In this document: one piece after another, positions 1 through 64,000 of the stretch
Position numbering within the stretch: position 1 is the stretch's first letter
Layout: each line of letters starts with the position of its first letter
Translations under genes and position numbers: made by a program
Notes under the pieces: model-generated
What the model was told of the DNA's origin: nothing
The model's database searches: none
The model's input: the letters and a program-made list of their open reading frames with translations, nothing else
Assembly: GCA_945901855.1 (NCBI GenBank)
Contig: CAMDLT010000007.1
Span: forward strand, 48,165 to 112,164
Direction: 5' to 3'
From: Asaia bogorensis
GTDB lineage: Bacteria > Pseudomonadota > Alphaproteobacteria > CACIAM-22H2
DNA: 64,000 bases

Positions 1-2
1 CC

Positions 3-272
3 GAGCGCCGTTTCCCTTCGATGTTCGAACCGATCCACGGCTCGGCGTTCGACATTATGGGCAAGGGCATCGCCAATCCGATCGGCACGTTCTGGTCGGG
101 GGCGATGATGCTCGACCATTTGGGCGAGGGCGAAGCGGCAAAGCGTCTGATGGCGGCGATCGCGCGCGTGACGGCCGATCCCAAATGCCATACGCCCGAT
201 CTGGGCGGCACGGCGACCACGCAGTCGGTCACCGACGCGCTGATCGCGGCGATCGAAGGTGCAAACCATTAG
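3..272 (+). CDS. Isocitrate/isopropylmalate/tartrate dehydrogenase family protein, C-terminal part (5' truncated by window)
   Basis: Translation MFEPIHGSAFDIMGKGIANPIGTFWSGAMMLDHLG matches the conserved C-terminal part of beta-decarboxylating dehydrogenases (tartrate dehydrogenase-like); reading frame open to window edge. Confidence 0.85.
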   Translation, partial: ERRFPSMFEPIHGSAFDIMGKGIANPIGTFWSGAMMLDHLGEGEAAKRLMAAIARVTADPKCHTPDLGGTATTQSVTDALIAAIEGANH

Positions 273-278
273 CGGCTT

Positions 279-1193
279 TTAGCGCGGCCAAACACGCCAC
301 GGTGGGGGCGAAAGGATCGCTTTCAGATTTGCGATGAATTTTGTGGCACGTGCCGAGACGTGGCGGCGCTTGCTCGTCAGCGCCACAACCGGTGCCGCCG
401 CCGCCTCGAATTGGGGCAGCAAACGTTTCAGTCGTCCGGCGGCCACGTCCTGCGCAACGCTCCATTCGGAGCGCAAGATTATGCCGTCGCCACGCAGCGC
501 CCAATCGCGAACCACGTCGCCGTCGTTGCAGCCGAGGATGGGTTCGATCCGTATCGCTGCGGTATGCTTCCTGTTTGCGAAGCGCCAAGCGGTCACGTCC
601 TCGTCGTTTTCTCGCAGCGCTATGCACGCATGCGCGGAGAGTTCTTCGGGTGTCGAAGGGGGGCCTTCTTTCGCGAGATAGCCCGGTGCAGCGCAAAGCC
701 AGCGCTCGTTGGGCGCCAGCTGGTGCAGCGCTAGATTCGAATCGGGAAGGGGGCCGACATGTACGGCCACGTCCCAGGCTTCCTCAGGCAAGCGCCCGAT
801 GCGGTCGGAGAGCGTGAGTTCGATGCGCAGATTTGGATGGCGGCGGCGGAGTTCGCTGGCAAGCGGCGCGACATATGCGCGCCCGAAGCCCAAAGGTGCT
901 ACGACGCGCAACGTCCCAACAACGGCGCCCCGGCGTGCGCGCAGATCTTCCTCCAATGCAAGAAAACCGGAAAGCAGCGTTTCGGCCCGCTCGCGAAGAA
1001 GCCGACCTTCGTCGGTCAGATACATGCGACGACCCGACCTTTCGAGCAGTCGGACGCCGAGACGGCTCTCGATCTGCTGCAGTCGCAACGAAACAGCGGC
1101 ACCACTGACGCCCAGGCGCCGTGCGGCGTCGGCGAGGGATTTTCCGGCGACCAGCGTCTGAAAAAAAGCGAGATCGTTGCTGTTGAGCGCCAT
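279..1193 (-). CDS. LysR family transcriptional regulator
   Basis: N-terminal HTH MALNSNDLAFFQTLVAGKSLADAARRLGVSGAAVSLRLQQIESRLGVRLLER plus LysR substrate-binding domain; start chosen at MALNSND inside ORF 279..1331. Confidence 0.9.
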   Translation of the reverse strand: MALNSNDLAFFQTLVAGKSLADAARRLGVSGAAVSLRLQQIESRLGVRLLERSGRRMYLTDEGRLLRERAETLLSGFLALEEDLRARRGAVVGTLRVVAPLGFGRAYVAPLASELRRRHPNLRIELTLSDRIGRLPEEAWDVAVHVGPLPDSNLALHQLAPNERWLCAAPGYLAKEGPPSTPEELSAHACIALRENDEDVTAWRFANRKHTAAIRIEPILGCNDGDVVRDWALRGDGIILRSEWSVAQDVAAGRLKRLLPQFEAAAAPVVALTSKRRHVSARATKFIANLKAILSPPPWRVWPR

Positions 1194-1309
1194 CGTTTGC
1201 CTGTGCGTAAAAGCAGTTAAGTCGAAACTTAATTCATGTTTTCTGTTTCCGCCATTGTGGCGTCTGGTCTGCCCGATTACGGATGCTTGCCAAAGCGGAG
1301 GCGCAGGAC

Positions 1310-2452
1310 ATGACCATGATCCGATCATCACTCGGTTTCGAAACTCCCTGTTTGGTTCTTGACGCGACGAAGATGCGGCGCAACATCGAAAGGCTGCATG
1401 TGCGGCTTGACGGGCTCGGCGTCGCGTTTCGGCCCCATATGAAAACGTCGAAATCGGTCGAGATCGTTCGCGAAATGCTCGGCGAACGCGTCGGTGCCGT
1501 CACGGTATCGACGTTGAGCGAGGCCGAACATGCACTGGCGTCGGGTTTGACCGACATTCTGTATGCGGTGGCGGTGGCGCCGGCCAAGCTGCCGCGCGTG
1601 CGCGACATAAGACGGCGAGGTGCCGACCTCGCGGTTGTTGTGGATTCGGTTTCGCTTGCGCGCGAAGTCGGCGCGTTTGCGCGCGCGCATGGCGAGCCTA
1701 TTCGAACTTTCGTGGAAATCGACTGCGACGGACATCGCGGCGGCGTGCGACCAACCGATATTGCGCTTGTCGAAATCGGCCGGGCGTTGGCCGAAGGCGG
1801 CGCTGTCGTGGGCGGTGTGATGGCGCACGCGGGCGGCTCCTACGCGCTTGACGATGCGCAAGCTCGCGCCGACGCGGGCGAGGCGGAGCGCGCCGCAGCC
1901 GTCGCGGCAGCCGAAAAACTGCGGGCGTCCGGTTTTGCAACGCCGGTCGTCAGCGTCGGATCGACGCCGACGGCGTTCGGCGCGCGGCACTTGACTGGCG
2001 TCAGCGAGGTTCGGGCGGGTGTCTTTGCGTTTTTCGACTTGGTGATGGCTGGTATCGGCGTGTGCGCGGTATCGGATATCGCGCTGAGCGTTGCGGCCAG
2101 CGTGCTTGGACACACGGCGGACGCAAAGCGAATTGTGATCGATGCGGGCTGGACGGCGATGTCGCGCGATCGTGGCACGCGCAGTCAGCGCGTCGATCAG
2201 TTTTACGGTCTGGTGTGCGATGCCGCCGGCGTTCCGTTCGAGGATTTGGTGCTTGTTGAGACGAACCAGGAGCACGGGCTGGTCGCGGTGCGACCCGGCG
2301 GCAAAGGGGTACTCCCGCCGCTCGAAGTTGGGGACGTTGTGCGTATCTTGCCCAACCACGCCTGCGCTACTGCTGCCCAACACGACAGATATCTCCTCTT
2401 GGGCGACCGCAACGAAGTTGCGGCCGTGTGGCCGCGTTTCCGGGGGTGGTAA
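1310..2452 (+). CDS. DSD1 / D-threonine aldolase-like PLP enzyme (alanine racemase fold)
   Basis: LGFETPCLVLDATKMRRNIERLH...FRPHMKTSKS and C-terminal NHAC motif typical of D-threonine aldolase/D-serine dehydratase family. Confidence 0.85.
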   Translation: MTMIRSSLGFETPCLVLDATKMRRNIERLHVRLDGLGVAFRPHMKTSKSVEIVREMLGERVGAVTVSTLSEAEHALASGLTDILYAVAVAPAKLPRVRDIRRRGADLAVVVDSVSLAREVGAFARAHGEPIRTFVEIDCDGHRGGVRPTDIALVEIGRALAEGGAVVGGVMAHAGGSYALDDAQARADAGEAERAAAVAAAEKLRASGFATPVVSVGSTPTAFGARHLTGVSEVRAGVFAFFDLVMAGIGVCAVSDIALSVAASVLGHTADAKRIVIDAGWTAMSRDRGTRSQRVDQFYGLVCDAAGVPFEDLVLVETNQEHGLVAVRPGGKGVLPPLEVGDVVRILPNHACATAAQHDRYLLLGDRNEVAAVWPRFRGW

Positions 2453-2455
2453 GCC

Positions 2456-2842
2456 ATGCGCGAGGATGAAATATGGCCGGTCGAAAGCGGAATGCGCGCA
2501 GGTGGGCATTATTCGCCGGCGTTTGTTGCGGGTGATCTGATTTTCTTATCCGGTCAATTGCCGGTCTTGCCGAATGGTGCGCACGCGCCCGATGCGGGAT
2601 TCGGTGTCCAGGCCGAGCGCGCGATCGCGAATCTGTTGGCCGCCGCCGCGGCGGCAGGTGCAGCACCGCAGCAGATCGTCAGGGTCTGCGTCTATATCGC
2701 GGGGATCGAGCATTGGCCCAATTTCGACCACATATATGCCCGCCACTTCGGCAGCCATCGTCCGGCGCGCACGGTGGTGCCGGTGCCTGGCCTGCACTAT
2801 GGTTATCTCGTCGAAATCGATGCCGTCGCAATGCGCACCTGA
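2456..2842 (+). CDS. RidA (YjgF/YER057c/UK114) family protein
   Basis: FVAGDLIFLSGQLPV...ANLLAAAAAAGAAPQQIVRVCVYIAG...PARTVVPVPGLHYGYLVEIDAVA. Confidence 0.85.
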   Translation: MREDEIWPVESGMRAGGHYSPAFVAGDLIFLSGQLPVLPNGAHAPDAGFGVQAERAIANLLAAAAAAGAAPQQIVRVCVYIAGIEHWPNFDHIYARHFGSHRPARTVVPVPGLHYGYLVEIDAVAMRT

Positions 2843-2858
2843 TACCGGAGTTTTGCGG

Positions 2859-3542
2859 ATGAACGAAGTGCCGAGCGCCGTCTTTCCGCAACTCATATCG
2901 TTCGACGTGTTCGGCACGCTGCTCGATGTGCGTGGCGGCTCGTATGCGGCGTTCCAGTCGATCCTCGACGATTGCGGAGCCGAGAACGTCGACGTCAAAC
3001 TTTTCTGGGAGGATTGGGAGCACCGCAACATCGCGCAGTACTGGAAGCCTTATCGCGGCTACCGCGCGATCTGCCGGGAGTCTTTGGCGCAGTCCTTCGC
3101 GCATTTCGGCGTTGCGGGCGATCCCGATTTGATCGAGCGCTATTTTGCCGCGTTCGGCAATTTCCCGCTCTATGGCGATGTCGAGCGCTGCTTGGCGCAC
3201 TTCAAGACGCGCGCGCGGCTGGCGGTCGTCTCCAATATCGACGACGATCTGCTGGCCGCAACGCGCTTGCCCGACATGTTCGATCTGGTTTGCACGGCCG
3301 AACGCGCCAAGGGCTACAAACCCGATGGCACGCTGTTCCGCTATCTGCTGGCGCAGGCGGGCGTGCCGCTTGCGGCGATCTTGCATGCGGGCCAATCGCA
3401 ATTCACCGACATGGTCGGCGCCAAGCCGCTGGGCCTTGCGGTCGCCTGGGTCAATCGGCGCGCCGTGGCCCTGTCGAGCGCGGTCCCCAAACCCGATTGG
3501 ATCGTTGCGGATCTGGACGGCGTCGCAAGCCTGCTTGCGTGA
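2859..3542 (+). CDS. HAD family hydrolase (haloacid dehalogenase type II-like)
   Basis: [15 protein letters not shown] motif [10 protein letters not shown] motif [13 protein letters not shown]; start ATG at 2859 in frame with ORF 2574..3542. Confidence 0.85.
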
Positions 3543-3612
3543 GCGCTGGAAAAACGTGCCCAGCCATGGTAGAGCCGCTAAACCAACAAAAAAAACGAAC
3601 AGGGACGCTCCT

Positions 3613-5649
<2,037 letters not shown>

Positions 5650-5756
5650 ATCGCTTGACGCCCCGCTTGCGGGCGTATTCCATAGACCCCAACACCGCGC
5701 GGACAAGGGCTCCCCCCTCGAAAAGCCCGCCGCACCCACACAGGAGGAACGCCAAG

Positions 5757-7340
5757 ATGAGCTACGTTCGTTTGATTGCGGCCGGTATTGCCGCGGCAGG
5801 CCTGGCATTCGCCGGTCCCGCCGATGCCCAAGCGCCCAAGCGCGGCGGCACGCTGACCTTCGCGATTTCCGCCGAAACGCCGCACTACGACTGCCATGCG
5901 TCCGACACCTTCGCGACGCTGCATTTCGTCTCGCCCTTCTATTCGACGCTGATGCAGTTCGATCTGTCGAAATATCCGGGCGTCAAAGGCGACCTCGCCG
6001 AAAGCTGGACGGTCGCGCCCGATCTTATGAACTACACGTTCAAGCTGCGCTCGAACGCGGTCTTCCACGACGGCACGCCGCTGACCTCGGCCGACGTCAA
6101 GGCGACCTACGAGCGGCTGCGCGCGCCGCCCACGGGCATCGTATCCACGCGCATGGCGACGTTCGGCGACATCGACACGATCGAAACGCCCGACGCCACG
6201 ACGATCACCTTCAAGATGAAGGCGCCCAATCCCGCGATGATGGAACATTTCGCGAGCCCGTGGAATTGCGTCTATTCGGCGGCCAAGCTTGCGGCCGACG
6301 CCAATTTCCCGCGCACCAACATCATGGGGTCGGGCCCGTTCCGCTTCGGCGAGCACGTCAAGGGCAGCCACATGACGGGCACGCGCAACGAGCGCTATTT
6401 CGAACCCGGCAAGCCCTATCTGGACGGCCTGCGCGGCGTGTTCATGAGCCAGCCCGCCGCGATGCTGAACGCGCTGCAGGGCGGGCAGGTGATGGCCGAG
6501 TTCCGCGGCATCAGCCCGGCCGAGCGCGACCGCCTGGTGCAGGGCATGGGCGACAAGGTGCGCATCGAAGAGTCGGGCTGGACGCTCAATCTGCTCGTCG
6601 TCTTCAACACCGAGAAGAAGCCCTTCGACGACGTGCGCGTGCGCCGCGCGCTCAACATGGCGATCGACCGCCGTGCGGGCGCGCAGGGCTTGGCGCGCCA
6701 GGCGACGCTGCGCGATGTCGGCGGTCTGGTGCGTCCGGGTTCGCCCTTCGCGATCAAGGACGAGGATCTGGCCAAGGTGCCGGGCTACGGGCGCGACATT
6801 GCGGCCGCACGCGCCGAAGCGCGCCGTTTGCTGCAGGAAGCGGGCGTGCCTAACCTGGAGTTCGTGCTGCACAACCGCTCGACGCCGCAGCCCTACACGC
6901 CGGCCGGCATCTATCTGGTCGACCAATGGCGCCAAATCGGCGTCAAGGTCGAGCATCGCCAGTCGGAGACGTCGCCCTATCTTGCGGGCATGTCGAGCGG
7001 CAATTTCGACGTCGCGGTCGATTTCTCGAACCTGTTCATGGACGAACCCAGCCTGGGTCTGGCCAAGTACATCTCGCTCGATCGCGCGCCCGAAAACCGC
7101 TCGCGTTCGGTCGACCGCGAACTCGACCGGCTCTTCGATCTGCAAGCCCGCGAACGCGACCAGACCAAGCGCTACGATCTGATCCGCCAGTTCGAAGCGC
7201 GCATGTTCGACCAGGTCTACCAGGCGCCGCTGCTGTGGTGGCACCGCATCATCCCGACCAACAGGGCGGTGATGGGCTGGGAAATGTCGCCGAGCCACAA
7301 TCTCGGGCAGAACCTCGCCGGGGTCTGGCTGAACCAGTAA
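5757..7340 (+). CDS. ABC transporter substrate-binding protein, family 5 (peptide/nickel type)
   Basis: Signal peptide MSYVRLIAAGIAAAGLAFAGPADA followed by KRGGTLTFAISAETPHYDCHASDTF; ABC operon context. Confidence 0.9.
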   Translation: MSYVRLIAAGIAAAGLAFAGPADAQAPKRGGTLTFAISAETPHYDCHASDTFATLHFVSPFYSTLMQFDLSKYPGVKGDLAESWTVAPDLMNYTFKLRSNAVFHDGTPLTSADVKATYERLRAPPTGIVSTRMATFGDIDTIETPDATTITFKMKAPNPAMMEHFASPWNCVYSAAKLAADANFPRTNIMGSGPFRFGEHVKGSHMTGTRNERYFEPGKPYLDGLRGVFMSQPAAMLNALQGGQVMAEFRGISPAERDRLVQGMGDKVRIEESGWTLNLLVVFNTEKKPFDDVRVRRALNMAIDRRAGAQGLARQATLRDVGGLVRPGSPFAIKDEDLAKVPGYGRDIAAARAEARRLLQEAGVPNLEFVLHNRSTPQPYTPAGIYLVDQWRQIGVKVEHRQSETSPYLAGMSSGNFDVAVDFSNLFMDEPSLGLAKYISLDRAPENRSRSVDRELDRLFDLQARERDQTKRYDLIRQFEARMFDQVYQAPLLWWHRIIPTNRAVMGWEMSPSHNLGQNLAGVWLNQ

Positions 7341-7370
7341 GCTTACCGCTGCAGAAAGAAGCCGTCGCCG

Positions 7371-8330
7371 ATGCTCGGATACCTCGCCAATCGCGCCCTC
7401 CTGATGATCCCGACCTTGGTCGGGGTCGCGATCCTGATCTTCTTCATGCTCAGGGTCGTGCCGGGGGACATTGTCGAGGTGAAACTGCGCGGCGACGGCG
7501 GCAGCGTGACGCAAGAGACGATCGAGAAAGAGCGCGCGCGCCTGGGCCTCGATCAGCCCATGATCGTGCAATTCGGCCAGTGGATGACGGGCCTCGCCAC
7601 GCTCAATCTTGGCAATTCGATGTGGACCGACCGGCCGGTGGTCGAGGAAATCGGCCTGCGCCTCGAACTCACGCTGCAAGTGGCGGTGATGGCGACGGTG
7701 ATTGCGATCCTGATCGCAATACCGCTCGGCACGCTCTCCGCTTTGTTCAAAGACACCTGGATCGACTACACGATCCGCATCGTGACCATCGCGGGCTTGG
7801 CGGTGCCGAGCTTCTGGCTCGGCATGATCATCATTTTGGGACTGCTCTATCTGTTCAACTGGCTGCCGCCGATCACCTATACGCCGTTCTATGTCGATCC
7901 GGTCGCCAATATCAGCCAGCTGATCTGGCCCGCTTTGGCGGTCGGCTACCGCTACGCGGCCGTGGTGGCGCGCATGGTGCGCTCGTCGATCGTCGAGGTG
8001 ATGAAGGAAGACTACATCCGCACCGCGCGCGCCAAGGGCGTGTACGAAAAGCTTGTCGTCTCGCGCCACGCGATGCGCAACGCCATGCTGCCCGCGATTA
8101 CGTTCATCGGCCTGGAATTCGCGTTCCTCATCGGCGGCCTTGTCGTCACCGAACAGGTGTTCAACTTGAACGGCCTGGGGCGCCTGTTCGTGCAGGCGAT
8201 CAGCCGCAACGATTTCACGCTGATCCAGTCGATCGTCATGCTGATCGCGGTCGTCTTCATCCTGTCGAACCTGGTGGTCGATTTGCTCTACGCCTGGCTC
8301 GATCCGCGCATCCGCTACGGGAGCAAGTAA
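7371..8330 (+). CDS. ABC transporter permease (DppB-like)
   Basis: MLGYLANRALLMIPTLVGVAILIFFMLRVVPGD...; DYIRTARAKG EAA loop. Confidence 0.92.
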   Translation: MLGYLANRALLMIPTLVGVAILIFFMLRVVPGDIVEVKLRGDGGSVTQETIEKERARLGLDQPMIVQFGQWMTGLATLNLGNSMWTDRPVVEEIGLRLELTLQVAVMATVIAILIAIPLGTLSALFKDTWIDYTIRIVTIAGLAVPSFWLGMIIILGLLYLFNWLPPITYTPFYVDPVANISQLIWPALAVGYRYAAVVARMVRSSIVEVMKEDYIRTARAKGVYEKLVVSRHAMRNAMLPAITFIGLEFAFLIGGLVVTEQVFNLNGLGRLFVQAISRNDFTLIQSIVMLIAVVFILSNLVVDLLYAWLDPRIRYGSK

Positions 8331-8331
8331 C

Positions 8332-9243
8332 ATGGCGTCTGTTGCCCAGTCGGGCGCATCCCAGCCCAATATCGTCTACAAATTCCGCAAGCGCCGCCCG
8401 GCGCTGGTCGAGTTTTGCGTGGCGCAGCCCTTGGGCGCCATTTCGGGCGTGGCGATCCTTGCCATGCTGTTTGCGGGCATGTTCGCCGAGCTGGTGGCGC
8501 CCTACGATCCGCTGACGATCGATTTCGGCGCGATGCTGTCGGCGCCGTCGCCCGCGCATTGGATGGGCACCGACGCGTTCGGGCGCGATATTTTCAGCCG
8601 CGTGATCTACGGCGCGCGGACCGCGCTCACGATCGGATTTTTCTCGTCGCTGTTCGGCTGCACGCTTGGCGCCATCGTGGGCGTCTCGTCGGCCTATTTC
8701 GGCGGGCGCGTGGACACGATCGTGCAGCGTTTCATCGACGTGATGCTCGCCTTTCCGATCATCGTGCTGGCGCTCGTGGTGGTGGCGATGCTCGGGCGCA
8801 ATCTGGTGGGCGGCGTGGACGTGAACCTCATCGTCGCGATCGCCATCCCGATCGTACCGAAGGTCGCGCGCGTGGTGCGCTCGGCCGCCTTGTCGATCCG
8901 CGAGATGCCTTATATCGACGCGGCGCGCGCGGCCGGTTTCAGCCATCTGCGCATCATCTTCCGCCACATGGTGCCCAACGTCTCGGCGCCGTTCCTGATC
9001 ATGTTCACGGCCTTCATCGCCCAGGCGATCTTGCTGGAAGCGTCGCTCTCGTTCCTGGGGCTGGGCGTCACCGAGCCCACGCCCGCCTGGGGGTTGATGC
9101 TCTCGGGCAACGCGTCGGATTTCTACCGCGAGGCGCCTTGGATGATCCTGTTTCCGGGCCTCGCGATCTCGACGGCGGTGTTCGCCTTCAACCTGTTCGG
9201 CGACAGTTTGCGCGATTGGCTCGATCCGAAATTCAAGGTTTGA
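8332..9243 (+). CDS. ABC transporter permease (DppC-like)
   Basis: HWMGTDAFGRDIFSRVIYGARTAL...YIDAARAAGFSHLRIIFRHMVPN. Confidence 0.92.
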   Translation: MASVAQSGASQPNIVYKFRKRRPALVEFCVAQPLGAISGVAILAMLFAGMFAELVAPYDPLTIDFGAMLSAPSPAHWMGTDAFGRDIFSRVIYGARTALTIGFFSSLFGCTLGAIVGVSSAYFGGRVDTIVQRFIDVMLAFPIIVLALVVVAMLGRNLVGGVDVNLIVAIAIPIVPKVARVVRSAALSIREMPYIDAARAAGFSHLRIIFRHMVPNVSAPFLIMFTAFIAQAILLEASLSFLGLGVTEPTPAWGLMLSGNASDFYREAPWMILFPGLAISTAVFAFNLFGDSLRDWLDPKFKV

Positions 9244-9445
9244 CCGAACCCGGCAGCGTCTTGTAAAAACGAAACTTGGAAATTGCGGCAACCCTTCTTT
9301 TGCGACGACGAGCCTGGGGCTTTTGCCCCCGCGCGCGTTGATTCGTCGTCCGACCGGCTCGATTTCTTTTCCGTACTTCCGCCCGTCCTCTCGGCATCCG
9401 CGCGCGCTCGCTTGACGACGCAACGCCAATGCCACGAGGACTGCC

Positions 9446-9967
9446 ATGTTCCATCTCACGACCGAACGGCCCGCAGACGGCCCTGCCATCGACGCCTTGC
9501 TCGACCGGGCTTTTGGGCCCGACCGGCATGCCAAAATCTCGTATCGCTACCGGCAAGCATGTGCGCCGATCTGCGATCTTTCGCGCGTCGCGCGTGCCGA
9601 CGCCGACGGTCGGCTGCTCGGCACGATCCGCTATTGGCCGGTTGCCATCGGCGGGCACGCGGCGCTGCTGCTGGGCCCCATCGCGGTCGAGCCTGCGCTG
9701 AAGGGGCGCGGCATCGGCGTCGCGCTGATGCGCGACACGCTCGATGCGGCGGCATGGTCGAATGCCAAGCGCGTCGTGCTGGTGGGCGATCTCGACTACT
9801 ACAAACGCTTCGGCTTTGTGCCCGCAAGTCCGCACGGCCTTGTCATGCCGGGCGAGAATCCGGCACGGCTGCTGATGTGCGCGCTGGCCCGCAATGCGTT
9901 TGCGGGCGTGGCGGGCAGCATCCAGCCTTGGAGGTTGCCTCGCGGCGCTTGGCGCGATGCGGCTTGA
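9446..9967 (+). CDS. GNAT family N-acetyltransferase
   Basis: LLGPIAVEPALKGRGIGVALMRDTLDAA... VVLVGDLDYYKRFGF acetyl-CoA binding pattern. Confidence 0.85.
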   Translation: MFHLTTERPADGPAIDALLDRAFGPDRHAKISYRYRQACAPICDLSRVARADADGRLLGTIRYWPVAIGGHAALLLGPIAVEPALKGRGIGVALMRDTLDAAAWSNAKRVVLVGDLDYYKRFGFVPASPHGLVMPGENPARLLMCALARNAFAGVAGSIQPWRLPRGAWRDAA

Positions 9968-9985
9968 CGCGCTAGCCTTGCGGCC

Positions 9986-12900
9986 ATGACAGGTTGGCAA
10001 TTCTGGATCGATCGCGGCGGCACATTCACCGACATCGTCGCCAAGCGGCCCGACGGAAGTTTGGCCACGCACAAGCTGCTGTCCGAAAATCCCGAGCGCT
10101 ACGCCGATGCCGCGTTGCAGGGCATTCGCGATCTGCTCGGGCTCGACGGGCAGGCGAGCCTCGCGGGCCAGCCCATTGACGCGGTCAAGATGGGCACGAC
10201 CGTCGCCACCAACGCGCTGCTGGAACGCAAGGGCGCGCGCGTGGCGCTTGCCATCACGGCCGGGTTCGGCGACCAGCTGCGCATTGCCTATCAGAACCGG
10301 CCGAAATTGTTTGTGCGCCGCATCGAACTGCCCGAGCTGCTCTACGAGACCGCGATCGAAATCGACGAGCGCATCGACGCCAACGGCAACGTGCTGCGCG
10401 CCCTCGACCAGGCCAAAGCCGAAGCCGATTTGCGCCGCGCGTTCGCAAGCGGCATCGACGCGCTCGCGATCGTGCTGATGCACGGCTATCGCTATCCGGC
10501 GCACGAAGCGATGCTGGCGACGATCGCGCGGCGCATCGGGTTTTCGCAGATCTCGGTCGGCCACGAAGTCTCGCCGCTGATGAAAATCGTCGGGCGCGGC
10601 GACACGACTGTGGTCGACGCGTATGTCGCGCCGATTCTGCGCGGCTATGTCGATCGCGTGGCGGCAGCGCTCGGCGATACGCGGCTGCTGTTCATGCAAT
10701 CCAACGGCGGGCTTGTGGATGCGCGCCGGTTCCAGGGCAAGGATGCGATACTCTCCGGCCCTGCGGGCGGCATCGTGGGGGCCGCGCGCACCGGCGAGGC
10801 GGCCGGCTTTTCCAAGATCATCGGCTTCGACATGGGCGGCACCTCGACCGACGTTGCGCTCTACAACGGCGCCTACGAGCGCACGTTCGAAACCGTCGTT
10901 GCGGGCGTGCGCATGCGTGCCCCCATGATGAAGATCAACACGGTCGCGGCGGGCGGCGGCTCGATCCTGCATTTCGACGGCGCGCGCTTTCGCGTCGGGC
11001 CCGACAGTGCGGGCGCCAATCCGGGCCCCGCCTGCTACCGGCGCGGCGGTCCGCTTTGCGTGACCGACGCCAACATCATGGTCGGCAAGATCGTGCCCGC
11101 GTTCTTCCCCAAACTGTTCGGCCCCGGCGGGGACCAGGCGCTCGATAGCGACATCGTGCGCGCCAAGTTTTCCGATCTTGCCAAGCGCGTCGCGCTTGCG
11201 ACCGGCAAGGCGACCGGCGCGCAGGCGGTCGCCGACGGGTTTTTGAAGATCGCGGTCGAGAACATGGCCAACGCGATCAAGCAGATCTCGATCCAGCGCG
11301 GCTACGACGTGCAGAGCTACGCGCTCAATTGCTTCGGCGGGGCGGGCGGGCAGTTCGCCTGCAAGGTGGCCGATGCGCTCGGCATGGAAAACGTGTTCGT
11401 GCATCCGTTTGCGGGCGTGCTGTCGGCCTACGGCATGGGCTTGGCCGACATGCGCGTGCTGCGCGAGAAGGCCGTCGAAGCAAGGCTCGACGAACGGCTG
11501 ATGCCGGCCCTTGCACACGATCTTGATCGGCTGGCGGCCGACGGGCGCGCCGAACTCGTGCGCCAGGACGTGCCGCAGGCCAGCATCGAAATCCAGCGCC
11601 GCCTGCATTTGAAATACGAAGGCACGGATTCGACGCTCGCCGTCGCCGACGGCCCGTTGGCGCGCATCGCGGCCGATTTCGCGGCGGCGCACCGCCAGCG
11701 CTACGGCTTCACGCTGCCCGGCAAAGCGATCGTCGTCGAAGCCGTCGCCATCGAAGCCATCGGCCATGCCGATACGATGCAAGACGCCGTGTTCGATGCG
11801 CCCGACGCGCCGCCGCCCGCACCCGACGCCTGCGCCGACATCTACACCGACGATGCCGTGCGCCAGGCGCCGATCTACCGGCGCGAACGGCTGCTGCCCG
11901 GCATGCGCCTCGACGGACCCGCGATCGTCGCCGACGCCAACGCCACCACGATCGTCGAGCCGGGCTGGCAGCTGCGCGTCACGGCGCGCGACCATCTGGT
12001 GCTGACGCGAACGGTTCCCGTGCAGCGCAGCCATGCGGCGGGCACGTCGGTCGATCCGGTGATGCTGGAGGTCTTCAACAATCTGTTCATGTCGATCGCC
12101 GAACAGATGGGCGTCGCCCTGCAGAACACCGCCTTCTCGGTCAACATCAAGGAGCGCTTGGATTTTTCCTGCGCGTTGTTCGACCGCGACGGCAACCTCA
12201 TCGCCAACGCGCCGCACATGCCCGTCCATCTGGGCTCGATGGGCGAGAGCGTGGCCGCCGTCACGCGCGCGCGCGAAGGCACGATGAAGCCGGGCGACGT
12301 CTATGTGCTGAACGCGCCCTACAATGGCGGCACGCATCTGCCCGACGTTACGGTCGTGATGCCGGTGTTCGACGACGCAAAAACGGAAATCCTGTTTTTT
12401 GTCGCGAGCCGCGGCCATCAGGCCGACATCGGCGGCCTGACGCCGGGCTCGATGCCGCCGGGCTCGACCAGCGTCGAGGAGGAGGGCGTGCTGATCGACG
12501 ATTTTCTGCTGGTCGAACAGGGCGTCTTGCGCGAGGCCCAGATGGTCGCCTTGCTCGAAAGCGGCCCGTATCCGGCGCGCAATCCAGCGCAGAACATCGG
12601 CGACCTCAAAGCGCAGATCGCGGCGTGCGAGAAGGGCGCGCAGGAGCTGCGCAAGATGGTGCGCGATTTCGGGCTCGACGTCGTGCGCGCCTATATGGGG
12701 CACGTGCAGGACAATGCCGAGGAGCAGGTCCGCCGCGTGCTCGACGTGCTCAAAGACGGCGCGTTCGACTACAAGATGGACGACGGCGCCGTCATTGCCG
12801 TGAAAATTTCGATCGACCGCGCGAAGCGCAGCGCCGTCATCGATTTTGCGGGCACGTCCGTGCAGCGCCCGAACAATTTCAACGCGCCCGCCGCCGTATG

Positions 12901-13579
12901 CATGGCGGCGGTGCTCTATGTGTTCCGCACGCTTGTACCCGGCGACATCCCGATGAATGCGGGCGTGCTCAAACCGCTCGACGTGCGCATCCCGGAAGGC
13001 TCGATGCTGCGCCCGCGCTATCCGGCGGCCGTGGTGGCGGGCAATGTCGAAACCTCGCAGACCGTCACCGACTGCCTCTACGGGGCGCTTGGCGCCATGG
13101 CCGGTGCCCAAGGGACCATGAACAATTTCACCTTCGGCAATGCCCGCCACCAGTATTACGAAACCATCGCCGGCGGTTCGGGTGCAGGCCCCGATTTCGA
13201 CGGCACGGATGCGGTGCAGACGCACATGACCAATTCGCGCCTGACCGATCCTGAAGTGCTCGAATGGCGCTTTCCCGTGCGCGTCGAAAGTTTCGCCATC
13301 CGGCGCGGCTCGGGTGGGGCAGGGCGCCGCCATGGCGGCGACGGCGTGGTGCGCAAGATCCGGTTCCTCGAAACGATGACCTGCGCGATCCTTGCCAATC
13401 GCCGCATCGTGCCGCCGTTCGGCCTCGCAGGCGGCGATGCTGGAAAACTCGGCCGCAACTGGGTCGAGCGCGCCGACGGCCGCATCGAGGAGAAGGGCGC
13501 GACCGCCCAATGGCAGGTCGAACCCGGCGACATGTTCGTGATCGAAACGCCCGGCGGCGGCGGGTTCGGCACGAGATAA
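9986..13579 (+). CDS. Hydantoinase/5-oxoprolinase family protein (HyuA-HyuB fusion)
   Basis: [34 protein letters not shown] N-terminus; second half [45 protein letters not shown] (HyuB); 1197 aa. Confidence 0.93.
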   Translation: [1197 protein letters not shown]

Positions 13580-13581
13580 CG

Positions 13582-13625
13582 TCGAATCGCACGGGTTCGA
13601 ATCGCACGGGTTCGAATCGCACGGG
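13582..13625. repeat. Tandem 15-bp direct repeat TCGAATCGCACGGGT, about 3 copies
   Basis: Read directly: gtcgaatcgcacgggttcgaatcgcacgggttcgaatcgcacgggcg, immediately after the 13579 stop. Confidence 0.9.
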
Positions 13626-13712
13626 CGAAATCGTGTCCAATCTGCGCCAAGCGTAGCGGGACAATTGCGCGGCTGCATTCGGGGCGCCGACCGGCTATAG
13701 CCTAACGACGCC

Positions 13713-14648
13713 ATGACAAGCCCAACGCCCCAACCCGATTCCAGCGTCGGCCGCCACGACCGGCCGTTGGCGGGGATCGTATTCATGCTCGCGGGCGTGT
13801 TCATGCTCTCGATCATGGATACGGTGTCGAAATTCGCCGTCGGGCAACTGCCGATTTTCCAGATCGTCGCGATCCGGTCGGCCTATGTGCTCTCCGTGCT
13901 GGTACCCTATGCGTGGTTCGTGCACGGGCGCGCGGCGTTCGCAACCAAACGGCCGCTTGCGCATATCGGGCGCGGGCTGATTTCGGTCGGCGCGGTCTAT
14001 TCGTTTTTGGAGTGTCTGCGACTGCTGCCGCTCGCCACCGCCATCGCGATCTGTTTTGCAGCCCCGCTGCTGATGACGGTTTTTTCCGTCTTCATGCTGA
14101 AGGAGCGCGTGGGCGTGCATCGCTGGACGGCGGTCTGCATCGGCCTGGTCGGCGTCGGCTTGATCGTGGGCCCCGAAGCCGCCGACGGCGCCGTTTCGCT
14201 GGGCGCGCTGTGGGCGTTGCTGTCGGCGGCGCTCTACGCGTTCGGCATGACCACCGTGCGGCTGCTGTCGGCGACCGAAAGCGACATCGCGATGATGTGG
14301 ACGCAGGGCGCCGTCATGCTGGCGGCATCGCTGGTCGCTTTGCCGTTCGTAGCGACGCCCGTTCCCGACGCGATGTGGGGCGTGATCGCAGTTTTGGCAG
14401 CCGTGCTGATCGCGGGCCAGGCGCTGAGCTTTCGCGCGATGCGCTTGGCGCCGGTCGGGGCGGTCGCGCCGTTGCAGTACACCGAACTGGTCTGGGCGGC
14501 AGCTTTTGGCTGGATTTTCTGGAACGAATGGCCGTCGGCGAATGTCTGGTGGGGCGCGCTGGTCGTCGTTTCGGCGGGTCTTTATACGATCTGGCGCGAA
14601 CGCGTGCGCGCGGCCCAGGCGGTTGAAGTCCGCGCCCGGCAGGTCTAA
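13713..14648 (+). CDS. DMT/EamA family transporter
   Basis: About 10 hydrophobic segments in two repeats; GIVFMLAGVFMLSIMDTVSKFAVGQLPIFQIVAIRSAYV. Confidence 0.88.
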   Translation: MTSPTPQPDSSVGRHDRPLAGIVFMLAGVFMLSIMDTVSKFAVGQLPIFQIVAIRSAYVLSVLVPYAWFVHGRAAFATKRPLAHIGRGLISVGAVYSFLECLRLLPLATAIAICFAAPLLMTVFSVFMLKERVGVHRWTAVCIGLVGVGLIVGPEAADGAVSLGALWALLSAALYAFGMTTVRLLSATESDIAMMWTQGAVMLAASLVALPFVATPVPDAMWGVIAVLAAVLIAGQALSFRAMRLAPVGAVAPLQYTELVWAAAFGWIFWNEWPSANVWWGALVVVSAGLYTIWRERVRAAQAVEVRARQV

Positions 14649-14680
14649 CCTTCGGGACCTTCAAACGGCGAGGAAGCCCG

Positions 14681-16087
14681 ATGGCCAGCATTGCGCAAAT
14701 CAAAGCCTCCAACCCCGTCGCGCGCGACGCGGCGATCGCGGAGATCCAAACGCTGATCGGCGCGCGTCTGTCGACGGCGGGGGCGGTTCGCGACCAGCAC
14801 GGGCGCGGCGAGGCCTATCACATGTCGATCCCGCCCGATGCCGTCGCCTTCGTCGAGAGCACGGCGGAAGTCGCGGCGATCGTCGAGATTTGCGCGCGCC
14901 ATCGCCTGGCGGTGGTGCCGTTCGGCACCGGCACCTCGCTCGAAGGGCACACGGCCGCGTTGCACGGCGGAATTTGCATCGATGTCAGCCGCATGAACGC
15001 GATCCTGGCGGTCAATGTCGAGGATCTGGACGTGCGTGTGCAGCCGGGCGTCACGCGCAAGCAGCTCAACGAACATCTGCGCGATACCGGCCTGTTTTTC
15101 CCGATCGATCCGGGCGCCGATGCATCGCTGGGCGGCATGACCGCGACGCGCGCCTCGGGCACCAACGCCGTGCGCTACGGCACGATGCGCGAGAACGTGC
15201 TCTCGCTCGAAGTGGTGCTGGCCGACGGTCGCGTGATCCGCACGGCAAGGCGCGCGCGCAAATCCTCGGCCGGCTACGATCTCACGCGCTTGTTCGTGGG
15301 CTCGGAAGGAACGCTTGGCGTGATCACGGAAGTCACGCTCAAGCTCTATGGCATCCCCGAGGCGTCCAGCGTGGCGATGTGCACTTTCGACACCGTGAAA
15401 GGCGCCGTGGATACCACCATCGCGACGATCCAGGCCGGCATCCCGGTCGCGCGCATCGAATTGGCCGACGGCGTGCAGATGGGCGCCATCGCGCGCTATT
15501 CCAAGCTCGATCTGGCGGCCGTGCCGACCTTGTGGCTCGAATTCCACGGCACCGAAGCCTCGGTTGCCGAGCAGGCGGAAATGGTCCAGGCCATCGCGGT
15601 CGACAATGGCGGCGAGAATTTCAAATGGACCACCGATCAAGCTGCCCGCAAGAAGATCTGGCAGGCGCGCCACGATGCGGCCTATGCCGCCAAGGCGCTG
15701 CGGCCGGGCTGCCAAGTCTGGGCAACCGACGTGTGCGTGCCGATCTCGCGCCTCGCCGACTGCATCGTCGAAACGCAGAAGGATTTGGAATCGACGCACC
15801 TGCCCGCGCCGATCGTGGGCCATGTCGGCGACGGCAATTTCCACCTCGCATTTGTGCTCGACCCAACGAAGCCCGAGGAAGTCGCCGAAGCCAACCGCAT
15901 CAACGACCGGCTGGTTGCGCGCGCGCTCGCCATGGAAGGCACGTGCACCGGCGAGCACGGGGTCGGCTACGGCAAGATCGACTTCCTCAAGGACGAGCAC
16001 GGCGAGGGCGTGTCGGTCATGCGCACGATCAAAAAGGCGCTCGACCCCGACAACATCATGAACCCCGGCAAGATTGTGCGCGACTGA
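14681..16087 (+). CDS. FAD-binding oxidase (GlcD / D-lactate dehydrogenase-like)
   Basis: VVPFGTGTSLEGHTAALHGGICIDVSRMNAIL; GEHGVGYGK; C-terminal DPDNIMNPGKIV. Confidence 0.9.
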   Translation: MASIAQIKASNPVARDAAIAEIQTLIGARLSTAGAVRDQHGRGEAYHMSIPPDAVAFVESTAEVAAIVEICARHRLAVVPFGTGTSLEGHTAALHGGICIDVSRMNAILAVNVEDLDVRVQPGVTRKQLNEHLRDTGLFFPIDPGADASLGGMTATRASGTNAVRYGTMRENVLSLEVVLADGRVIRTARRARKSSAGYDLTRLFVGSEGTLGVITEVTLKLYGIPEASSVAMCTFDTVKGAVDTTIATIQAGIPVARIELADGVQMGAIARYSKLDLAAVPTLWLEFHGTEASVAEQAEMVQAIAVDNGGENFKWTTDQAARKKIWQARHDAAYAAKALRPGCQVWATDVCVPISRLADCIVETQKDLESTHLPAPIVGHVGDGNFHLAFVLDPTKPEEVAEANRINDRLVARALAMEGTCTGEHGVGYGKIDFLKDEHGEGVSVMRTIKKALDPDNIMNPGKIVRD

Positions 16088-16114
16088 ACGGGGCCGATAG
16101 CGGGCGCGTTGCGC

Positions 16115-16834
16115 CTACGCCAGTTCGCGCACCATTTTGTTGAAAATCGCGTGCGCGAAGTCGGTGCGGTCGCGCGCATTCATCACGAACGCGCCGGGAC
16201 CGCCGATCACGTTGTCCTCGTAATGCGCGCGCAGCCGCTCCAGCGGCATGGCGCTGCCCGAGCCCTCGGCCGCGATCGCCAGCGCGTTGATTGTGATGCC
16301 GGCCGCAACCGCGCGGTCGCGTGCGGCGGCGGCGGGCAGGATCTGCGAGCGCATGTCGGGGCCGTCGCCCGCAATGTCGATCGTGGCGCGCGAACTGCGG
16401 AAGGGCGCGACGGCGATAAGGTCGGTTGCCACTGCGATCGCGTCGCCGATGGCGTTCCAGCTTTGGCGTTGGCGCGGGGCTGCCACCACGCGCGCCGCAA
16501 AATCGGCCGCATCGTCGGCATCGGCAATGCGCGCCCACGGCACCAGAATCTGCGGCGCCCCCGGCGAGCCCCATTCGCCGTAGGCAACCGCGATCGCGCG
16601 TGCCGACGTGCGCGCGATCGCCGCCAGAATCTCGGGCCGTTGAAGCGCTTGGGCCGTGCCGGTGCGTTGCAACCGGTACTCGTCCGCATCGATCGAGCCC
16701 GAGCCGTCGTTGAGCAGCACCAGCAGCAGCCCGACGTCGTCGGCCTGTGCCTGCTCTGGCGCGCGTGCGAACCCGTACGCAGGCACCAGCGCGCCGAGGG
16801 CAGCTTGGCCAAAAACCCGGCGCGTCAGGAGCAT
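16115..16834 (-). CDS. DUF1194 domain-containing (VWA-like) exported protein
   Basis: N-terminal twin-arginine-like signal MLLTRRVFGQAALGALV; LLVLLNDGSGSIDADEYRLQRTGTAQAL pattern. Confidence 0.75.
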   Translation of the reverse strand: MLLTRRVFGQAALGALVPAYGFARAPEQAQADDVGLLLVLLNDGSGSIDADEYRLQRTGTAQALQRPEILAAIARTSARAIAVAYGEWGSPGAPQILVPWARIADADDAADFAARVVAAPRQRQSWNAIGDAIAVATDLIAVAPFRSSRATIDIAGDGPDMRSQILPAAAARDRAVAAGITINALAIAAEGSGSAMPLERLRAHYEDNVIGGPGAFVMNARDRTDFAHAIFNKMVRELA

Positions 16835-16839
16835 GGCGT

Positions 16840-17847
16840 TCAGCCCGAGCGGCGGCTGAAGAGCGTGTAGTAGCGGTGCATGCCGTCGATATTGAGATCG
16901 CGCATCTGGGCGTAGCCCGCCCGATTGGCGTATTTTTCAAGATTGATGCCGGGGCGAATCTCGTCGAGGCTGCGGCCTGCACGCATGCCCGCAAGCACGC
17001 CGTCGCGGATCGTTTCCATGTATTCGCGAAACTGGCGGGCATGCGCCTTCGTGCCCATCGGTCCGTGGCCGGGTGCGAGCAGATCGAAATCCATCGCCTC
17101 CACCCGGCGGAGCGAGTCGAACCATTCCTCGACATAGCCTTCGTGCAGATCGCGGAAGGCCACGGTTTCGACCGGGATGAAATCGACCGCGAACAGCGTG
17201 CGCGCCGCTGGAAAGCGCACGACGATCGAATTGTCGGAATGGTTGCGCCCGACATAGTCGAGTTCGACGACCGTGCCGCCCAGTTCGAGCGTCATCGCGT
17301 CGGAGAAGGTGACGTGCGGCAAGGCCGTGCGGCGCTGCTCGGCGCGAATTTTTTCTTTGGCGCGCGCGTGCGCCACGACGGTGGCAGTGTCGGCGAAGAC
17401 CTCGCCGCCGTTGATATGGTCGGGATGGTCGTGGCTGTAGATCACATAGCGCACGCTTTGATTGAAGCGTGCGCGGATCTGGTCTTTGAGCCACGTCGCG
17501 GCGGCGGCGTTGATCGGATCGGTGCAGATGGCGCCCTGCGGCGTGATCGCGAACACGGAAAAGTGGAAATTGTTGCGGAAACGATAGAGATTGCCAGCGA
17601 TCTGCGTGATTTCGCGCACCGGTGCCGGGGCTGGCGCCGGTGTCGGCGCTTGGGCCTGCGCTTGGTGCTGCAGGGCCGGGACGCCAATGGCGGCAGCGCC
17701 GGCAAGGCCGCCCGCCCAGCGAAACAGATCGCGCCTTGCAAAGGCTTCGGGCGCAAACATCGGGTCGTCGTAGCCGCAGCACGAACAGGGCGCCTCGGCG
17801 GCGATGGCATTGGCATCGGTGCAGACAAAACGCGACGCTCGATCCAT
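16840..17847 (-). CDS. Tat-type MBL-fold metallo-hydrolase
   Basis: ARRDLFRWAGGLAGAAAIG Tat-like motif; YSHDHPDHINGGEVF metal-binding HxHxDH motif; start chosen at MDRASRF. Confidence 0.85.
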   Translation of the reverse strand: MDRASRFVCTDANAIAAEAPCSCCGYDDPMFAPEAFARRDLFRWAGGLAGAAAIGVPALQHQAQAQAPTPAPAPAPVREITQIAGNLYRFRNNFHFSVFAITPQGAICTDPINAAAATWLKDQIRARFNQSVRYVIYSHDHPDHINGGEVFADTATVVAHARAKEKIRAEQRRTALPHVTFSDAMTLELGGTVVELDYVGRNHSDNSIVVRFPAARTLFAVDFIPVETVAFRDLHEGYVEEWFDSLRRVEAMDFDLLAPGHGPMGTKAHARQFREYMETIRDGVLAGMRAGRSLDEIRPGINLEKYANRAGYAQMRDLNIDGMHRYYTLFSRRSG

Positions 17848-18401
17848 GGTGCGGTCTCCCCGTTGGTTTTGTCTATCAACGCAAAGCGGAACGCGGCCGT
17901 CAAGCGCCGGGCGCTCGCAGTCGGCCAAATGCGCATCGTTTTGCCGCTTGTCAGCGGCGAAGCGCGCTTGGTTCCGTAAAATTTGCGGACGGCACGTCGC
18001 CGATGTCCGAAAACGTCGCTGCGTGCGCTTCGTGTTTCGTCTTCGGCGTCGATGCGGTGGGGAGCGGCTGTTTCTTCTCAAGATTGTATCTCTGATAGAT
18101 GGCGGCCGGTGTCGAGCTGGATCCGCCGCCAAGCACGAGGGCGGCGGGCGCCCGGTCTGCGTCGACGCGCGCGATCGAAATGGCACGATAAAGATAAAAA
18201 TCTTATAAATGGATATCATTCAATTTTTTATTTTTGTTCTTTATTTGATCTAAAAACTCGATTAAACTCCGTCAATCGATCCGCTTTCCGGGTCGTGTGC
18301 TGTTTGAAAAGTGAAGATCGGACCTTGCCACGCGACGCGACGGAAAATTTCCGTGCGTTTCGAGGCTAGTTTTCAAATATATCAGAGACTTGATCCGCAA
18401 C

Positions 18402-18478
18402 ATGTCGCGTGGATGTCGCGTCCATGTCGCGCAGATGTCGCGTCTGCGTTGCGTCTATGTTGCGTCTGCGTCGCGCCA
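18402..18478 (+). repeat. Seven-copy array with exact 11-bp period, core ATGTCGCG / GTCGCG
   Basis: Units begin at 18402, 18413, 18424, 18435, 18446, 18457, 18468: atgtcgcgtgg, atgtcgcgtcc, atgtcgcgcag, atgtcgcgtct, gcgttgcgtct, atgttgcgtct, gcgtcgcgcca. Confidence 0.95.
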
Positions 18479-18593
18479 AAACTTGCGGTGCGGTGCTATG
18501 ATGCCCATCGCTGGCCAGAGCGATAGGTTATCTGTTAACCTTACGTCGGTTTTTGTGACGCCTAATTATCCACAGACCGACCGGATGGGACCG

Positions 18594-20171
18594 ATGGCAT
18601 CGAGCGACCGCGTTTGGATTTTCGACACCACTTTGCGCGACGGCGAGCAGTCGCCGGGCTGCTCGATGAATCTCGAAGAGAAATTGCGCGTCGCGCGCAC
18701 GCTCGAAGAAATGGGCGTCGATGTGATCGAAGCCGGTTTTCCGATCGCGTCGAACGGCGATTTCGAAGCGGTGTCGGAAATCGCGCGTTCGATGTCGAAG
18801 GCCGTCGTGTGCGGCCTCGCGCGCGCCGGGCGCAAGGACATCGACCGCGCGTGGGAGGCGCTGAAGCATGCCAAGCGGCCGCGCATCCACACCTTCATCA
18901 GCACCTCGCCGCTGCACATGAAATACAAGCTGCAGATGGAACCCTCGGCCGTACTTCAAGCGGTCGTCGACAGCGTGACGCACGCGCGCAATCTGTGCGA
19001 CGACGTCGAATGGAGCGCCGAAGACGGCAGCCGCACGGAATTCGAGTTTCTGTGCCGCTGCATCGAAAGCGCCATCAAAGCGGGCGCGTCCACGATCAAC
19101 ATCCCCGACACGGTCGGCTACGCGGAACCGGGCGAATTCGGGGCGCTGATCGCGCGCATCATGGCGGCGGTTCCCAACATCGCCAAGGCGCGCGTGTCGG
19201 TGCATTGCCACAACGATCTGGGTTTGGGCGTCGCCAATTCGCTTGCCGCCGTCTCGGCAGGGGCCCGTCAGGTCGAATGCACCGTCAACGGCATCGGCGA
19301 GCGTGCGGGCAACGCCGCCCTCGAAGAAATCGTCATGGCGTTGCGCACGCGCCCGGACCGCCTGCCGTTCACGACCGGCGTCGACACGACCCACATCGTG
19401 CGCGCCTCGCGCTTGGTGTCGGGCATCACGGGGTTTGCAGTGCAGCCCAACAAGGCGATCGTCGGCGCCAACGCCTTTGCGCACGAAAGCGGCATTCACC
19501 AGGACGGCATGCTCAAGAATGCGCAGACCTACGAGATCATGACGCCCGAAAGCGTCGGTCTCGTGCGCTCCACGCTGGTCATGGGCAAGCATTCGGGGCG
19601 GGCGGCGTTCCGCTCCAAGCTCAAGGAACTCGGCTTCGAGAGCCTCGGCGACAATACGATCGAAGACGCCTTCAAGCGCTTCAAGGATCTGGCCGACCGC
19701 AAGAAGGACGTCTTCGACGAAGACATCGTCGCTCTCGTCGACGACCAGATGGGCAGCACCGCCGACAGCATCAAGTTCGTCTCGCTGCAGGTCGTGGCCG
19801 GCTCCAAGGGGCCGCAGCTTGCCGACCTAGAGCTTGAAATCGACGGGGCGGTGCAGAACGTCCAGTCGCGCGGCAACGGGCCGGTCGACGCCGTGTTCAA
19901 CGCCATCAAAAAATTGGTGCCGCACGAAGCCAAGCTTCAACTCTACCAAGTGCATGCCGTGACCGCGGGCACGGATGCCCAGGCCGAGGTGACCGTGCGA
20001 CTCGACGAGGGCGGCAAATCGGTCAATGGACAGGGGGCGGATGCCGACACGCTGTGCGCGTCGGCCAGGGCCTATCTCAACGCCCTCAACAAGCTATTGA
20101 TAAAACGAAAGAAATCGGCGCCGGTCGGAGCCGGCGCAGATCTGTCGACACGGACGTCTATTTCGGCTTAA
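18594..20171 (+). CDS. leuA: 2-isopropylmalate synthase
   Basis: RVWIFDTTLRDGEQSPGCSMNLEEKLRVARTLEEMGVDVIEAGFPIAS; HCHNDLGLGVANSLAA; C-terminal regulatory domain; ATG at 18594 (or 18585). Confidence 0.95.
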   Translation: MASSDRVWIFDTTLRDGEQSPGCSMNLEEKLRVARTLEEMGVDVIEAGFPIASNGDFEAVSEIARSMSKAVVCGLARAGRKDIDRAWEALKHAKRPRIHTFISTSPLHMKYKLQMEPSAVLQAVVDSVTHARNLCDDVEWSAEDGSRTEFEFLCRCIESAIKAGASTINIPDTVGYAEPGEFGALIARIMAAVPNIAKARVSVHCHNDLGLGVANSLAAVSAGARQVECTVNGIGERAGNAALEEIVMALRTRPDRLPFTTGVDTTHIVRASRLVSGITGFAVQPNKAIVGANAFAHESGIHQDGMLKNAQTYEIMTPESVGLVRSTLVMGKHSGRAAFRSKLKELGFESLGDNTIEDAFKRFKDLADRKKDVFDEDIVALVDDQMGSTADSIKFVSLQVVAGSKGPQLADLELEIDGAVQNVQSRGNGPVDAVFNAIKKLVPHEAKLQLYQVHAVTAGTDAQAEVTVRLDEGGKSVNGQGADADTLCASARAYLNALNKLLIKRKKSAPVGAGADLSTRTSISA

Positions 20172-21284
<1,113 letters not shown>

Positions 21285-21291
21285 GCCCGGC

Positions 21292-22170
21292 ATGAAACGC
21301 CCCGGTCCCGCGCTGAAACTGGCCGCTCCCTTGCGGGTGCTCGGGCAGCGCATGGCGTTTTCGGGGCTGGTCGGGCTTGCCGTCGGCTTGCTGGTCATGG
21401 GCAAGGCCGAGGCGCCGTTCATCGAGCGCGGCCGCATGCTGGTCGTCGACGCGATCGTGCCGGTGCTGGATGCGGCGGCGCGCCCGGTCCAGACCGCAAG
21501 CGAACTGGCCGACAGTTTTCGCGGGCTGCTCGAAGTGCACGGCGAAAACGCCCGGCTGCGCGAGCAGAACGCGACGCTGATGCACTGGCAGCAAGTCGCG
21601 CGCAATCTGGAGGCCGAGAACAGGGCCTTGCGCGAAACCGCCAGAGCCTCGACGGAGGAAAGCTTCACCTTCGTCACGGGGCGCGTGGTGGCCGATGCGG
21701 GCGGCGCCTTCGCCCGCTCGGTGCTGATCGCGGCGGGCGCGCGCGACGGCATTGCCAAGGGCCACACGGCGCTGTCGCCCGACGGCCTGGCGGGCCGCGT
21801 GGGCGAGGTGGGCGACCGGGCAGCGCGCGTGCTGCTGCTCACCGACCTCAACAGCCACGTGCCCGTGATGATCGAAGGATCGCGCGACCGCGCCATCGTC
21901 GACGGCGACAATTCCGACTTGCCGCGGCTTGTGTTTCTGTCGTCGGGCGCGCGGCCGCAAATCGGCGACCGCATCGTCACCTCGGGCCATGGCGGCATCT
22001 TCCCGCCGGGCTTGCCGGTCGGCGTGGTCGTGCAGATCGGCGACAAGGGCGTGCGCGTCAAGCCGTTCGTCGATTTCCATCGGCTCGACTATCTGCGCAT
22101 CGTCGATTACGGCACCGGCGGCACGCTGCCGATGGCAGCACCGCCGCCGCAAGCGCGGCGCGGGCGCTAG
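21292..22170 (+). CDS. mreC: Rod shape-determining protein MreC
   Basis: Position after mreB; coiled-coil region LRETARASTEESF and VTGRVVADAGGAFARSVLI beta domain. Confidence 0.93.
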   Translation: MKRPGPALKLAAPLRVLGQRMAFSGLVGLAVGLLVMGKAEAPFIERGRMLVVDAIVPVLDAAARPVQTASELADSFRGLLEVHGENARLREQNATLMHWQQVARNLEAENRALRETARASTEESFTFVTGRVVADAGGAFARSVLIAAGARDGIAKGHTALSPDGLAGRVGEVGDRAARVLLLTDLNSHVPVMIEGSRDRAIVDGDNSDLPRLVFLSSGARPQIGDRIVTSGHGGIFPPGLPVGVVVQIGDKGVRVKPFVDFHRLDYLRIVDYGTGGTLPMAAPPPQARRGR

Positions 22171-22176
22171 GGGGCT

Positions 22177-22695
22177 TTGATGGTCGTCGCGGCTTTTGTC
22201 CAACTCGACCGGCTTCTCAAACGTGCGCTGCCCACGAGCCTGACGGCGCTGATCGCCGCATGCGCGGTGGTGCCGCTGCCGATCCCCGAATACGCCGTAC
22301 TCGCGCCCAATTTCGCGCTGATGGCTGTCTTCTATTGGACCGTGCACCGGCCCGATCTGTTTCCGGCGTGGGGCGTTTTTCTGATCGGGCTGTTGGCCGA
22401 CAGCCTCTCCGGGGCGCCGCTCGGGCTAAACGCGCTCGTGCTGCTGCTCGTGCATTTCACGCTGGTCGCCCAGCACAAGGTGTTTCGCGGCAAGGCGTTC
22501 TGGCTGATCTGGCTGGCCTTCGTGATGGTGGCAGCTGGCGCGCATGTGCTGGCGGCCGTGCTGGGGTGGGTCTTTCGCGGCGGCCTGCCGGGCGGGCCGG
22601 TTTTTGTCGCCCAACTCGCGCTGACGGTCGCGCTCTACCCGGCCTTGGCAACCTTCCTTGGGCGCGTGCAGCGCCATTTCCTGGCGGACGGCTGA
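22177..22695 (+). CDS. mreD: Rod shape-determining protein MreD
   Basis: Hydrophobic 172-aa protein between mreC and mrdA. Confidence 0.88.
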   Translation: MMVVAAFVQLDRLLKRALPTSLTALIAACAVVPLPIPEYAVLAPNFALMAVFYWTVHRPDLFPAWGVFLIGLLADSLSGAPLGLNALVLLLVHFTLVAQHKVFRGKAFWLIWLAFVMVAAGAHVLAAVLGWVFRGGLPGGPVFVAQLALTVALYPALATFLGRVQRHFLADG

Positions 22696-24575
22696 TGGCG
22701 CTGTTGGCGCGCACCGATCCCAATCGCCAGCGCAGCTTCACGCGGCGTCTGGCTTTGTTGGCCGCAGGCAAGGTCGCGTTGCTGGGCGTGCTGGGCGGGC
22801 GGATGTACTATCTTCAGGTTGTCGAGGCCGACAAATACAAAATGATGGCCGACGACAACCGCATCAATCTGCGCCTGCTGGCGCCGCCGCGCGGACGCAT
22901 CCTCGATCGCGAGGGCACGGTGCTGGCGGACAACCAGCTCAATTACCGCGTGGTGCTGGTGGCCGAGCAAACCGGATCGATCGGCGCGACGCTCGATACG
23001 CTGTCCGAAATCGTTCCGATCTCGGACAGCGAGCGGCGGCGCGTGATGCGCGAGGTCGCGCGCAAGCGCAAGTTTCTGCCGACGACCGTCAAAGAAAACT
23101 TGAGCTGGGACGACGTCAGCCGCATCGCGGTCAATGCGCCCGACCTGCCCGGGGTCACGATCGACGTGGGCTCGACCAGGCTCTATCCGCACGGCGAACA
23201 CCTGGCCCATCTCATCGGCTACGTGGCGCCGCCAGCGGAGGCCGATCTCACCGGCGACCCGCTGCTCGAACTGCCCGATTTTCGCGTCGGGCGAAACGGC
23301 ATCGAGCGTATGTACGATCTTGCCATGCGCGGCGAGGCTGGAAACACCCAGCTCGAGGTCAACGCGCTTGGCAGGCCGATCCGAGAGCTGTCGCGCAACG
23401 AAGGACAGCCAGGCACCGATCTTGTGCTGACGATCGACGCGCATTTGCAGCTGATGGCGGCCCAGCGTCTTGCCAAAGAAGAAAGCGCTGCCGCCGTGCT
23501 GCTCGACGTTGCCAACGGCGACGTCCTGGCACTGGCATCGCATCCGAGCTACGACCCGCACGAGTTTGCGCGGGGCATTTCGGGACCGGCATGGCGGGCT
23601 TTGCTCAACAACACGCGCGCGCCGCTCACCAACAAAGCGATTTCGGGCCAGTATCCGCCGGGCTCGACCTACAAAATGATGGTCGCCCTGGCGGCGCTTG
23701 AAAACGGCGTTTTGCCGGATATGCGCGTCTATTGCCCCGGCCACATGGACCTTGGCGACAACCGCTTCCATTGCTGGAAGAAGGGCGGGCACGGCGCGCT
23801 CGACATGAATGAAGCGCTGATGCAGTCGTGCGACGTCTATTTCTACGAAATGGGCAAACGACTGGGGGCGGACCGCATGGCCGAGATGTCGCGCCGTTTC
23901 GGACTAGGCCAGACGTTGGCGCTCGATCTGCCGGGCGAGCGCAGCGGCATCATCCCGACGCGCGCGTGGAAGCTGGCGCGCACCGGCAAGGGCTGGGCGC
24001 AGGGCGAATCGCTGGTGGCCTCGATCGGCCAGGGCTATGTGCTGACCACGCCCTTGCAACTCGCCACGATGACGGCGCGACTGGTCAATGGCGGCCTCGC
24101 TGTGGTGCCGCATCTGACGCGCGATTTGGTCGAGGAACGCCGAACGTCGGAGCGGCCGACGGCGAAATTTGCCTCGATTGGCGTGCCGCAGGCGAACCTG
24201 GCGCTGATGATGCGCGCGATGCGCGGCGTGACCAACGATCCGCGCGGCACCGCCTTTCGCGCGCGCATTTTAGAACCCGGCTATGCCTATGGCGGCAAGA
24301 CGGGCACCTCGCAGGTGCGCCGCATTACCGAGGAAGAACGGCGCGTCGGCCTGCGCAAACCCGACCAGGTGCCGTGGCGCGAGCGCGACCATGCGCTGTT
24401 CGTGGGCTACGGCCCGGTCGAGCAACCGCGATTCTCGATCGCGGTGATCGTCGAGCATGGCGGCGGCGGGTCGGCAGTCGCGGCCCCGATCGCGCGCGAT
24501 CTGCTGCACGAGGCGATGAAACGCGACAAACTGCGCCCGCCGGGCGGGGGTGCGCGCGTGGCGCAGGGTGCTTGA
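22695..24575 (+). CDS. mrdA: Penicillin-binding protein 2
   Basis: PPRGRILDREGTVLADNQLNYRV; YPPGSTYKMMVALAALENG transpeptidase SxxK; YGGKTGTSQV; start ATG at 22695. Confidence 0.95.
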   Translation: MALLARTDPNRQRSFTRRLALLAAGKVALLGVLGGRMYYLQVVEADKYKMMADDNRINLRLLAPPRGRILDREGTVLADNQLNYRVVLVAEQTGSIGATLDTLSEIVPISDSERRRVMREVARKRKFLPTTVKENLSWDDVSRIAVNAPDLPGVTIDVGSTRLYPHGEHLAHLIGYVAPPAEADLTGDPLLELPDFRVGRNGIERMYDLAMRGEAGNTQLEVNALGRPIRELSRNEGQPGTDLVLTIDAHLQLMAAQRLAKEESAAAVLLDVANGDVLALASHPSYDPHEFARGISGPAWRALLNNTRAPLTNKAISGQYPPGSTYKMMVALAALENGVLPDMRVYCPGHMDLGDNRFHCWKKGGHGALDMNEALMQSCDVYFYEMGKRLGADRMAEMSRRFGLGQTLALDLPGERSGIIPTRAWKLARTGKGWAQGESLVASIGQGYVLTTPLQLATMTARLVNGGLAVVPHLTRDLVEERRTSERPTAKFASIGVPQANLALMMRAMRGVTNDPRGTAFRARILEPGYAYGGKTGTSQVRRITEEERRVGLRKPDQVPWRERDHALFVGYGPVEQPRFSIAVIVEHGGGGSAVAAPIARDLLHEAMKRDKLRPPGGGARVAQGA

Positions 24576-24638
24576 AGATTCGCCCTCGACAAGGGCTGGA
24601 CGCTTTGCTATATCGCGCTCACTTCTTCGCTTCGGCGA

Positions 24639-24714
24639 GGGCGCTTAGCTCAGTTGGTAGAGCAGGTGACTCTTAATCACCGGGTCGTAGGTTCGAGCCC
24701 TACAGCGCCCACCA
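24639..24714 (+). tRNA. tRNA-Lys (CTT anticodon)
   Basis: GGGCGCT ... CTCTTAA anticodon loop ... GGTTCGAGCC T-arm ... AGCGCCC ACCA; 76-nt cloverleaf readable by eye. Confidence 0.95.
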
Positions 24715-24716
24715 CT
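24669..24716. repeat. att repeat (attL side), within tRNA-Lys
   Basis: actcttaatcaccgggtcgtaggttcgagccctacagcgcccaccact, identical to 31604..31651. Confidence 0.95.
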
Positions 24717-24751
24717 CCCGAAGCAATATCAATGGTTTAGCGAACATACTA

Positions 24752-24789
24752 TGCACCCGGAAAATCACCGGGTTTCTATGCACCCGTTA
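24752..24789 (+). repeat. Candidate integrase arm-type site pair, left end
   Basis: TGCACCCGGAAAATCACCGGGTTTCTATGCACCCGTTA; 31 of 38 positions match 31428..31465 by hand alignment. Confidence 0.7.
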
Positions 24790-24847
24790 GGGGCGATTTC
24801 GTCGGTTTTCGGGCTTTGGTGGATGCAATTAACCTATAGTTGTAAAT

Positions 24848-25123
24848 CTATGGATTATTCGAAGCCGTCGCCAATACTGCACGCCCAAAAGACAAAAGCG
24901 GGGCAGGTTTTCCCGCCGCCGCTTCGATCTTCGCACCGTGCCGAATGTTGGGCCTAGTGCTTGGGCTGGTCGAGCACCATGCTTTGCCGCCGCGTTTCGG
25001 CACAACGATAACCAGCTTGCGCGCGTGCGCTGGGATCGGTTCGCCAGCGAAGACGACGACGAATGAAGCCCCGTCCGTAGCCGCCTCAAGCTGGTCAAGC
25101 CGTCGATTAATGTCTCGTTTCAT
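24848..25123 (-). CDS. Small hypothetical protein, RLxxLE-type N-terminus (member 4 of cascade)
   Basis: MKRDINRRLDQLEAATDGASFVVVFAGEPIPAHARKLVIVVP; start overlaps preceding stop as ATGA. Confidence 0.6.
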   Translation of the reverse strand: MKRDINRRLDQLEAATDGASFVVVFAGEPIPAHARKLVIVVPKRGGKAWCSTSPSTRPNIRHGAKIEAAAGKPAPLLSFGRAVLATASNNP

Positions 25124-25311
25124 TCGATCCCCCGGCCTTCCGCGTTGCACCGTGCAAGCCATTCCTCGACCGTAGCGCAAGGACGCGGCATTAGCGCATA
25201 GGCGCCCCGGTGGTCGGGCGGGATCGTTTCGTCGGTATAGAAGACATAGCGCCGCCGTTTGGCCTTGCGGGTTTCGAGCGTCGCAAGCCGCCGATCTATG
25301 CCGCCGCTCAT
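25120..25311 (-). CDS. Small hypothetical protein, RLxxLE-type N-terminus (member 3)
   Basis: MSGGIDRRLATLETRKAKRRRYVFYTDETIPPDHRGAYALMP; ATGA overlap with upstream ORF. Confidence 0.6.
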   Translation of the reverse strand: MSGGIDRRLATLETRKAKRRRYVFYTDETIPPDHRGAYALMPRPCATVEEWLARCNAEGRGIE

Positions 25312-25508
25312 TGCAGCACCCCGAGTGCAGCACGCGGCACGCCGGTCACGACGAATAGCGCCGCTGCCATTTCACCCGGATGCGCCGCGCACCATGCTGC
25401 CCAACGTGTCGCGCACTCGGATTGCGTAGCGCCTGCGACCAGCACTTGCCGCGCCGATCCTGCCGCCTGTTCAAGTGTCGCAATGCGCTTATCAATGTCG
25501 CGTTTCAT
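25308..25508 (-). CDS. Small hypothetical protein, RLxxLE-type N-terminus (member 2)
   Basis: MKRDIDKRIATLEQAAGSARQVLVAGATQSE; start at internal M giving ATGA overlap. Confidence 0.6.
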   Translation of the reverse strand: MKRDIDKRIATLEQAAGSARQVLVAGATQSECATRWAAWCAAHPGEMAAALFVVTGVPRAALGVLQ

Positions 25509-25735
25509 GCCGCGTCCTTTCCAACGTGGGGAAACCATTCGATCTTGTCGTCGTCGAGTTCGCCGTTAGGCAGGCAAGGCAACGCGGCAAGTTCTTCGCG
25601 GGTGTATCCGCGCGTCATCAATGCCGGTTGACCGTGACCGCCTTTCACAAGCGACCGCAGAAACTCAATCCGCACGGGTTCCGGGGGCGTCAATTCCCGC
25701 TCGACCTTTTCCAGACGCTTTGCAAGTCCGCTCAT
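25505..25735 (-). CDS. Small hypothetical protein, RLxxLE-like N-terminus (member 1)
   Basis: MSGLAKRLEKVERELTPPEPVRIEFLRSLVKGG; ATGA overlap with DUF5681 gene. Confidence 0.6.
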   Translation of the reverse strand: MSGLAKRLEKVERELTPPEPVRIEFLRSLVKGGHGQPALMTRGYTREELAALPCLPNGELDDDKIEWFPHVGKDAA

Positions 25736-26190
25736 TGTTTGGTCCCTTGTGTGCTTTCGAGCCGCGCCAATCGCGCCTCTAGTTCGACTGTCTCAATCGC
25801 GCGGCGTTTCAATTCGAGCACGCCCGCAACCGCCGCCGCTTCGTCGGTCGTGATTTCGCCCTTGCCGGTGGCGTCAACGACTGCCGCCAATGCCACAAGG
25901 ATGTCCGGTGCTGTCTTGATCGCGGGAATATTGAGACTGACGGGCCGCCCCTTCCACACGGGCCATACGCGCGACAAGATGATTTCTGCCGCCTTTAAGT
26001 CGCCGCCCTTCGCCGCCGTCAGCACGTTGGCGAGCACGGCTTCCGCTTGCCCGTCCGCCATCGCGTCTAAGAGCAACGTCGCGGCATTGCGCGAGCCTTG
26101 CGGGCGTCCGGCTGGATTGCCGGATTGCCCCTTCTGAAAACCGGGTCGCCGTTGTTGCTCGCCTGAATTGGCAATGGTGTCATCGTCCAT
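25732..26190 (-). CDS. DUF5681 domain-containing protein
   Basis: RRPGFQKGQSGNPAGRPQGSRNAATLLLDAM matches the DUF5681 N-terminal signature. Confidence 0.8.
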   Translation of the reverse strand: MDDDTIANSGEQQRRPGFQKGQSGNPAGRPQGSRNAATLLLDAMADGQAEAVLANVLTAAKGGDLKAAEIILSRVWPVWKGRPVSLNIPAIKTAPDILVALAAVVDATGKGEITTDEAAAVAGVLELKRRAIETVELEARLARLESTQGTKQ

Positions 26191-26968
26191 GGGATGCCTC
26201 GCAATCGGGGAAACTCAAGCGTATGTCGTGATCGCCATTAGAAGCCCGTACACGCGCGTCTGTGTCGCGGGCTGGGTCGGTATGGGTTCCGGAGTTCGTC
26301 GAATCCTGCGCTTGCCCTAGCGCGAAGCCGGGCCGGTTTGAGAGGTGGGCAAGCGCGTACCAAGCAATCATCGACGCTTCTGCCCTGCCGTCGTCTTTGG
26401 CGCGTCGCCAGTTCCCGCCGTGCGCCGGTAGAAGCTGCGATGCGCGCAGCCGTGCGCCGTCTTTGCCTGCCGGGACGGCTAGAGTCCGCTTCCACGTCGC
26501 CGGGGTTACGAGTTCGACCGGCACCCGGAGTGCTGCCAGTACGCCAAGGATCGATCCGAAGCCGCGACCGAAAGCGAACATCGACGACACGCCTTGTCCG
26601 GGCATTGCGCCGACACGCTCGACGACTGCGAACGCGGGCCGGTGTTGCTCGACCAGCTCGACCATCGCCGCAAGGTCAAGGTCGCGCTTCGTCTTGCCGT
26701 TCCGCTCGATTGCCAGGGTCGGCATGTCTTCGACGTGTAGATCGCCGCCAAGGTCGAGCCATGCCAAGGCACCCGAAAATCCCGGATCGATACCGAGCAC
26801 CGCCGGTGCTTTGGGAGTGCCGAGCGTCCCGCATGCGTCCAGCATGGGGGCGCGCGTCGCGCTCCCCGGGGGGTTATAGGGGGGCGACACACGCGCATGC
26901 GCGACGGGGCGCGACGCATGCGCGACGGTATGCGCGACGCATGCGCGACGGGGGTCCAAATCGATCAT
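26180..26968 (-). CDS. RuvC-like (RNase H fold) Holliday junction nuclease family protein
   Basis: VLGIDPGFSGALAWLDLGG...FAVVERVGAMPGQGVSSMFAFGRGFGSILGVLAALRVPVELVTPATWKR; start may instead be M at 26845. Confidence 0.75.
   Translation of the reverse strand: MIDLDPRRACVAHTVAHASRPVAHARVSPPYNPPGSATRAPMLDACGTLGTPKAPAVLGIDPGFSGALAWLDLGGDLHVEDMPTLAIERNGKTKRDLDLAAMVELVEQHRPAFAVVERVGAMPGQGVSSMFAFGRGFGSILGVLAALRVPVELVTPATWKRTLAVPAGKDGARLRASQLLPAHGGNWRRAKDDGRAEASMIAWYALAHLSNRPGFALGQAQDSTNSGTHTDPARDTDARVRASNGDHDIRLSFPDCEASHGR
26897..26950 (-). repeat. Array of about 5 GTCGCGCAT-type units at roughly 11-bp spacing
   Basis: Plus-strand ATGCGCGACG (or near match) starts at 26897, 26907 (gggcgcgacg), 26918, 26930, 26941. 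Confidence 0.85.
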
Positions 26969-28101
26969 GCTGCCGCCCTCACAATCCGTTGACGGGGTTC
27001 TGACGGGCGTCCGTAAGCTTCGGTCTTGATCGCCCCTGCCTTAATCAGCCGGTGCATCGCGGCATCAAATGCAGCTTTGGTCACTCCCTCGCTTTCGGGG
27101 TGCTTGGCGAAGGCGTTCGGTGCGAAATTGGTCGCCGTGCGCGCCGCCGATACGTTGCTCCCTGTTGCCGCGTGCCAGTCCAGAAGCGCCAGGAATCTCT
27201 CATCGGCCTTCGCTGCCGCAAGTGCACGGTCAACCGGCCCAGCCGGTGCGCCAGTCCGCACGAATACCCCGCCTTCCCATCGTAGCTTGATGTCGTCGAG
27301 CCGCGCGCCACGGTTCGACTTGGCGTGCTTCAAGATGCGCGCATTGCGGTCGATGCTGCCGTCTTCGTCGTCGCTGGCCTTGGGCTTCGCGGCATATTCT
27401 AGGCTCAAGCGCGACCTAACCGAGCCGTTCCAAGCCGTGCTGCCTGAGTAGTTATCGCCGCTCGCCATGCCAGCTTTGGACGGATGCGCCAGCAGCACAA
27501 TCGCGCAATTGAGTTCGATGCCTAGACCGGTAAGTGCCCCGATGAATTGCCGTACGATCCGCCGCGTGCTTTCGTTGGCAGCATAAATGTCCGCCGCCGT
27601 ATCAAGCATGATCGCCACCGGGCGGAGGTCGCGCGCATGTTGTTCGATTTCTGCAAAGCGCGCGGTCAATCGCCCTTTCGATGCGCCCTCTTCTGCCTCG
27701 AATATTGCCGCGTCCAATCCGACGCCCACCACGATCCGCATGTTTTCGAGTTCGTCGAAGCGTCGCCCAAGCGCAGAAGTGATATCGTGAAGGCGCAATT
27801 GCAGTTCGTCGCCGTCGTCTTCGCATGCCAGCACAAGCACCGGGCCGGACTTGACGGGCATACCGAGCCACGTTTCGCCGCAGACCGCCGCCGTTGCGAG
27901 CTGTAGCGCCAAGTAGCTTTTGCCCGTGCCGCCGTCGCCCGAAAGCAGCGTCACCGCTTTAATCGGAATCAGGTCCGGCACAAAAAACTTGCGAACGGGC
28001 AGCGTTTGGCCCTGCCAATCCGCCGGGTTCAACACCGGCAGCGGGATCGATCGCGCTTCGTCGGTCGCGGGTTGCAAGCGGTGCACGTTTGGCGGTGTCA
28101 T
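26965..28101 (-). CDS. AAA family ATPase / RepA-like replicative helicase
   Basis: AVTLLSGDGGTGKSYLALQLATAAVCGETWLGMPVKSGPVLVLACEDDGDELQLRL; LDTAADIYAANE. Confidence 0.82.
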   Translation of the reverse strand: MTPPNVHRLQPATDEARSIPLPVLNPADWQGQTLPVRKFFVPDLIPIKAVTLLSGDGGTGKSYLALQLATAAVCGETWLGMPVKSGPVLVLACEDDGDELQLRLHDITSALGRRFDELENMRIVVGVGLDAAIFEAEEGASKGRLTARFAEIEQHARDLRPVAIMLDTAADIYAANESTRRIVRQFIGALTGLGIELNCAIVLLAHPSKAGMASGDNYSGSTAWNGSVRSRLSLEYAAKPKASDDEDGSIDRNARILKHAKSNRGARLDDIKLRWEGGVFVRTGAPAGPVDRALAAAKADERFLALLDWHAATGSNVSAARTATNFAPNAFAKHPESEGVTKAAFDAAMHRLIKAGAIKTEAYGRPSEPRQRIVRAAA

Positions 28102-29042
28102 GCCGCACCTGCCATGCCGCGCGCCTGGGCGACATCGTTCCAATCGCCGTACTCGGCAGGCGGTGCGACAATCTCGACCGCCTTGCCTTCGCCATTGAAT
28201 TTCACGCGGGCGCGTTCGGCAGCGTCTTCGCCGGGTTCGCCGTTGTCGCGGAACACGATCACGCGGCGCACACTGTCAGGCAGCGCGATTGCGTCGAAGC
28301 GGCGCCCAAGTGCCGCCCATACCGGCACGCCGTGGAGTTCCATCGCGCTTAGGCCGGTTTCGACGCCTTCCGCAAGCCCGAGCGTGTCGGTTGCCTCGCC
28401 AAGCCTGACGGCACCCGCGCCCAGCGGCGCAAGCGTCATCTTGGGCTGCCGCACGCCAGCTTTGCCGCACCCGTCTTGTCGAATGTAGATGCGCTGGATT
28501 GCCGATATGCTGCCGTCCGGCGCCTGCGCCGCCGCAACAAGGGCCGGTAGGATCAGACCTGTCGGCTTGTGCTGTAATGCGCCGCGATACCGGATCGTCG
28601 CCGGGACCGGCAGATTGACCGCTCGAAACAAAATATATTTTGCGCCCAGCGTCCCCGCGATGGGCTTTGCCTGATTCCAGATTTCGAGTGCTGCGCGTGT
28701 CGCCCCTTCGTCGATGGCGGTCGTCTTGGCCGGTGCCGATACCGGGCGCATAGCCTGCCCATATCCCAGCCATGCACGGGCTTCGTCGCGGGCGTCGGCT
28801 TTGGACAGTCGACGGGCTGCTTCGATCAAGTCGAGCAAGTCGCCGAATTGACCGGTCGCAGCGTCAGACCATTTTCCAGCGCGTGCGCCGTGCCGATGGA
28901 TAAACAGACTGTCGCCGCGTTCGCCGTCAATCGATCCAATCGACCAATAGTTCCCGCACCTGCGCGCCAGCGGCAGTAAGGTCGGAATTAGATCGTCAAC
29001 GCGCAAGGCGAGTTCGTGCGCGATGTCGGATGCGCTATTCAT
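28098..29042 (-). CDS. Toprim-domain / primase-like protein
   Basis: GNYWSIGSIDGERGDSLFIHRHGARAGKWSDAATGQFGDLLDLI; RVIVFRDNGEPGEDAAERARVKF Toprim-like; start at MNSASD. Confidence 0.75.
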   Translation of the reverse strand: MNSASDIAHELALRVDDLIPTLLPLARRCGNYWSIGSIDGERGDSLFIHRHGARAGKWSDAATGQFGDLLDLIEAARRLSKADARDEARAWLGYGQAMRPVSAPAKTTAIDEGATRAALEIWNQAKPIAGTLGAKYILFRAVNLPVPATIRYRGALQHKPTGLILPALVAAAQAPDGSISAIQRIYIRQDGCGKAGVRQPKMTLAPLGAGAVRLGEATDTLGLAEGVETGLSAMELHGVPVWAALGRRFDAIALPDSVRRVIVFRDNGEPGEDAAERARVKFNGEGKAVEIVAPPAEYGDWNDVAQARGMAGAA

Positions 29043-29163
29043 TCGCAGCCTGTCCTTTCGCTTTGGCGTTTGCCAGTGCGCGCTCGACGATGCGCGCGAC
29101 AACGGCGCCAATCGGCTTGAATGGTGCGGGCGGTGGGGTCTGGGGTTTGCGCTCAAGCTGCAT
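29035..29163 (-). CDS. Small hypothetical protein (42 aa)
   Basis: MQLERKPQTPPPAPFKPIGAVVARIVERALANAKAKGQAANE overlapping both neighbouring genes; weak evidence. Confidence 0.35.
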   Translation of the reverse strand: MQLERKPQTPPPAPFKPIGAVVARIVERALANAKAKGQAANE

Positions 29164-29395
29164 TGGCGCTGGCCTCCGACGTGTTCGTGCGGGGCGCCGA
29201 TGTCCGGGCTTCTGCCCACGCAATCAAGTCGGCGGGTGAATACAATGCGCGCCGTCCGTAGAGCCGATACACGGGGCCGCCGCCAAGGCAGGCGAGTTTT
29301 TCGAGGGTACGCTGCGCAGTCGGAAAGCCGCGCTCTGTCAAAAACTGAGCCGCGTCACGTCGCCCAAAATAGTCGGGGCCAGTCTGTTCGGTCAT
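29153..29395 (-). CDS. HTH (MerR/AlpA-type) DNA-binding protein, candidate excisionase/regulator
   Basis: YFGRRDAAQFLTERGFPTAQRTLEKLACLGGGPVYRLYGRRALYSPADLIAWAEAR, typical helix_turn_helix_17/AlpA pattern. Confidence 0.78.
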   Translation of the reverse strand: MTEQTGPDYFGRRDAAQFLTERGFPTAQRTLEKLACLGGGPVYRLYGRRALYSPADLIAWAEARTSAPRTNTSEASANAA

Positions 29396-29487
29396 CGTTG
29401 AGCATCCTTTCGCATGGTGCGCGTTGGCGTGTGCCGGTGCGCTATTGTTGCGAAAGGTGCCCTTTCGGATTTTCGTTTAACCCATGG

Positions 29488-30168
29488 CTATCGCGAAAAT
29501 CGCTCGGGCTGTAGCAGCATGAAACGCTTCAATTCAGCAATTACGACATCTTCGCTGCCGTCGCGCACGGCGTCGGCAAAAAGGCTGTAGGTCAGATTGC
29601 TCTCAAGCTCGACGCGATTTTTTGCGTAGTTTTCGATGTTCGTCTGCGTCAAGTTTACCGCCCTTGCAACGCGCGCACTCGCCTCGGGCGCAGGAACGCC
29701 GAGCACGATCAATGCAGCACGCGCGGCAAGAATTGCAGCTTTTCGGTCTTCGATGGTCGTTGCCGTTTCGCTCGGCTTTCCGCCGATGGTTGCCGGGTTT
29801 AGGACATCCGAAACGATGCCCTTGCGAAGGTCGAGCAACCCGCCTGCAATTGCCACCAGCGGGGCAATGTCATCGTTCGATAGATGCGACTTTGAGCCGT
29901 CGCTGGGCGATAGCAACAGAACTCGGATGGCCTCAATTTGTAGAATTGCCGCGTCACGTCGCCGGATAGCATCGGGGGCTTTTCGGTAGAGTTCGCCAGC
30001 AAGCCGAATCGCAACAATCGGATCGGCGCCAATGCGCTTATCTAGGTCGTCAATCATGCGCCCTCCGCTGGGCGTCCGCACAATGGCAACGGGGCAGGCG
30101 GTGCGGTTCCGCTTTTCGATCCGTCGATCTAGCCCCGTTGTTTTCGATGTAGTGTCTCGCGCCTGCAA
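29488..30168 (-). CDS. Hypothetical protein of integrative element
   Basis: 226-aa ORF between integrase and HTH gene; likely start at internal MIDDLDKRIGADP. Confidence 0.6.
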   Translation of the reverse strand: MQARDTTSKTTGLDRRIEKRNRTACPVAIVRTPSGGRMIDDLDKRIGADPIVAIRLAGELYRKAPDAIRRRDAAILQIEAIRVLLLSPSDGSKSHLSNDDIAPLVAIAGGLLDLRKGIVSDVLNPATIGGKPSETATTIEDRKAAILAARAALIVLGVPAPEASARVARAVNLTQTNIENYAKNRVELESNLTYSLFADAVRDGSEDVVIAELKRFMLLQPERFSR

Positions 30169-30171
30169 TTT

Positions 30172-31425
30172 CTAGATCGCGCCGCCGCTGTTCGCAGATT
30201 TCTTAGCCTTAAGTTCGACGACATTGCCGGTCGGCGGGTCCAAGATTCTGTCGATAACGGCGCCCAGCTTTTCAAGAGCGTCGCGCTTTTCGGCTAGATA
30301 GTCGTGCCGGTCGTAGGTCCGCTTGATGCCCTGCACAACGTGTCCTAGGACGTGCTCGGCAACGTCGCCAGACACGCCAGCGCCAGCCATTAGCGACCGC
30401 GCCGTGCGCCGCAGATCGTGCAAGCGCCAATTCGGTATCTCTCCTTGCCCGGCCTTCAAGCGTGCCGCATTGATCGCGGTATCGAGCATTTCCTTCGTCT
30501 TGGAAAATCCGCTGTAGGGCGTCTTGCCGTTCGTCGAGAAAACAAACTCGCACCCGTCGCGCGGTGGCTGCGACTTGATTAGGTCGAGCACGGCAGGGGG
30601 TAGGGGCACTTTGTGCGCCCGCTTCGTCTTGTAAACGTCAGCCGGGACCGTCAGCACGTCGCCGTCGATCCATGCCCATTTCATGCGGGCGATTTCGTCG
30701 CGCCGTTGCCCCGTCAGTAGCAGCACCCGCACCAGCGCCCGGAATGTCTCGTTTGTCGATTCCGTTGCCGCCCACAATTGGCGGATTTCGCTGGGCGATA
30801 GCACGCGGTCACGTTCGCGGTCTTTGGGCTTAGTGCGGGCCATGCCGCGAATGATGGGGCTGGTAAATGCTTCGTTGCGTGTCATGGCCCAGTTGAAGGC
30901 TTTGCGGACATGGGCAAGCACTCGATCCGCCGCAACCGGGCCGCGTTCGTCGTCGATCTTGTCGAGCATCGCCGTGATATCCGACCGCCGCAGTTCGTAG
31001 ATCGACCGTCCGCCAATTATGGGTTTTACGACACGTTCAAAAATTCCCTCGATATCGTCGCCCGAGCGTAGCTTTGCCTCGCCCCGGACGTAGCGCTTGA
31101 CGAAGGTGTCGAGCAAATGGGCGACCGTATCCTTGCCCTTGGATTTCTCGACGATGATCCGCTTGAGTTCGAGGGGGTTTGCCTCGCGTGCAACGTCGCC
31201 CATTTGGGCTAGGGCCTTCGTGCGGGCCTGTTCCGGCGTCAATTCGCCCCAAGTACCAAGCCCGATCCAATGCCGCTTGTGGGTCGTCTTATCCCTATAG
31301 CGAAGGCCAAACGACACCACACCGGACGGCAGGCACCTAGCGACGAAGCCCTTGCTATCGGTATCGAACAGGATGTCGCCCGGCTTCATTGCTTCGACGG
31401 CGCGAACGCCAATTTTCTTCTTCAT
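30172..31425 (-). CDS. int: Tyrosine recombinase/integrase (phage type, DUF4102-like N-terminus)
   Basis: MKKKIGVRAVEAMKPGDILFDTDSKGFVARCLPSGVVSFGLRYR; LLTGQRRDEIARMKW; LHDLRRTARSLMAGAGVSGDVAEHVLGHVVQGIKRTYDRHDY (R-HxxR-H-Y catalytic set). Confidence 0.95.
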   Translation of the reverse strand: MKKKIGVRAVEAMKPGDILFDTDSKGFVARCLPSGVVSFGLRYRDKTTHKRHWIGLGTWGELTPEQARTKALAQMGDVAREANPLELKRIIVEKSKGKDTVAHLLDTFVKRYVRGEAKLRSGDDIEGIFERVVKPIIGGRSIYELRRSDITAMLDKIDDERGPVAADRVLAHVRKAFNWAMTRNEAFTSPIIRGMARTKPKDRERDRVLSPSEIRQLWAATESTNETFRALVRVLLLTGQRRDEIARMKWAWIDGDVLTVPADVYKTKRAHKVPLPPAVLDLIKSQPPRDGCEFVFSTNGKTPYSGFSKTKEMLDTAINAARLKAGQGEIPNWRLHDLRRTARSLMAGAGVSGDVAEHVLGHVVQGIKRTYDRHDYLAEKRDALEKLGAVIDRILDPPTGNVVELKAKKSANSGGAI

Positions 31426-31427
31426 AG

Positions 31428-31472
31428 TGCACCCATAAAATCAGAGGGTTCTTGTGCACCCGTTATGCACCC
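31428..31472 (+). repeat. Candidate integrase arm-type sites, right end (3 TGCACCC copies)
   Basis: TGCACCC at 31428, 31455 and 31466; 31428..31465 aligns with 24752..24789. Confidence 0.7.
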
Positions 31473-31603
31473 ACTAAGGGGGAAACTCAAGCGTATTCAC
31501 GGGCAAGCCAAGAAAATGACAATTAGCTTTAAAATTGGCGTTATGTGGGGGTGTGGAAGCTGGAAGGTAATTCAATAAAATTCTGGCGTAGGTGCCGCAT
31601 ATA

Positions 31604-31651
31604 ACTCTTAATCACCGGGTCGTAGGTTCGAGCCCTACAGCGCCCACCACT
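31604..31651. repeat. att repeat (attR side), partial tRNA-Lys
   Basis: 48-bp exact copy of 24669..24716; lacks 5' half of tRNA. Confidence 0.95.
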
Positions 31652-31723
31652 TCCCGCTCCGATTTTGGGTCGTTCGGCCATCCGCTGATGCGGATGGTTG
31701 TTCCATAAAGCTCGAGTCTGCGT

Positions 31724-32350
31724 TCAATCGCCTGCCGCAGCGCGTCGCTGTTTGGTTCGCAGCGCGCTTCTCTCCCGCGACAGTGCGACGATCGTCTGCC
31801 CGATCTTTTCGGGTGTCAGGATAAAATCGACGAAGCCCGTGCCGATCGCAGATATCGGCATGTCCGGTTGCTTGGCCGAGATCGGATCTTGCGCGATCGT
31901 GATGCCGCCAACCGCCTTGATGCCGCGCAAGGCAGCCGCCCCGTCGCCATCGAGCCCCGAAACGATGACGGCGACAATCGGTCCCTTCCAGTTCCGCGTG
32001 AGCGAGCGCAAAAATACGGTGATCACGTCCGGCCAGCCGCGCGGCTTCGAGATGGCGGCGAGGCAGAACCGGCCGTCGCGGACGTGGAGATCGTAACGTT
32101 CGGGAATGATGAATACGCAATCGGCGCGGATCGCCATTCCGTCGGCAACGAGCATCACCGGCATCGCTGTATGCTTGGGCAGGATCTGATGCAGCAAGGT
32201 TGGCACTTGACGCACATGGTTCACGACGACGATCGCGACTCCCATGTCTGCAGGCAACTGCGACAGCAGCCGCACATACGCATCGAGCCCGCCCGCCGAT
32301 CCGCCGACGCAGACGATGGGAAAGTCTTTGGCAAAAGGCGCGCGGCGCAT
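31724..32350 (-). CDS. Stand-alone CheB-type methylesterase domain protein
   Basis: FPIVCVGGSAGGLDAYVRLLSQLPADMGVAIVVVNHV; VFIIPERYDLHV; SGLDGDGAAALRGIKAVGGITIAQDP; no receiver domain. Confidence 0.88.
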   Translation of the reverse strand: MRRAPFAKDFPIVCVGGSAGGLDAYVRLLSQLPADMGVAIVVVNHVRQVPTLLHQILPKHTAMPVMLVADGMAIRADCVFIIPERYDLHVRDGRFCLAAISKPRGWPDVITVFLRSLTRNWKGPIVAVIVSGLDGDGAAALRGIKAVGGITIAQDPISAKQPDMPISAIGTGFVDFILTPEKIGQTIVALSRERSALRTKQRRAAAGD

Positions 32351-32604
32351 GCGGGCTCCAAAGCGTTGCGGAAAATTGCGTTCGGCCGAACGGCGTGCGG
32401 CATTAGGCAGCTTTAATCTTGGTTTAATTGTGGGCAAAGCCGGGCGGCCCGCAAAGCGCTCTGCGTAGTTCCCGACGCTACCGAAGCGATGCAGGCGGCA
32501 ACTAGATTGCGTCGTTCTGCATCGGCAGGGACTGCCCGCGTCGGCTGGCAGCCTTCGATGCAGTCCGTTTGGATCCACCGCAATCGACATCAAGGAGTTT
32601 GCCG

Positions 32605-32973
32605 ATGATGGACAAAAATACAGGTACCGTTGCTTCGCTTATCGCTGCCGACAAGGTCAAAGACGCCACGGTTTACAACCGAAAAGGCGAAAAACTCGGC
32701 ACCGTCGACGACATTCTGATCGACCGCGCCAGCGGGCGTGCCATTTACGCCATCCTGTCGTTCGGCGGATTTCTCGGCATGAACGAGAAGCACCACCCCT
32801 TGCCGTGGGCGACGCTGACCTACGACACGAAAATGGGCGGCTATGTGGTCGATCTCGACAAGAAGATCCTCGAGACGGCCCCCAACTACGACAGCGACGG
32901 CAACTTCGAATGGACTGCCGACTACGGTCGCAAGGTCGACAAATACTACAGCGCTCCCAGCTACTGGATGTAA
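32605..32973 (+). CDS. PRC-barrel domain-containing protein
   Basis: KVKDATVYNRKGEKLGTVDDILIDRASGRAIYAILSFGGFLGMNEKHHPLPW. Confidence 0.9.
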   Translation: MMDKNTGTVASLIAADKVKDATVYNRKGEKLGTVDDILIDRASGRAIYAILSFGGFLGMNEKHHPLPWATLTYDTKMGGYVVDLDKKILETAPNYDSDGNFEWTADYGRKVDKYYSAPSYWM

Positions 32974-33078
32974 TCTTCCGCACTGCGGCAATGCTGCAAG
33001 CGCTGTATGCTTGCAGCATTGCCGTGTGCGCCAGCAGCAAACGATCGCCGAACGACAGCAGGCCGACGGGACAGCACG

Positions 33079-34131
33079 ATGCCGCAAGCAGCCCAACTCG
33101 TATCGCTCGTAACCGCCGTACCGCCGCATGAAATTGCACAAAACGACGTCGCAGCGGCAGCGCATCGCGGATTTGCCGGACGTGTCGGCGATTATGAGCG
33201 CTTGGCGCGGGTGTTCGAGAGTTCGGGCATCCGCCGCCGTTACGCTGTGAAGCCGATCGACTGGTATTTCGAACCGCTTGGATGGCCCGAGCGCACCAAG
33301 GCCTATCTCGAGGGGGCGTTGTCGCTTTTCGTCGAGGCTGCGACGCGTGCACTCGATGCGGCCGGTCTTCAACCTGCGGACGTCGACACGATTGTCACTG
33401 TGTCGTCGACCGGCATTGCGACGCCAAGCCTGGAGGCGCATGCCGCGGGCCGCATGGGCTTTCGCGCGGATGTTGAACGCGTGCCGATATTCGGTCTTGG
33501 GTGCGCTGGCGGCGTGAGCGGGCTTGGGATCGCGGCGCGGCTTGCCAGCGCGCGACCCGGCAGCGTTGTGCTGCTGGTCGTGATCGAACTGTGCACGCTT
33601 GCCTTTCGCCTCGATAAATTGACCAAAGCGAACGTCGTCGCGACGGCGCTGTTCGGCGACGGCGCGGCTGCCTGCGTCCTTCGCGTCGGCGATCCGGGGA
33701 TCGCTGCGATCGAGGCAAGCGGTCAGCATCTGTGGCCCGCGACGATCGACGTGATGGGCTGGTCGGTCGATCCGCAGGGTTTCGGCGTTATCTTCGACCG
33801 CGCCATTCCGCCGTTCGCCGAAGCGCATATGCGGCCGGCCGTCGAAGGCATTCTCGCGCGCGCAGGACTGCGCCTTGGCGATTTCGAGCGGCTCGCATTC
33901 CATCCTGGCGGCACTAAAGTCGTTGCTGCATTGGAGCGCTCCTTCGCGTTGGAGCAAGGGTCTCTCGATCACGAGCGCGCGGTGCTGGCCGATTTTGGGA
34001 ACATGTCCGCCCCGACGGCGCTGTTCGTTCTCGAGCGTGTCGTCCGCAGCGGCTTGCCGTCGCGCACGCTCCTGACGGCGATGGGGCCGGGTTTTTCAGC
34101 CAGCTGCATATCGCTTAAAGCCGCCGCATGA
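33079..34131 (+). CDS. Type III polyketide synthase (chalcone/stilbene synthase-like)
   Basis: GLGCAGGVSGLGIAARLA active-site Cys region; VVATALFGDGAAACVLR; HPGGTKVVAALE; NMSAPTALFVLE. Confidence 0.9.
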   Translation: MPQAAQLVSLVTAVPPHEIAQNDVAAAAHRGFAGRVGDYERLARVFESSGIRRRYAVKPIDWYFEPLGWPERTKAYLEGALSLFVEAATRALDAAGLQPADVDTIVTVSSTGIATPSLEAHAAGRMGFRADVERVPIFGLGCAGGVSGLGIAARLASARPGSVVLLVVIELCTLAFRLDKLTKANVVATALFGDGAAACVLRVGDPGIAAIEASGQHLWPATIDVMGWSVDPQGFGVIFDRAIPPFAEAHMRPAVEGILARAGLRLGDFERLAFHPGGTKVVAALERSFALEQGSLDHERAVLADFGNMSAPTALFVLERVVRSGLPSRTLLTAMGPGFSASCISLKAAA

Positions 34132-34634
34132 CGCCGGCTGCGCTGCTGCTGGTTTTTGTTACCGCCGAGCGATTGGCAGAGCTTTGGTACGCGCGGCGCA
34201 ATACGTCGGCGCTAATGGCAGCCGGGGCCGTCGAGTTTGGCGCTGGCCACTATCCCGTGATCGTGGCAATGCACGCGGCTTGGCTTGTCGGGCTTTGGCT
34301 CGATGGCCGGGACAGTCCGGTCGATCTCGGTTGGCTTGCGGTCTTTATGGCGATCCAGGTTTTGCGTGTCTGGACGCTTGCGACCCTCGGGCGCCGCTGG
34401 ACGACGCGCATTGTCGTGGTGCCGAATGCGCCGCTGGTGCGACGCGGCCCCTATCGATTTATGGCGCATCCCAACTATGCGATCGTGGCAGGCGAAATCG
34501 CCGTACTGCCGTTGTGTCTTGGTATGCCGTGGTATGCGGGCGTCTTCACGCTGCTTAATGCTGCGGCGCTCGTCGTGCGGATCCGAGCGGAAGACGCGGC
34601 ATTGGCCGAATTGCGCAATCTTGCAGCGCGCTGA
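34128..34634 (+). CDS. Isoprenylcysteine carboxyl methyltransferase family protein
   Basis: Membrane protein with LVRRGPYRFMAHPNYAIVAGEIAVLPL; overlaps PKS stop (ATGA). Confidence 0.87.
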   Translation: MTPAALLLVFVTAERLAELWYARRNTSALMAAGAVEFGAGHYPVIVAMHAAWLVGLWLDGRDSPVDLGWLAVFMAIQVLRVWTLATLGRRWTTRIVVVPNAPLVRRGPYRFMAHPNYAIVAGEIAVLPLCLGMPWYAGVFTLLNAAALVVRIRAEDAALAELRNLAAR

Positions 34635-36222
34635 ACCTTCAGCGTCTGCTGCGGCCCCTTGGGTCGGCTTCGGCGCCATGTGCCTTGGCATGTTCATGGC
34701 CATTCTCGATATCCAGATCGTCGCGACATCGCTTCCGGCGATCCAGCAGGCGCTCGATATCGCGCCCGACCGCATGAGCTGGATACAGACCGCCTATTTG
34801 GTCGCCGAGGTAATCGCCATTCCGCTCACCGGCGTTCTGACGCGAATTCTTGGCATGCGCCGGCTGTTCGTCGTGGGACTCGGAGTCTTTACGCTCGCCT
34901 CGGCCGGATGTGCCGCGAGCCAAAGCTTCGAAGTGCTGGTGGCGTGGCGCATCGTGCAGGGGTTTTCGGGCGGAACGCTCATTCCGGCTGTCTTTGCGGC
35001 CGTTTTTTTGCTTTTTCCGGTCGCCCGGCAAAGCCTAGCGACGATGCTCGGCGGCGTGCTCGCGGTTCTCGCACCGACGCTTGGCCCGATCGTCGGCGGT
35101 TGGGTAACCGAGAGCTTCGCCTGGCACTGGCTCTTCCTTCTCAATCTTGCGCCAGGAGTCGTCTGCGTCGTTGCCGGTTTGCTTGCTCTGCCCCGTGCGC
35201 CTTTGCAGCTTCCGCACCTGCGCGCGCTCGATTTCGTGTCGCTGCTGGCGCTTGCGACGGCGCTGGCAGCCTTCGAAATCGCGCTGAAAGAAGCGCCGAC
35301 GCGCGGCTGGGGAAGCGGCGTCGTGCTTGCATTGATGCTGCTTGCGGCTTCGAGCCTCATCGGATTCTGCGTTCGCACCTGGCGCGCGCGCGATCCGCTC
35401 GTGGATCTGCGCAGTTTTCGGGATCCGAATTTCGCCGTCGGCTGCGTGCTTGGTTTCGCGCTTGGCGTCGGCCTGTTTGGGTCGGTCTATCTGATGCCGG
35501 TCTTTCTGGCATTCGTTCGCGGCCATACGCCGTTCGAAATCGGCGCCATTATGCTGGTGACGGGCATTGCCCAGCTTGCGGCCGCACCCGTTGCGGTCTT
35601 GCTCGAAAAGCGCGTCGACGCGCGCATTTTAACTGCGTGCGGCATGACCGTCTTTGCAGCAGGATTAGCGTTCAGCGCGTTTCAAACGCCGCGCACGGAT
35701 TTCGACGAGATGTTTTGGCCGCAGCTGGTGCGCGGTCTTGCAATCATGTTCTGTCTGTTGCCGCCGACCCGCTTGGCACTGGGCAGCCTCGAGGCGAGCC
35801 GGGTCCCGGACGCAAGCGGCCTTTTCAACATGATGCGCAATCTCGGCGGTGCCATCGGCTTGGCCGCGATCGATACGGTGATCTACAGCCGCTCGGACGG
35901 CCATGCCGAACGCCTGACCGCGCGCTTGCTCGCAGGCGACGACGACGCGGCGCGCATTGTCGGCATCGACATCGCCGGATTCGTCGCCAACGATGCGGCA
36001 CTTGCGGACAGCGGTTTCGCCGCGCTCTTTCGCGCCGCCGTCGAAAGAGCCGCGCTCAAGCAAGCGATCAACGAAGCTTGGGCGCTGATGGCGCTCGTCA
36101 CGATGCTTGCGGTGGTCTTTCTGCCGTTTGCGCGCCCGGCTTCGGTCGCGCCCGAAACGGTTGCCGACGACAACGCTTCTGAGGCGACGCGCGCCGACCT
36201 GCGTGGCAGCAACGACGGCTAG
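34621..36222 (+). CDS. MFS transporter, DHA2/EmrB-like 14-TM
   Basis: PWVGFGAMCLGMFMAILDIQIVATSLPAIQQALDIAPDRMSWIQTAYLVAEVIAIPLTGVL; TTG at 34621 proposed start, first ATG at 34678. Confidence 0.88.
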   Translation: MQRAEPSASAAAPWVGFGAMCLGMFMAILDIQIVATSLPAIQQALDIAPDRMSWIQTAYLVAEVIAIPLTGVLTRILGMRRLFVVGLGVFTLASAGCAASQSFEVLVAWRIVQGFSGGTLIPAVFAAVFLLFPVARQSLATMLGGVLAVLAPTLGPIVGGWVTESFAWHWLFLLNLAPGVVCVVAGLLALPRAPLQLPHLRALDFVSLLALATALAAFEIALKEAPTRGWGSGVVLALMLLAASSLIGFCVRTWRARDPLVDLRSFRDPNFAVGCVLGFALGVGLFGSVYLMPVFLAFVRGHTPFEIGAIMLVTGIAQLAAAPVAVLLEKRVDARILTACGMTVFAAGLAFSAFQTPRTDFDEMFWPQLVRGLAIMFCLLPPTRLALGSLEASRVPDASGLFNMMRNLGGAIGLAAIDTVIYSRSDGHAERLTARLLAGDDDAARIVGIDIAGFVANDAALADSGFAALFRAAVERAALKQAINEAWALMALVTMLAVVFLPFARPASVAPETVADDNASEATRADLRGSNDG

Positions 36223-36551
36223 ATCGACCGGCGCAGCGACATGATGTATGCCACGACGTCGTTGATCTCTGTCGGCGACAGGATGTTGCTGGGAAGCCGC
36301 TGATGGGGCGTCTGCAAAAACACGCGCAGACTGACGGGCGTCGTCGATGGCAATGCGGCGATCGAGGTGAAATCCGGCGCAAGGTCGGTAAGGCCCGGAG
36401 GACCGCTGCGGGACGCCGCATGGCACGACATGCAGGCCCGTTCCGCAGCTTCGCGCCCGCGTTCGCTGTCGCCGGCGGTCTGCGCCGCTAAGGTCGAAAT
36501 TGCTACGAACGACAGCGCGATCGGCAATCCAGTCTTCCAAATCTTGAACAT
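36219..36551 (-). CDS. Cytochrome c (class I, mono-haem)
   Basis: CMSCHAASRSGPPGLTDLAPDFTSI...LPSNILSPTEINDVVAYIMSLR; CxxCH and distal Met segment; signal peptide. Confidence 0.85.
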   Translation of the reverse strand: MFKIWKTGLPIALSFVAISTLAAQTAGDSERGREAAERACMSCHAASRSGPPGLTDLAPDFTSIAALPSTTPVSLRVFLQTPHQRLPSNILSPTEINDVVAYIMSLRRSI

Positions 36552-36687
36552 TGTTGGCCCGCCCGATAAAACAGCCGCCGCCACGCGTCGGTTCCCAACT
36601 CTATTTTTGTGCCATCCGGACCGGCAGCGTCGGATTCTACGCAGAACGTCAGATTCTTCCGCACGGTGCGCGAAAGAACCTTGGATG

Positions 36688-36981
36688 TCAGCGTTGGAGC
36701 AGGTTTGCGGAAATGGCGCCGACAGCGAATGCTACAAGCACGCCGAAGTATGATTTCGAGGACGGCGATATCGCGGTTTCGGAATCAGACACGGGTGCCT
36801 GGATTTCCAGGGCCTGCTGCGAATCCTTGCCTTCGGCGATCAGTCGGCAAAACAGGGCGCGAGTCTCGGTGTCGAGCGTGCCGTGCGAATGGCCGTTCGC
36901 GTATCCGGATTTGCGCGCGAGCGCCATGTAGGTACCGGCCTTGCGCCGATCATCTTGCGCGTTGCGGATCCACTCGCGCAT
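36688..36981 (-). CDS. Small hypothetical protein with C-terminal TM segment
   Basis: 97-aa ORF immediately 3' of the 36982..37533 gene, C-terminal YFGVLVAFAVGAISANLLQR. Confidence 0.45.
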   Translation of the reverse strand: MREWIRNAQDDRRKAGTYMALARKSGYANGHSHGTLDTETRALFCRLIAEGKDSQQALEIQAPVSDSETAISPSSKSYFGVLVAFAVGAISANLLQR

Positions 36982-37533
36982 TCAATCGACCCTCCCGATA
37001 GGTGTGGCGCCAAGCGATTTCAGGCCATGGAATGCCAAGGCCTGCTGCAACCGACGGTCTTTGGCCGCTTGATTGATCGCCGCCTGCGCCGATACAAGGT
37101 GCGCCGCGTTGTCGAGACCGCTGTTCCACAGCCAGCTATCGCCCGTTCCACCGGTTGCCGGTTCGACTGTGTTCGCCGGGCCAGCGCAGACCCGCAGCCG
37201 TATTGGTGCGCTCGTACCCGGCAGGCAGACCAGTCGCAGCGGACAGCCTGCGGCGACCGCAGCGTCGATATCGTCGGACGCAGGCAATTGCGATTCGCAG
37301 GACTTGGTCGGTTGTTGTTCGGTGCGCGCGATCGCCTCGCTCATCAAGGATCCTAAGGGGGGGGTATTTTGCGTCACTGTCGGCCCGCCTGCGAAAGGCC
37401 CCGCCAGTTGCGGCTTGGCTGCATCGCTGCCGCCGAGCAGACTGCCCACGAGCGGCAGAAGCGGTGCGCACGCGCCTACCGACAACGCAAAAGCGATTGT
37501 AAGCATGCGTCCAGCGATCTTCATGGATCTCAT
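36982..37533 (-). CDS. Hypothetical lipoprotein
   Basis: MRSMKIAGRMLTIAFALSVGACAPLLPL lipobox; start overlaps 37530 stop (ATGA). Confidence 0.6.
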   Translation of the reverse strand: MRSMKIAGRMLTIAFALSVGACAPLLPLVGSLLGGSDAAKPQLAGPFAGGPTVTQNTPPLGSLMSEAIARTEQQPTKSCESQLPASDDIDAAVAAGCPLRLVCLPGTSAPIRLRVCAGPANTVEPATGGTGDSWLWNSGLDNAAHLVSAQAAINQAAKDRRLQQALAFHGLKSLGATPIGRVD

Positions 37534-38468
37534 TGAAGCACCGCCTGCATCCGGTCCGGTGCGCGGTGCTGCAGCCATTGAATTGCCGCATCCGTTGCAA
37601 TCGCGACCTTGCCGGCAGTCAATCGCGGCGCCAAGCTGTCGATCATGCGCGCGGCCGAGAGCTGCAAGCCGGTTTCGCGACTGGTTGCGACCACAAGCAG
37701 CCACTTCAATGCGCTGATGGGGTCGTAGATTGCCGGCGCTGCGCCGAGCAAAACAACGGCAAGACTATATTGCGAGCGCGTTTTGCCGCTGTCGGCTGCA
37801 AGCCCGTACCATTTGCACGCGATCGCCGAGTCTTGCGGCACACGCACGCCAGCCTGATAGAGCCACGCCAGATAATGCTGGGCCTCGGGCGAACTATCGC
37901 GGGCGGCCGATGCGATGAGCTTCAGGCCGCGCTCGATGTCGGCGGGTTTCGCACAGCCATGCAAAAGTAGTACACCGAGATTTGCCTGCGCCACGACAAG
38001 CCCTTGCGCCGCCGCCGATTCGAACAGCCCCATAGCGCCAGCCGCATCGCGCGCGACGCCATTTCCAGCGAGCATCAGTTGGGCCAGCGCGTTCATCGCG
38101 CGCGCATGGCCGCTCTTTGCAGCTCGCTGAAAAAGATGCGCCGCCTTGAAAGCGTCTTTCGGCATCATCACGCCGTTTTGGTGCAGAAGCGCGAGCACAT
38201 AGCAAGCATCGGGATGGTTTTGCATGGCTGCTGCGGCGAGGAGATTCCGGCATTTCGTTTGCGCGGCTGTGCCGGTCCGGCCAGTAAGACACAGCACGCC
38301 GAGCGCATATTGCGCCCGCGCGTCGTGTGCGCTGGCGGCACTGGCCAATTCCGCAACGTGGCCGATTTCCACCGGGTGCGCAGTGCGTACGTGCGACGGT
38401 GCAAATCCGCCCGTTCCACGGCGCGCGATGGCATACAGCGCCAGGGTCTGCATCCATTTACCGTGCAT
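37530..38468 (-). CDS. Sel1-like repeat (SLR) protein
   Basis: Repeated ARAQYALGVLCLTG, DACYVLALLHQNGVMMPKD, ARAMNALAQLMLAGNGVARD, PEAQHYLAWLYQAGVRVPQD units. Confidence 0.88.
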   Translation of the reverse strand: MHGKWMQTLALYAIARRGTGGFAPSHVRTAHPVEIGHVAELASAASAHDARAQYALGVLCLTGRTGTAAQTKCRNLLAAAAMQNHPDACYVLALLHQNGVMMPKDAFKAAHLFQRAAKSGHARAMNALAQLMLAGNGVARDAAGAMGLFESAAAQGLVVAQANLGVLLLHGCAKPADIERGLKLIASAARDSSPEAQHYLAWLYQAGVRVPQDSAIACKWYGLAADSGKTRSQYSLAVVLLGAAPAIYDPISALKWLLVVATSRETGLQLSAARMIDSLAPRLTAGKVAIATDAAIQWLQHRAPDRMQAVLQ

Positions 38469-38521
38469 CGTCGTCTCCGTTCCGGCGTTCGGGCCGCGCA
38501 TTGTGTGCTCGTCGCGCTCGA

Positions 38522-38932
38522 CTAGTTGGCGGGAACCAGTGGGGCGATAAGCTTCGTGATCGAGTTGTCGACCTTCGTTTTCGTGCTGGCTTGGGAGTCT
38601 TGGTTGCCCGCACTTGCCTGGTCGGTCGCCTGGCTCAGCGTCGCCGTCGATCCGCCGGTTGCCGTCTGGTTGACCTGGTTCATGTTCGCGATCGAGGTAG
38701 AGCTCGACGTGTATTGGGTCACGTACTGGTTGAGCGCGCCGAGGCTGCCCGAACCCGAAGACGAATTGGCGCTACTCGCCTGGCGGGACTGGAATTCGAA
38801 TTGCGCTGCCATGCTGGGCGAGCGAGCGGGAAAGTTATAGCCGTCGCGGCCAACTTGCTGCGCGCTGGCCGGTTGCATCGAGGCTGCGAGAGCGGCGAAG
38901 GCTGCGAGCGCAAAAAATTTCGTCGGGCACAT
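38522..38932 (-). CDS. Small secreted Gln/Asn/Ser/Thr-rich protein, candidate fibre/adhesin subunit
   Basis: Signal peptide MCPTKFFALAAFAALAASMQPASA; low-complexity NSSSGSGSLGALNQYVTQYTSSSTSIANMNQVNQTATGGSTATLSQATDQ. Confidence 0.65.
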   Translation of the reverse strand: MCPTKFFALAAFAALAASMQPASAQQVGRDGYNFPARSPSMAAQFEFQSRQASSANSSSGSGSLGALNQYVTQYTSSSTSIANMNQVNQTATGGSTATLSQATDQASAGNQDSQASTKTKVDNSITKLIAPLVPAN

Positions 38933-38980
38933 GTTGACCTCCTTAAAACGGATTTGGGGTTGGAACAGAAAGAAGCGGAA

Positions 38981-39008
38981 GAGAGAGGGCGGCGAACCGC
39001 CCTCTCTC
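38981..39008 (-). promoter_or_regulatory. Perfect 12-bp-stem hairpin between two predicted secreted-subunit genes
   Basis: gagagagggcgg-cgaa-ccgccctctctc; minus-strand RNA loop UUCG. Confidence 0.75.
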
Positions 39009-39025
39009 CTCGCCTTTGGGAACGA

Positions 39026-40015
39026 CTACTGCGCGGCAACCACCGGCGCCCGGACCGAGATCGAGGCGTTGTTGCCGACGGCCGTCGCAACCGAACCGAT
39101 GATCGGGCGGGTAAGACCGCCCAAGCCCGTGTAGTTGCTGAGGCCGATATCCGTCACTTTCGACGTGGCCGTGACGTTGGCAAATGCGACCTGGGTCACG
39201 TCGCCGATGAGCAGCCCATTGGGGGCCATCGTGACGGTGAGGTTGTTCGCGACTGCCGTGGCCGAGCTGTCCACCGAAGCGTTGACGATTTCGCTGACCG
39301 TCGACGTTGCTTTGACGGTTGCTTTGGTGGCTCCGCCGTTCGATGCCAGCGTGGCAAGCACGGCGGCGATCGTCAGGTTGGAGTTGTTCGTCGAAACGGC
39401 AGGAACGCCGCCTTCGCCGCTCAGCCCGCCCACGGCGAACTGGCCGATATGCATCTGAACTGCCGTATCGGAATCGACGGCAAGGTTGTTCGTCACTGCC
39501 GTCGCGGCACTGTTGATCGAACCCAGCTCGGTCGCAGCGGCAAGCGATGCCGTCGCCGGGATCACGAATCCGCCAACGCCGATCGTGCCGATAACGGTGC
39601 CGTTGATGTTCGGCGCTTGATCGCCTTCATCCACAGTACCCGTCAGAACCGTCGGGCTCTTGAAGTCGTCGTCGAGCACGACCACACCGGTCGAGCTGTT
39701 CAGCCCGTAGTGGAACTGGAACGGAATCGTGACGTCTTCCGTTACGCCGCCGGGCGAAGGCTGATTGTTGGTGATACCCGTAACCGTCGACGTCGCATTG
39801 ATGTCGCCGATGTTCGCCTGCAGCGATTCCACCATCACCATCCCTGTCGGGCTGAGATTGATGTTCACGTTGACGTTCTTCGTGATCGTCTCGGTGATGG
39901 CCGCATCCCAGCGCCAGTCGACGGTGTCGAAAGCGTGGGCCGGGGCGATCGTCGTAAGGCCGATGGCGAGTACCGATGCCGTCGCCAGCAGGCTGGCTTT
40001 GGTGATCGAAGTCAT
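39026..40015 (-). CDS. Secreted Asn/Thr/Ala-rich repetitive protein, candidate CsgG-family substrate
   Basis: Signal peptide MTSITKASLLATASVLAIGLTTIAPAHA; repeated SAATAVTNNLAVDSDTAVQMHIGQ / SSATAVANNLTVTMAPNGLLIGDVTQ / ATAVGNNASISV segments. Confidence 0.7.
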   Translation of the reverse strand: MTSITKASLLATASVLAIGLTTIAPAHAFDTVDWRWDAAITETITKNVNVNINLSPTGMVMVESLQANIGDINATSTVTGITNNQPSPGGVTEDVTIPFQFHYGLNSSTGVVVLDDDFKSPTVLTGTVDEGDQAPNINGTVIGTIGVGGFVIPATASLAAATELGSINSAATAVTNNLAVDSDTAVQMHIGQFAVGGLSGEGGVPAVSTNNSNLTIAAVLATLASNGGATKATVKATSTVSEIVNASVDSSATAVANNLTVTMAPNGLLIGDVTQVAFANVTATSKVTDIGLSNYTGLGGLTRPIIGSVATAVGNNASISVRAPVVAAQ

Positions 40016-40058
40016 TGTCTGTCTCCTAGGGTTGAAGTGACTTGGGGTTCGCCTGAAG

Positions 40059-40889
40059 CTACTTCCTGTCCGGTTTGGCTTTGGGAAGCGACTCGTCCGC
40101 GTAGGTAGTCCGTTCGAGCTGACAATCCGTCGAGCCCGGCAGACCGAGGTAGTCCGTCATGATTTGGTAAACCGCCATTTCGACGACGGACCTCACGCCG
40201 AGTTGGAGCGGTTCGTTTTGAATGCGCCCCGCATCGAACTCGACGAGTCTTGAGCCGAAGAAACGAAAGACGTTCGCTTCGACCTCATAGCCAAAAATCT
40301 GTTTCTGGAGCGAGCTGACGTAGCGCACGTCGAAGCTCTGCGAATTGACGACCCGCACGTCGAGGCCGACATTGATGATGACGGTGCGTACCCCGCCGCC
40401 CACACCGCCGACGGATAAACGCACGCCTTCGCTTACGATGTTGTAGTTGAGCTCGGTGAGCGCACCCATGACCACGAAATTGCTCGACCGGATGGGCGCG
40501 TTGGTCTGCGCGGGCGCTAGTGCAAGCTTCTGTTCGACCATCCTCGCTTCGGCAAGCGGAATGCGAAGATCGAAGCGTTCGACCAGGTTGACGCGTCGCG
40601 TTTTGTAGAACGCGCTCATCATCATCTCGGTAATTCCCTGCGAAAGGACCGAACCGTTGTTCGACCGGTCGACCTGGCCGGTCTTGTCGGCGATTTCGCC
40701 GATCGTGAAGATCGGCAAGGTCGTGGCCGGCAAGGTTGCCAGCGTCGCAAGGCACTGGGAGTAGGGGGTGTCGTTGTTCGTGACAGGCAGGCCGTAAGTC
40801 GGCCGCACGCCTTGTTTGGAGTAGAGGGTGTCGGCCGAGCAGGCGCCCAACGACAGGGCGGCAATAGCGACGAGGGGCAAGGTGCGCAC
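40059..40889 (-). CDS. CsgG/HfaB family outer-membrane lipoprotein
   Basis: GTG start, lipobox VRTLPLVAIAALSLGACSAD; FTIGEIADKTGQ...GSVLSQGITEMMMSAFYKTRRVNLVERFDLRIPLAEARM; SSNFVVMGALTELNYNI; RVVNSQSFDVRYVSSLQKQIFGYEVEANVFRF. Confidence 0.83.
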   Translation of the reverse strand: MRTLPLVAIAALSLGACSADTLYSKQGVRPTYGLPVTNNDTPYSQCLATLATLPATTLPIFTIGEIADKTGQVDRSNNGSVLSQGITEMMMSAFYKTRRVNLVERFDLRIPLAEARMVEQKLALAPAQTNAPIRSSNFVVMGALTELNYNIVSEGVRLSVGGVGGGVRTVIINVGLDVRVVNSQSFDVRYVSSLQKQIFGYEVEANVFRFFGSRLVEFDAGRIQNEPLQLGVRSVVEMAVYQIMTDYLGLPGSTDCQLERTTYADESLPKAKPDRK

Positions 40890-41196
40890 CTTAATCTCCA
40901 CTTGTTTTGGAAGCGGTGCCGGGGTTGGACCGATGTCCTTCCGTCGTTTGCGCGCTTCGTGTTTGGTGGAGCCAACATACGGAAAAACGCCGCAGCCACG
41001 AGCTTTCAAGCGGTCTGCTTTTCGGCGCAAACGGGGTGGTCTCTCGGGGTGCGTACATCCATTTGGGGGTGTGTGGATGCCGAATGCGCCGCTTACGATG
41101 TTGCTCAATAGATACTAAGGTTGCAGCTTGGTTGCGACTGCGCGCTGCGCGTCGTCGTGCAAGACAACGTTGTTCATTGCATGATCGGAAAGTAAA

Positions 41197-41910
41197 ATGG
41201 CTCAAGGTCGTCGGTTTATCATTGCAACGCGCAGATCCGATCTTGCGTGGGCGCTGCACCACGAAGTGACGCGCCAACGAGGCTGGAGTCTCGTCGCGAC
41301 CGTTGATCCGCTTTCATTCAAAGGAATGATTCTCGAGAAAATACAAGCTGATATTGTTCTTGTTGAAGCGAGCGACCTCATCTGGCTGTGGGACCATAGG
41401 CTGGCCGAGACCAGCGCGATGCTTGCAAAGCTGCTCGCGGTCGTCGTTCTGTCGGACCGCGAAATGTTGGACGTTGTCGTTCGGGTCAAGGCGGATTGCG
41501 GCCTTCTGCTGCGGGCCGAGTACGACGACCTGCCTGTCGATCTTTTGGATCTTGCGATTCGTGGCTACATGTCCGTTTCGCCGGAAATGCTGCGCCGCCT
41601 AGCGGGCGACCAGTTGCGTCTGGATATTGTCGGCGATCTGTCGCGCGAAGAGCTCGCCATACTCTCTTATGTCGGTGCGACGCTTTCGAACCGCCAGATC
41701 GCGGCGGCGAGCGGCTTGTTGGAGAGTCGCGTCAAAACGCTCGTGCGCCTTGTGATGCGCAAGCTCCGGCTTCAGAACCGTACCGGCGTTGCCGTATTTG
41801 CGACCGTAAATCGGCTTGTTGCGCAGGCAGCGGTGGCGGCCCTACCCAAAAAGAGTGTTTTACAAAGCGCGATTTTGGACAAAAGCGAGGCAGAGGAGTT
41901 CACACCGTAA
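41197..41910 (+). CDS. LuxR-type HTH transcriptional regulator
   Basis: C-terminal LSREELAILSYVGATLSNRQIAAASGLLESRVKTLVRLVMRKLRLQNRTGVAVFA. Confidence 0.75.
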   Translation: MAQGRRFIIATRRSDLAWALHHEVTRQRGWSLVATVDPLSFKGMILEKIQADIVLVEASDLIWLWDHRLAETSAMLAKLLAVVVLSDREMLDVVVRVKADCGLLLRAEYDDLPVDLLDLAIRGYMSVSPEMLRRLAGDQLRLDIVGDLSREELAILSYVGATLSNRQIAAASGLLESRVKTLVRLVMRKLRLQNRTGVAVFATVNRLVAQAAVAALPKKSVLQSAILDKSEAEEFTP

Positions 41911-41971
41911 GTTCCCTCGCTTGCCGCTGGCTTTGCCGTACACTCTTTCGTTCACCAATAGGAGACACAAT

Positions 41972-42496
41972 ATGGCTCTCGCGATCAGTCCGCGCCTTGC
42001 GCTCGGAAGTTTGTTGATGGGGACGTTTCTGGCGATGTCTGGCGTCGGCACCGCCAATGCCCAGCTTGGAAATCAGCCGTATCAGCCCGGCGGCGTCGGA
42101 CTGAGCACGGCCGCGCGCCAAGCAATCTACAACAGCCGCGTTCTGGGCACGCAGCCGCGTAATCTGCAGCGCGGATCGGATGGATCGCTTCTCGACGTTG
42201 CGCGCGACGGGAATCAGGCTTTTGCGCGCATCGCTGGAACCGGCACGCTCGCACAAGTTGCGCGTGCAGGTTCCGGATGGGCCACCGGTCTTGGAACGGG
42301 GCTTGGTTGGAGCAACCTTGGCGGCGGCGGGCTGGCTTCGGGGTACGGGCGAAGCGGCGCTTCATCCGAGAGCATCATGCAATGGATATCGATGCTGAGT
42401 TTTGTCGGCTCCGGTGTTCGCGTCCGTGCGTTGCCGTTTGGGTCGAATGGCGGAACGCCATTGGACGCGTGGATCGGGCTGCCCGACGGCGAATGA
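41972..42496 (+). CDS. Hypothetical exported protein
   Basis: Signal peptide MALAISPRLALGSLLMGTFLAMSGVGTANA; Gly-rich central segment. Confidence 0.6.
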   Translation: MALAISPRLALGSLLMGTFLAMSGVGTANAQLGNQPYQPGGVGLSTAARQAIYNSRVLGTQPRNLQRGSDGSLLDVARDGNQAFARIAGTGTLAQVARAGSGWATGLGTGLGWSNLGGGGLASGYGRSGASSESIMQWISMLSFVGSGVRVRALPFGSNGGTPLDAWIGLPDGE

Positions 42497-42604
42497 AGCA
42501 TCGATGCCTCTGAACTCGGCGCGCCCGGAACGGCGCCTCGACAATAAAATTTTAGGATCTAAAGACTGATTTCGGCGGTTTGGCGGCGCCGATGAAGGCG
42601 GGCT

Positions 42605-43282
42605 TTAAGCCCGCGCCGCCACAGCTTCGGACGTGATGTCGGCGGCAATGCCGTTCTGGAGAGCCCAGATTGCGGCCTGAGTCCGATTTTGCGCATTGAT
42701 CTTTTTCAACACGCCTTTCAGATGCATCTTCACCGTTCCCTCGGTGATCTGCAGGCGATTGGCGATCGCCTTGTTTGAATGGCCGTTAACCAGACAGGCC
42801 AGGATCTCGGTTTCTCTTGCCGATAGGATCCGCCCGCTGTCCGAAGCGCCATTGGTCTGCGCCGTGAACCGGTTGTTGATCAGAAGATGCGCAAGGTCGG
42901 TCGGGAAGACCTTTTCCCCCATCAGCACCAGGCTGAGCGACTGCTTTAGCGCGTCCGTGGACATGTCTTTCAGAAGATAGCCATCGATGCCGGCCGTCAG
43001 TGCGCCGACCAGGCGCGGGATGGCGATCGTGTCGGTCAACATGACCACGCGCGGCGGCATCGCACTCACGCGCACGTTCTCCATCAGCTCCGGCAGGACT
43101 TCCCCGTAGCCGTTGGTATCGATGATAACGATGCCCGGCGACTGAACGGCGATCTGTTCGACGCCGTCGGCAAACGAGGATGCTTCGAACATCACATAGA
43201 ACGGCGAGCCATCGAGGATGCGGCGCAGCCCTTCCCGAAACAGCTGATTGCGATCGATGTGAAGGATTGGGGTTCTATCCAC
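42605..43282 (-). CDS. NarL/FixJ-type response regulator
   Basis: LHIDRNQLFREGLRRIL receiver; IVIIDTNGYGE; LSARETEILACLVNGHSNKAIANRLQITEGTVKMHLKGVLKKINAQNRTQAAIWA. Confidence 0.9.
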   Translation of the reverse strand: MDRTPILHIDRNQLFREGLRRILDGSPFYVMFEASSFADGVEQIAVQSPGIVIIDTNGYGEVLPELMENVRVSAMPPRVVMLTDTIAIPRLVGALTAGIDGYLLKDMSTDALKQSLSLVLMGEKVFPTDLAHLLINNRFTAQTNGASDSGRILSARETEILACLVNGHSNKAIANRLQITEGTVKMHLKGVLKKINAQNRTQAAIWALQNGIAADITSEAVAARA

Positions 43283-43854
43283 TGTGATGCTCCCGTTCGA
43301 GTTTTCCGATGGCGTCGTTCGATCCGAAATTGCAGATGCCGAAGTGGCGTATCGGATCGAATTGATACGGACGAGCGTACCAAGAGCGCATTTGAAAACC
43401 TAAAGAGCGTCCGGTCCGATTCGAAGGCAAAAGAATTCCCGATCGGTTCGGTCGGCTCGAAAGTAGTGACCCGTTCGGATGGTCGCTCAAAACAGAACGG
43501 AGTTTCTTCGGCGATGCGAACGGCGCGGGGGCGGCGTTATTTCGGCTGCAACCGAAGGCGCCCTTGTTCAATTCGGACTCGGGAGACGATGTTGGTCGTA
43601 AAAACTGCAATTTTTGACGAGTAGTTGGCATTGCCTGTCGATCCAATATGTTCAACGCAGTTTTGTGCACAGATGAGTGAAAATCGCATCGTTCGACAGC
43701 GCTGTAGTCGTTCGCGAACGTAAGTTGCACGCGGCAAACTTTTATGAGGTGGTGCAAGATATCGAAGGCTGGCGACGCTCTATCAGCGTCGGAAAATACT
43801 CATCAAATCCGCCGCAAAAAATGCGGCATCTAAAAGCAAATTCGTGCTTGCCCG

Positions 43855-44313
43855 ATGGATCGCGTTATCGTCGACAAATCTCCGTCCCATCCATCGACAA
43901 ATTTTGTCACCCGTGTTTCGGGCTTGGGCTGCGTACATTCCGAGTCTCTCGAATGCGCGCGCGCCTGCGCCATCTTTTGCCGCGGTTCGAGCGTCGAGGA
44001 GCTATTTGCGGACGTTCGCGCACGCACCGAAGAGGAATGTGCCATGCTCAAAGCCGTTGCGTCGTTTCGAGGGTTCGGGGTTGCCGCCAAAGATGGCGGT
44101 TTCGGCACGGTGTGCTATTTCCTCGTCGACTACAGCACTTGGAACGCGTGCTGGATGGTTGTCGAGATTGGAAAGCGGCCGACGGGAAGAAAAGTGCTGC
44201 TTCGCCCGTCGAGCGTTTTGTCCGTCGAGCATTCCAAGCGAAAGATCAATGTCGCGCTGACCAAAGCGCAGGTGCTGCAAAGTCCCGACATTCGGGTCTG
44301 CCACTTGATCTGA
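43855..44313 (+). CDS. PRC-barrel-like small protein
   Basis: CYFLVDYSTWNACWMVVEIGKRPTGRKVLLRPSSVLSVEHSKRKINVALTKAQVLQSPDI resembles PRC-barrel sequence; start uncertain. Confidence 0.55.
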   Translation: MDRVIVDKSPSHPSTNFVTRVSGLGCVHSESLECARACAIFCRGSSVEELFADVRARTEEECAMLKAVASFRGFGVAAKDGGFGTVCYFLVDYSTWNACWMVVEIGKRPTGRKVLLRPSSVLSVEHSKRKINVALTKAQVLQSPDIRVCHLI

Positions 44314-44340
44314 AGGCTCGCTGACGACGGATGGGTTGCG

Positions 44341-45297
44341 CTATTTTTTGCCGGCCAGGCGTTCGCCGATCAGTCCGTGCGGGCGCCATACAAGCATTGC
44401 GGCCAAAAGCACGCCCACCAAGACGATCTGCAAAGCTGCCGCGCGTGCCTGCTCGGCCGGCGGCACGAGTTCGCGCAGGCCGTTGCCAGCGCTCGTCCAA
44501 ACAAACCACACCACGAGCGCGCCCAGCACTGCGCCGCGATTGTTGCCAGCGCCGCCCACGATCAGCATCGTCCAGAGCTGGAAGGTCAGGATCGGCAGAA
44601 AATCTTCGGGCGCGATGTAGCCGACAAAATGCGCGTAAAGCGCGCCGCCGAGCCCCATGATGGCGCCGCCGATCGCAAACGATTGCAGTCGGAAGACAAA
44701 GGCGCGTTTGCCCGCCGCTTCGGCGGCGGTCTCGTCTTCGCGGATCGCGCGCAAGACGCGTCCCCAGGGGCTGGCGGTTAGGCGCTGCAAGGCGAAATAG
44801 ACAGTGCCGAGCACGCCAAGCGCGATCGCTAGATACAAGATGTTGAAGGCGAGCGAGCCGTCGAGTTGGGCGTCGAAGGGCTTGGGTACGAACTGGATGC
44901 CGAAGGGCCCGCCGGTAAGCTTTTGCGCATTGAGTGCCACGAGTTGGATCACCACCGCCACGCCGAACGTGGCGATCGCCAGATAGTCGTGGCGCAGCCG
45001 CAATGCGGCAATGCCGACCAACGTCGCAACCAGCCCCGCTGCCGCCGCGCCGCCGATCCAACCGACAAGGATGGGCAAGCCCCAGCCGACAACGCGCACG
45101 GCGCCGACGCCCGAGTCCGGCGGCGTCGTCAGCAGCGCCGATGCATAGGCGCCCACCGCCACGAACCCGGCAACCCCCACATTGAACAGCCCCGTGAAGC
45201 CCCATTGCAGATTGAGCCCCAGCGCCATCGTTGCGAAAATCGAGGCGAAAACCAGAAAGAACACCGCGTAAGAAATTGCCGGCAGAAAATCGCTCAT
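44341..45297 (-). CDS. Branched-chain amino acid ABC transporter permease (LivM-like)
   Basis: ALGLNLQWGFTGLFNVGVAGFVAVGAYASALL; GRVLRAIREDETAAEAAG. Confidence 0.92.
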   Translation of the reverse strand: MSDFLPAISYAVFFLVFASIFATMALGLNLQWGFTGLFNVGVAGFVAVGAYASALLTTPPDSGVGAVRVVGWGLPILVGWIGGAAAAGLVATLVGIAALRLRHDYLAIATFGVAVVIQLVALNAQKLTGGPFGIQFVPKPFDAQLDGSLAFNILYLAIALGVLGTVYFALQRLTASPWGRVLRAIREDETAAEAAGKRAFVFRLQSFAIGGAIMGLGGALYAHFVGYIAPEDFLPILTFQLWTMLIVGGAGNNRGAVLGALVVWFVWTSAGNGLRELVPPAEQARAAALQIVLVGVLLAAMLVWRPHGLIGERLAGKK

Positions 45298-46223
45298 TTT
45301 GCGCGCTCCGAAAACAGGCCTTGCGGACGCACGAGCAGGATGGCGATCAGCACGCCGAACGCCGCCGCCGCCCGATATTCGGCGCCGATCAGCGGCACGG
45401 CAGCGCTTTCGGCAAGGCCCACGATCAGGCCGCCGATCACGGCCCCCGGCACGCTGCCGATCCCGCCCAGGATGGCGGCGGCAAACAGCGGCAGCAGCAG
45501 ATCGAACCCGATCTGCGGTCGCAGTTGGCCGACCAGCCCCGCGAACGTACCCGCCACGGCCGCAAGGATCGCGCCCAAAATCCAGGTCCAACGCAGCACC
45601 GACGCGACGTCGATGCCCGTCACGCGCGCAAGTGCCGGGTTGTGCGCGACCGCGCGCATCGAGCGGCCCAACGTCGTGCGTTGTAAAAACAGATGCAAGG
45701 CGACGACAAGCGCCAGCGTCAGGCCCAGCACGAACATCTGGTCGGGCGTGACGCGCAGCCCGCCGCCCACGTCGCGCGGTACGAGATGGATCGCGATCTG
45801 CAACTCGCGCGTATAGTAGGCGGGCAAGGCGCCGTAGATGAACTGCAGCAGATTGCGCAGCGCGAGCGCCGCACCGAAACTGGCGATCGTCAGCACGATG
45901 GCGCTGCCATGCGCCGACAGCCGGTCGAACAGCAGCCGGTCGAGCGCAAGCGCGATCGCCGCCGTCGCGATGGCGCCGGCTACCAGCGCTGCCAACAACT
46001 GCCAGCCGAACGAAAACGGCCCGAGCGGCGCCATTGCGCCCCCGCCGCCCAGCGCCACGAAGAAGCCCATAAAGGTCAGGGCAAGATAGGCCCCCCACGC
46101 GATGAATTCGCCGTGCGCGAAATTGGCAAAGCGCAGCAGCGAATACGCCATCGTGAGCCCGACGGCGCCAAGCGCGATGGTGGAGCCAACGATTAAACCG
46201 TCGGCGACGATCTGCAAAATCAT
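45294..46223 (-). CDS. Branched-chain amino acid ABC transporter permease (LivH-like)
   Basis: ILQIVADGLIVGSTIALGAVGLTMAYSLLRFANFAHGEFIAWGAYLAL. Confidence 0.92.
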   Translation of the reverse strand: MILQIVADGLIVGSTIALGAVGLTMAYSLLRFANFAHGEFIAWGAYLALTFMGFFVALGGGGAMAPLGPFSFGWQLLAALVAGAIATAAIALALDRLLFDRLSAHGSAIVLTIASFGAALALRNLLQFIYGALPAYYTRELQIAIHLVPRDVGGGLRVTPDQMFVLGLTLALVVALHLFLQRTTLGRSMRAVAHNPALARVTGIDVASVLRWTWILGAILAAVAGTFAGLVGQLRPQIGFDLLLPLFAAAILGGIGSVPGAVIGGLIVGLAESAAVPLIGAEYRAAAAFGVLIAILLVRPQGLFSERAK

Positions 46224-46944
46224 GGCGCCACCGCTTCGGCTGCCGGAAAAAACAACTTTTCGAGCACGCCGGGTTCCTTGAGCGTGCTCGCCGCCGCAAC
46301 GATACGTTCGCGCCCCTCGACCAGCACGGCCGCGCGCGAGGCGACGGCCAATGCCGCCTTGACGTTCTGTTCGACCAGCAGAATGCCGACGCCGCCCGCA
46401 GCGATCTCGACCAGTTTGGAAAACGCGTGCCCAACTAATTTGGGCGACAGTCCTGCCGACGGCTCGTCGAGGATCAGCACGCGCGGATTGGGCACCAGGG
46501 CGCGCGCCATCGCCAGCATCTGGCGCTGGCCGCCCGACAGCCGGCCGGCATCGATGCGGCGCGCTTGGGCGAGATCCGGGAACAGCGCATAGAGTTCGGG
46601 CAGGCGGCGCTTTGCCGGCACATGCGCAACGGCCGCCGCAAGCTCGAGATTTTCGGCAACCGTCAGCGGGGAAAAAATATTTTCGGTCTGCGGCACAAAG
46701 CCAAGGCCCGCGCGCGCCAGCAGGTGCGCAGGCGTACCCGCAATCTCGCGGCCTTCGAGCCGCACGCTGCCCGAAAACACCGGCACCAAGCCCGCCACCG
46801 CTTTGACGAGCGTCGATTTGCCCGCGCCGTTCGGCCCCAAAATGGCGAGAATTTCGCCCGCCAACAGTGCGAGCGACGCGCCGCGCACGATCGCAAGACC
46901 CGGCTCGTAACCTGCTTCGAGCTTCGAAATTTCGAGACACGCGG

Positions 46945-46948
<4 letters not shown>
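46220..46948 (-). CDS. Branched-chain amino acid ABC transporter ATPase (LivF-like)
   Basis: ILGPNGAGKSTLVKAVAGL; LSGGQRQMLAMARALVPNPRVLILDEPSAGLSPKLV. Confidence 0.92.
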
Positions 46949-47703
<755 letters not shown>

Positions 47704-47760
47704 GGACCCGACTATCGGCGCTGGGGGGAGAGAACGTTGCGCGCCTTGGCAAAATAGAGC

Positions 47761-48144
47761 ATGAAGGTTCGCGCATCCGCAAGACCGCGAACGGAGACCG
47801 GACCCGTGGGCGACGATACTTTCGAACTGTTCGATTTGCGCGTCGAGGTCGTCGTACCCGACGGCGGCGCCGTCTATTGCGGCGCCAAACCGGGCGACCA
47901 TTTCGAACTGCGCGGCGAGATGCTGCATCTGCCGCCGGGCCAAGGTTTTTCGATCTATTCGCTGGGCGCTTTGCTGCCGCTGCTGGCGGCTAAGCAGCGC
48001 CCCACGCATCCAAACGACTGGATGACAAGCGATGCCGAGGTCGCTTGCCCGGATCCCAATTGCGCATCGCGGTTTCGCATTTCGCGCACCGGCACCCGGC
48101 GCTTCAGCCATGCCGCGACGACGGCCGTGAAGCGCGCGCCATGA
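47761..48144 (+). CDS. TIGR04076-like family protein
   Basis: LFDLRVEVV...CGAKPGDHFELRGEMLHLPPGQGFSIYSLGALLPLLAAKQR; CPDPNCASRFRISRTG. Confidence 0.7.
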   Translation: MKVRASARPRTETGPVGDDTFELFDLRVEVVVPDGGAVYCGAKPGDHFELRGEMLHLPPGQGFSIYSLGALLPLLAAKQRPTHPNDWMTSDAEVACPDPNCASRFRISRTGTRRFSHAATTAVKRAP

Positions 48145-49190
48145 CGGTCGAGCGTTTCGATCTGGCGCCGGGCTACGCGATTTCGCGCCTTCTGCGCGGC
48201 GGCTGGCAATTGGCGGGCGGCCACGGCCCGGTCGATGCCGAACGCGCGGTCGAAGACATGTTCGCGTTCGTCGATGCGGGCGTCACCGCCTTCGACTGCG
48301 CGGACATCTATACCGGCGTCGAGGAACTGATCGGCCTGTTCCGCCAACGCCTGCTGGCGCGGCGCGGAGCGCACGCGCTGGCAGCGCTCAAGATCCACAC
48401 GAAGTTTGTGCCGGACTGGGACGCGCTTGCGACGCTCGATGCGGCCTACGTTGCCGGAATCGTCGACCGGTCGCTCCAGCGTCTGGGGGCGGAACGGCTG
48501 GATCTGGTGCAGTTCCATTGGTGGAACTACGCGATCGCGCGCCATGTCGAAATTGCGGGCGTGCTGGCCGATCTGCAGCGCGCGGGCAAGATCGACCGGC
48601 TGGGGGCGACCAATTTCGACGCGCCGCATACAAAAGCCATGCTCGATGCGGGCGCGAAGATTGTCTCGATGCAGGCGCAGTATTCGCTGCTCGATGCACG
48701 CGCCGAAAACGCAATGATGGAGCTGTGCGCGCGCTCGGGCATGAAACTGCTGTGCTACGGCACGCTGGCAGGCGGATTTTTGTCGGAAGCCTGGCTCGGC
48801 AAACCCGAACCTGTCGATCTTTCCTACAATCGCAGCCTCGTCAAATACAAGCTGGTGATCGACGATTTCGGCGGCTGGGGGCTGTTCCAGGAAATGCTTG
48901 CGGCGTTGAAGGCGGTCGCCGACAAGCACGCAACGTCGATCGCGTGCGTCGCGGGTCGCTGGACGCTCGACCGGCCGCACGTGGCCGGCATCATCGTCGG
49001 CGCGCGCTATGCCGCGCATCTTGCCGACAATCTTGGCATCTTTGCGTTCCGGCTCGACGATGCCGACCGTGCCCGGATCGAAGCCGTGCGCTGCAAACGC
49101 CAAGGGCCGCTTGGCGATACGTTCGCGCTCGAACGCGACAAGGACGGTCCGCACGGGCGTATCATGAAATACAACCTCAACAAATCATGA
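48141..49190 (+). CDS. Aldo/keto reductase
   Basis: FDCADIYTGVEELIG; KIHTKFVPD; LDLVQFHWWNY; GRWTLDRPHVAGIIVGAR. Confidence 0.9.
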   Translation: MTVERFDLAPGYAISRLLRGGWQLAGGHGPVDAERAVEDMFAFVDAGVTAFDCADIYTGVEELIGLFRQRLLARRGAHALAALKIHTKFVPDWDALATLDAAYVAGIVDRSLQRLGAERLDLVQFHWWNYAIARHVEIAGVLADLQRAGKIDRLGATNFDAPHTKAMLDAGAKIVSMQAQYSLLDARAENAMMELCARSGMKLLCYGTLAGGFLSEAWLGKPEPVDLSYNRSLVKYKLVIDDFGGWGLFQEMLAALKAVADKHATSIACVAGRWTLDRPHVAGIIVGARYAAHLADNLGIFAFRLDDADRARIEAVRCKRQGPLGDTFALERDKDGPHGRIMKYNLNKS

Positions 49191-49600
49191 GCGGCATGCA
49201 GCCGGAATTCGAGCGTGCGCGGCGCGAAATCGTCGAACTGCACGATGCGTTCGCCGCCTGGATGGGGGCGGGCGCAGACGTGTTCCAACGATTCGAAGCG
49301 GCGTTTGCGCAAGATTTTTCGATGGTGGGGCCGGGCGCCAAGCGCCTGGATCGCGCGGGCGTGCTCGCGATGCTGGGGGGGCTGCGCGGCGCTTTCGGTG
49401 CGGGCTTTGGCATTCGAATTGACTCGTTCCACCCCCTGTCGGCCGGGCCTGGCTTCGTTGCAGTCGGCTACGACGAAATCCAGGTCGGCCGACCGGGACC
49501 GTCGCAGCGGCGTGCGAGCGCCTTGATGTGCCCGGATCCTGCCGGCCCCAATGGGCTGCGCTGGCTGGCGGTCCACGAAACCTGGATTGCGGACGCGTAA
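49187..49600 (+). CDS. SnoaL/DUF4440-like small protein
   Basis: REIVELHDAFAAWMGAGADVFQRFEAAFAQDFSMVGPGAKRLDRAGVLAML; ATGA overlap with AKR gene. Confidence 0.6.
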   Translation: MSGMQPEFERARREIVELHDAFAAWMGAGADVFQRFEAAFAQDFSMVGPGAKRLDRAGVLAMLGGLRGAFGAGFGIRIDSFHPLSAGPGFVAVGYDEIQVGRPGPSQRRASALMCPDPAGPNGLRWLAVHETWIADA

Positions 49601-49687
49601 AGCGGCTTGCCAAACGCCCATTCGCCCACCAAACTCCGCGTAAATCGCCGCATCTGTCTTTGGCCTGTTTTTGAAAGGAATCCCTCC

Positions 49688-50962
49688 GTGCGCTTGCTGT
49701 CGCTTCTTGCCGTTTCGGCTTTTGCCCTTGCCGCCCAGTTCCAGCCATCGCCCGTACTGGCGCAAGGCTGCGCGCACACGATTGGCATGGTCGTCTCGCT
49801 GACCGGGCCCGCAGGCCGCTTCGGGCAGGCGGCGTCGAAATCGGCGGAACTCGCGTTCAACGATCTCAACGCGGCCGGCGGCGTTGCGGGCTGCCGTTTG
49901 GCGCTCGATCTGCGTGACGCGCAAAGCCAAGGCTCGGTCGCCGTCGACCAAGCGCGCCAGCTGGTGGATCTGCGCCGCGTGCCTGCGATCATCGGCGGCA
50001 TCATTTCGTCGGTCTCGATCCCGATCCTCACCTCGGTCACGGCGCCTGCCGGTGTCGTGCAGATTTCGCCCGCATCGTCCTCGCCCACGCTTACGCGTAT
50101 CGCGCTCGAAGGCAACGCCAAGGGCGTGTTCTTCCGCACGATCACGTCGGATGCGCTGCAGGGCACGGCCGCCGCCAAATACGCGATGGACCAGGGCCTC
50201 AAGGAATTGGCGATCATCCATGTGAACAACGATTTCGGCGTCAATATGCTGGCCGAATTCAAGCGCGCCTACGAAGCGCTCGGCGGCAAGATCGTCAACA
50301 CGGTGCCCTACAACCCGAGCCAGCCCTCGTATGCGCCCGAAGTGACGGCCGCGATGCGCGGCAATCCGCCCGCCCTCTATCTGATCTCGTATCCGGGCGA
50401 CGGCACGACGATCGCGCGCACGTGGCTGCAGCAGGGCGGGGCGCAAACCTTCCTGCTCAACGACGGCATGAACAGCGCGGACTTTATCCGCGACGTCGGC
50501 CCGCGCTTCCTCAACAACGCGTTCGGTACGTCGTCGGGCACGGTACGCACGCCGTCGACCGAGTATTTCGCGACGGCCTATCCCGCCATGTCGGGCGGGT
50601 TCGATGCCAATGCGCCCGCCGCCGACCGCGCCTACGATGCGGCCGCCATTTTGGGCCTCGCCATTGCCAAGGCGGGCAAGGCAGAATCGGCGGCAATCCG
50701 CGATGCGGTGCGCGAAGTGACGGGGCCAGGCGGCGAGACGATCCATGCGGGCGCGGCCGAGTTCCGGCGCGCGCTGCAACTGTTGCGCGAAGGCAAGCGC
50801 ATCTCGTATGTCGGCGTGATCGGCCCCGTGACCTTCGATGCAAACGGCGATATTACGGGCCCGTTCCGCAAATGGCGCATCACGGACGGCAACATCGTGA
50901 CGGTCGGCGAAATGTCGACCAACGAAGTGCAGGACGTGCAGCGCCGCCTGCCGCCGCGCTAG
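49688..50962 (+). CDS. ABC transporter substrate-binding protein, Leu/Ile/Val type
   Basis: GTG start with signal peptide VRLLSLLAVSAFALAAQFQPSPVLAQ; IGMVVSLTGPAGRFGQAASKSAELAFNDLNAAGGVAG. Confidence 0.9.
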   Translation: MRLLSLLAVSAFALAAQFQPSPVLAQGCAHTIGMVVSLTGPAGRFGQAASKSAELAFNDLNAAGGVAGCRLALDLRDAQSQGSVAVDQARQLVDLRRVPAIIGGIISSVSIPILTSVTAPAGVVQISPASSSPTLTRIALEGNAKGVFFRTITSDALQGTAAAKYAMDQGLKELAIIHVNNDFGVNMLAEFKRAYEALGGKIVNTVPYNPSQPSYAPEVTAAMRGNPPALYLISYPGDGTTIARTWLQQGGAQTFLLNDGMNSADFIRDVGPRFLNNAFGTSSGTVRTPSTEYFATAYPAMSGGFDANAPAADRAYDAAAILGLAIAKAGKAESAAIRDAVREVTGPGGETIHAGAAEFRRALQLLREGKRISYVGVIGPVTFDANGDITGPFRKWRITDGNIVTVGEMSTNEVQDVQRRLPPR

Positions 50963-50975
50963 TCCGGTCCGACCA

Positions 50976-52439
50976 ATGGCAAAGGTTCCGCCGCGCATCG
51001 AAATCGCGCCCGGCCTTGAGATCCCGCGTCTGCTGACGGGTCTGTGGCAGGTTGCCGATATGGAGCGCGGCGGAAAGCTGCTGGACCCCGACAAGGCGGC
51101 CGCATCGCTTGCCGACTACGCTGCCGCCGGGTTCGACGCGTTCGACATGGCCGACCATTACGGCAGCGCCGAAGACATTGTGGGCCGTCTGCTGGCGGGG
51201 CCGTGGCGCGGCAAGGTGCGCGCTTTCACCAAATGGTGCCCGCCGCCGGGTCCCATGACGCCCGGCATCGTGCGCGACGGGGTCGGGCCCAGCTTGCGGC
51301 GATTGGGCGTCGAGCGCATCGATCTGATGCAGTTCCATTGGTGGCAGTATCGCCACCCCGCCTATCTCGACGCGCTTGCCGAAATGTCCAAGCTCAAGGA
51401 CGAAGGCAAGTTCGGCGCGTTGGGCCTGACCAATTTCGACACCGACCATCTGCGGTTGCTCGTCAAGCACGGGATTCCGATCGCGACCAACCAGGTGTCG
51501 TTCTCGCTGCTCGACCGGCGGGCGGCAGGCCGCATGAGCGAATTTTGCCTTGCCCATGGCGTCAAGCTGTTGGCTTACGGCACGCTCGCGGGCGGGTTTT
51601 TGACCGACCGGTGGGTTGGCCAAGACGAACCCGTCGATATCCCCGATTGGAGCAAGTCCAAATACAAACGCTTTATCGACGCGGTCGGCGGTTGGGCCGT
51701 GCTGCAGGGCATCCTTGGCGCCGCCAGCCGCATCGCCAAACGCCACGGCGTGTCGGTTGCCAATGTCGCCACGCGCTGGGTGCTCGACCATCCGGCCGTC
51801 GCGGCGGCGATCGTGGGCGCGCGTCCGGGCGAGCGCGAACATCGCGCCGCCAATCTGGGCGCGTTCGATTTTTCGTTCGATGCGGGCGATCGCGATTTGC
51901 TGGACGAAGCGCTGGCGGTCGCCGTCCCGGTGCCGGGCGATTGCGGCGACGAATATCGCCACCCGCCATTTTTGACCGCCTCGGGCGATCTGACCCACCA
52001 TCTGGAAAGCATGCCCAAAGTCTACGCGGCCGAACAAGTGCCGGGCCGGCCCGGCCGTTGGCGCGTCGACAGCGCCAGCGTGTGGGAACCGATCGCGGGC
52101 TATTCGCGCGCCGTGCGCGTAGGAACCCAAGCGCTGGTCAGCGGCACAACCGCCACGCACGGCAAAGGCGCCGTGGTGTGCGAAGGCGACGCCGAGGGCC
52201 AGACCGTCTATATCCTCGACAAGATCGCGGCCAGCCTCGACGCGCTGGGGGCGTCGCTCGACGACGTCGTGCGCACGCGCGTGTATCTCGCCGACGCCGA
52301 CGATTGCGAGGCCGTTTCGCGCGTGCATGGCCGGTATTTCGGCGCCGTGCGTCCGGCGAACACGCTGCTCCAAATCGGGCGCTTGGTCGGTGCCTACAAA
52401 GTAGAGATCGACGCCGAGGCGATCGTCGACGTGCAGTAG
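50976..52439 (+). CDS. Aldo/keto reductase - RidA (YjgF) domain fusion
   Basis: N-terminal AKR (FDAFDMADHYGSAEDIVG; FTKWCPPPG; IDLMQFHWWQY) continuous with C-terminal RidA-like ALVSGTTATHGKGAV...DKIAASLDALGASLDDVVRTRVYLADADDCEAVSRVHGRYFGAVRPANTLLQIGRLVGAYKVEIDAEAIV. Confidence 0.88.
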   Translation: MAKVPPRIEIAPGLEIPRLLTGLWQVADMERGGKLLDPDKAAASLADYAAAGFDAFDMADHYGSAEDIVGRLLAGPWRGKVRAFTKWCPPPGPMTPGIVRDGVGPSLRRLGVERIDLMQFHWWQYRHPAYLDALAEMSKLKDEGKFGALGLTNFDTDHLRLLVKHGIPIATNQVSFSLLDRRAAGRMSEFCLAHGVKLLAYGTLAGGFLTDRWVGQDEPVDIPDWSKSKYKRFIDAVGGWAVLQGILGAASRIAKRHGVSVANVATRWVLDHPAVAAAIVGARPGEREHRAANLGAFDFSFDAGDRDLLDEALAVAVPVPGDCGDEYRHPPFLTASGDLTHHLESMPKVYAAEQVPGRPGRWRVDSASVWEPIAGYSRAVRVGTQALVSGTTATHGKGAVVCEGDAEGQTVYILDKIAASLDALGASLDDVVRTRVYLADADDCEAVSRVHGRYFGAVRPANTLLQIGRLVGAYKVEIDAEAIVDVQ

Positions 52440-52515
52440 CCTTGCCTCGGTGGGCCCCAGTTCTACATAGTGTTCCCATATCGTCCGCAGATCGCCGCGG
52501 CAGAGGAGACTGAAG

Positions 52516-53706
52516 ATGGATCGCAGAACCTTGCTGGCTCTTGCGCTGATCGTCGCGGCTGCGCCTGCCGGGGCGCAGGAACCCATCCGGATCGGCGAGA
52601 TCAACTCGTATAAGAATTTCGCGGCGTTCCTCGAGCCCTACAAAAAGGGCATGGATCTGGCGGTCGAGGAGATCAACGCTTCGGGCGGCGTGCTCGGTCG
52701 GCGCATCGAAATCCTCGTGCGCGACGACAACGGCCAGCCGGGCGACGCGGTACGCGCGGCCGAAGAATTGCTGTCGCGCGAGCGCGTGGCGTTCTTGATG
52801 GGCACGTTCGCGTCCAATGTGGGGCTGGCCGTGTCGAGCTTCGCCAAGGAACGCAAGGTGCTGTTCCTGGCATCCGAGCCTCTGACCGACAAGATCGTCT
52901 GGGACCAGGGCAACCGCTACACGTTCCGTCTGCGCGCCTCGACCTACATGCAGACCGCGATGCTGGTGCCCGATGCGCTGGCGCTGCGCAAAAAGCGCTG
53001 GGCAATCGTTTATCCCAATTACGAATACGGCCAGTCGGCCGTGGCCGCGTTCAAGAAGCTGATGCTCGAAAAGCAGCCCGACATCGAATTCGTGACCGAA
53101 CAGGCGGCACCGCTCGGCCGCATCGAAGCGGGGGCGGTCGCGGCCGCCATCCAAGCCGCGCGTCCCGACGCGATCTTCTCGGCGCTGTTCGGGCCGGATC
53201 TGTCGCGCTTCGTGCGCGAGGGCACGACGCGCGGCCTGTTCCGCAATGTCGCGGTTTTCAACCTGCTGGCGGGCGAGCCCGAATATCTCGATCCCCTCAA
53301 GGACGAAGCCCCGGTCGGCTGGTACGTCACGGGCTATCCATGGCAGGACATCCAGACGCCCGAGCACGCCAAGTTCCTGGCCGCCTACCAGGCCAAGTTC
53401 CGCGACTATCCGCGCTTGGGCTCCGTCGTGGGGTACGCGGCCGTCACCAGCGCCGCCGAAGCGATCCGCAAGGCAGGCTCGCTCGACACCGAAAAACTCG
53501 TCGAGGCGATGAAGGGTCTCTCCCATTCGACGCCGTTTGGGCCGATCGTCTATCGCGCGCTCGACCACCAATCGACGATGGGGGCGTATGTCGGGCGCAT
53601 CGGCGTGCGCGCAGGCAAGGGCATCATGACCGATTGGCGCTACGCCAACGGCGCGGACTATCTGCCGGGCGACGCTGAGATCAAAAAACTGCGTCCGCCC
53701 GAATAG
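52516..53706 (+). CDS. ABC transporter substrate-binding protein, Leu/Ile/Val type
   Basis: IRIGEINSYKNFAAFLEPYKKGMDLAVEEINASGGVLGRRIEILVRDDNGQPGDAVRAAEEL with signal peptide. Confidence 0.92.
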   Translation: MDRRTLLALALIVAAAPAGAQEPIRIGEINSYKNFAAFLEPYKKGMDLAVEEINASGGVLGRRIEILVRDDNGQPGDAVRAAEELLSRERVAFLMGTFASNVGLAVSSFAKERKVLFLASEPLTDKIVWDQGNRYTFRLRASTYMQTAMLVPDALALRKKRWAIVYPNYEYGQSAVAAFKKLMLEKQPDIEFVTEQAAPLGRIEAGAVAAAIQAARPDAIFSALFGPDLSRFVREGTTRGLFRNVAVFNLLAGEPEYLDPLKDEAPVGWYVTGYPWQDIQTPEHAKFLAAYQAKFRDYPRLGSVVGYAAVTSAAEAIRKAGSLDTEKLVEAMKGLSHSTPFGPIVYRALDHQSTMGAYVGRIGVRAGKGIMTDWRYANGADYLPGDAEIKKLRPPE

Positions 53707-53710
53707 CCGT

Positions 53711-55585
53711 TTGTCCGCCATGCCCGAAATTTTGATCCAGTTTTTGAATGGGCTGGCGGGCGCATCGTCGCTATTTTTGGTGGCGGCGGGCTTGTCGATC
53801 ATTTTCGGCGTCACGCGCATCGTCAATTTCGCGCACGGCTCGCTGTTCATGCTGGGGCTCTATTTGGCGTGGAGCTTGATCGATCTTTTCGGGCGCAGCA
53901 CGTTGCTGGGATTTTGGGGTGGCGTGATTGCGGCTGCGCTATGCGTTGGCGCGATCGGCGCTGCGATCGAGATGCTCGTACTGCGGCGCATCTACAAAGC
54001 GCCCGAACTTTTCCAGTTGCTGGCGACCTTCGCGCTCGTGCTCGTCGTCAAGGATGCCGTGCTCTATATTTGGGGGGCGGAAGATCTGATGGGGCCGCGC
54101 GCGCCCGGCTTGCGCGGCGCCGTCGAAATTTTCGGCCTGAACTTTCCCGAATACGATCTGCTGCTGATCGTCGTGGGGCCGGTCGTGTTCGGGCTTTTGT
54201 GGTTGGTGCTCAACCGCACGCGCTGGGGCACGTTGGTGCGCGCGGCCACGCAAGACCGCGAAATGCTGGCGGCGCTTGGCGTCGACCAGGCGCGCCTGTT
54301 CACGAGCGTGTTTTTCCTGGGCGCGTTTCTGGCGGGGCTCGGCGGGGCGTTGCAGATCCCGCGCGAACCCGCCCAATTGTCGCTCGATCTTACGGTCATC
54401 TCCGACGCGTTTGTCGTCGTCGTCGTCGGCGGCATGGGCTCGATCGGCGGCGCATTCCTGGCCGCTCTGCTGATCGCGCAGGCCAAAGCCTTTTGCATTG
54501 GTCTTGGCGATGTAGAAATTTTCGGCACGCTTGTCTCGTTCAGCAAGCTCACGCTCGTGGTCGAATTTCTCATCATGGCGGCGGTGCTTGTGCTGCGTCC
54601 CTGGGGCCTGCTCGGCAAACCGCAAGCGCCCCAGCGTCTGGCGGCAAGCGAAGCGATGCCGGCACGGCTCGGACCATTGTTCTGGCCGGGCGCCGGCATC
54701 GCCGTGCTGTTGCTCGCCTTCGTGCCGCTGCTGCGCGACGCGTATGCGATGGTGCTGCTGGCCGACATCGCCATCTTCGCGCTGTTCGCGGTTTCATTGC
54801 ATTTCCTGATGGGACCAGCGGGCCTCGTTTCGTTCGGGCACGCGGCCTATTTCGGGCTCGGCAGCTACGGCGCGGCGCTGCTGTTCTTGCGCCTCGATTG
54901 GCCGGTCGAGGCGGCTTTGATCGGCGGACCGCTGCTGGGCGGGACGGCGGCCTTGCTGTTCGGCTGGTTCTGCGTGCGGCTGAGCGGGGTGTATCTTGCG
55001 ATGCTCACGCTCGCCTTCGCGCAGATCGCCTGGTCGGTCGTCTTCCAATGGAACGACGTGACGGGCGGCTCGAACGGGCTGATCGGGCTCTGGCCCGACG
55101 GCTGGCTCACTGATCGCGCCGTATTTTATTGGGCGGTGCTGGGCCTGTGCGCTGCCGGGATCTTCTTTTTGTGGCGCGTGGTCAACGCGCCTTTCGGTTT
55201 TGCCCTGCGCGCCGCGCGCGATTCGCTTCTGCGCGCAGAAGCGCTCGGCATCGACACGCGTCGCCTGCAATGGTTCGGCTTCGCGCTTGCCGGTACGGCA
55301 GCCGGGCTTGCGGGCGCTCTGTTTGCGTTTGCCAAGGGCAGCCTGTCGCCCGAAAGCCTCGGCGTCGCGCGCTCGGTCGACGGGCTCGTGATGGTGCTGC
55401 TGGGCGGCGTGCAGACGCTGACGGGCCCGGTTCTGGGCGCCGCCGCCTTCACCTGGTTGCAGGACGAGATCGTGCGCAATACCGACTATTGGCGCGCGGT
55501 GCTGGGGGCGGTCATCCTCGCGATCGTGCTCGCCTTTCCGCGCGGCCTTGGCGGCGCTCTCCAACGGCGGGGTAGCCAGCGATGA
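53711..55585 (+). CDS. Fused LivH-LivM type ABC transporter permease
   Basis: 624 aa: N-half LFLVAAGLSIIFGVTRIVNFAHGSLFMLGLYLAW (LivH) and C-half AVSLHFLMGPAGLVSFGHAAYFGLGSYGAALLF (LivM). Confidence 0.9.
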   Translation: MSAMPEILIQFLNGLAGASSLFLVAAGLSIIFGVTRIVNFAHGSLFMLGLYLAWSLIDLFGRSTLLGFWGGVIAAALCVGAIGAAIEMLVLRRIYKAPELFQLLATFALVLVVKDAVLYIWGAEDLMGPRAPGLRGAVEIFGLNFPEYDLLLIVVGPVVFGLLWLVLNRTRWGTLVRAATQDREMLAALGVDQARLFTSVFFLGAFLAGLGGALQIPREPAQLSLDLTVISDAFVVVVVGGMGSIGGAFLAALLIAQAKAFCIGLGDVEIFGTLVSFSKLTLVVEFLIMAAVLVLRPWGLLGKPQAPQRLAASEAMPARLGPLFWPGAGIAVLLLAFVPLLRDAYAMVLLADIAIFALFAVSLHFLMGPAGLVSFGHAAYFGLGSYGAALLFLRLDWPVEAALIGGPLLGGTAALLFGWFCVRLSGVYLAMLTLAFAQIAWSVVFQWNDVTGGSNGLIGLWPDGWLTDRAVFYWAVLGLCAAGIFFLWRVVNAPFGFALRAARDSLLRAEALGIDTRRLQWFGFALAGTAAGLAGALFAFAKGSLSPESLGVARSVDGLVMVLLGGVQTLTGPVLGAAAFTWLQDEIVRNTDYWRAVLGAVILAIVLAFPRGLGGALQRRGSQR

Positions 55586-56325
55586 TCGTGCTCGAAGCCC
55601 GCGGGCTTGCCAAGGCGTTTGGCGGCGTTCAAGCCGTCGACGACGTTTCGTTCGCGCTGTCGGCGGGCGAAATGCTGGCGTTGATCGGGCCCAACGGGGC
55701 CGGCAAAAGCACCTGCTTCAACATGCTGAACGGCCAACTGCGCCCGGATGCGGGCGCGATCCGGCTTGGCGACGTCAGCCTCGTCGGGCTTTCGCCGCGC
55801 GAGATTTGGCGCCTGGGCGTGGGACGCACGTTCCAGATCGCGGCGACCTTCGCGTCGATGAGCGTGTGCGAGAACGTGCAGATGGCGTTGCTGTCGCACA
55901 AAGGCGGCCTGCTGGATTTTTGGCGCCCCGCGACGCGTCTGCATCGCGAGGAGGCGCTGGCGCTGCTGGCGCGCGTGGGCATCTCCGACCAAGCCGAACG
56001 CGCTTGCGGCGTGCTCGCTTACGGCGATTTGAAGCGCGTCGAACTCGCGGTGGCCCTTGCCAACAAACCGCGTCTACTGCTGATGGACGAGCCGACGGCC
56101 GGCATGGCGCCGGTCGAACGCCAGGCGCTCATGGAACTTGCGGCAAGCCTCGCGCGGCACGACAAAATCGCCGTGCTGTTCACCGAGCACGACATGGACG
56201 CGGTCTTTCTGCATGCCGACCGCATCTTGGTGCTCGATCGCGGTCGGCTTGTCGCCGACGGCACGCCCGACCAGGTGCGCGCCGACGCGCATGTGCGCCG
56301 CATCTATCTGGGGACGGCGGCATGA
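55582..56325 (+). CDS. ABC transporter ATPase (LivG-like)
   Basis: LIGPNGAGKSTCFNMLNGQLRPDAG; VGRTFQIAATFASMSVCENVQMAL; FTEHDMDAVF. Confidence 0.93.
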   Translation: MIVLEARGLAKAFGGVQAVDDVSFALSAGEMLALIGPNGAGKSTCFNMLNGQLRPDAGAIRLGDVSLVGLSPREIWRLGVGRTFQIAATFASMSVCENVQMALLSHKGGLLDFWRPATRLHREEALALLARVGISDQAERACGVLAYGDLKRVELAVALANKPRLLLMDEPTAGMAPVERQALMELAASLARHDKIAVLFTEHDMDAVFLHADRILVLDRGRLVADGTPDQVRADAHVRRIYLGTAA

Positions 56326-57008
56326 TGCTGGCGGTCGAGGGCCTCGACAGTTTTTACGGGCGCGCGCACATCCTGTTCGACGTGGCGCTCGACGTGGCGC
56401 CGGGCGAAGTGGTGGCGCTGCTGGGCCGCAACGGGGCAGGCAAATCGACGACGTTCAAGTCGCTGGTCGGGCTCGTTGCGCCCGCCGCAGGCCGCATCGC
56501 GTTCGAGGGGCAGCCGATCATGGGCCTGCCGGCGCACCGCATCGCGCGTCTGGGCATCGGCTACGTGCCCGAGGAACGTCGGATCTTCGCGGATCTTACG
56601 GTCGTCGAAAATCTCGAGGTCGGGCGCCAGCCGCCGCGCGCAGGAATGCAGCCTTGGACGCCTGCGCGGCTGTTCGATCTGTTCCCCAATTTGCGCGCCA
56701 TGCGAAACCGAACCGGCGGGCGCATGTCGGGCGGCGAGCAGCAGATGCTTGCGGTTGCGCGCACGCTGATGGGCAACCCAAAGCTGCTGTTGCTCGACGA
56801 ACCTTCGGAGGGTTTGGCCCCCGTGATCGTCGATCAGATGGTCGAAACGGTTCGGACTCTCAAGCGCGAAGGGGTTGCGGTGCTGCTCGCGGAGCAGAAT
56901 CTGCGCTTTGCGGGCGCGGTCGCCGACCGTGCCTACGTGCTCGAAAAAGGCCGCGTGCGCCACCGCGGCACGATGGATGCGGCCGTCGCGGCGCTTTTGG
57001 CGCTGTAG
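56322..57008 (+). CDS. ABC transporter ATPase (LivF-like)
   Basis: LLGRNGAGKSTTFKSLVGL; GYVPEERRIFADLTVVENLEVG; MSGGEQQMLAVARTLMGNPKLLLLDEPSEGLAPVIV; ATGA overlap with previous gene. Confidence 0.93.
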   Translation: MMLAVEGLDSFYGRAHILFDVALDVAPGEVVALLGRNGAGKSTTFKSLVGLVAPAAGRIAFEGQPIMGLPAHRIARLGIGYVPEERRIFADLTVVENLEVGRQPPRAGMQPWTPARLFDLFPNLRAMRNRTGGRMSGGEQQMLAVARTLMGNPKLLLLDEPSEGLAPVIVDQMVETVRTLKREGVAVLLAEQNLRFAGAVADRAYVLEKGRVRHRGTMDAAVAALLAL

Positions 57009-57010
57009 CG

Positions 57011-58525
57011 TCAGCCGACGTCGAATTCGACGCCCTGGGCCAGCGGCAGAGTGCTGCCGAAATTCACCGTGTTGGTCGCGCGCCGCATGTAGGCGCGCCA
57101 CGCATCCGAGCCCGACTCGCGCCCGCCCCCGGTCTCTTTCTCGCCGCCGAACGCGCCGCCGATCTCGGCGCCCGACGGTCCGATATTGACGTTCGCAATG
57201 CCGCAATCGGACCCGCGCGCCGACATGAAGATCTCCGCCTCGCGCAGATCGTTCGTGAAAATGGACGACGACAATCCCTGCGGCACCGCGTTGTGCAGGC
57301 GCAAAGCGTCGTCGAAATCGGCGTAACGCATGGCGTAAAGAATAGGCGCAAACGTCTCACGCAGAACGGGGCCAAGCTGGCCCGGCATTTCGACCAGAGC
57401 GGGCCGGACGTAATAGGCATCGGGCGTTTTGTCGGCACCGACGCGCGTGCCGCCCGAAACGCGGCCGCCAAGCGCCTTCGCCTCGTCGAGCGCCGTTTGC
57501 ATGCGCTCGAACGCGGCCGCGTCGATCAGCGGACCGATCAGCGTGCCCGCCGCCAGCGGATCGCCGATCGCGACCGACGCATAGGCTTGCTTGAGGCGCG
57601 GGACGAGCGTGTCGTAGACGCTGTCGTGGACGAACAGGCGGCGCAAGGTCGTGCAGCGCTGGCCGGCCGTGCCCATTGCGGCAAACGCCACGCCGCGCAC
57701 GGCAAGATCGAGATCGGCCGTCGGGCACACAAGTGCCGCATTGTTGCCGCCAAGTTCGAGCAGGCCGCGCGCGAAACGCTGCGCCAGCTGCGGACCGACG
57801 ATGCGGCCCATCGCGCTTGAACCCGTCGCCGAGACGAGCGGTACCTTCGGATGCGCCACAAGCGCTTCGCCGATCGCGCGCCCGCCCAGCAGCAGGGCAC
57901 TGAGCCCTGCCGGGGCCGCGTCGCCCGATTGCGTGAACCGCGCGAGGGCGCGCTTGAACAGCGCATGGGTGGCGAGCGCCGTGAGCGGCGTCTTTTCGGA
58001 CGGTTTCCAGACGATCGTGTTGCCGCATACCAGCGCGAGCGCCGCGTTCCAAGCCCACACGGCAACCGGAAAATTGAAGGCCGAGACGATGCCAACAACG
58101 CCTAGCGGATGCCAAGTTTCCATCATGCGATGGGCCGGCCGTTCGGTCGCGATCGTAAGGCCATAGAGCTGGCGCGACAGGCCGACGGCGAAGTCGCAGA
58201 TATCGATCATCTCCTGGACTTCGCCCAACCCCTCGGAGGAAATCTTGCCGACCTCGATCGACACCAACTGCCCGAGTGCGGCTTTATACGCGCGCAATTC
58301 CTCGCCAAACAGGCGCACGAGCTCGCCGCGCCGGGGGGCAGGCACCAGGCGCCAGACAAGAAAGGCTTCGTGCGCGGCATCGATCGCGCCGGTGGCATCC
58401 GTTGCGTCCGCAACGCGGCCAATGACCGCACCCGTAATGGGCGTTCGAATCGCGCGGCTGCCGACGGGCACGTCAGCGCCCATTTCGGCCAGCAGGGCGA
58501 CGGTCTTTGCGGCGTAGTCGGTCAT
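57011..58525 (-). CDS. Aldehyde dehydrogenase (ALDH7/AmaB-like)
   Basis: GVVGIVSAFNFPVAVWAWNAALALVCGNTIVWKPSEKTPL; LELGGNNAALVCPTADLDLAVRGVAFAAMGTAGQRCTTLRRLFVHDSVYD. Confidence 0.9.
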   Translation of the reverse strand: MTDYAAKTVALLAEMGADVPVGSRAIRTPITGAVIGRVADATDATGAIDAAHEAFLVWRLVPAPRRGELVRLFGEELRAYKAALGQLVSIEVGKISSEGLGEVQEMIDICDFAVGLSRQLYGLTIATERPAHRMMETWHPLGVVGIVSAFNFPVAVWAWNAALALVCGNTIVWKPSEKTPLTALATHALFKRALARFTQSGDAAPAGLSALLLGGRAIGEALVAHPKVPLVSATGSSAMGRIVGPQLAQRFARGLLELGGNNAALVCPTADLDLAVRGVAFAAMGTAGQRCTTLRRLFVHDSVYDTLVPRLKQAYASVAIGDPLAAGTLIGPLIDAAAFERMQTALDEAKALGGRVSGGTRVGADKTPDAYYVRPALVEMPGQLGPVLRETFAPILYAMRYADFDDALRLHNAVPQGLSSSIFTNDLREAEIFMSARGSDCGIANVNIGPSGAEIGGAFGGEKETGGGRESGSDAWRAYMRRATNTVNFGSTLPLAQGVEFDVG

Positions 58526-58591
58526 TGCGGGCACTCCTGTTGCGATGCGGCTATGTACCAGCCGCCGCAGGGTGCCCGCAATGTGCGTGTC

Positions 58592-58960
58592 CTAGCCGCC
58601 GGGCGCAAACGCGCGCAGCCGATGCCCGTCGGGATCAAGGCCCAGGAACGTATAGCCAAAATCCATCCGCGTCGGCATTTGCGCAATCTCGATACCAAGG
58701 CCGCACCAATGTTTGTAGGTCGCTTCGACCGCCGTTTCGCCCGGCAACGTGAAGGCAAGTTCGCCGCCGCCACCGTGGCCCGAAGGAGCCGGGGCCACGC
58801 CGTCGCTGGCCCACAGCCCGAACATCGTACCGTTGTCGAGCGCAAACATGACAAACGTTGGCGACGTCTGGACGGGTTTGGTTTCCAGAAGCTTTTCGTA
58901 GAAAACGGCGCTACGTGCGGGGCTGATTACGTAGAGCAGGATGAAATTTGGGCTCGGCAT
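58592..58960 (-). CDS. VOC (glyoxalase/bleomycin resistance) family protein
   Basis: NFILLYVISPARSAVFYEKLLETKPVQTSPTFVMFALDNGTMFGLW; FLGLDPDGHRLRAFAP. Confidence 0.85.
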   Translation of the reverse strand: MPSPNFILLYVISPARSAVFYEKLLETKPVQTSPTFVMFALDNGTMFGLWASDGVAPAPSGHGGGGELAFTLPGETAVEATYKHWCGLGIEIAQMPTRMDFGYTFLGLDPDGHRLRAFAPGG

Positions 58961-59012
58961 GTTTTGTCTCCGTCGGTTGGTTGCGAGGAGCGCAGAATGC
59001 GCGAGATAATTG

Positions 59013-59705
59013 TCAAAAACTGGCAGTAGCGATTCCCTCGGTTTTGCGCCACTCGGCCATCAAGGCGACGCGCCGTTTGGGATAGCGTTGGGCCTCAATC
59101 GTAGCCGCCACGATTCGGTCGGCACGAAAATGCCGGAACGCGTGGCGAAGCGTACACCACGCCACGACCACGCGTACTTGGTCAAAATACGCGAGCGCAA
59201 ACGGCCAGACCGCGCGCGTCGTTGCGCGCTCGCCCTTGTCGCGATAGGCGAGCGTCACGACGCGCTCGCATTTGATCGCTTCGCGGATCTGGCCGATATC
59301 GAGGCTCCCTGCCAGCGGCGTGGTGCCGGGCCCGATCAGCAACGCCGCGTCGTCGATCTCGCCACGCAAATCGGCAGGCAAGACGGCAGCGATCTTGGAG
59401 AGCGCGTGGCGCGCGGCCGTGCCCAACCGGTCGTCCGCGCGCGCGGCCACCCAGCGCGAGCCGAGGACCAGCGCTTCGGTTTCTTCGCGGCTGAACATCA
59501 GGGGCGGCAAGGTGAAACCTGGTTTCAGCACATAGCCAAGCCCCGTCTCGCCTTCGATCGGCGCGCCCTGCGCTTGAAGCGTTGCGATATCGCGATAGAG
59601 CGTGCGCAGGCTGATGTCCAGCGTTGTCGCCAAAGTTCGCGCCGTCACAGGCCGCCGATAGCGGCGCAGCGCTTCCAGCAAATCCAGCAGGCGCCGGGCC
59701 CGCAT
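59013..59705 (-). CDS. YafY-type HTH/WYL-domain transcriptional regulator
   Basis: RRLLDLLEALRRYRRPVTARTLATTLDISLRTLYRDIATLQAQGAPIEGETGLGYVL; WPFALAYFDQVRVVVAWCTLRHAFRHFRADRI. Confidence 0.9.
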   Translation of the reverse strand: MRARRLLDLLEALRRYRRPVTARTLATTLDISLRTLYRDIATLQAQGAPIEGETGLGYVLKPGFTLPPLMFSREETEALVLGSRWVAARADDRLGTAARHALSKIAAVLPADLRGEIDDAALLIGPGTTPLAGSLDIGQIREAIKCERVVTLAYRDKGERATTRAVWPFALAYFDQVRVVVAWCTLRHAFRHFRADRIVAATIEAQRYPKRRVALMAEWRKTEGIATASF

Positions 59706-59710
59706 CGTCG

Positions 59711-60853
59711 CTACCAGCTTTCGGCCAGAATTGCCCGATACTCGTCGGGCGTGGCGATGCGCGGGTTGGTGGCGTGGCAATGGTCTTTCATGGCTTTGTC
59801 GATCGCTTCGTCGACAAAGCCTTTGTCCACGCCCATTGCGCCCAGGCCCGACGCGATGCCGAGATCTTTGTTGAGGGCGGCGATCGCGCGGTCGAGCGAC
59901 GCGCCCTCGGCCAGATGCAGGGCGCGGCGCAGGCGCGGATATTTGTCGTCGGCCATCACGCTTTGCGCGCTTTCGTTGAAGCGCAAGATCGCCGGCAACA
60001 AAACGGCATTGAGCGTGCCGTGATGCAGCGATTTGGCACGGTAGCTGCCAAGCGCATGCGAGAGCGAATGCACCGCCCCCAGACCCTTTTGGAAGGCCAT
60101 GGCGCCCTGCATGGAGGCGCACATCATCTGGCGGCGGGCTTCGCGGTCTTTGCCGTCGTCGACCGCGCGGCGCAGCCATTTGCCCGCGCGCTCCAGCCCG
60201 TCGAGCGCGATCCCTTCGGCCGGCGGATTGAAGGCGGGTGCGAGCAGCGTTTCGATGCAATGCGCCATCGCATCCATGCCGGTCGCAGCCGTCAGGCCCG
60301 GCGGCAGCGATAGGGTGAGTTCAGGATCGAGGATCGCCGTGCGCGGGACCAGATGCCACGAATGGAAGCCGACCTTGCGCCCGTCCTTCAAAATCACGAT
60401 GGCGCCGCGCGCCACTTCGCTGCCCGTCCCGGCGGTGGTGGGCATCGCGATCACGGGCACGCAGGCGGCCGTGATCTTGGGCGCGCCGCCGTCGATCGTG
60501 CAGTACTGCGCCAGCGGCCCCGGATGGGCCGCGAGGATCGCCAAGCCCTTGGCAAGATCGATCGCCGAGCCGCCGCCCACGGCCACGATGCCGTCGGCGC
60601 CGTGCGCGCGATAATGGTCGAGGGCGGCTTCAACGGCGGCCTCGGTCGGATTGGCGGGTGTCTCGTCGAAAACACGGTACGGCAATTTGCCGTCGATGCC
60701 GGCAAGCGCCTGGGCCGCAACGCCTGCCGCCACAACGCCTTTGTCGGTCACGACCAGCGGGCGCGCAATTTTGGCAGCAGCGCATGCGTCTGCCAGCAAT
60801 CTGCTCGCGCCGAAATCGATCTGGATATCGGTTACGTATTTGATCAGGGGCAT
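59711..60853 (-). CDS. Iron-containing alcohol dehydrogenase
   Basis: DGIVAVGGGSAIDLAKGLAIL; MPTTAGTGSEVARGAIV; GAVHSLSHALGSYRAKSLHHGTLNAVLLPAILRFN. Confidence 0.92.
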   Translation of the reverse strand: MPLIKYVTDIQIDFGASRLLADACAAAKIARPLVVTDKGVVAAGVAAQALAGIDGKLPYRVFDETPANPTEAAVEAALDHYRAHGADGIVAVGGGSAIDLAKGLAILAAHPGPLAQYCTIDGGAPKITAACVPVIAMPTTAGTGSEVARGAIVILKDGRKVGFHSWHLVPRTAILDPELTLSLPPGLTAATGMDAMAHCIETLLAPAFNPPAEGIALDGLERAGKWLRRAVDDGKDREARRQMMCASMQGAMAFQKGLGAVHSLSHALGSYRAKSLHHGTLNAVLLPAILRFNESAQSVMADDKYPRLRRALHLAEGASLDRAIAALNKDLGIASGLGAMGVDKGFVDEAIDKAMKDHCHATNPRIATPDEYRAILAESW

Positions 60854-61020
60854 GGGCGCTTTCCTGTTTTCCGGTCCGAACAAGTCGGCAGTTTGGCCCG
60901 AATCCGGCATCCGCGCACATGCTTTTCATGGCGCCGCCGATCGGCCTGTTTTCCGCGATCCTGTCCTAGCCGCCGAAGACCGTTGCGACTAGAATTGCCT
61001 GGTCAGCAAAAGGAGCGACG

Positions 61021-61434
61021 ATGGATAGCGTGCGCGTGACGGCCGGGGCCTATGTCTTTGGCGGGCGATTCGAAAGCAAAGCGGCGCCCGCGACGGTTGC
61101 GAAGTTCCGCAGCCTGCTGCCCTTCAAAAGCAAGATCATCCATGTGCGCTGGAGCGGCGAAGGCTGCTGGATTCCATTGGGCGATCTGGATCTCGGCCTC
61201 GGCTATGAAAACCACACGAGCTACCCGGCGCCCGGCCAGATCATTTTGTATCCGGGTGGCATCAGCGAAACCGAGATTTTGCTGGCCTATGGCGGCGTGC
61301 ATTTTGCCAGCAAGATGGGCCAGCTTGCGGGCAACCATTTCATCACGCTAACCGACGGGCTTGAAAATCTTGCAGCTCTCGGCAAAAGCGTTTTGTGGCA
61401 GGGCGCGCAGGATATCGTGTTCGAGAGCGTCTAA
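61021..61434 (+). CDS. DUF3830 family protein (cyclophilin-like)
   Basis: AKFRSLLPFKSKIIHVRWSGEGCWIPLGDLDLGLGYENHTSYPAPGQIILYPGGISETEILLAYGGVHFASKMGQLAGNHF. Confidence 0.78.
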   Translation: MDSVRVTAGAYVFGGRFESKAAPATVAKFRSLLPFKSKIIHVRWSGEGCWIPLGDLDLGLGYENHTSYPAPGQIILYPGGISETEILLAYGGVHFASKMGQLAGNHFITLTDGLENLAALGKSVLWQGAQDIVFESV

Positions 61435-64000
61435 GCCGGTTTGCCCGACGCCATCAACGCCACGTCGCCGCCCACGGCTGCGGTGTTGATGCTCGTGCAG
61501 GTCTCCACGGCAAAGCGCGGCAGATAATGGGGGCCGCCCGCTTTGGGCCCGGTTCCCGACAGGCCATGCCCGCCAAAGGGCTGTACGCCCACAACCGCGC
61601 CTATGGTCGAGCGATTGACATACACATTGCCGACCGACACGCCGTCGCGCACGCGCCGCTGGAAGCTTTCGATACGGCTGTGGATGCCAAGCGTGAGGCC
61701 ATAACCCGTTGCGGCAATTGCGGCCAGCACGCGGTCCAGTTCGTTCGACCGCCACCGCACGATATGCAGCACGGGACCGAAGATTTCGTGCTTCGGCGCG
61801 TCGGCAAGGGCGACTTCGAGCGCGCTCGGCGCCACAAAATGGCCGTTCGGCGGAACGGGCAACCCGCCCGCTACGCGGCGCGCGGCGTTGACGGCAAGAT
61901 ACGCATCGAGCTTTTCTTTGGCGGCCGCATCGATTACGGGGCCGATGTCGGTCGCAGGATCGGCGGGATCGCCCAACTGCAATTCCGCCATCGCCCCTTT
62001 CAGCATGTCGATCGTGCGCGTGGCTGCGTCTTCTTGCACATAAAGCACGCGCAAAGCCGAGCAGCGCTGGCCCGCCGACTGGAATGCCGAGGCGATCGTG
62101 TCGCCGACCAACTGTTCGGTCAGGGCGGAGCTATCGGCCACCATCGCGTTGATGCCGCCAGTCTCGGCGATCAGCGGCACGATCGGTCCGTCTTTGGCGG
62201 CGAGCGCACGCTGGATCGCTTTGGCGGTCGCGGTCGAGCCCGTGAAGGCAACGCCCGCAATGCGCGGATCGCCGACCAGCGCCGCCCCTGTCGCCGGTCC
62301 GCCGCAAACAAGGGCGAGGGCCGCGCGCGGCACGCCGGCTTCGTGCAGCAGCTCGATCGCGCGGACTGCAACGCGCGGCGTTTGCGGCGCAGGCTTGGCG
62401 ACGACGCAGTTCCCGGCCGCGAGGGCAGCAGCCACTTGGCCCGTAAAAATCGCCAGCGGAAAATTCCATGGGCTGATGCACGCAAATACGCCGCGCCCTT
62501 CGAGCTGCAGTAAATTGCGCTCGCCGGTGGGGCCGGGCAGGGCGATCGGGCCAAAATGCGCGCGCGCTTGCACCGCGTAGTAGCGCAAAAAATCGACCGC
62601 TTCGCGCAATTCCGAAAGCGCGTCCGGGATCGTGCGATAGCCCTCGCGCACGACCAGCGAGACGAGGTCCAGGCGATGCGCTTCGAACAAATCGGCGGCA
62701 CGTTCCAAAATGGCAGTGCGCGCGGCTGCATCGGCGCGGCGCCATTGGGCAAATGCCGCGTGCGCATGGCTGACCGCTTGCGCGACCGCGCTCGGCGGGT
62801 CGTCCAGCGGTTCGCTCGCCCGTGCCGCGGCACGGTCGTCGGCGATACGTGCCACGATTGCCGCGCGCACTGCATCGTCGGCCAGATCGAGCCCTGCCGC
62901 GTTCTGCCGGTCGGCGAACAAGGCGCTTGGCAAGCGCACGGGCGCAACGGCATGTTCCAACGACAAAGCTGGGTCCGCGACGATGCGCGGCAAAGCCATC
63001 GCCGGGTCCGCGATCTGGTGGATGAACGATGTGTTGGCGCCGTTTTCTAACAGACGACGCACCAGATACGGCAGCAAGTCGCGATGCGCGCCCACCGGCG
63101 CGTAGACTCGCGTCGCGAACCGATCGCCCAGTCTTTGTTCGAGACGTTCGTAGAGCGCGTCGCCCATGCCGTGCAGCTTCTGAAATTCGAAATCGCTGCG
63201 GCCGTCGGCAAAAGCCAGGATTTCAAGCGCCGTGCGCGGGTTGTGCGTCGCGAACTGGCCGTAGATGGCATCGCGTGCGGCCAGCATGCGCAGCGCGCAC
63301 GCACGGTACGACAAGTCGGTTGCAGGTTTGCGCACGAAGACCGGATAGTCGGCGAGCCCGCGCTCCTGCGCCCATTTGATTTCGCTGTCCCAATAGGCGC
63401 CCTTGACCAGGCGCACCATCAAGCGGCGTTTTTCGCGCGTTCCTAAATCTGCCAACCAGTCGACAACCGCGAGCGCGCGCTTCTGATAGGCCTGCACGGC
63501 AAGTCCCAAGCCGTTCCAGCCCGCCAGACGCTTGTCGCGCGCCAGGCTCTCGAACAGTTCGAGCGAGTGGACAAGCCGGTCGGCCTCTTCGGCGTCGAGC
63601 GTAAAATTGATACCCGCATTCGCCGCTTGCAGCGCCAATGCCTGCAAACGCGGCAACAGTTCGGCTTGCGCACGGGCGCGCTTGGCGGGTTCGTAACGCG
63701 GATGAAGGGCCGAGATCTTGATCGAAATGCCGGGGTTCGTGTGCGGGTCTTTGCCCTTGCACGCCGATGCGATCGCCGCGATGGCATTTTCGTAACCTTG
63801 AAAATAGCGCGCGGCATCGTCTGCTGTGCGCGCCGCTTCGCCCAGCATGTCAAACGAGTGGCGATAGCCCGCACCCGCCTTGGCCGCCCGGCCGAGCGCC
63901 GCCGCGATGGTTTCGCCCATCACGAACTGCTGGCCCATGATGCGCATCCCAGCCTCGATGGCGTTGCGCACGACAGGCGCGCCCATGCGCCCGACCACGC
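61431..64000 (-). CDS. putA: Bifunctional proline dehydrogenase / L-glutamate gamma-semialdehyde dehydrogenase, partial (5' end outside window)
   Basis: GISIKISALHPRYEPAKRARAQAELLPRL; ALEILAFADGRSDFEFQKLHGMGDALYE; ISPWNFPLAIFTGQVAAALAAGNCVVAKPA; SAGQRCSALRVLYVQED. Confidence 0.95.
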   Translation of the reverse strand, partial: VVGRMGAPVVRNAIEAGMRIMGQQFVMGETIAAALGRAAKAGAGYRHSFDMLGEAARTADDAARYFQGYENAIAAIASACKGKDPHTNPGISIKISALHPRYEPAKRARAQAELLPRLQALALQAANAGINFTLDAEEADRLVHSLELFESLARDKRLAGWNGLGLAVQAYQKRALAVVDWLADLGTREKRRLMVRLVKGAYWDSEIKWAQERGLADYPVFVRKPATDLSYRACALRMLAARDAIYGQFATHNPRTALEILAFADGRSDFEFQKLHGMGDALYERLEQRLGDRFATRVYAPVGAHRDLLPYLVRRLLENGANTSFIHQIADPAMALPRIVADPALSLEHAVAPVRLPSALFADRQNAAGLDLADDAVRAAIVARIADDRAAARASEPLDDPPSAVAQAVSHAHAAFAQWRRADAAARTAILERAADLFEAHRLDLVSLVVREGYRTIPDALSELREAVDFLRYYAVQARAHFGPIALPGPTGERNLLQLEGRGVFACISPWNFPLAIFTGQVAAALAAGNCVVAKPAPQTPRVAVRAIELLHEAGVPRAALALVCGGPATGAALVGDPRIAGVAFTGSTATAKAIQRALAAKDGPIVPLIAETGGINAMVADSSALTEQLVGDTIASAFQSAGQRCSALRVLYVQEDAATRTIDMLKGAMAELQLGDPADPATDIGPVIDAAAKEKLDAYLAVNAARRVAGGLPVPPNGHFVAPSALEVALADAPKHEIFGPVLHIVRWRSNELDRVLAAIAATGYGLTLGIHSRIESFQRRVRDGVSVGNVYVNRSTIGAVVGVQPFGGHGLSGTGPKAGGPHYLPRFAVETCTSINTAAVGGDVALMASGKPA

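Follow-up and report, generated by a model that had tools for sequence, protein, structure and literature searches.

We describe a 7-kb island integrated at a tRNA-Lys gene in an uncultivated alphaproteobacterium, spanning positions 24669-31651 of the window (the whole 64-kb stretch of DNA analyzed). Our findings lean, if only slightly, toward a model of the island as an intact, minimal integrative element that works like the PICI and PICMI phage satellites, with a DUF5681 protein as terminase-like factor: it carries integration genes, DNA-copying genes and DUF5681 and no virion genes, and would therefore most likely spread inside the particles of another phage. More tentatively, and with a good measure of doubt, it may represent an undescribed, tRNA-targeting alphaproteobacterial satellite family with a minimal form of 6-7 kb (int - X - AlpA - replication genes - DUF5681/coiled-coil pair). 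In such a family, DUF5681 would serve as a new type of small terminase for satellites, and the int-alpA RNA, present in part of the family, would regulate the integrase/AlpA excision switch. The satellite lifestyle has so far been documented mainly in bacterial groups other than Alphaproteobacteria, and the AlpA-bearing satellites studied experimentally in the literature cited here come from Gammaproteobacteria. Should the present islands prove to be satellites, a separate compact family would exist in Alphaproteobacteria.

Island Structure and Integration Site

Re-analysis recovered the tRNA-Lys island as given in the preliminary description, with an integrase plus 12 minus-strand ORFs between exact 48-bp att repeats, the first copy of which forms the 3' end portion of tRNA-Lys; Pfam and PHROG confirmed its gene order from the integrase through DUF5681 to four small ORFs (table 1). 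Every ORF is open, att is perfect, the operon is tightly packed and no phage debris was seen, so a decayed remnant is not favored. The candidate arm-site motif RTGCACCC, picked post hoc with a control run alongside, occurs five times in the 64-kb window, each time just inside one or the other island end and always on the same strand. In congeners the mrdA-tRNA-Lys synteny is kept and the empty-site comparison found the right flank of the island elsewhere; thus, no clean unoccupied site is readable there. The island was not found in congeners at the DNA level, and a whole-element DNA search of phage and plasmid collections matched the tRNA/att portion or tiny pieces only, which makes it a single instance at that level.

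Table 1. Features of the tRNA-Lys island (window positions)
Feature	Position	Strand	Basis
tRNA-Lys (anticodon CTT), integration target	24639..24714	+	ARAGORN; Rfam RF00005
attL, 48-bp direct repeat = 3' part of tRNA-Lys	24669..24716	+	sequence repeat
Two candidate integrase arm sites RTGCACCC just inside attL	24751..24785 (24751, 24778)	+	motif
cc4, taken from internal ATG	24848..25123	-	R..LE motif
cc3	25120..25311	-	open frame, R..LE motif
cc2	25308..25508	-	open frame, R..LE motif
cc1, R..LE coiled-coil ORF	25505..25735	-	overlaps DUF5681 by 4 nt (ATGA)
DUF5681 protein, candidate small-terminase-like packaging specificity factor	25732..26190	-	PF18932; HHalign to phage type
RuvC-like resolvase, likely start near 26848	26180..26848 (listed ORF 26180-26968)	-	phrog_1770 E=5e-29
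18-bp repeat ATACGCTTGAGTTTCCCC, second copy, 17 bp upstream of DUF5681	26207-26224		repeat search
Iterons CGCATGCGCGACG x3, candidate origin directly downstream of repA	26894..26950	+	repeat search
repA-like AAA_25 helicase/initiator	26965..28143	-	Pfam/PHROG
Primase, DUF7146 + Toprim_3	28098..29042	-	Pfam; phrog_510 DNA primase
orf62, small ORF between alpA and prim	29035..29223	-	open frame only
alpA-like HTH regulator/excisionase	29153..29395	-	HTH_17 E=0.0037, phrog_66 E=0.023, both below cut-offs
int-adjacent orphan ORF, position of PICMI iolg	29488..30057	-	sequence context
int-alpA RNA RF02996, full-length match	30076..30139	-	Rfam 53.8 bits vs gathering score 35.8
int, tyrosine integrase, Arm-DNA-bind_3 + Phage_integrase	30172..31425	-	Pfam/PHROG
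Three candidate integrase arm sites RTGCACCC just inside attR	31427..31472 (31427, 31454, 31465)	+	motif
18-bp repeat ATACGCTTGAGTTTCCCC, ~54 bp upstream of int	31479..31496	-	repeat search
attR, exact copy of 48-bp attL	31604..31651	+	sequence repeat

Between int and alpA, immediately after int, the Rfam covariance model of the int-alpA RNA (RF02996) matches above its gathering score. Because this RNA occupies 30076-30139, the more probable start of the int-adjacent orphan is ATG 30057, preceded by GGAGGG, which gives 189 aa in place of the 226 aa first proposed (the length from TTG 30168). Its orphan status stood: no family matched in Pfam or PHROG, the best NCBIfam match reached only E=0.063, and the AF2 single-sequence model is poor (pLDDT 48) and mainly helical. 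Peptide patterns of the orphan, the primase and the integrase brought up no relatives in viral contigs. The alpA-like gene is weakly matched, its identity being suggested by low HMM scores, its position and a BLAST match (4e-6) to an ORF situated between int and prim in a related locus (L151); orf62 overlaps the annotated alpA and prim ORFs both and may not be a real gene. The primase matches TraI (TIGR02760) solely in the C-terminal primase-like part of TraI, and the RepA-like protein has relatives 33-38% identical. The iteron region, a stable DNA hairpin (z=-2.7), makes up the first ~40 listed codons of the RuvC-like ORF; its start was thus moved to probably near 26848, the conserved part beginning near residue 53-57.

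The reported absence of capsid, portal, TerL, tail and relaxase genes held for all island ORFs in Pfam, PHROG and NCBIfam, which likewise gave no match to head-tail genes or to a T4SS or other recognized transfer gene. Neither P4 alpha (the primase-helicase fusion) nor Sid, Psu, Delta or Ogr matched in Pfam or PHROG, and no capsid-redirection or interference gene and no homologue of PICI-exclusive genes was recognized in the island. PADLOC found no defense cargo in it, two marginal matches aside, and the search for a packaging site common to the island and the resident prophage returned short matches only, none convincing.

DUF5681 and Related Loci

The element DUF5681 aligns with a phage-type protein, phrog_8771, over the N-terminal ~90 residues only (HHalign P 98%, E 1.8e-13). 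This phage-type homologue lies directly upstream of TerL, in the small-terminase position, in 37 of 39 sampled phage contigs, a placement that holds for the phage type only, the DUF5681 of the window having no TerL beside it. Next to the phage type comes TerL, whereas next to the element type comes a cc gene, and the C-terminal half of the element type differs, bearing an ELExRLxxLE helix. DUF5681 matched no TerS family in Pfam or PHROG and nothing in a profile search of PDB; its low-confidence AlphaFold2 model (pLDDT 68) gave 0 PDB matches in Foldseek at E<=0.001 and did not reveal a terminase fold. As for the four small ORFs beyond it, first described as paralogs, all that they have in common is an N-terminal R..LE coiled-coil motif.

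The layout is conserved elsewhere. At a tRNA-Arg gene, a complete 5.8-kb island (L090) follows the same plan, with a PF05930 AlpA and no virion genes recognized, and ends with a DUF5681-cc pair as the window island does. ATGA coupling of DUF5681 to an R..LE gene recurs in the window, L090, L150, L151, L161 and L087, and wherever an island has both int and DUF5681 (five cases), 3.4-4.0 kb separate the two. Near the cassette, L151 and L150 carry McrBC/caspase or TIR genes, which are typical as satellite/defense cargo. The satellite reading of the preliminary description is thus partly supported: its anatomy is strengthened (PICMI-like order, int-alpA RNA, candidate arm sites and origin, DUF5681 homology, L090, no virion genes), and helper dependence, its core, is a prediction.

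In G145, phage WO and Azospirillum, relatives of the replication module (RepA and primase) stand beside terminase or virion genes, and we therefore keep the decayed-remnant alternative: a temperate phage may have lost its late genes by deletion and left its early region (integration, AlpA, replication, packaging start), a stripped prophage that is at present passive or gets rescued by related phages only on occasion. We think this improbable. Phage WO has a related RepA, the L023 replication-module relative adjoins TerS/TerL-like genes, the G145 locus (L022) has a Terminase_2 TerS and TerL with no head genes recognized, a DUF5681 relative of the element type (L078, 44% identical) lies 1.5 kb upstream of TerL, which fits the satellite reading as well, and the G127 islands L086 and L088 run into unidentified, possibly virion-like, genes up to the contig ends. 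Yet no pseudogenes or late-gene debris accompany the perfect att and compact operon, the coupled DUF5681-cc pair sits at the att end, and the independent short island L090 ends alike. L022 was also considered as a TerS-only satellite and rejected, TerL sitting 2.3 kb further on.

The complete integration and replication set would also suit an autonomous integrative replicon that excises, replicates and spreads by another route (relaxase in trans, generalized or jumbo-phage transduction, vesicles), with DUF5681/cc as a DNA-binding maintenance or regulatory pair and not a terminase. In one published case, a jumbo phage was demonstrated to carry an island bearing AlpA (PMC12595487). The pair also occurs outside islands (L087), as does DUF5681 alone (checked in G384), and in one genome DUF5681 lies at ~10 places between chromosomal genes; thus, it need not signify packaging. 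Nonetheless, the lack of a relaxase or recognized transfer gene in Pfam, PHROG and NCBIfam and the homology of DUF5681 to a TerL-upstream phage protein count against such a replicon, to which we give a low probability.

Comparison with Described Satellites

In Vibrionaceae, PICMI average 6.7 kb, require int, iolg, alpA and prim for excision/replication, and have integration beside fis as stated hallmark; a virulent phage triggers their excision and replication, they are packaged as concatemers, and the published search model is int, alpA and prim co-located (PMC10803314). The island resembles them in size (~7 kb), in the order int - int-adjacent gene - alpA - small gene - prim, and in being without a capsid-remodeling gene; int, alpA (weakly matched) and prim are co-located in it. 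It differs in its alphaproteobacterial host, in its att at tRNA-Lys rather than beside fis, and in adding repA, ruvC, DUF5681, cc genes and the int-alpA RNA. Gram-negative PICIs have pri-rep followed by ori (PMC6092414). Here too, int and pri-rep are found with a weak AlpA regulator (the PICI regulator being of AlpA/MerR type), a candidate origin after pri-rep and a possible TerS gene; however, int is co-directional with the other genes, known interference/cos genes are missing, and the TerS-like gene is DUF5681 with no recognized PICI TerS. P4-like satellites combine a tRNA target, an AlpA/Vis-like protein, primase and helicase in one alpha protein, and Sid/Psu/Delta/Ogr. The island shares the tRNA target, the broad integrase type, an AlpA-like protein and primase and helicase functions, but splits the latter between a Toprim primase and an AAA_25 RepA.

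Proposed Cycle and the int-alpA RNA

The sequence shows the anatomy of the island, its homologies and the conserved layout; we infer that the island is inducible, helper dependent and transferable, with a TerS role for DUF5681. The integrase would recombine the 48-bp tRNA-Lys core via arm sites at both ends, helper infection or induction leading AlpA and the int-adjacent orphan (as iolg in PICMI) to turn on excision, a switch possibly tuned by the int-alpA RNA. Primase and RepA would then copy a circle or concatemer starting at the iteron region, RuvC would resolve junctions, and the small-terminase-like DUF5681 (with cc1) would guide the large terminase of the helper to island DNA, which would be loaded into helper particles and reach a new cell with them.

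If so, the DUF5681-cc pair, plus the int-alpA RNA in some islands, would be a signature usable in genome scans, and two orphan annotations would gain testable functions: control of island excision for RF02996 and the choice of DNA for packaging for DUF5681. The Rfam entry is of the RNA alone, placed between int and alpA as its name implies and as found here, whereas in the window it is tied to a complete island that is flanked by att repeats and bears replication genes and DUF5681. L086, L088, L090 and L151 gave no RF02996 match; the RNA is thus not universal among DUF5681 islands. In our survey it occurred in 16 of 385 genomes of the class (0/14 controls); most of the loci have a recognizable int immediately upstream, and AlpA-like genes, where detected, follow 0.7-1.7 kb downstream. 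Finally, the two ATACGCTTGAGTTTCCCC sites were reached in 0/100 shuffles.

Results and Discussion

The exact 48-bp att repeats and the lack of virion genes put forward in the preliminary description both held up: the repeats delimit an element of 6,983 bp, repeats included, and in Pfam and PHROGs profile searches virion, large-terminase, and genuine relaxase matches were all absent from it. All its genes lie on the minus strand, with int adjoining attR and the small ORFs adjoining the tRNA; the AlpA-like protein yields only a weak profile match, and the orphan (the ORF next to int) and the small ORFs no meaningful family match in these searches. The primase Toprim region, RDNGEPGEDAAERA, lacks the second Asp normally seen in a DxD motif (a similar variant occurs in locus L023), and the activity of this primase may be unusual. 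We lean, by a little over even chances, toward a model where the element is an active or recently active satellite that would use DUF5681 for packaging; a stripped prophage seems unlikely.

Features of the tRNA-Lys element
Feature	Position	Strand	Assignment
tRNA-Lys(CTT)	24639-24714		ARAGORN
att repeat at tRNA	24669-24716		last 46 nt of tRNA-Lys + 2 nt
att repeat at int	31604-31651
RTGCACCC near attL	24751, 24778	+
RTGCACCC near attR	31427, 31454, 31465	+
18-bp repeat, upstream of DUF5681	26207-26224
18-bp repeat, upstream of int	31479-31496
Iterons, directly after repA	26894-26950
DUF5681 protein		-	PF18932
RuvC-like resolvase		-	phrog_1770
RepA-like ATPase		-	AAA_25 (Pfam/PHROGs)
Primase, DUF7146 + Toprim_3	28098-29042	-	phrog_510 (Pfam/PHROGs)
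int-alpA RNA	30076-30139	-	RF02996 (Rfam)
Integrase		-	PF13356, PF22022, PF00589; phrog_1 (Pfam/PHROGs)

The same plan recurs elsewhere. An integrase lies 3.4-4.0 kb from an element-type DUF5681 gene in all five loci where the two occur close together (the window, L086, L088, L090, and L151), with replication genes in between and an AlpA-like gene also present (a clear PF05930 match in L090); in a sixth, L162, a divergent DUF5681 is 4.7 kb from the integrase. An ATGA overlap joins DUF5681 to the following gene, which encodes a small R..LE protein in the window, L087, L090, L150, L151, and L161, and a 171-aa protein in L086/L088. L090 is a complete island of 5.8 kb in tRNA-Arg, bounded by a 15-bp att repeat (531-545 and 6299-6313) and orientated relative to the tRNA as in the window; virion genes were not recognised in it. 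L151 reads int-alpA-prim-DUF3987-x-DUF5681-cc (cc, the R..LE gene), followed by TPR/caspase and McrBC genes, and a TIR protein is found near the L150 cassette.

A DUF5681 motif was used to fetch 39 viral contigs, and in 37 of them (related to varying degrees, not 37 independent events, and with TerL identity Pfam-confirmed for one) TerL starts ~100-150 nt before the DUF5681 stop, so that the genes overlap and phage-type DUF5681 occupies the small-terminase position; one of the other two is truncated at its contig edge. Over residues 3-92, the element-type profile shows homology to this phage type (HHalign P 98%, E 1.8e-13), and in L078 an element-type protein, 44% identical, is encoded 1.5 kb upstream of a TerL. 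Structure prediction of DUF5681 did not confirm a terminase fold. DUF5681 alone is not diagnostic of an island, because in G100 and G384, genomes of one bacterial family, it also occurs outside any island. In the 2.4-Mb G384 genome the gene is amplified to ~10 copies (L152-L160, L163, L164); in both genomes the genes sit between seemingly housekeeping genes, without an integrase, and in L087 (G100) DUF5681 is coupled to the same R..LE gene as in the window.

The RNA, the candidate arm sites, the iterons, and the 18-bp repeat went unremarked in the preliminary description. The gap behind int holds a full-length RF02996 match (53.8 bits; gathering score 35.8), and the ATG at 30057, preceded by GGAGGG and giving an orphan of 189 aa, is therefore its likelier start. 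RF02996 is present in 16/385 genomes of the class and 0/14 controls; in most fetched loci it lies 70-95 nt downstream of the integrase end, with the AlpA-like gene, where detected, usually 0.7-1.7 kb beyond, and one such locus, L207, also carries RuvC and a primase/RepA pair. RF02996 is a marker for a broader group of int-RNA-orphan-AlpA modules in Alphaproteobacteria.

PICMI excision needs int, the int-adjacent gene, and alpA, and replication needs prim (PMC10803314). The element matches this layout (int, orphan, alpA, the small orf62, prim), yet its integration site is not fis, which places it outside PICMI, and the missing alpha/Sid set places it outside P4. By analogy, it would work like a minimal PICI or PICMI, yet is a member of neither as defined. 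Three exact CGCATGCGCGACG iterons, in a region of strong predicted folding, make a candidate origin after repA, a position that matches the pri, rep, ori order of PICIs (PMC6092414). With such replication genes, an integrative replicon transferred by some other route was also considered; we find it improbable, to the same degree as the stripped prophage. All five RTGCACCC copies in the 64-kb window lie just inside the att sites and are plausible integrase arm sites; since the motif was picked post hoc and a 7-mer repeated twice is common to both segments in 2.5% of random pairs, the case rests more on the restriction of every copy to the ends. The exact 18-bp repeat suggests shared control of int and DUF5681, possibly as a common operator or promoter.

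The element was not found in any of 22 other genomes of its order searched, and in congeners the tRNA-Lys site is occupied by other sequence. RepA relatives (33-38% identity) are class-wide, in phages, Wolbachia phage WO included, and other integrase-bearing loci. L022 (G145, contig C7) is a tRNA-Lys(TTT) island with int, an AlpA-like gene, primase/RepA, TerS, and TerL, where head or tail genes were not recognised. Single long proteins, tail-fibre- or internal-virion-like by eye, occur in the int-alpA or DUF5681 islands L197, L198, L206, and L086/L088, with no capsid genes seen and, for L086/L088, no PHROG match to the long protein. An Azospirillum brasilense plasmid (NZ_CP059450; L025, 9136-16195) has HTH genes and a RepA relative flanked on one side by a short portal-like ORF and on the other by a protease/capsid-like gene, which looks like the insertion of an element into prophage late genes; helper-embedded satellites (PMC10111431) offer a comparison case. 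As to a helper for the putative satellite, the host genome (G000, a draft of 82 contigs) carries on contig C24 (L168:8400-19132) a podovirus-type prophage with a phrog_332 head-tail adaptor, phrog_3437 major head protein, tail tubular protein, tail fibre, and TerL, which is a possible candidate.
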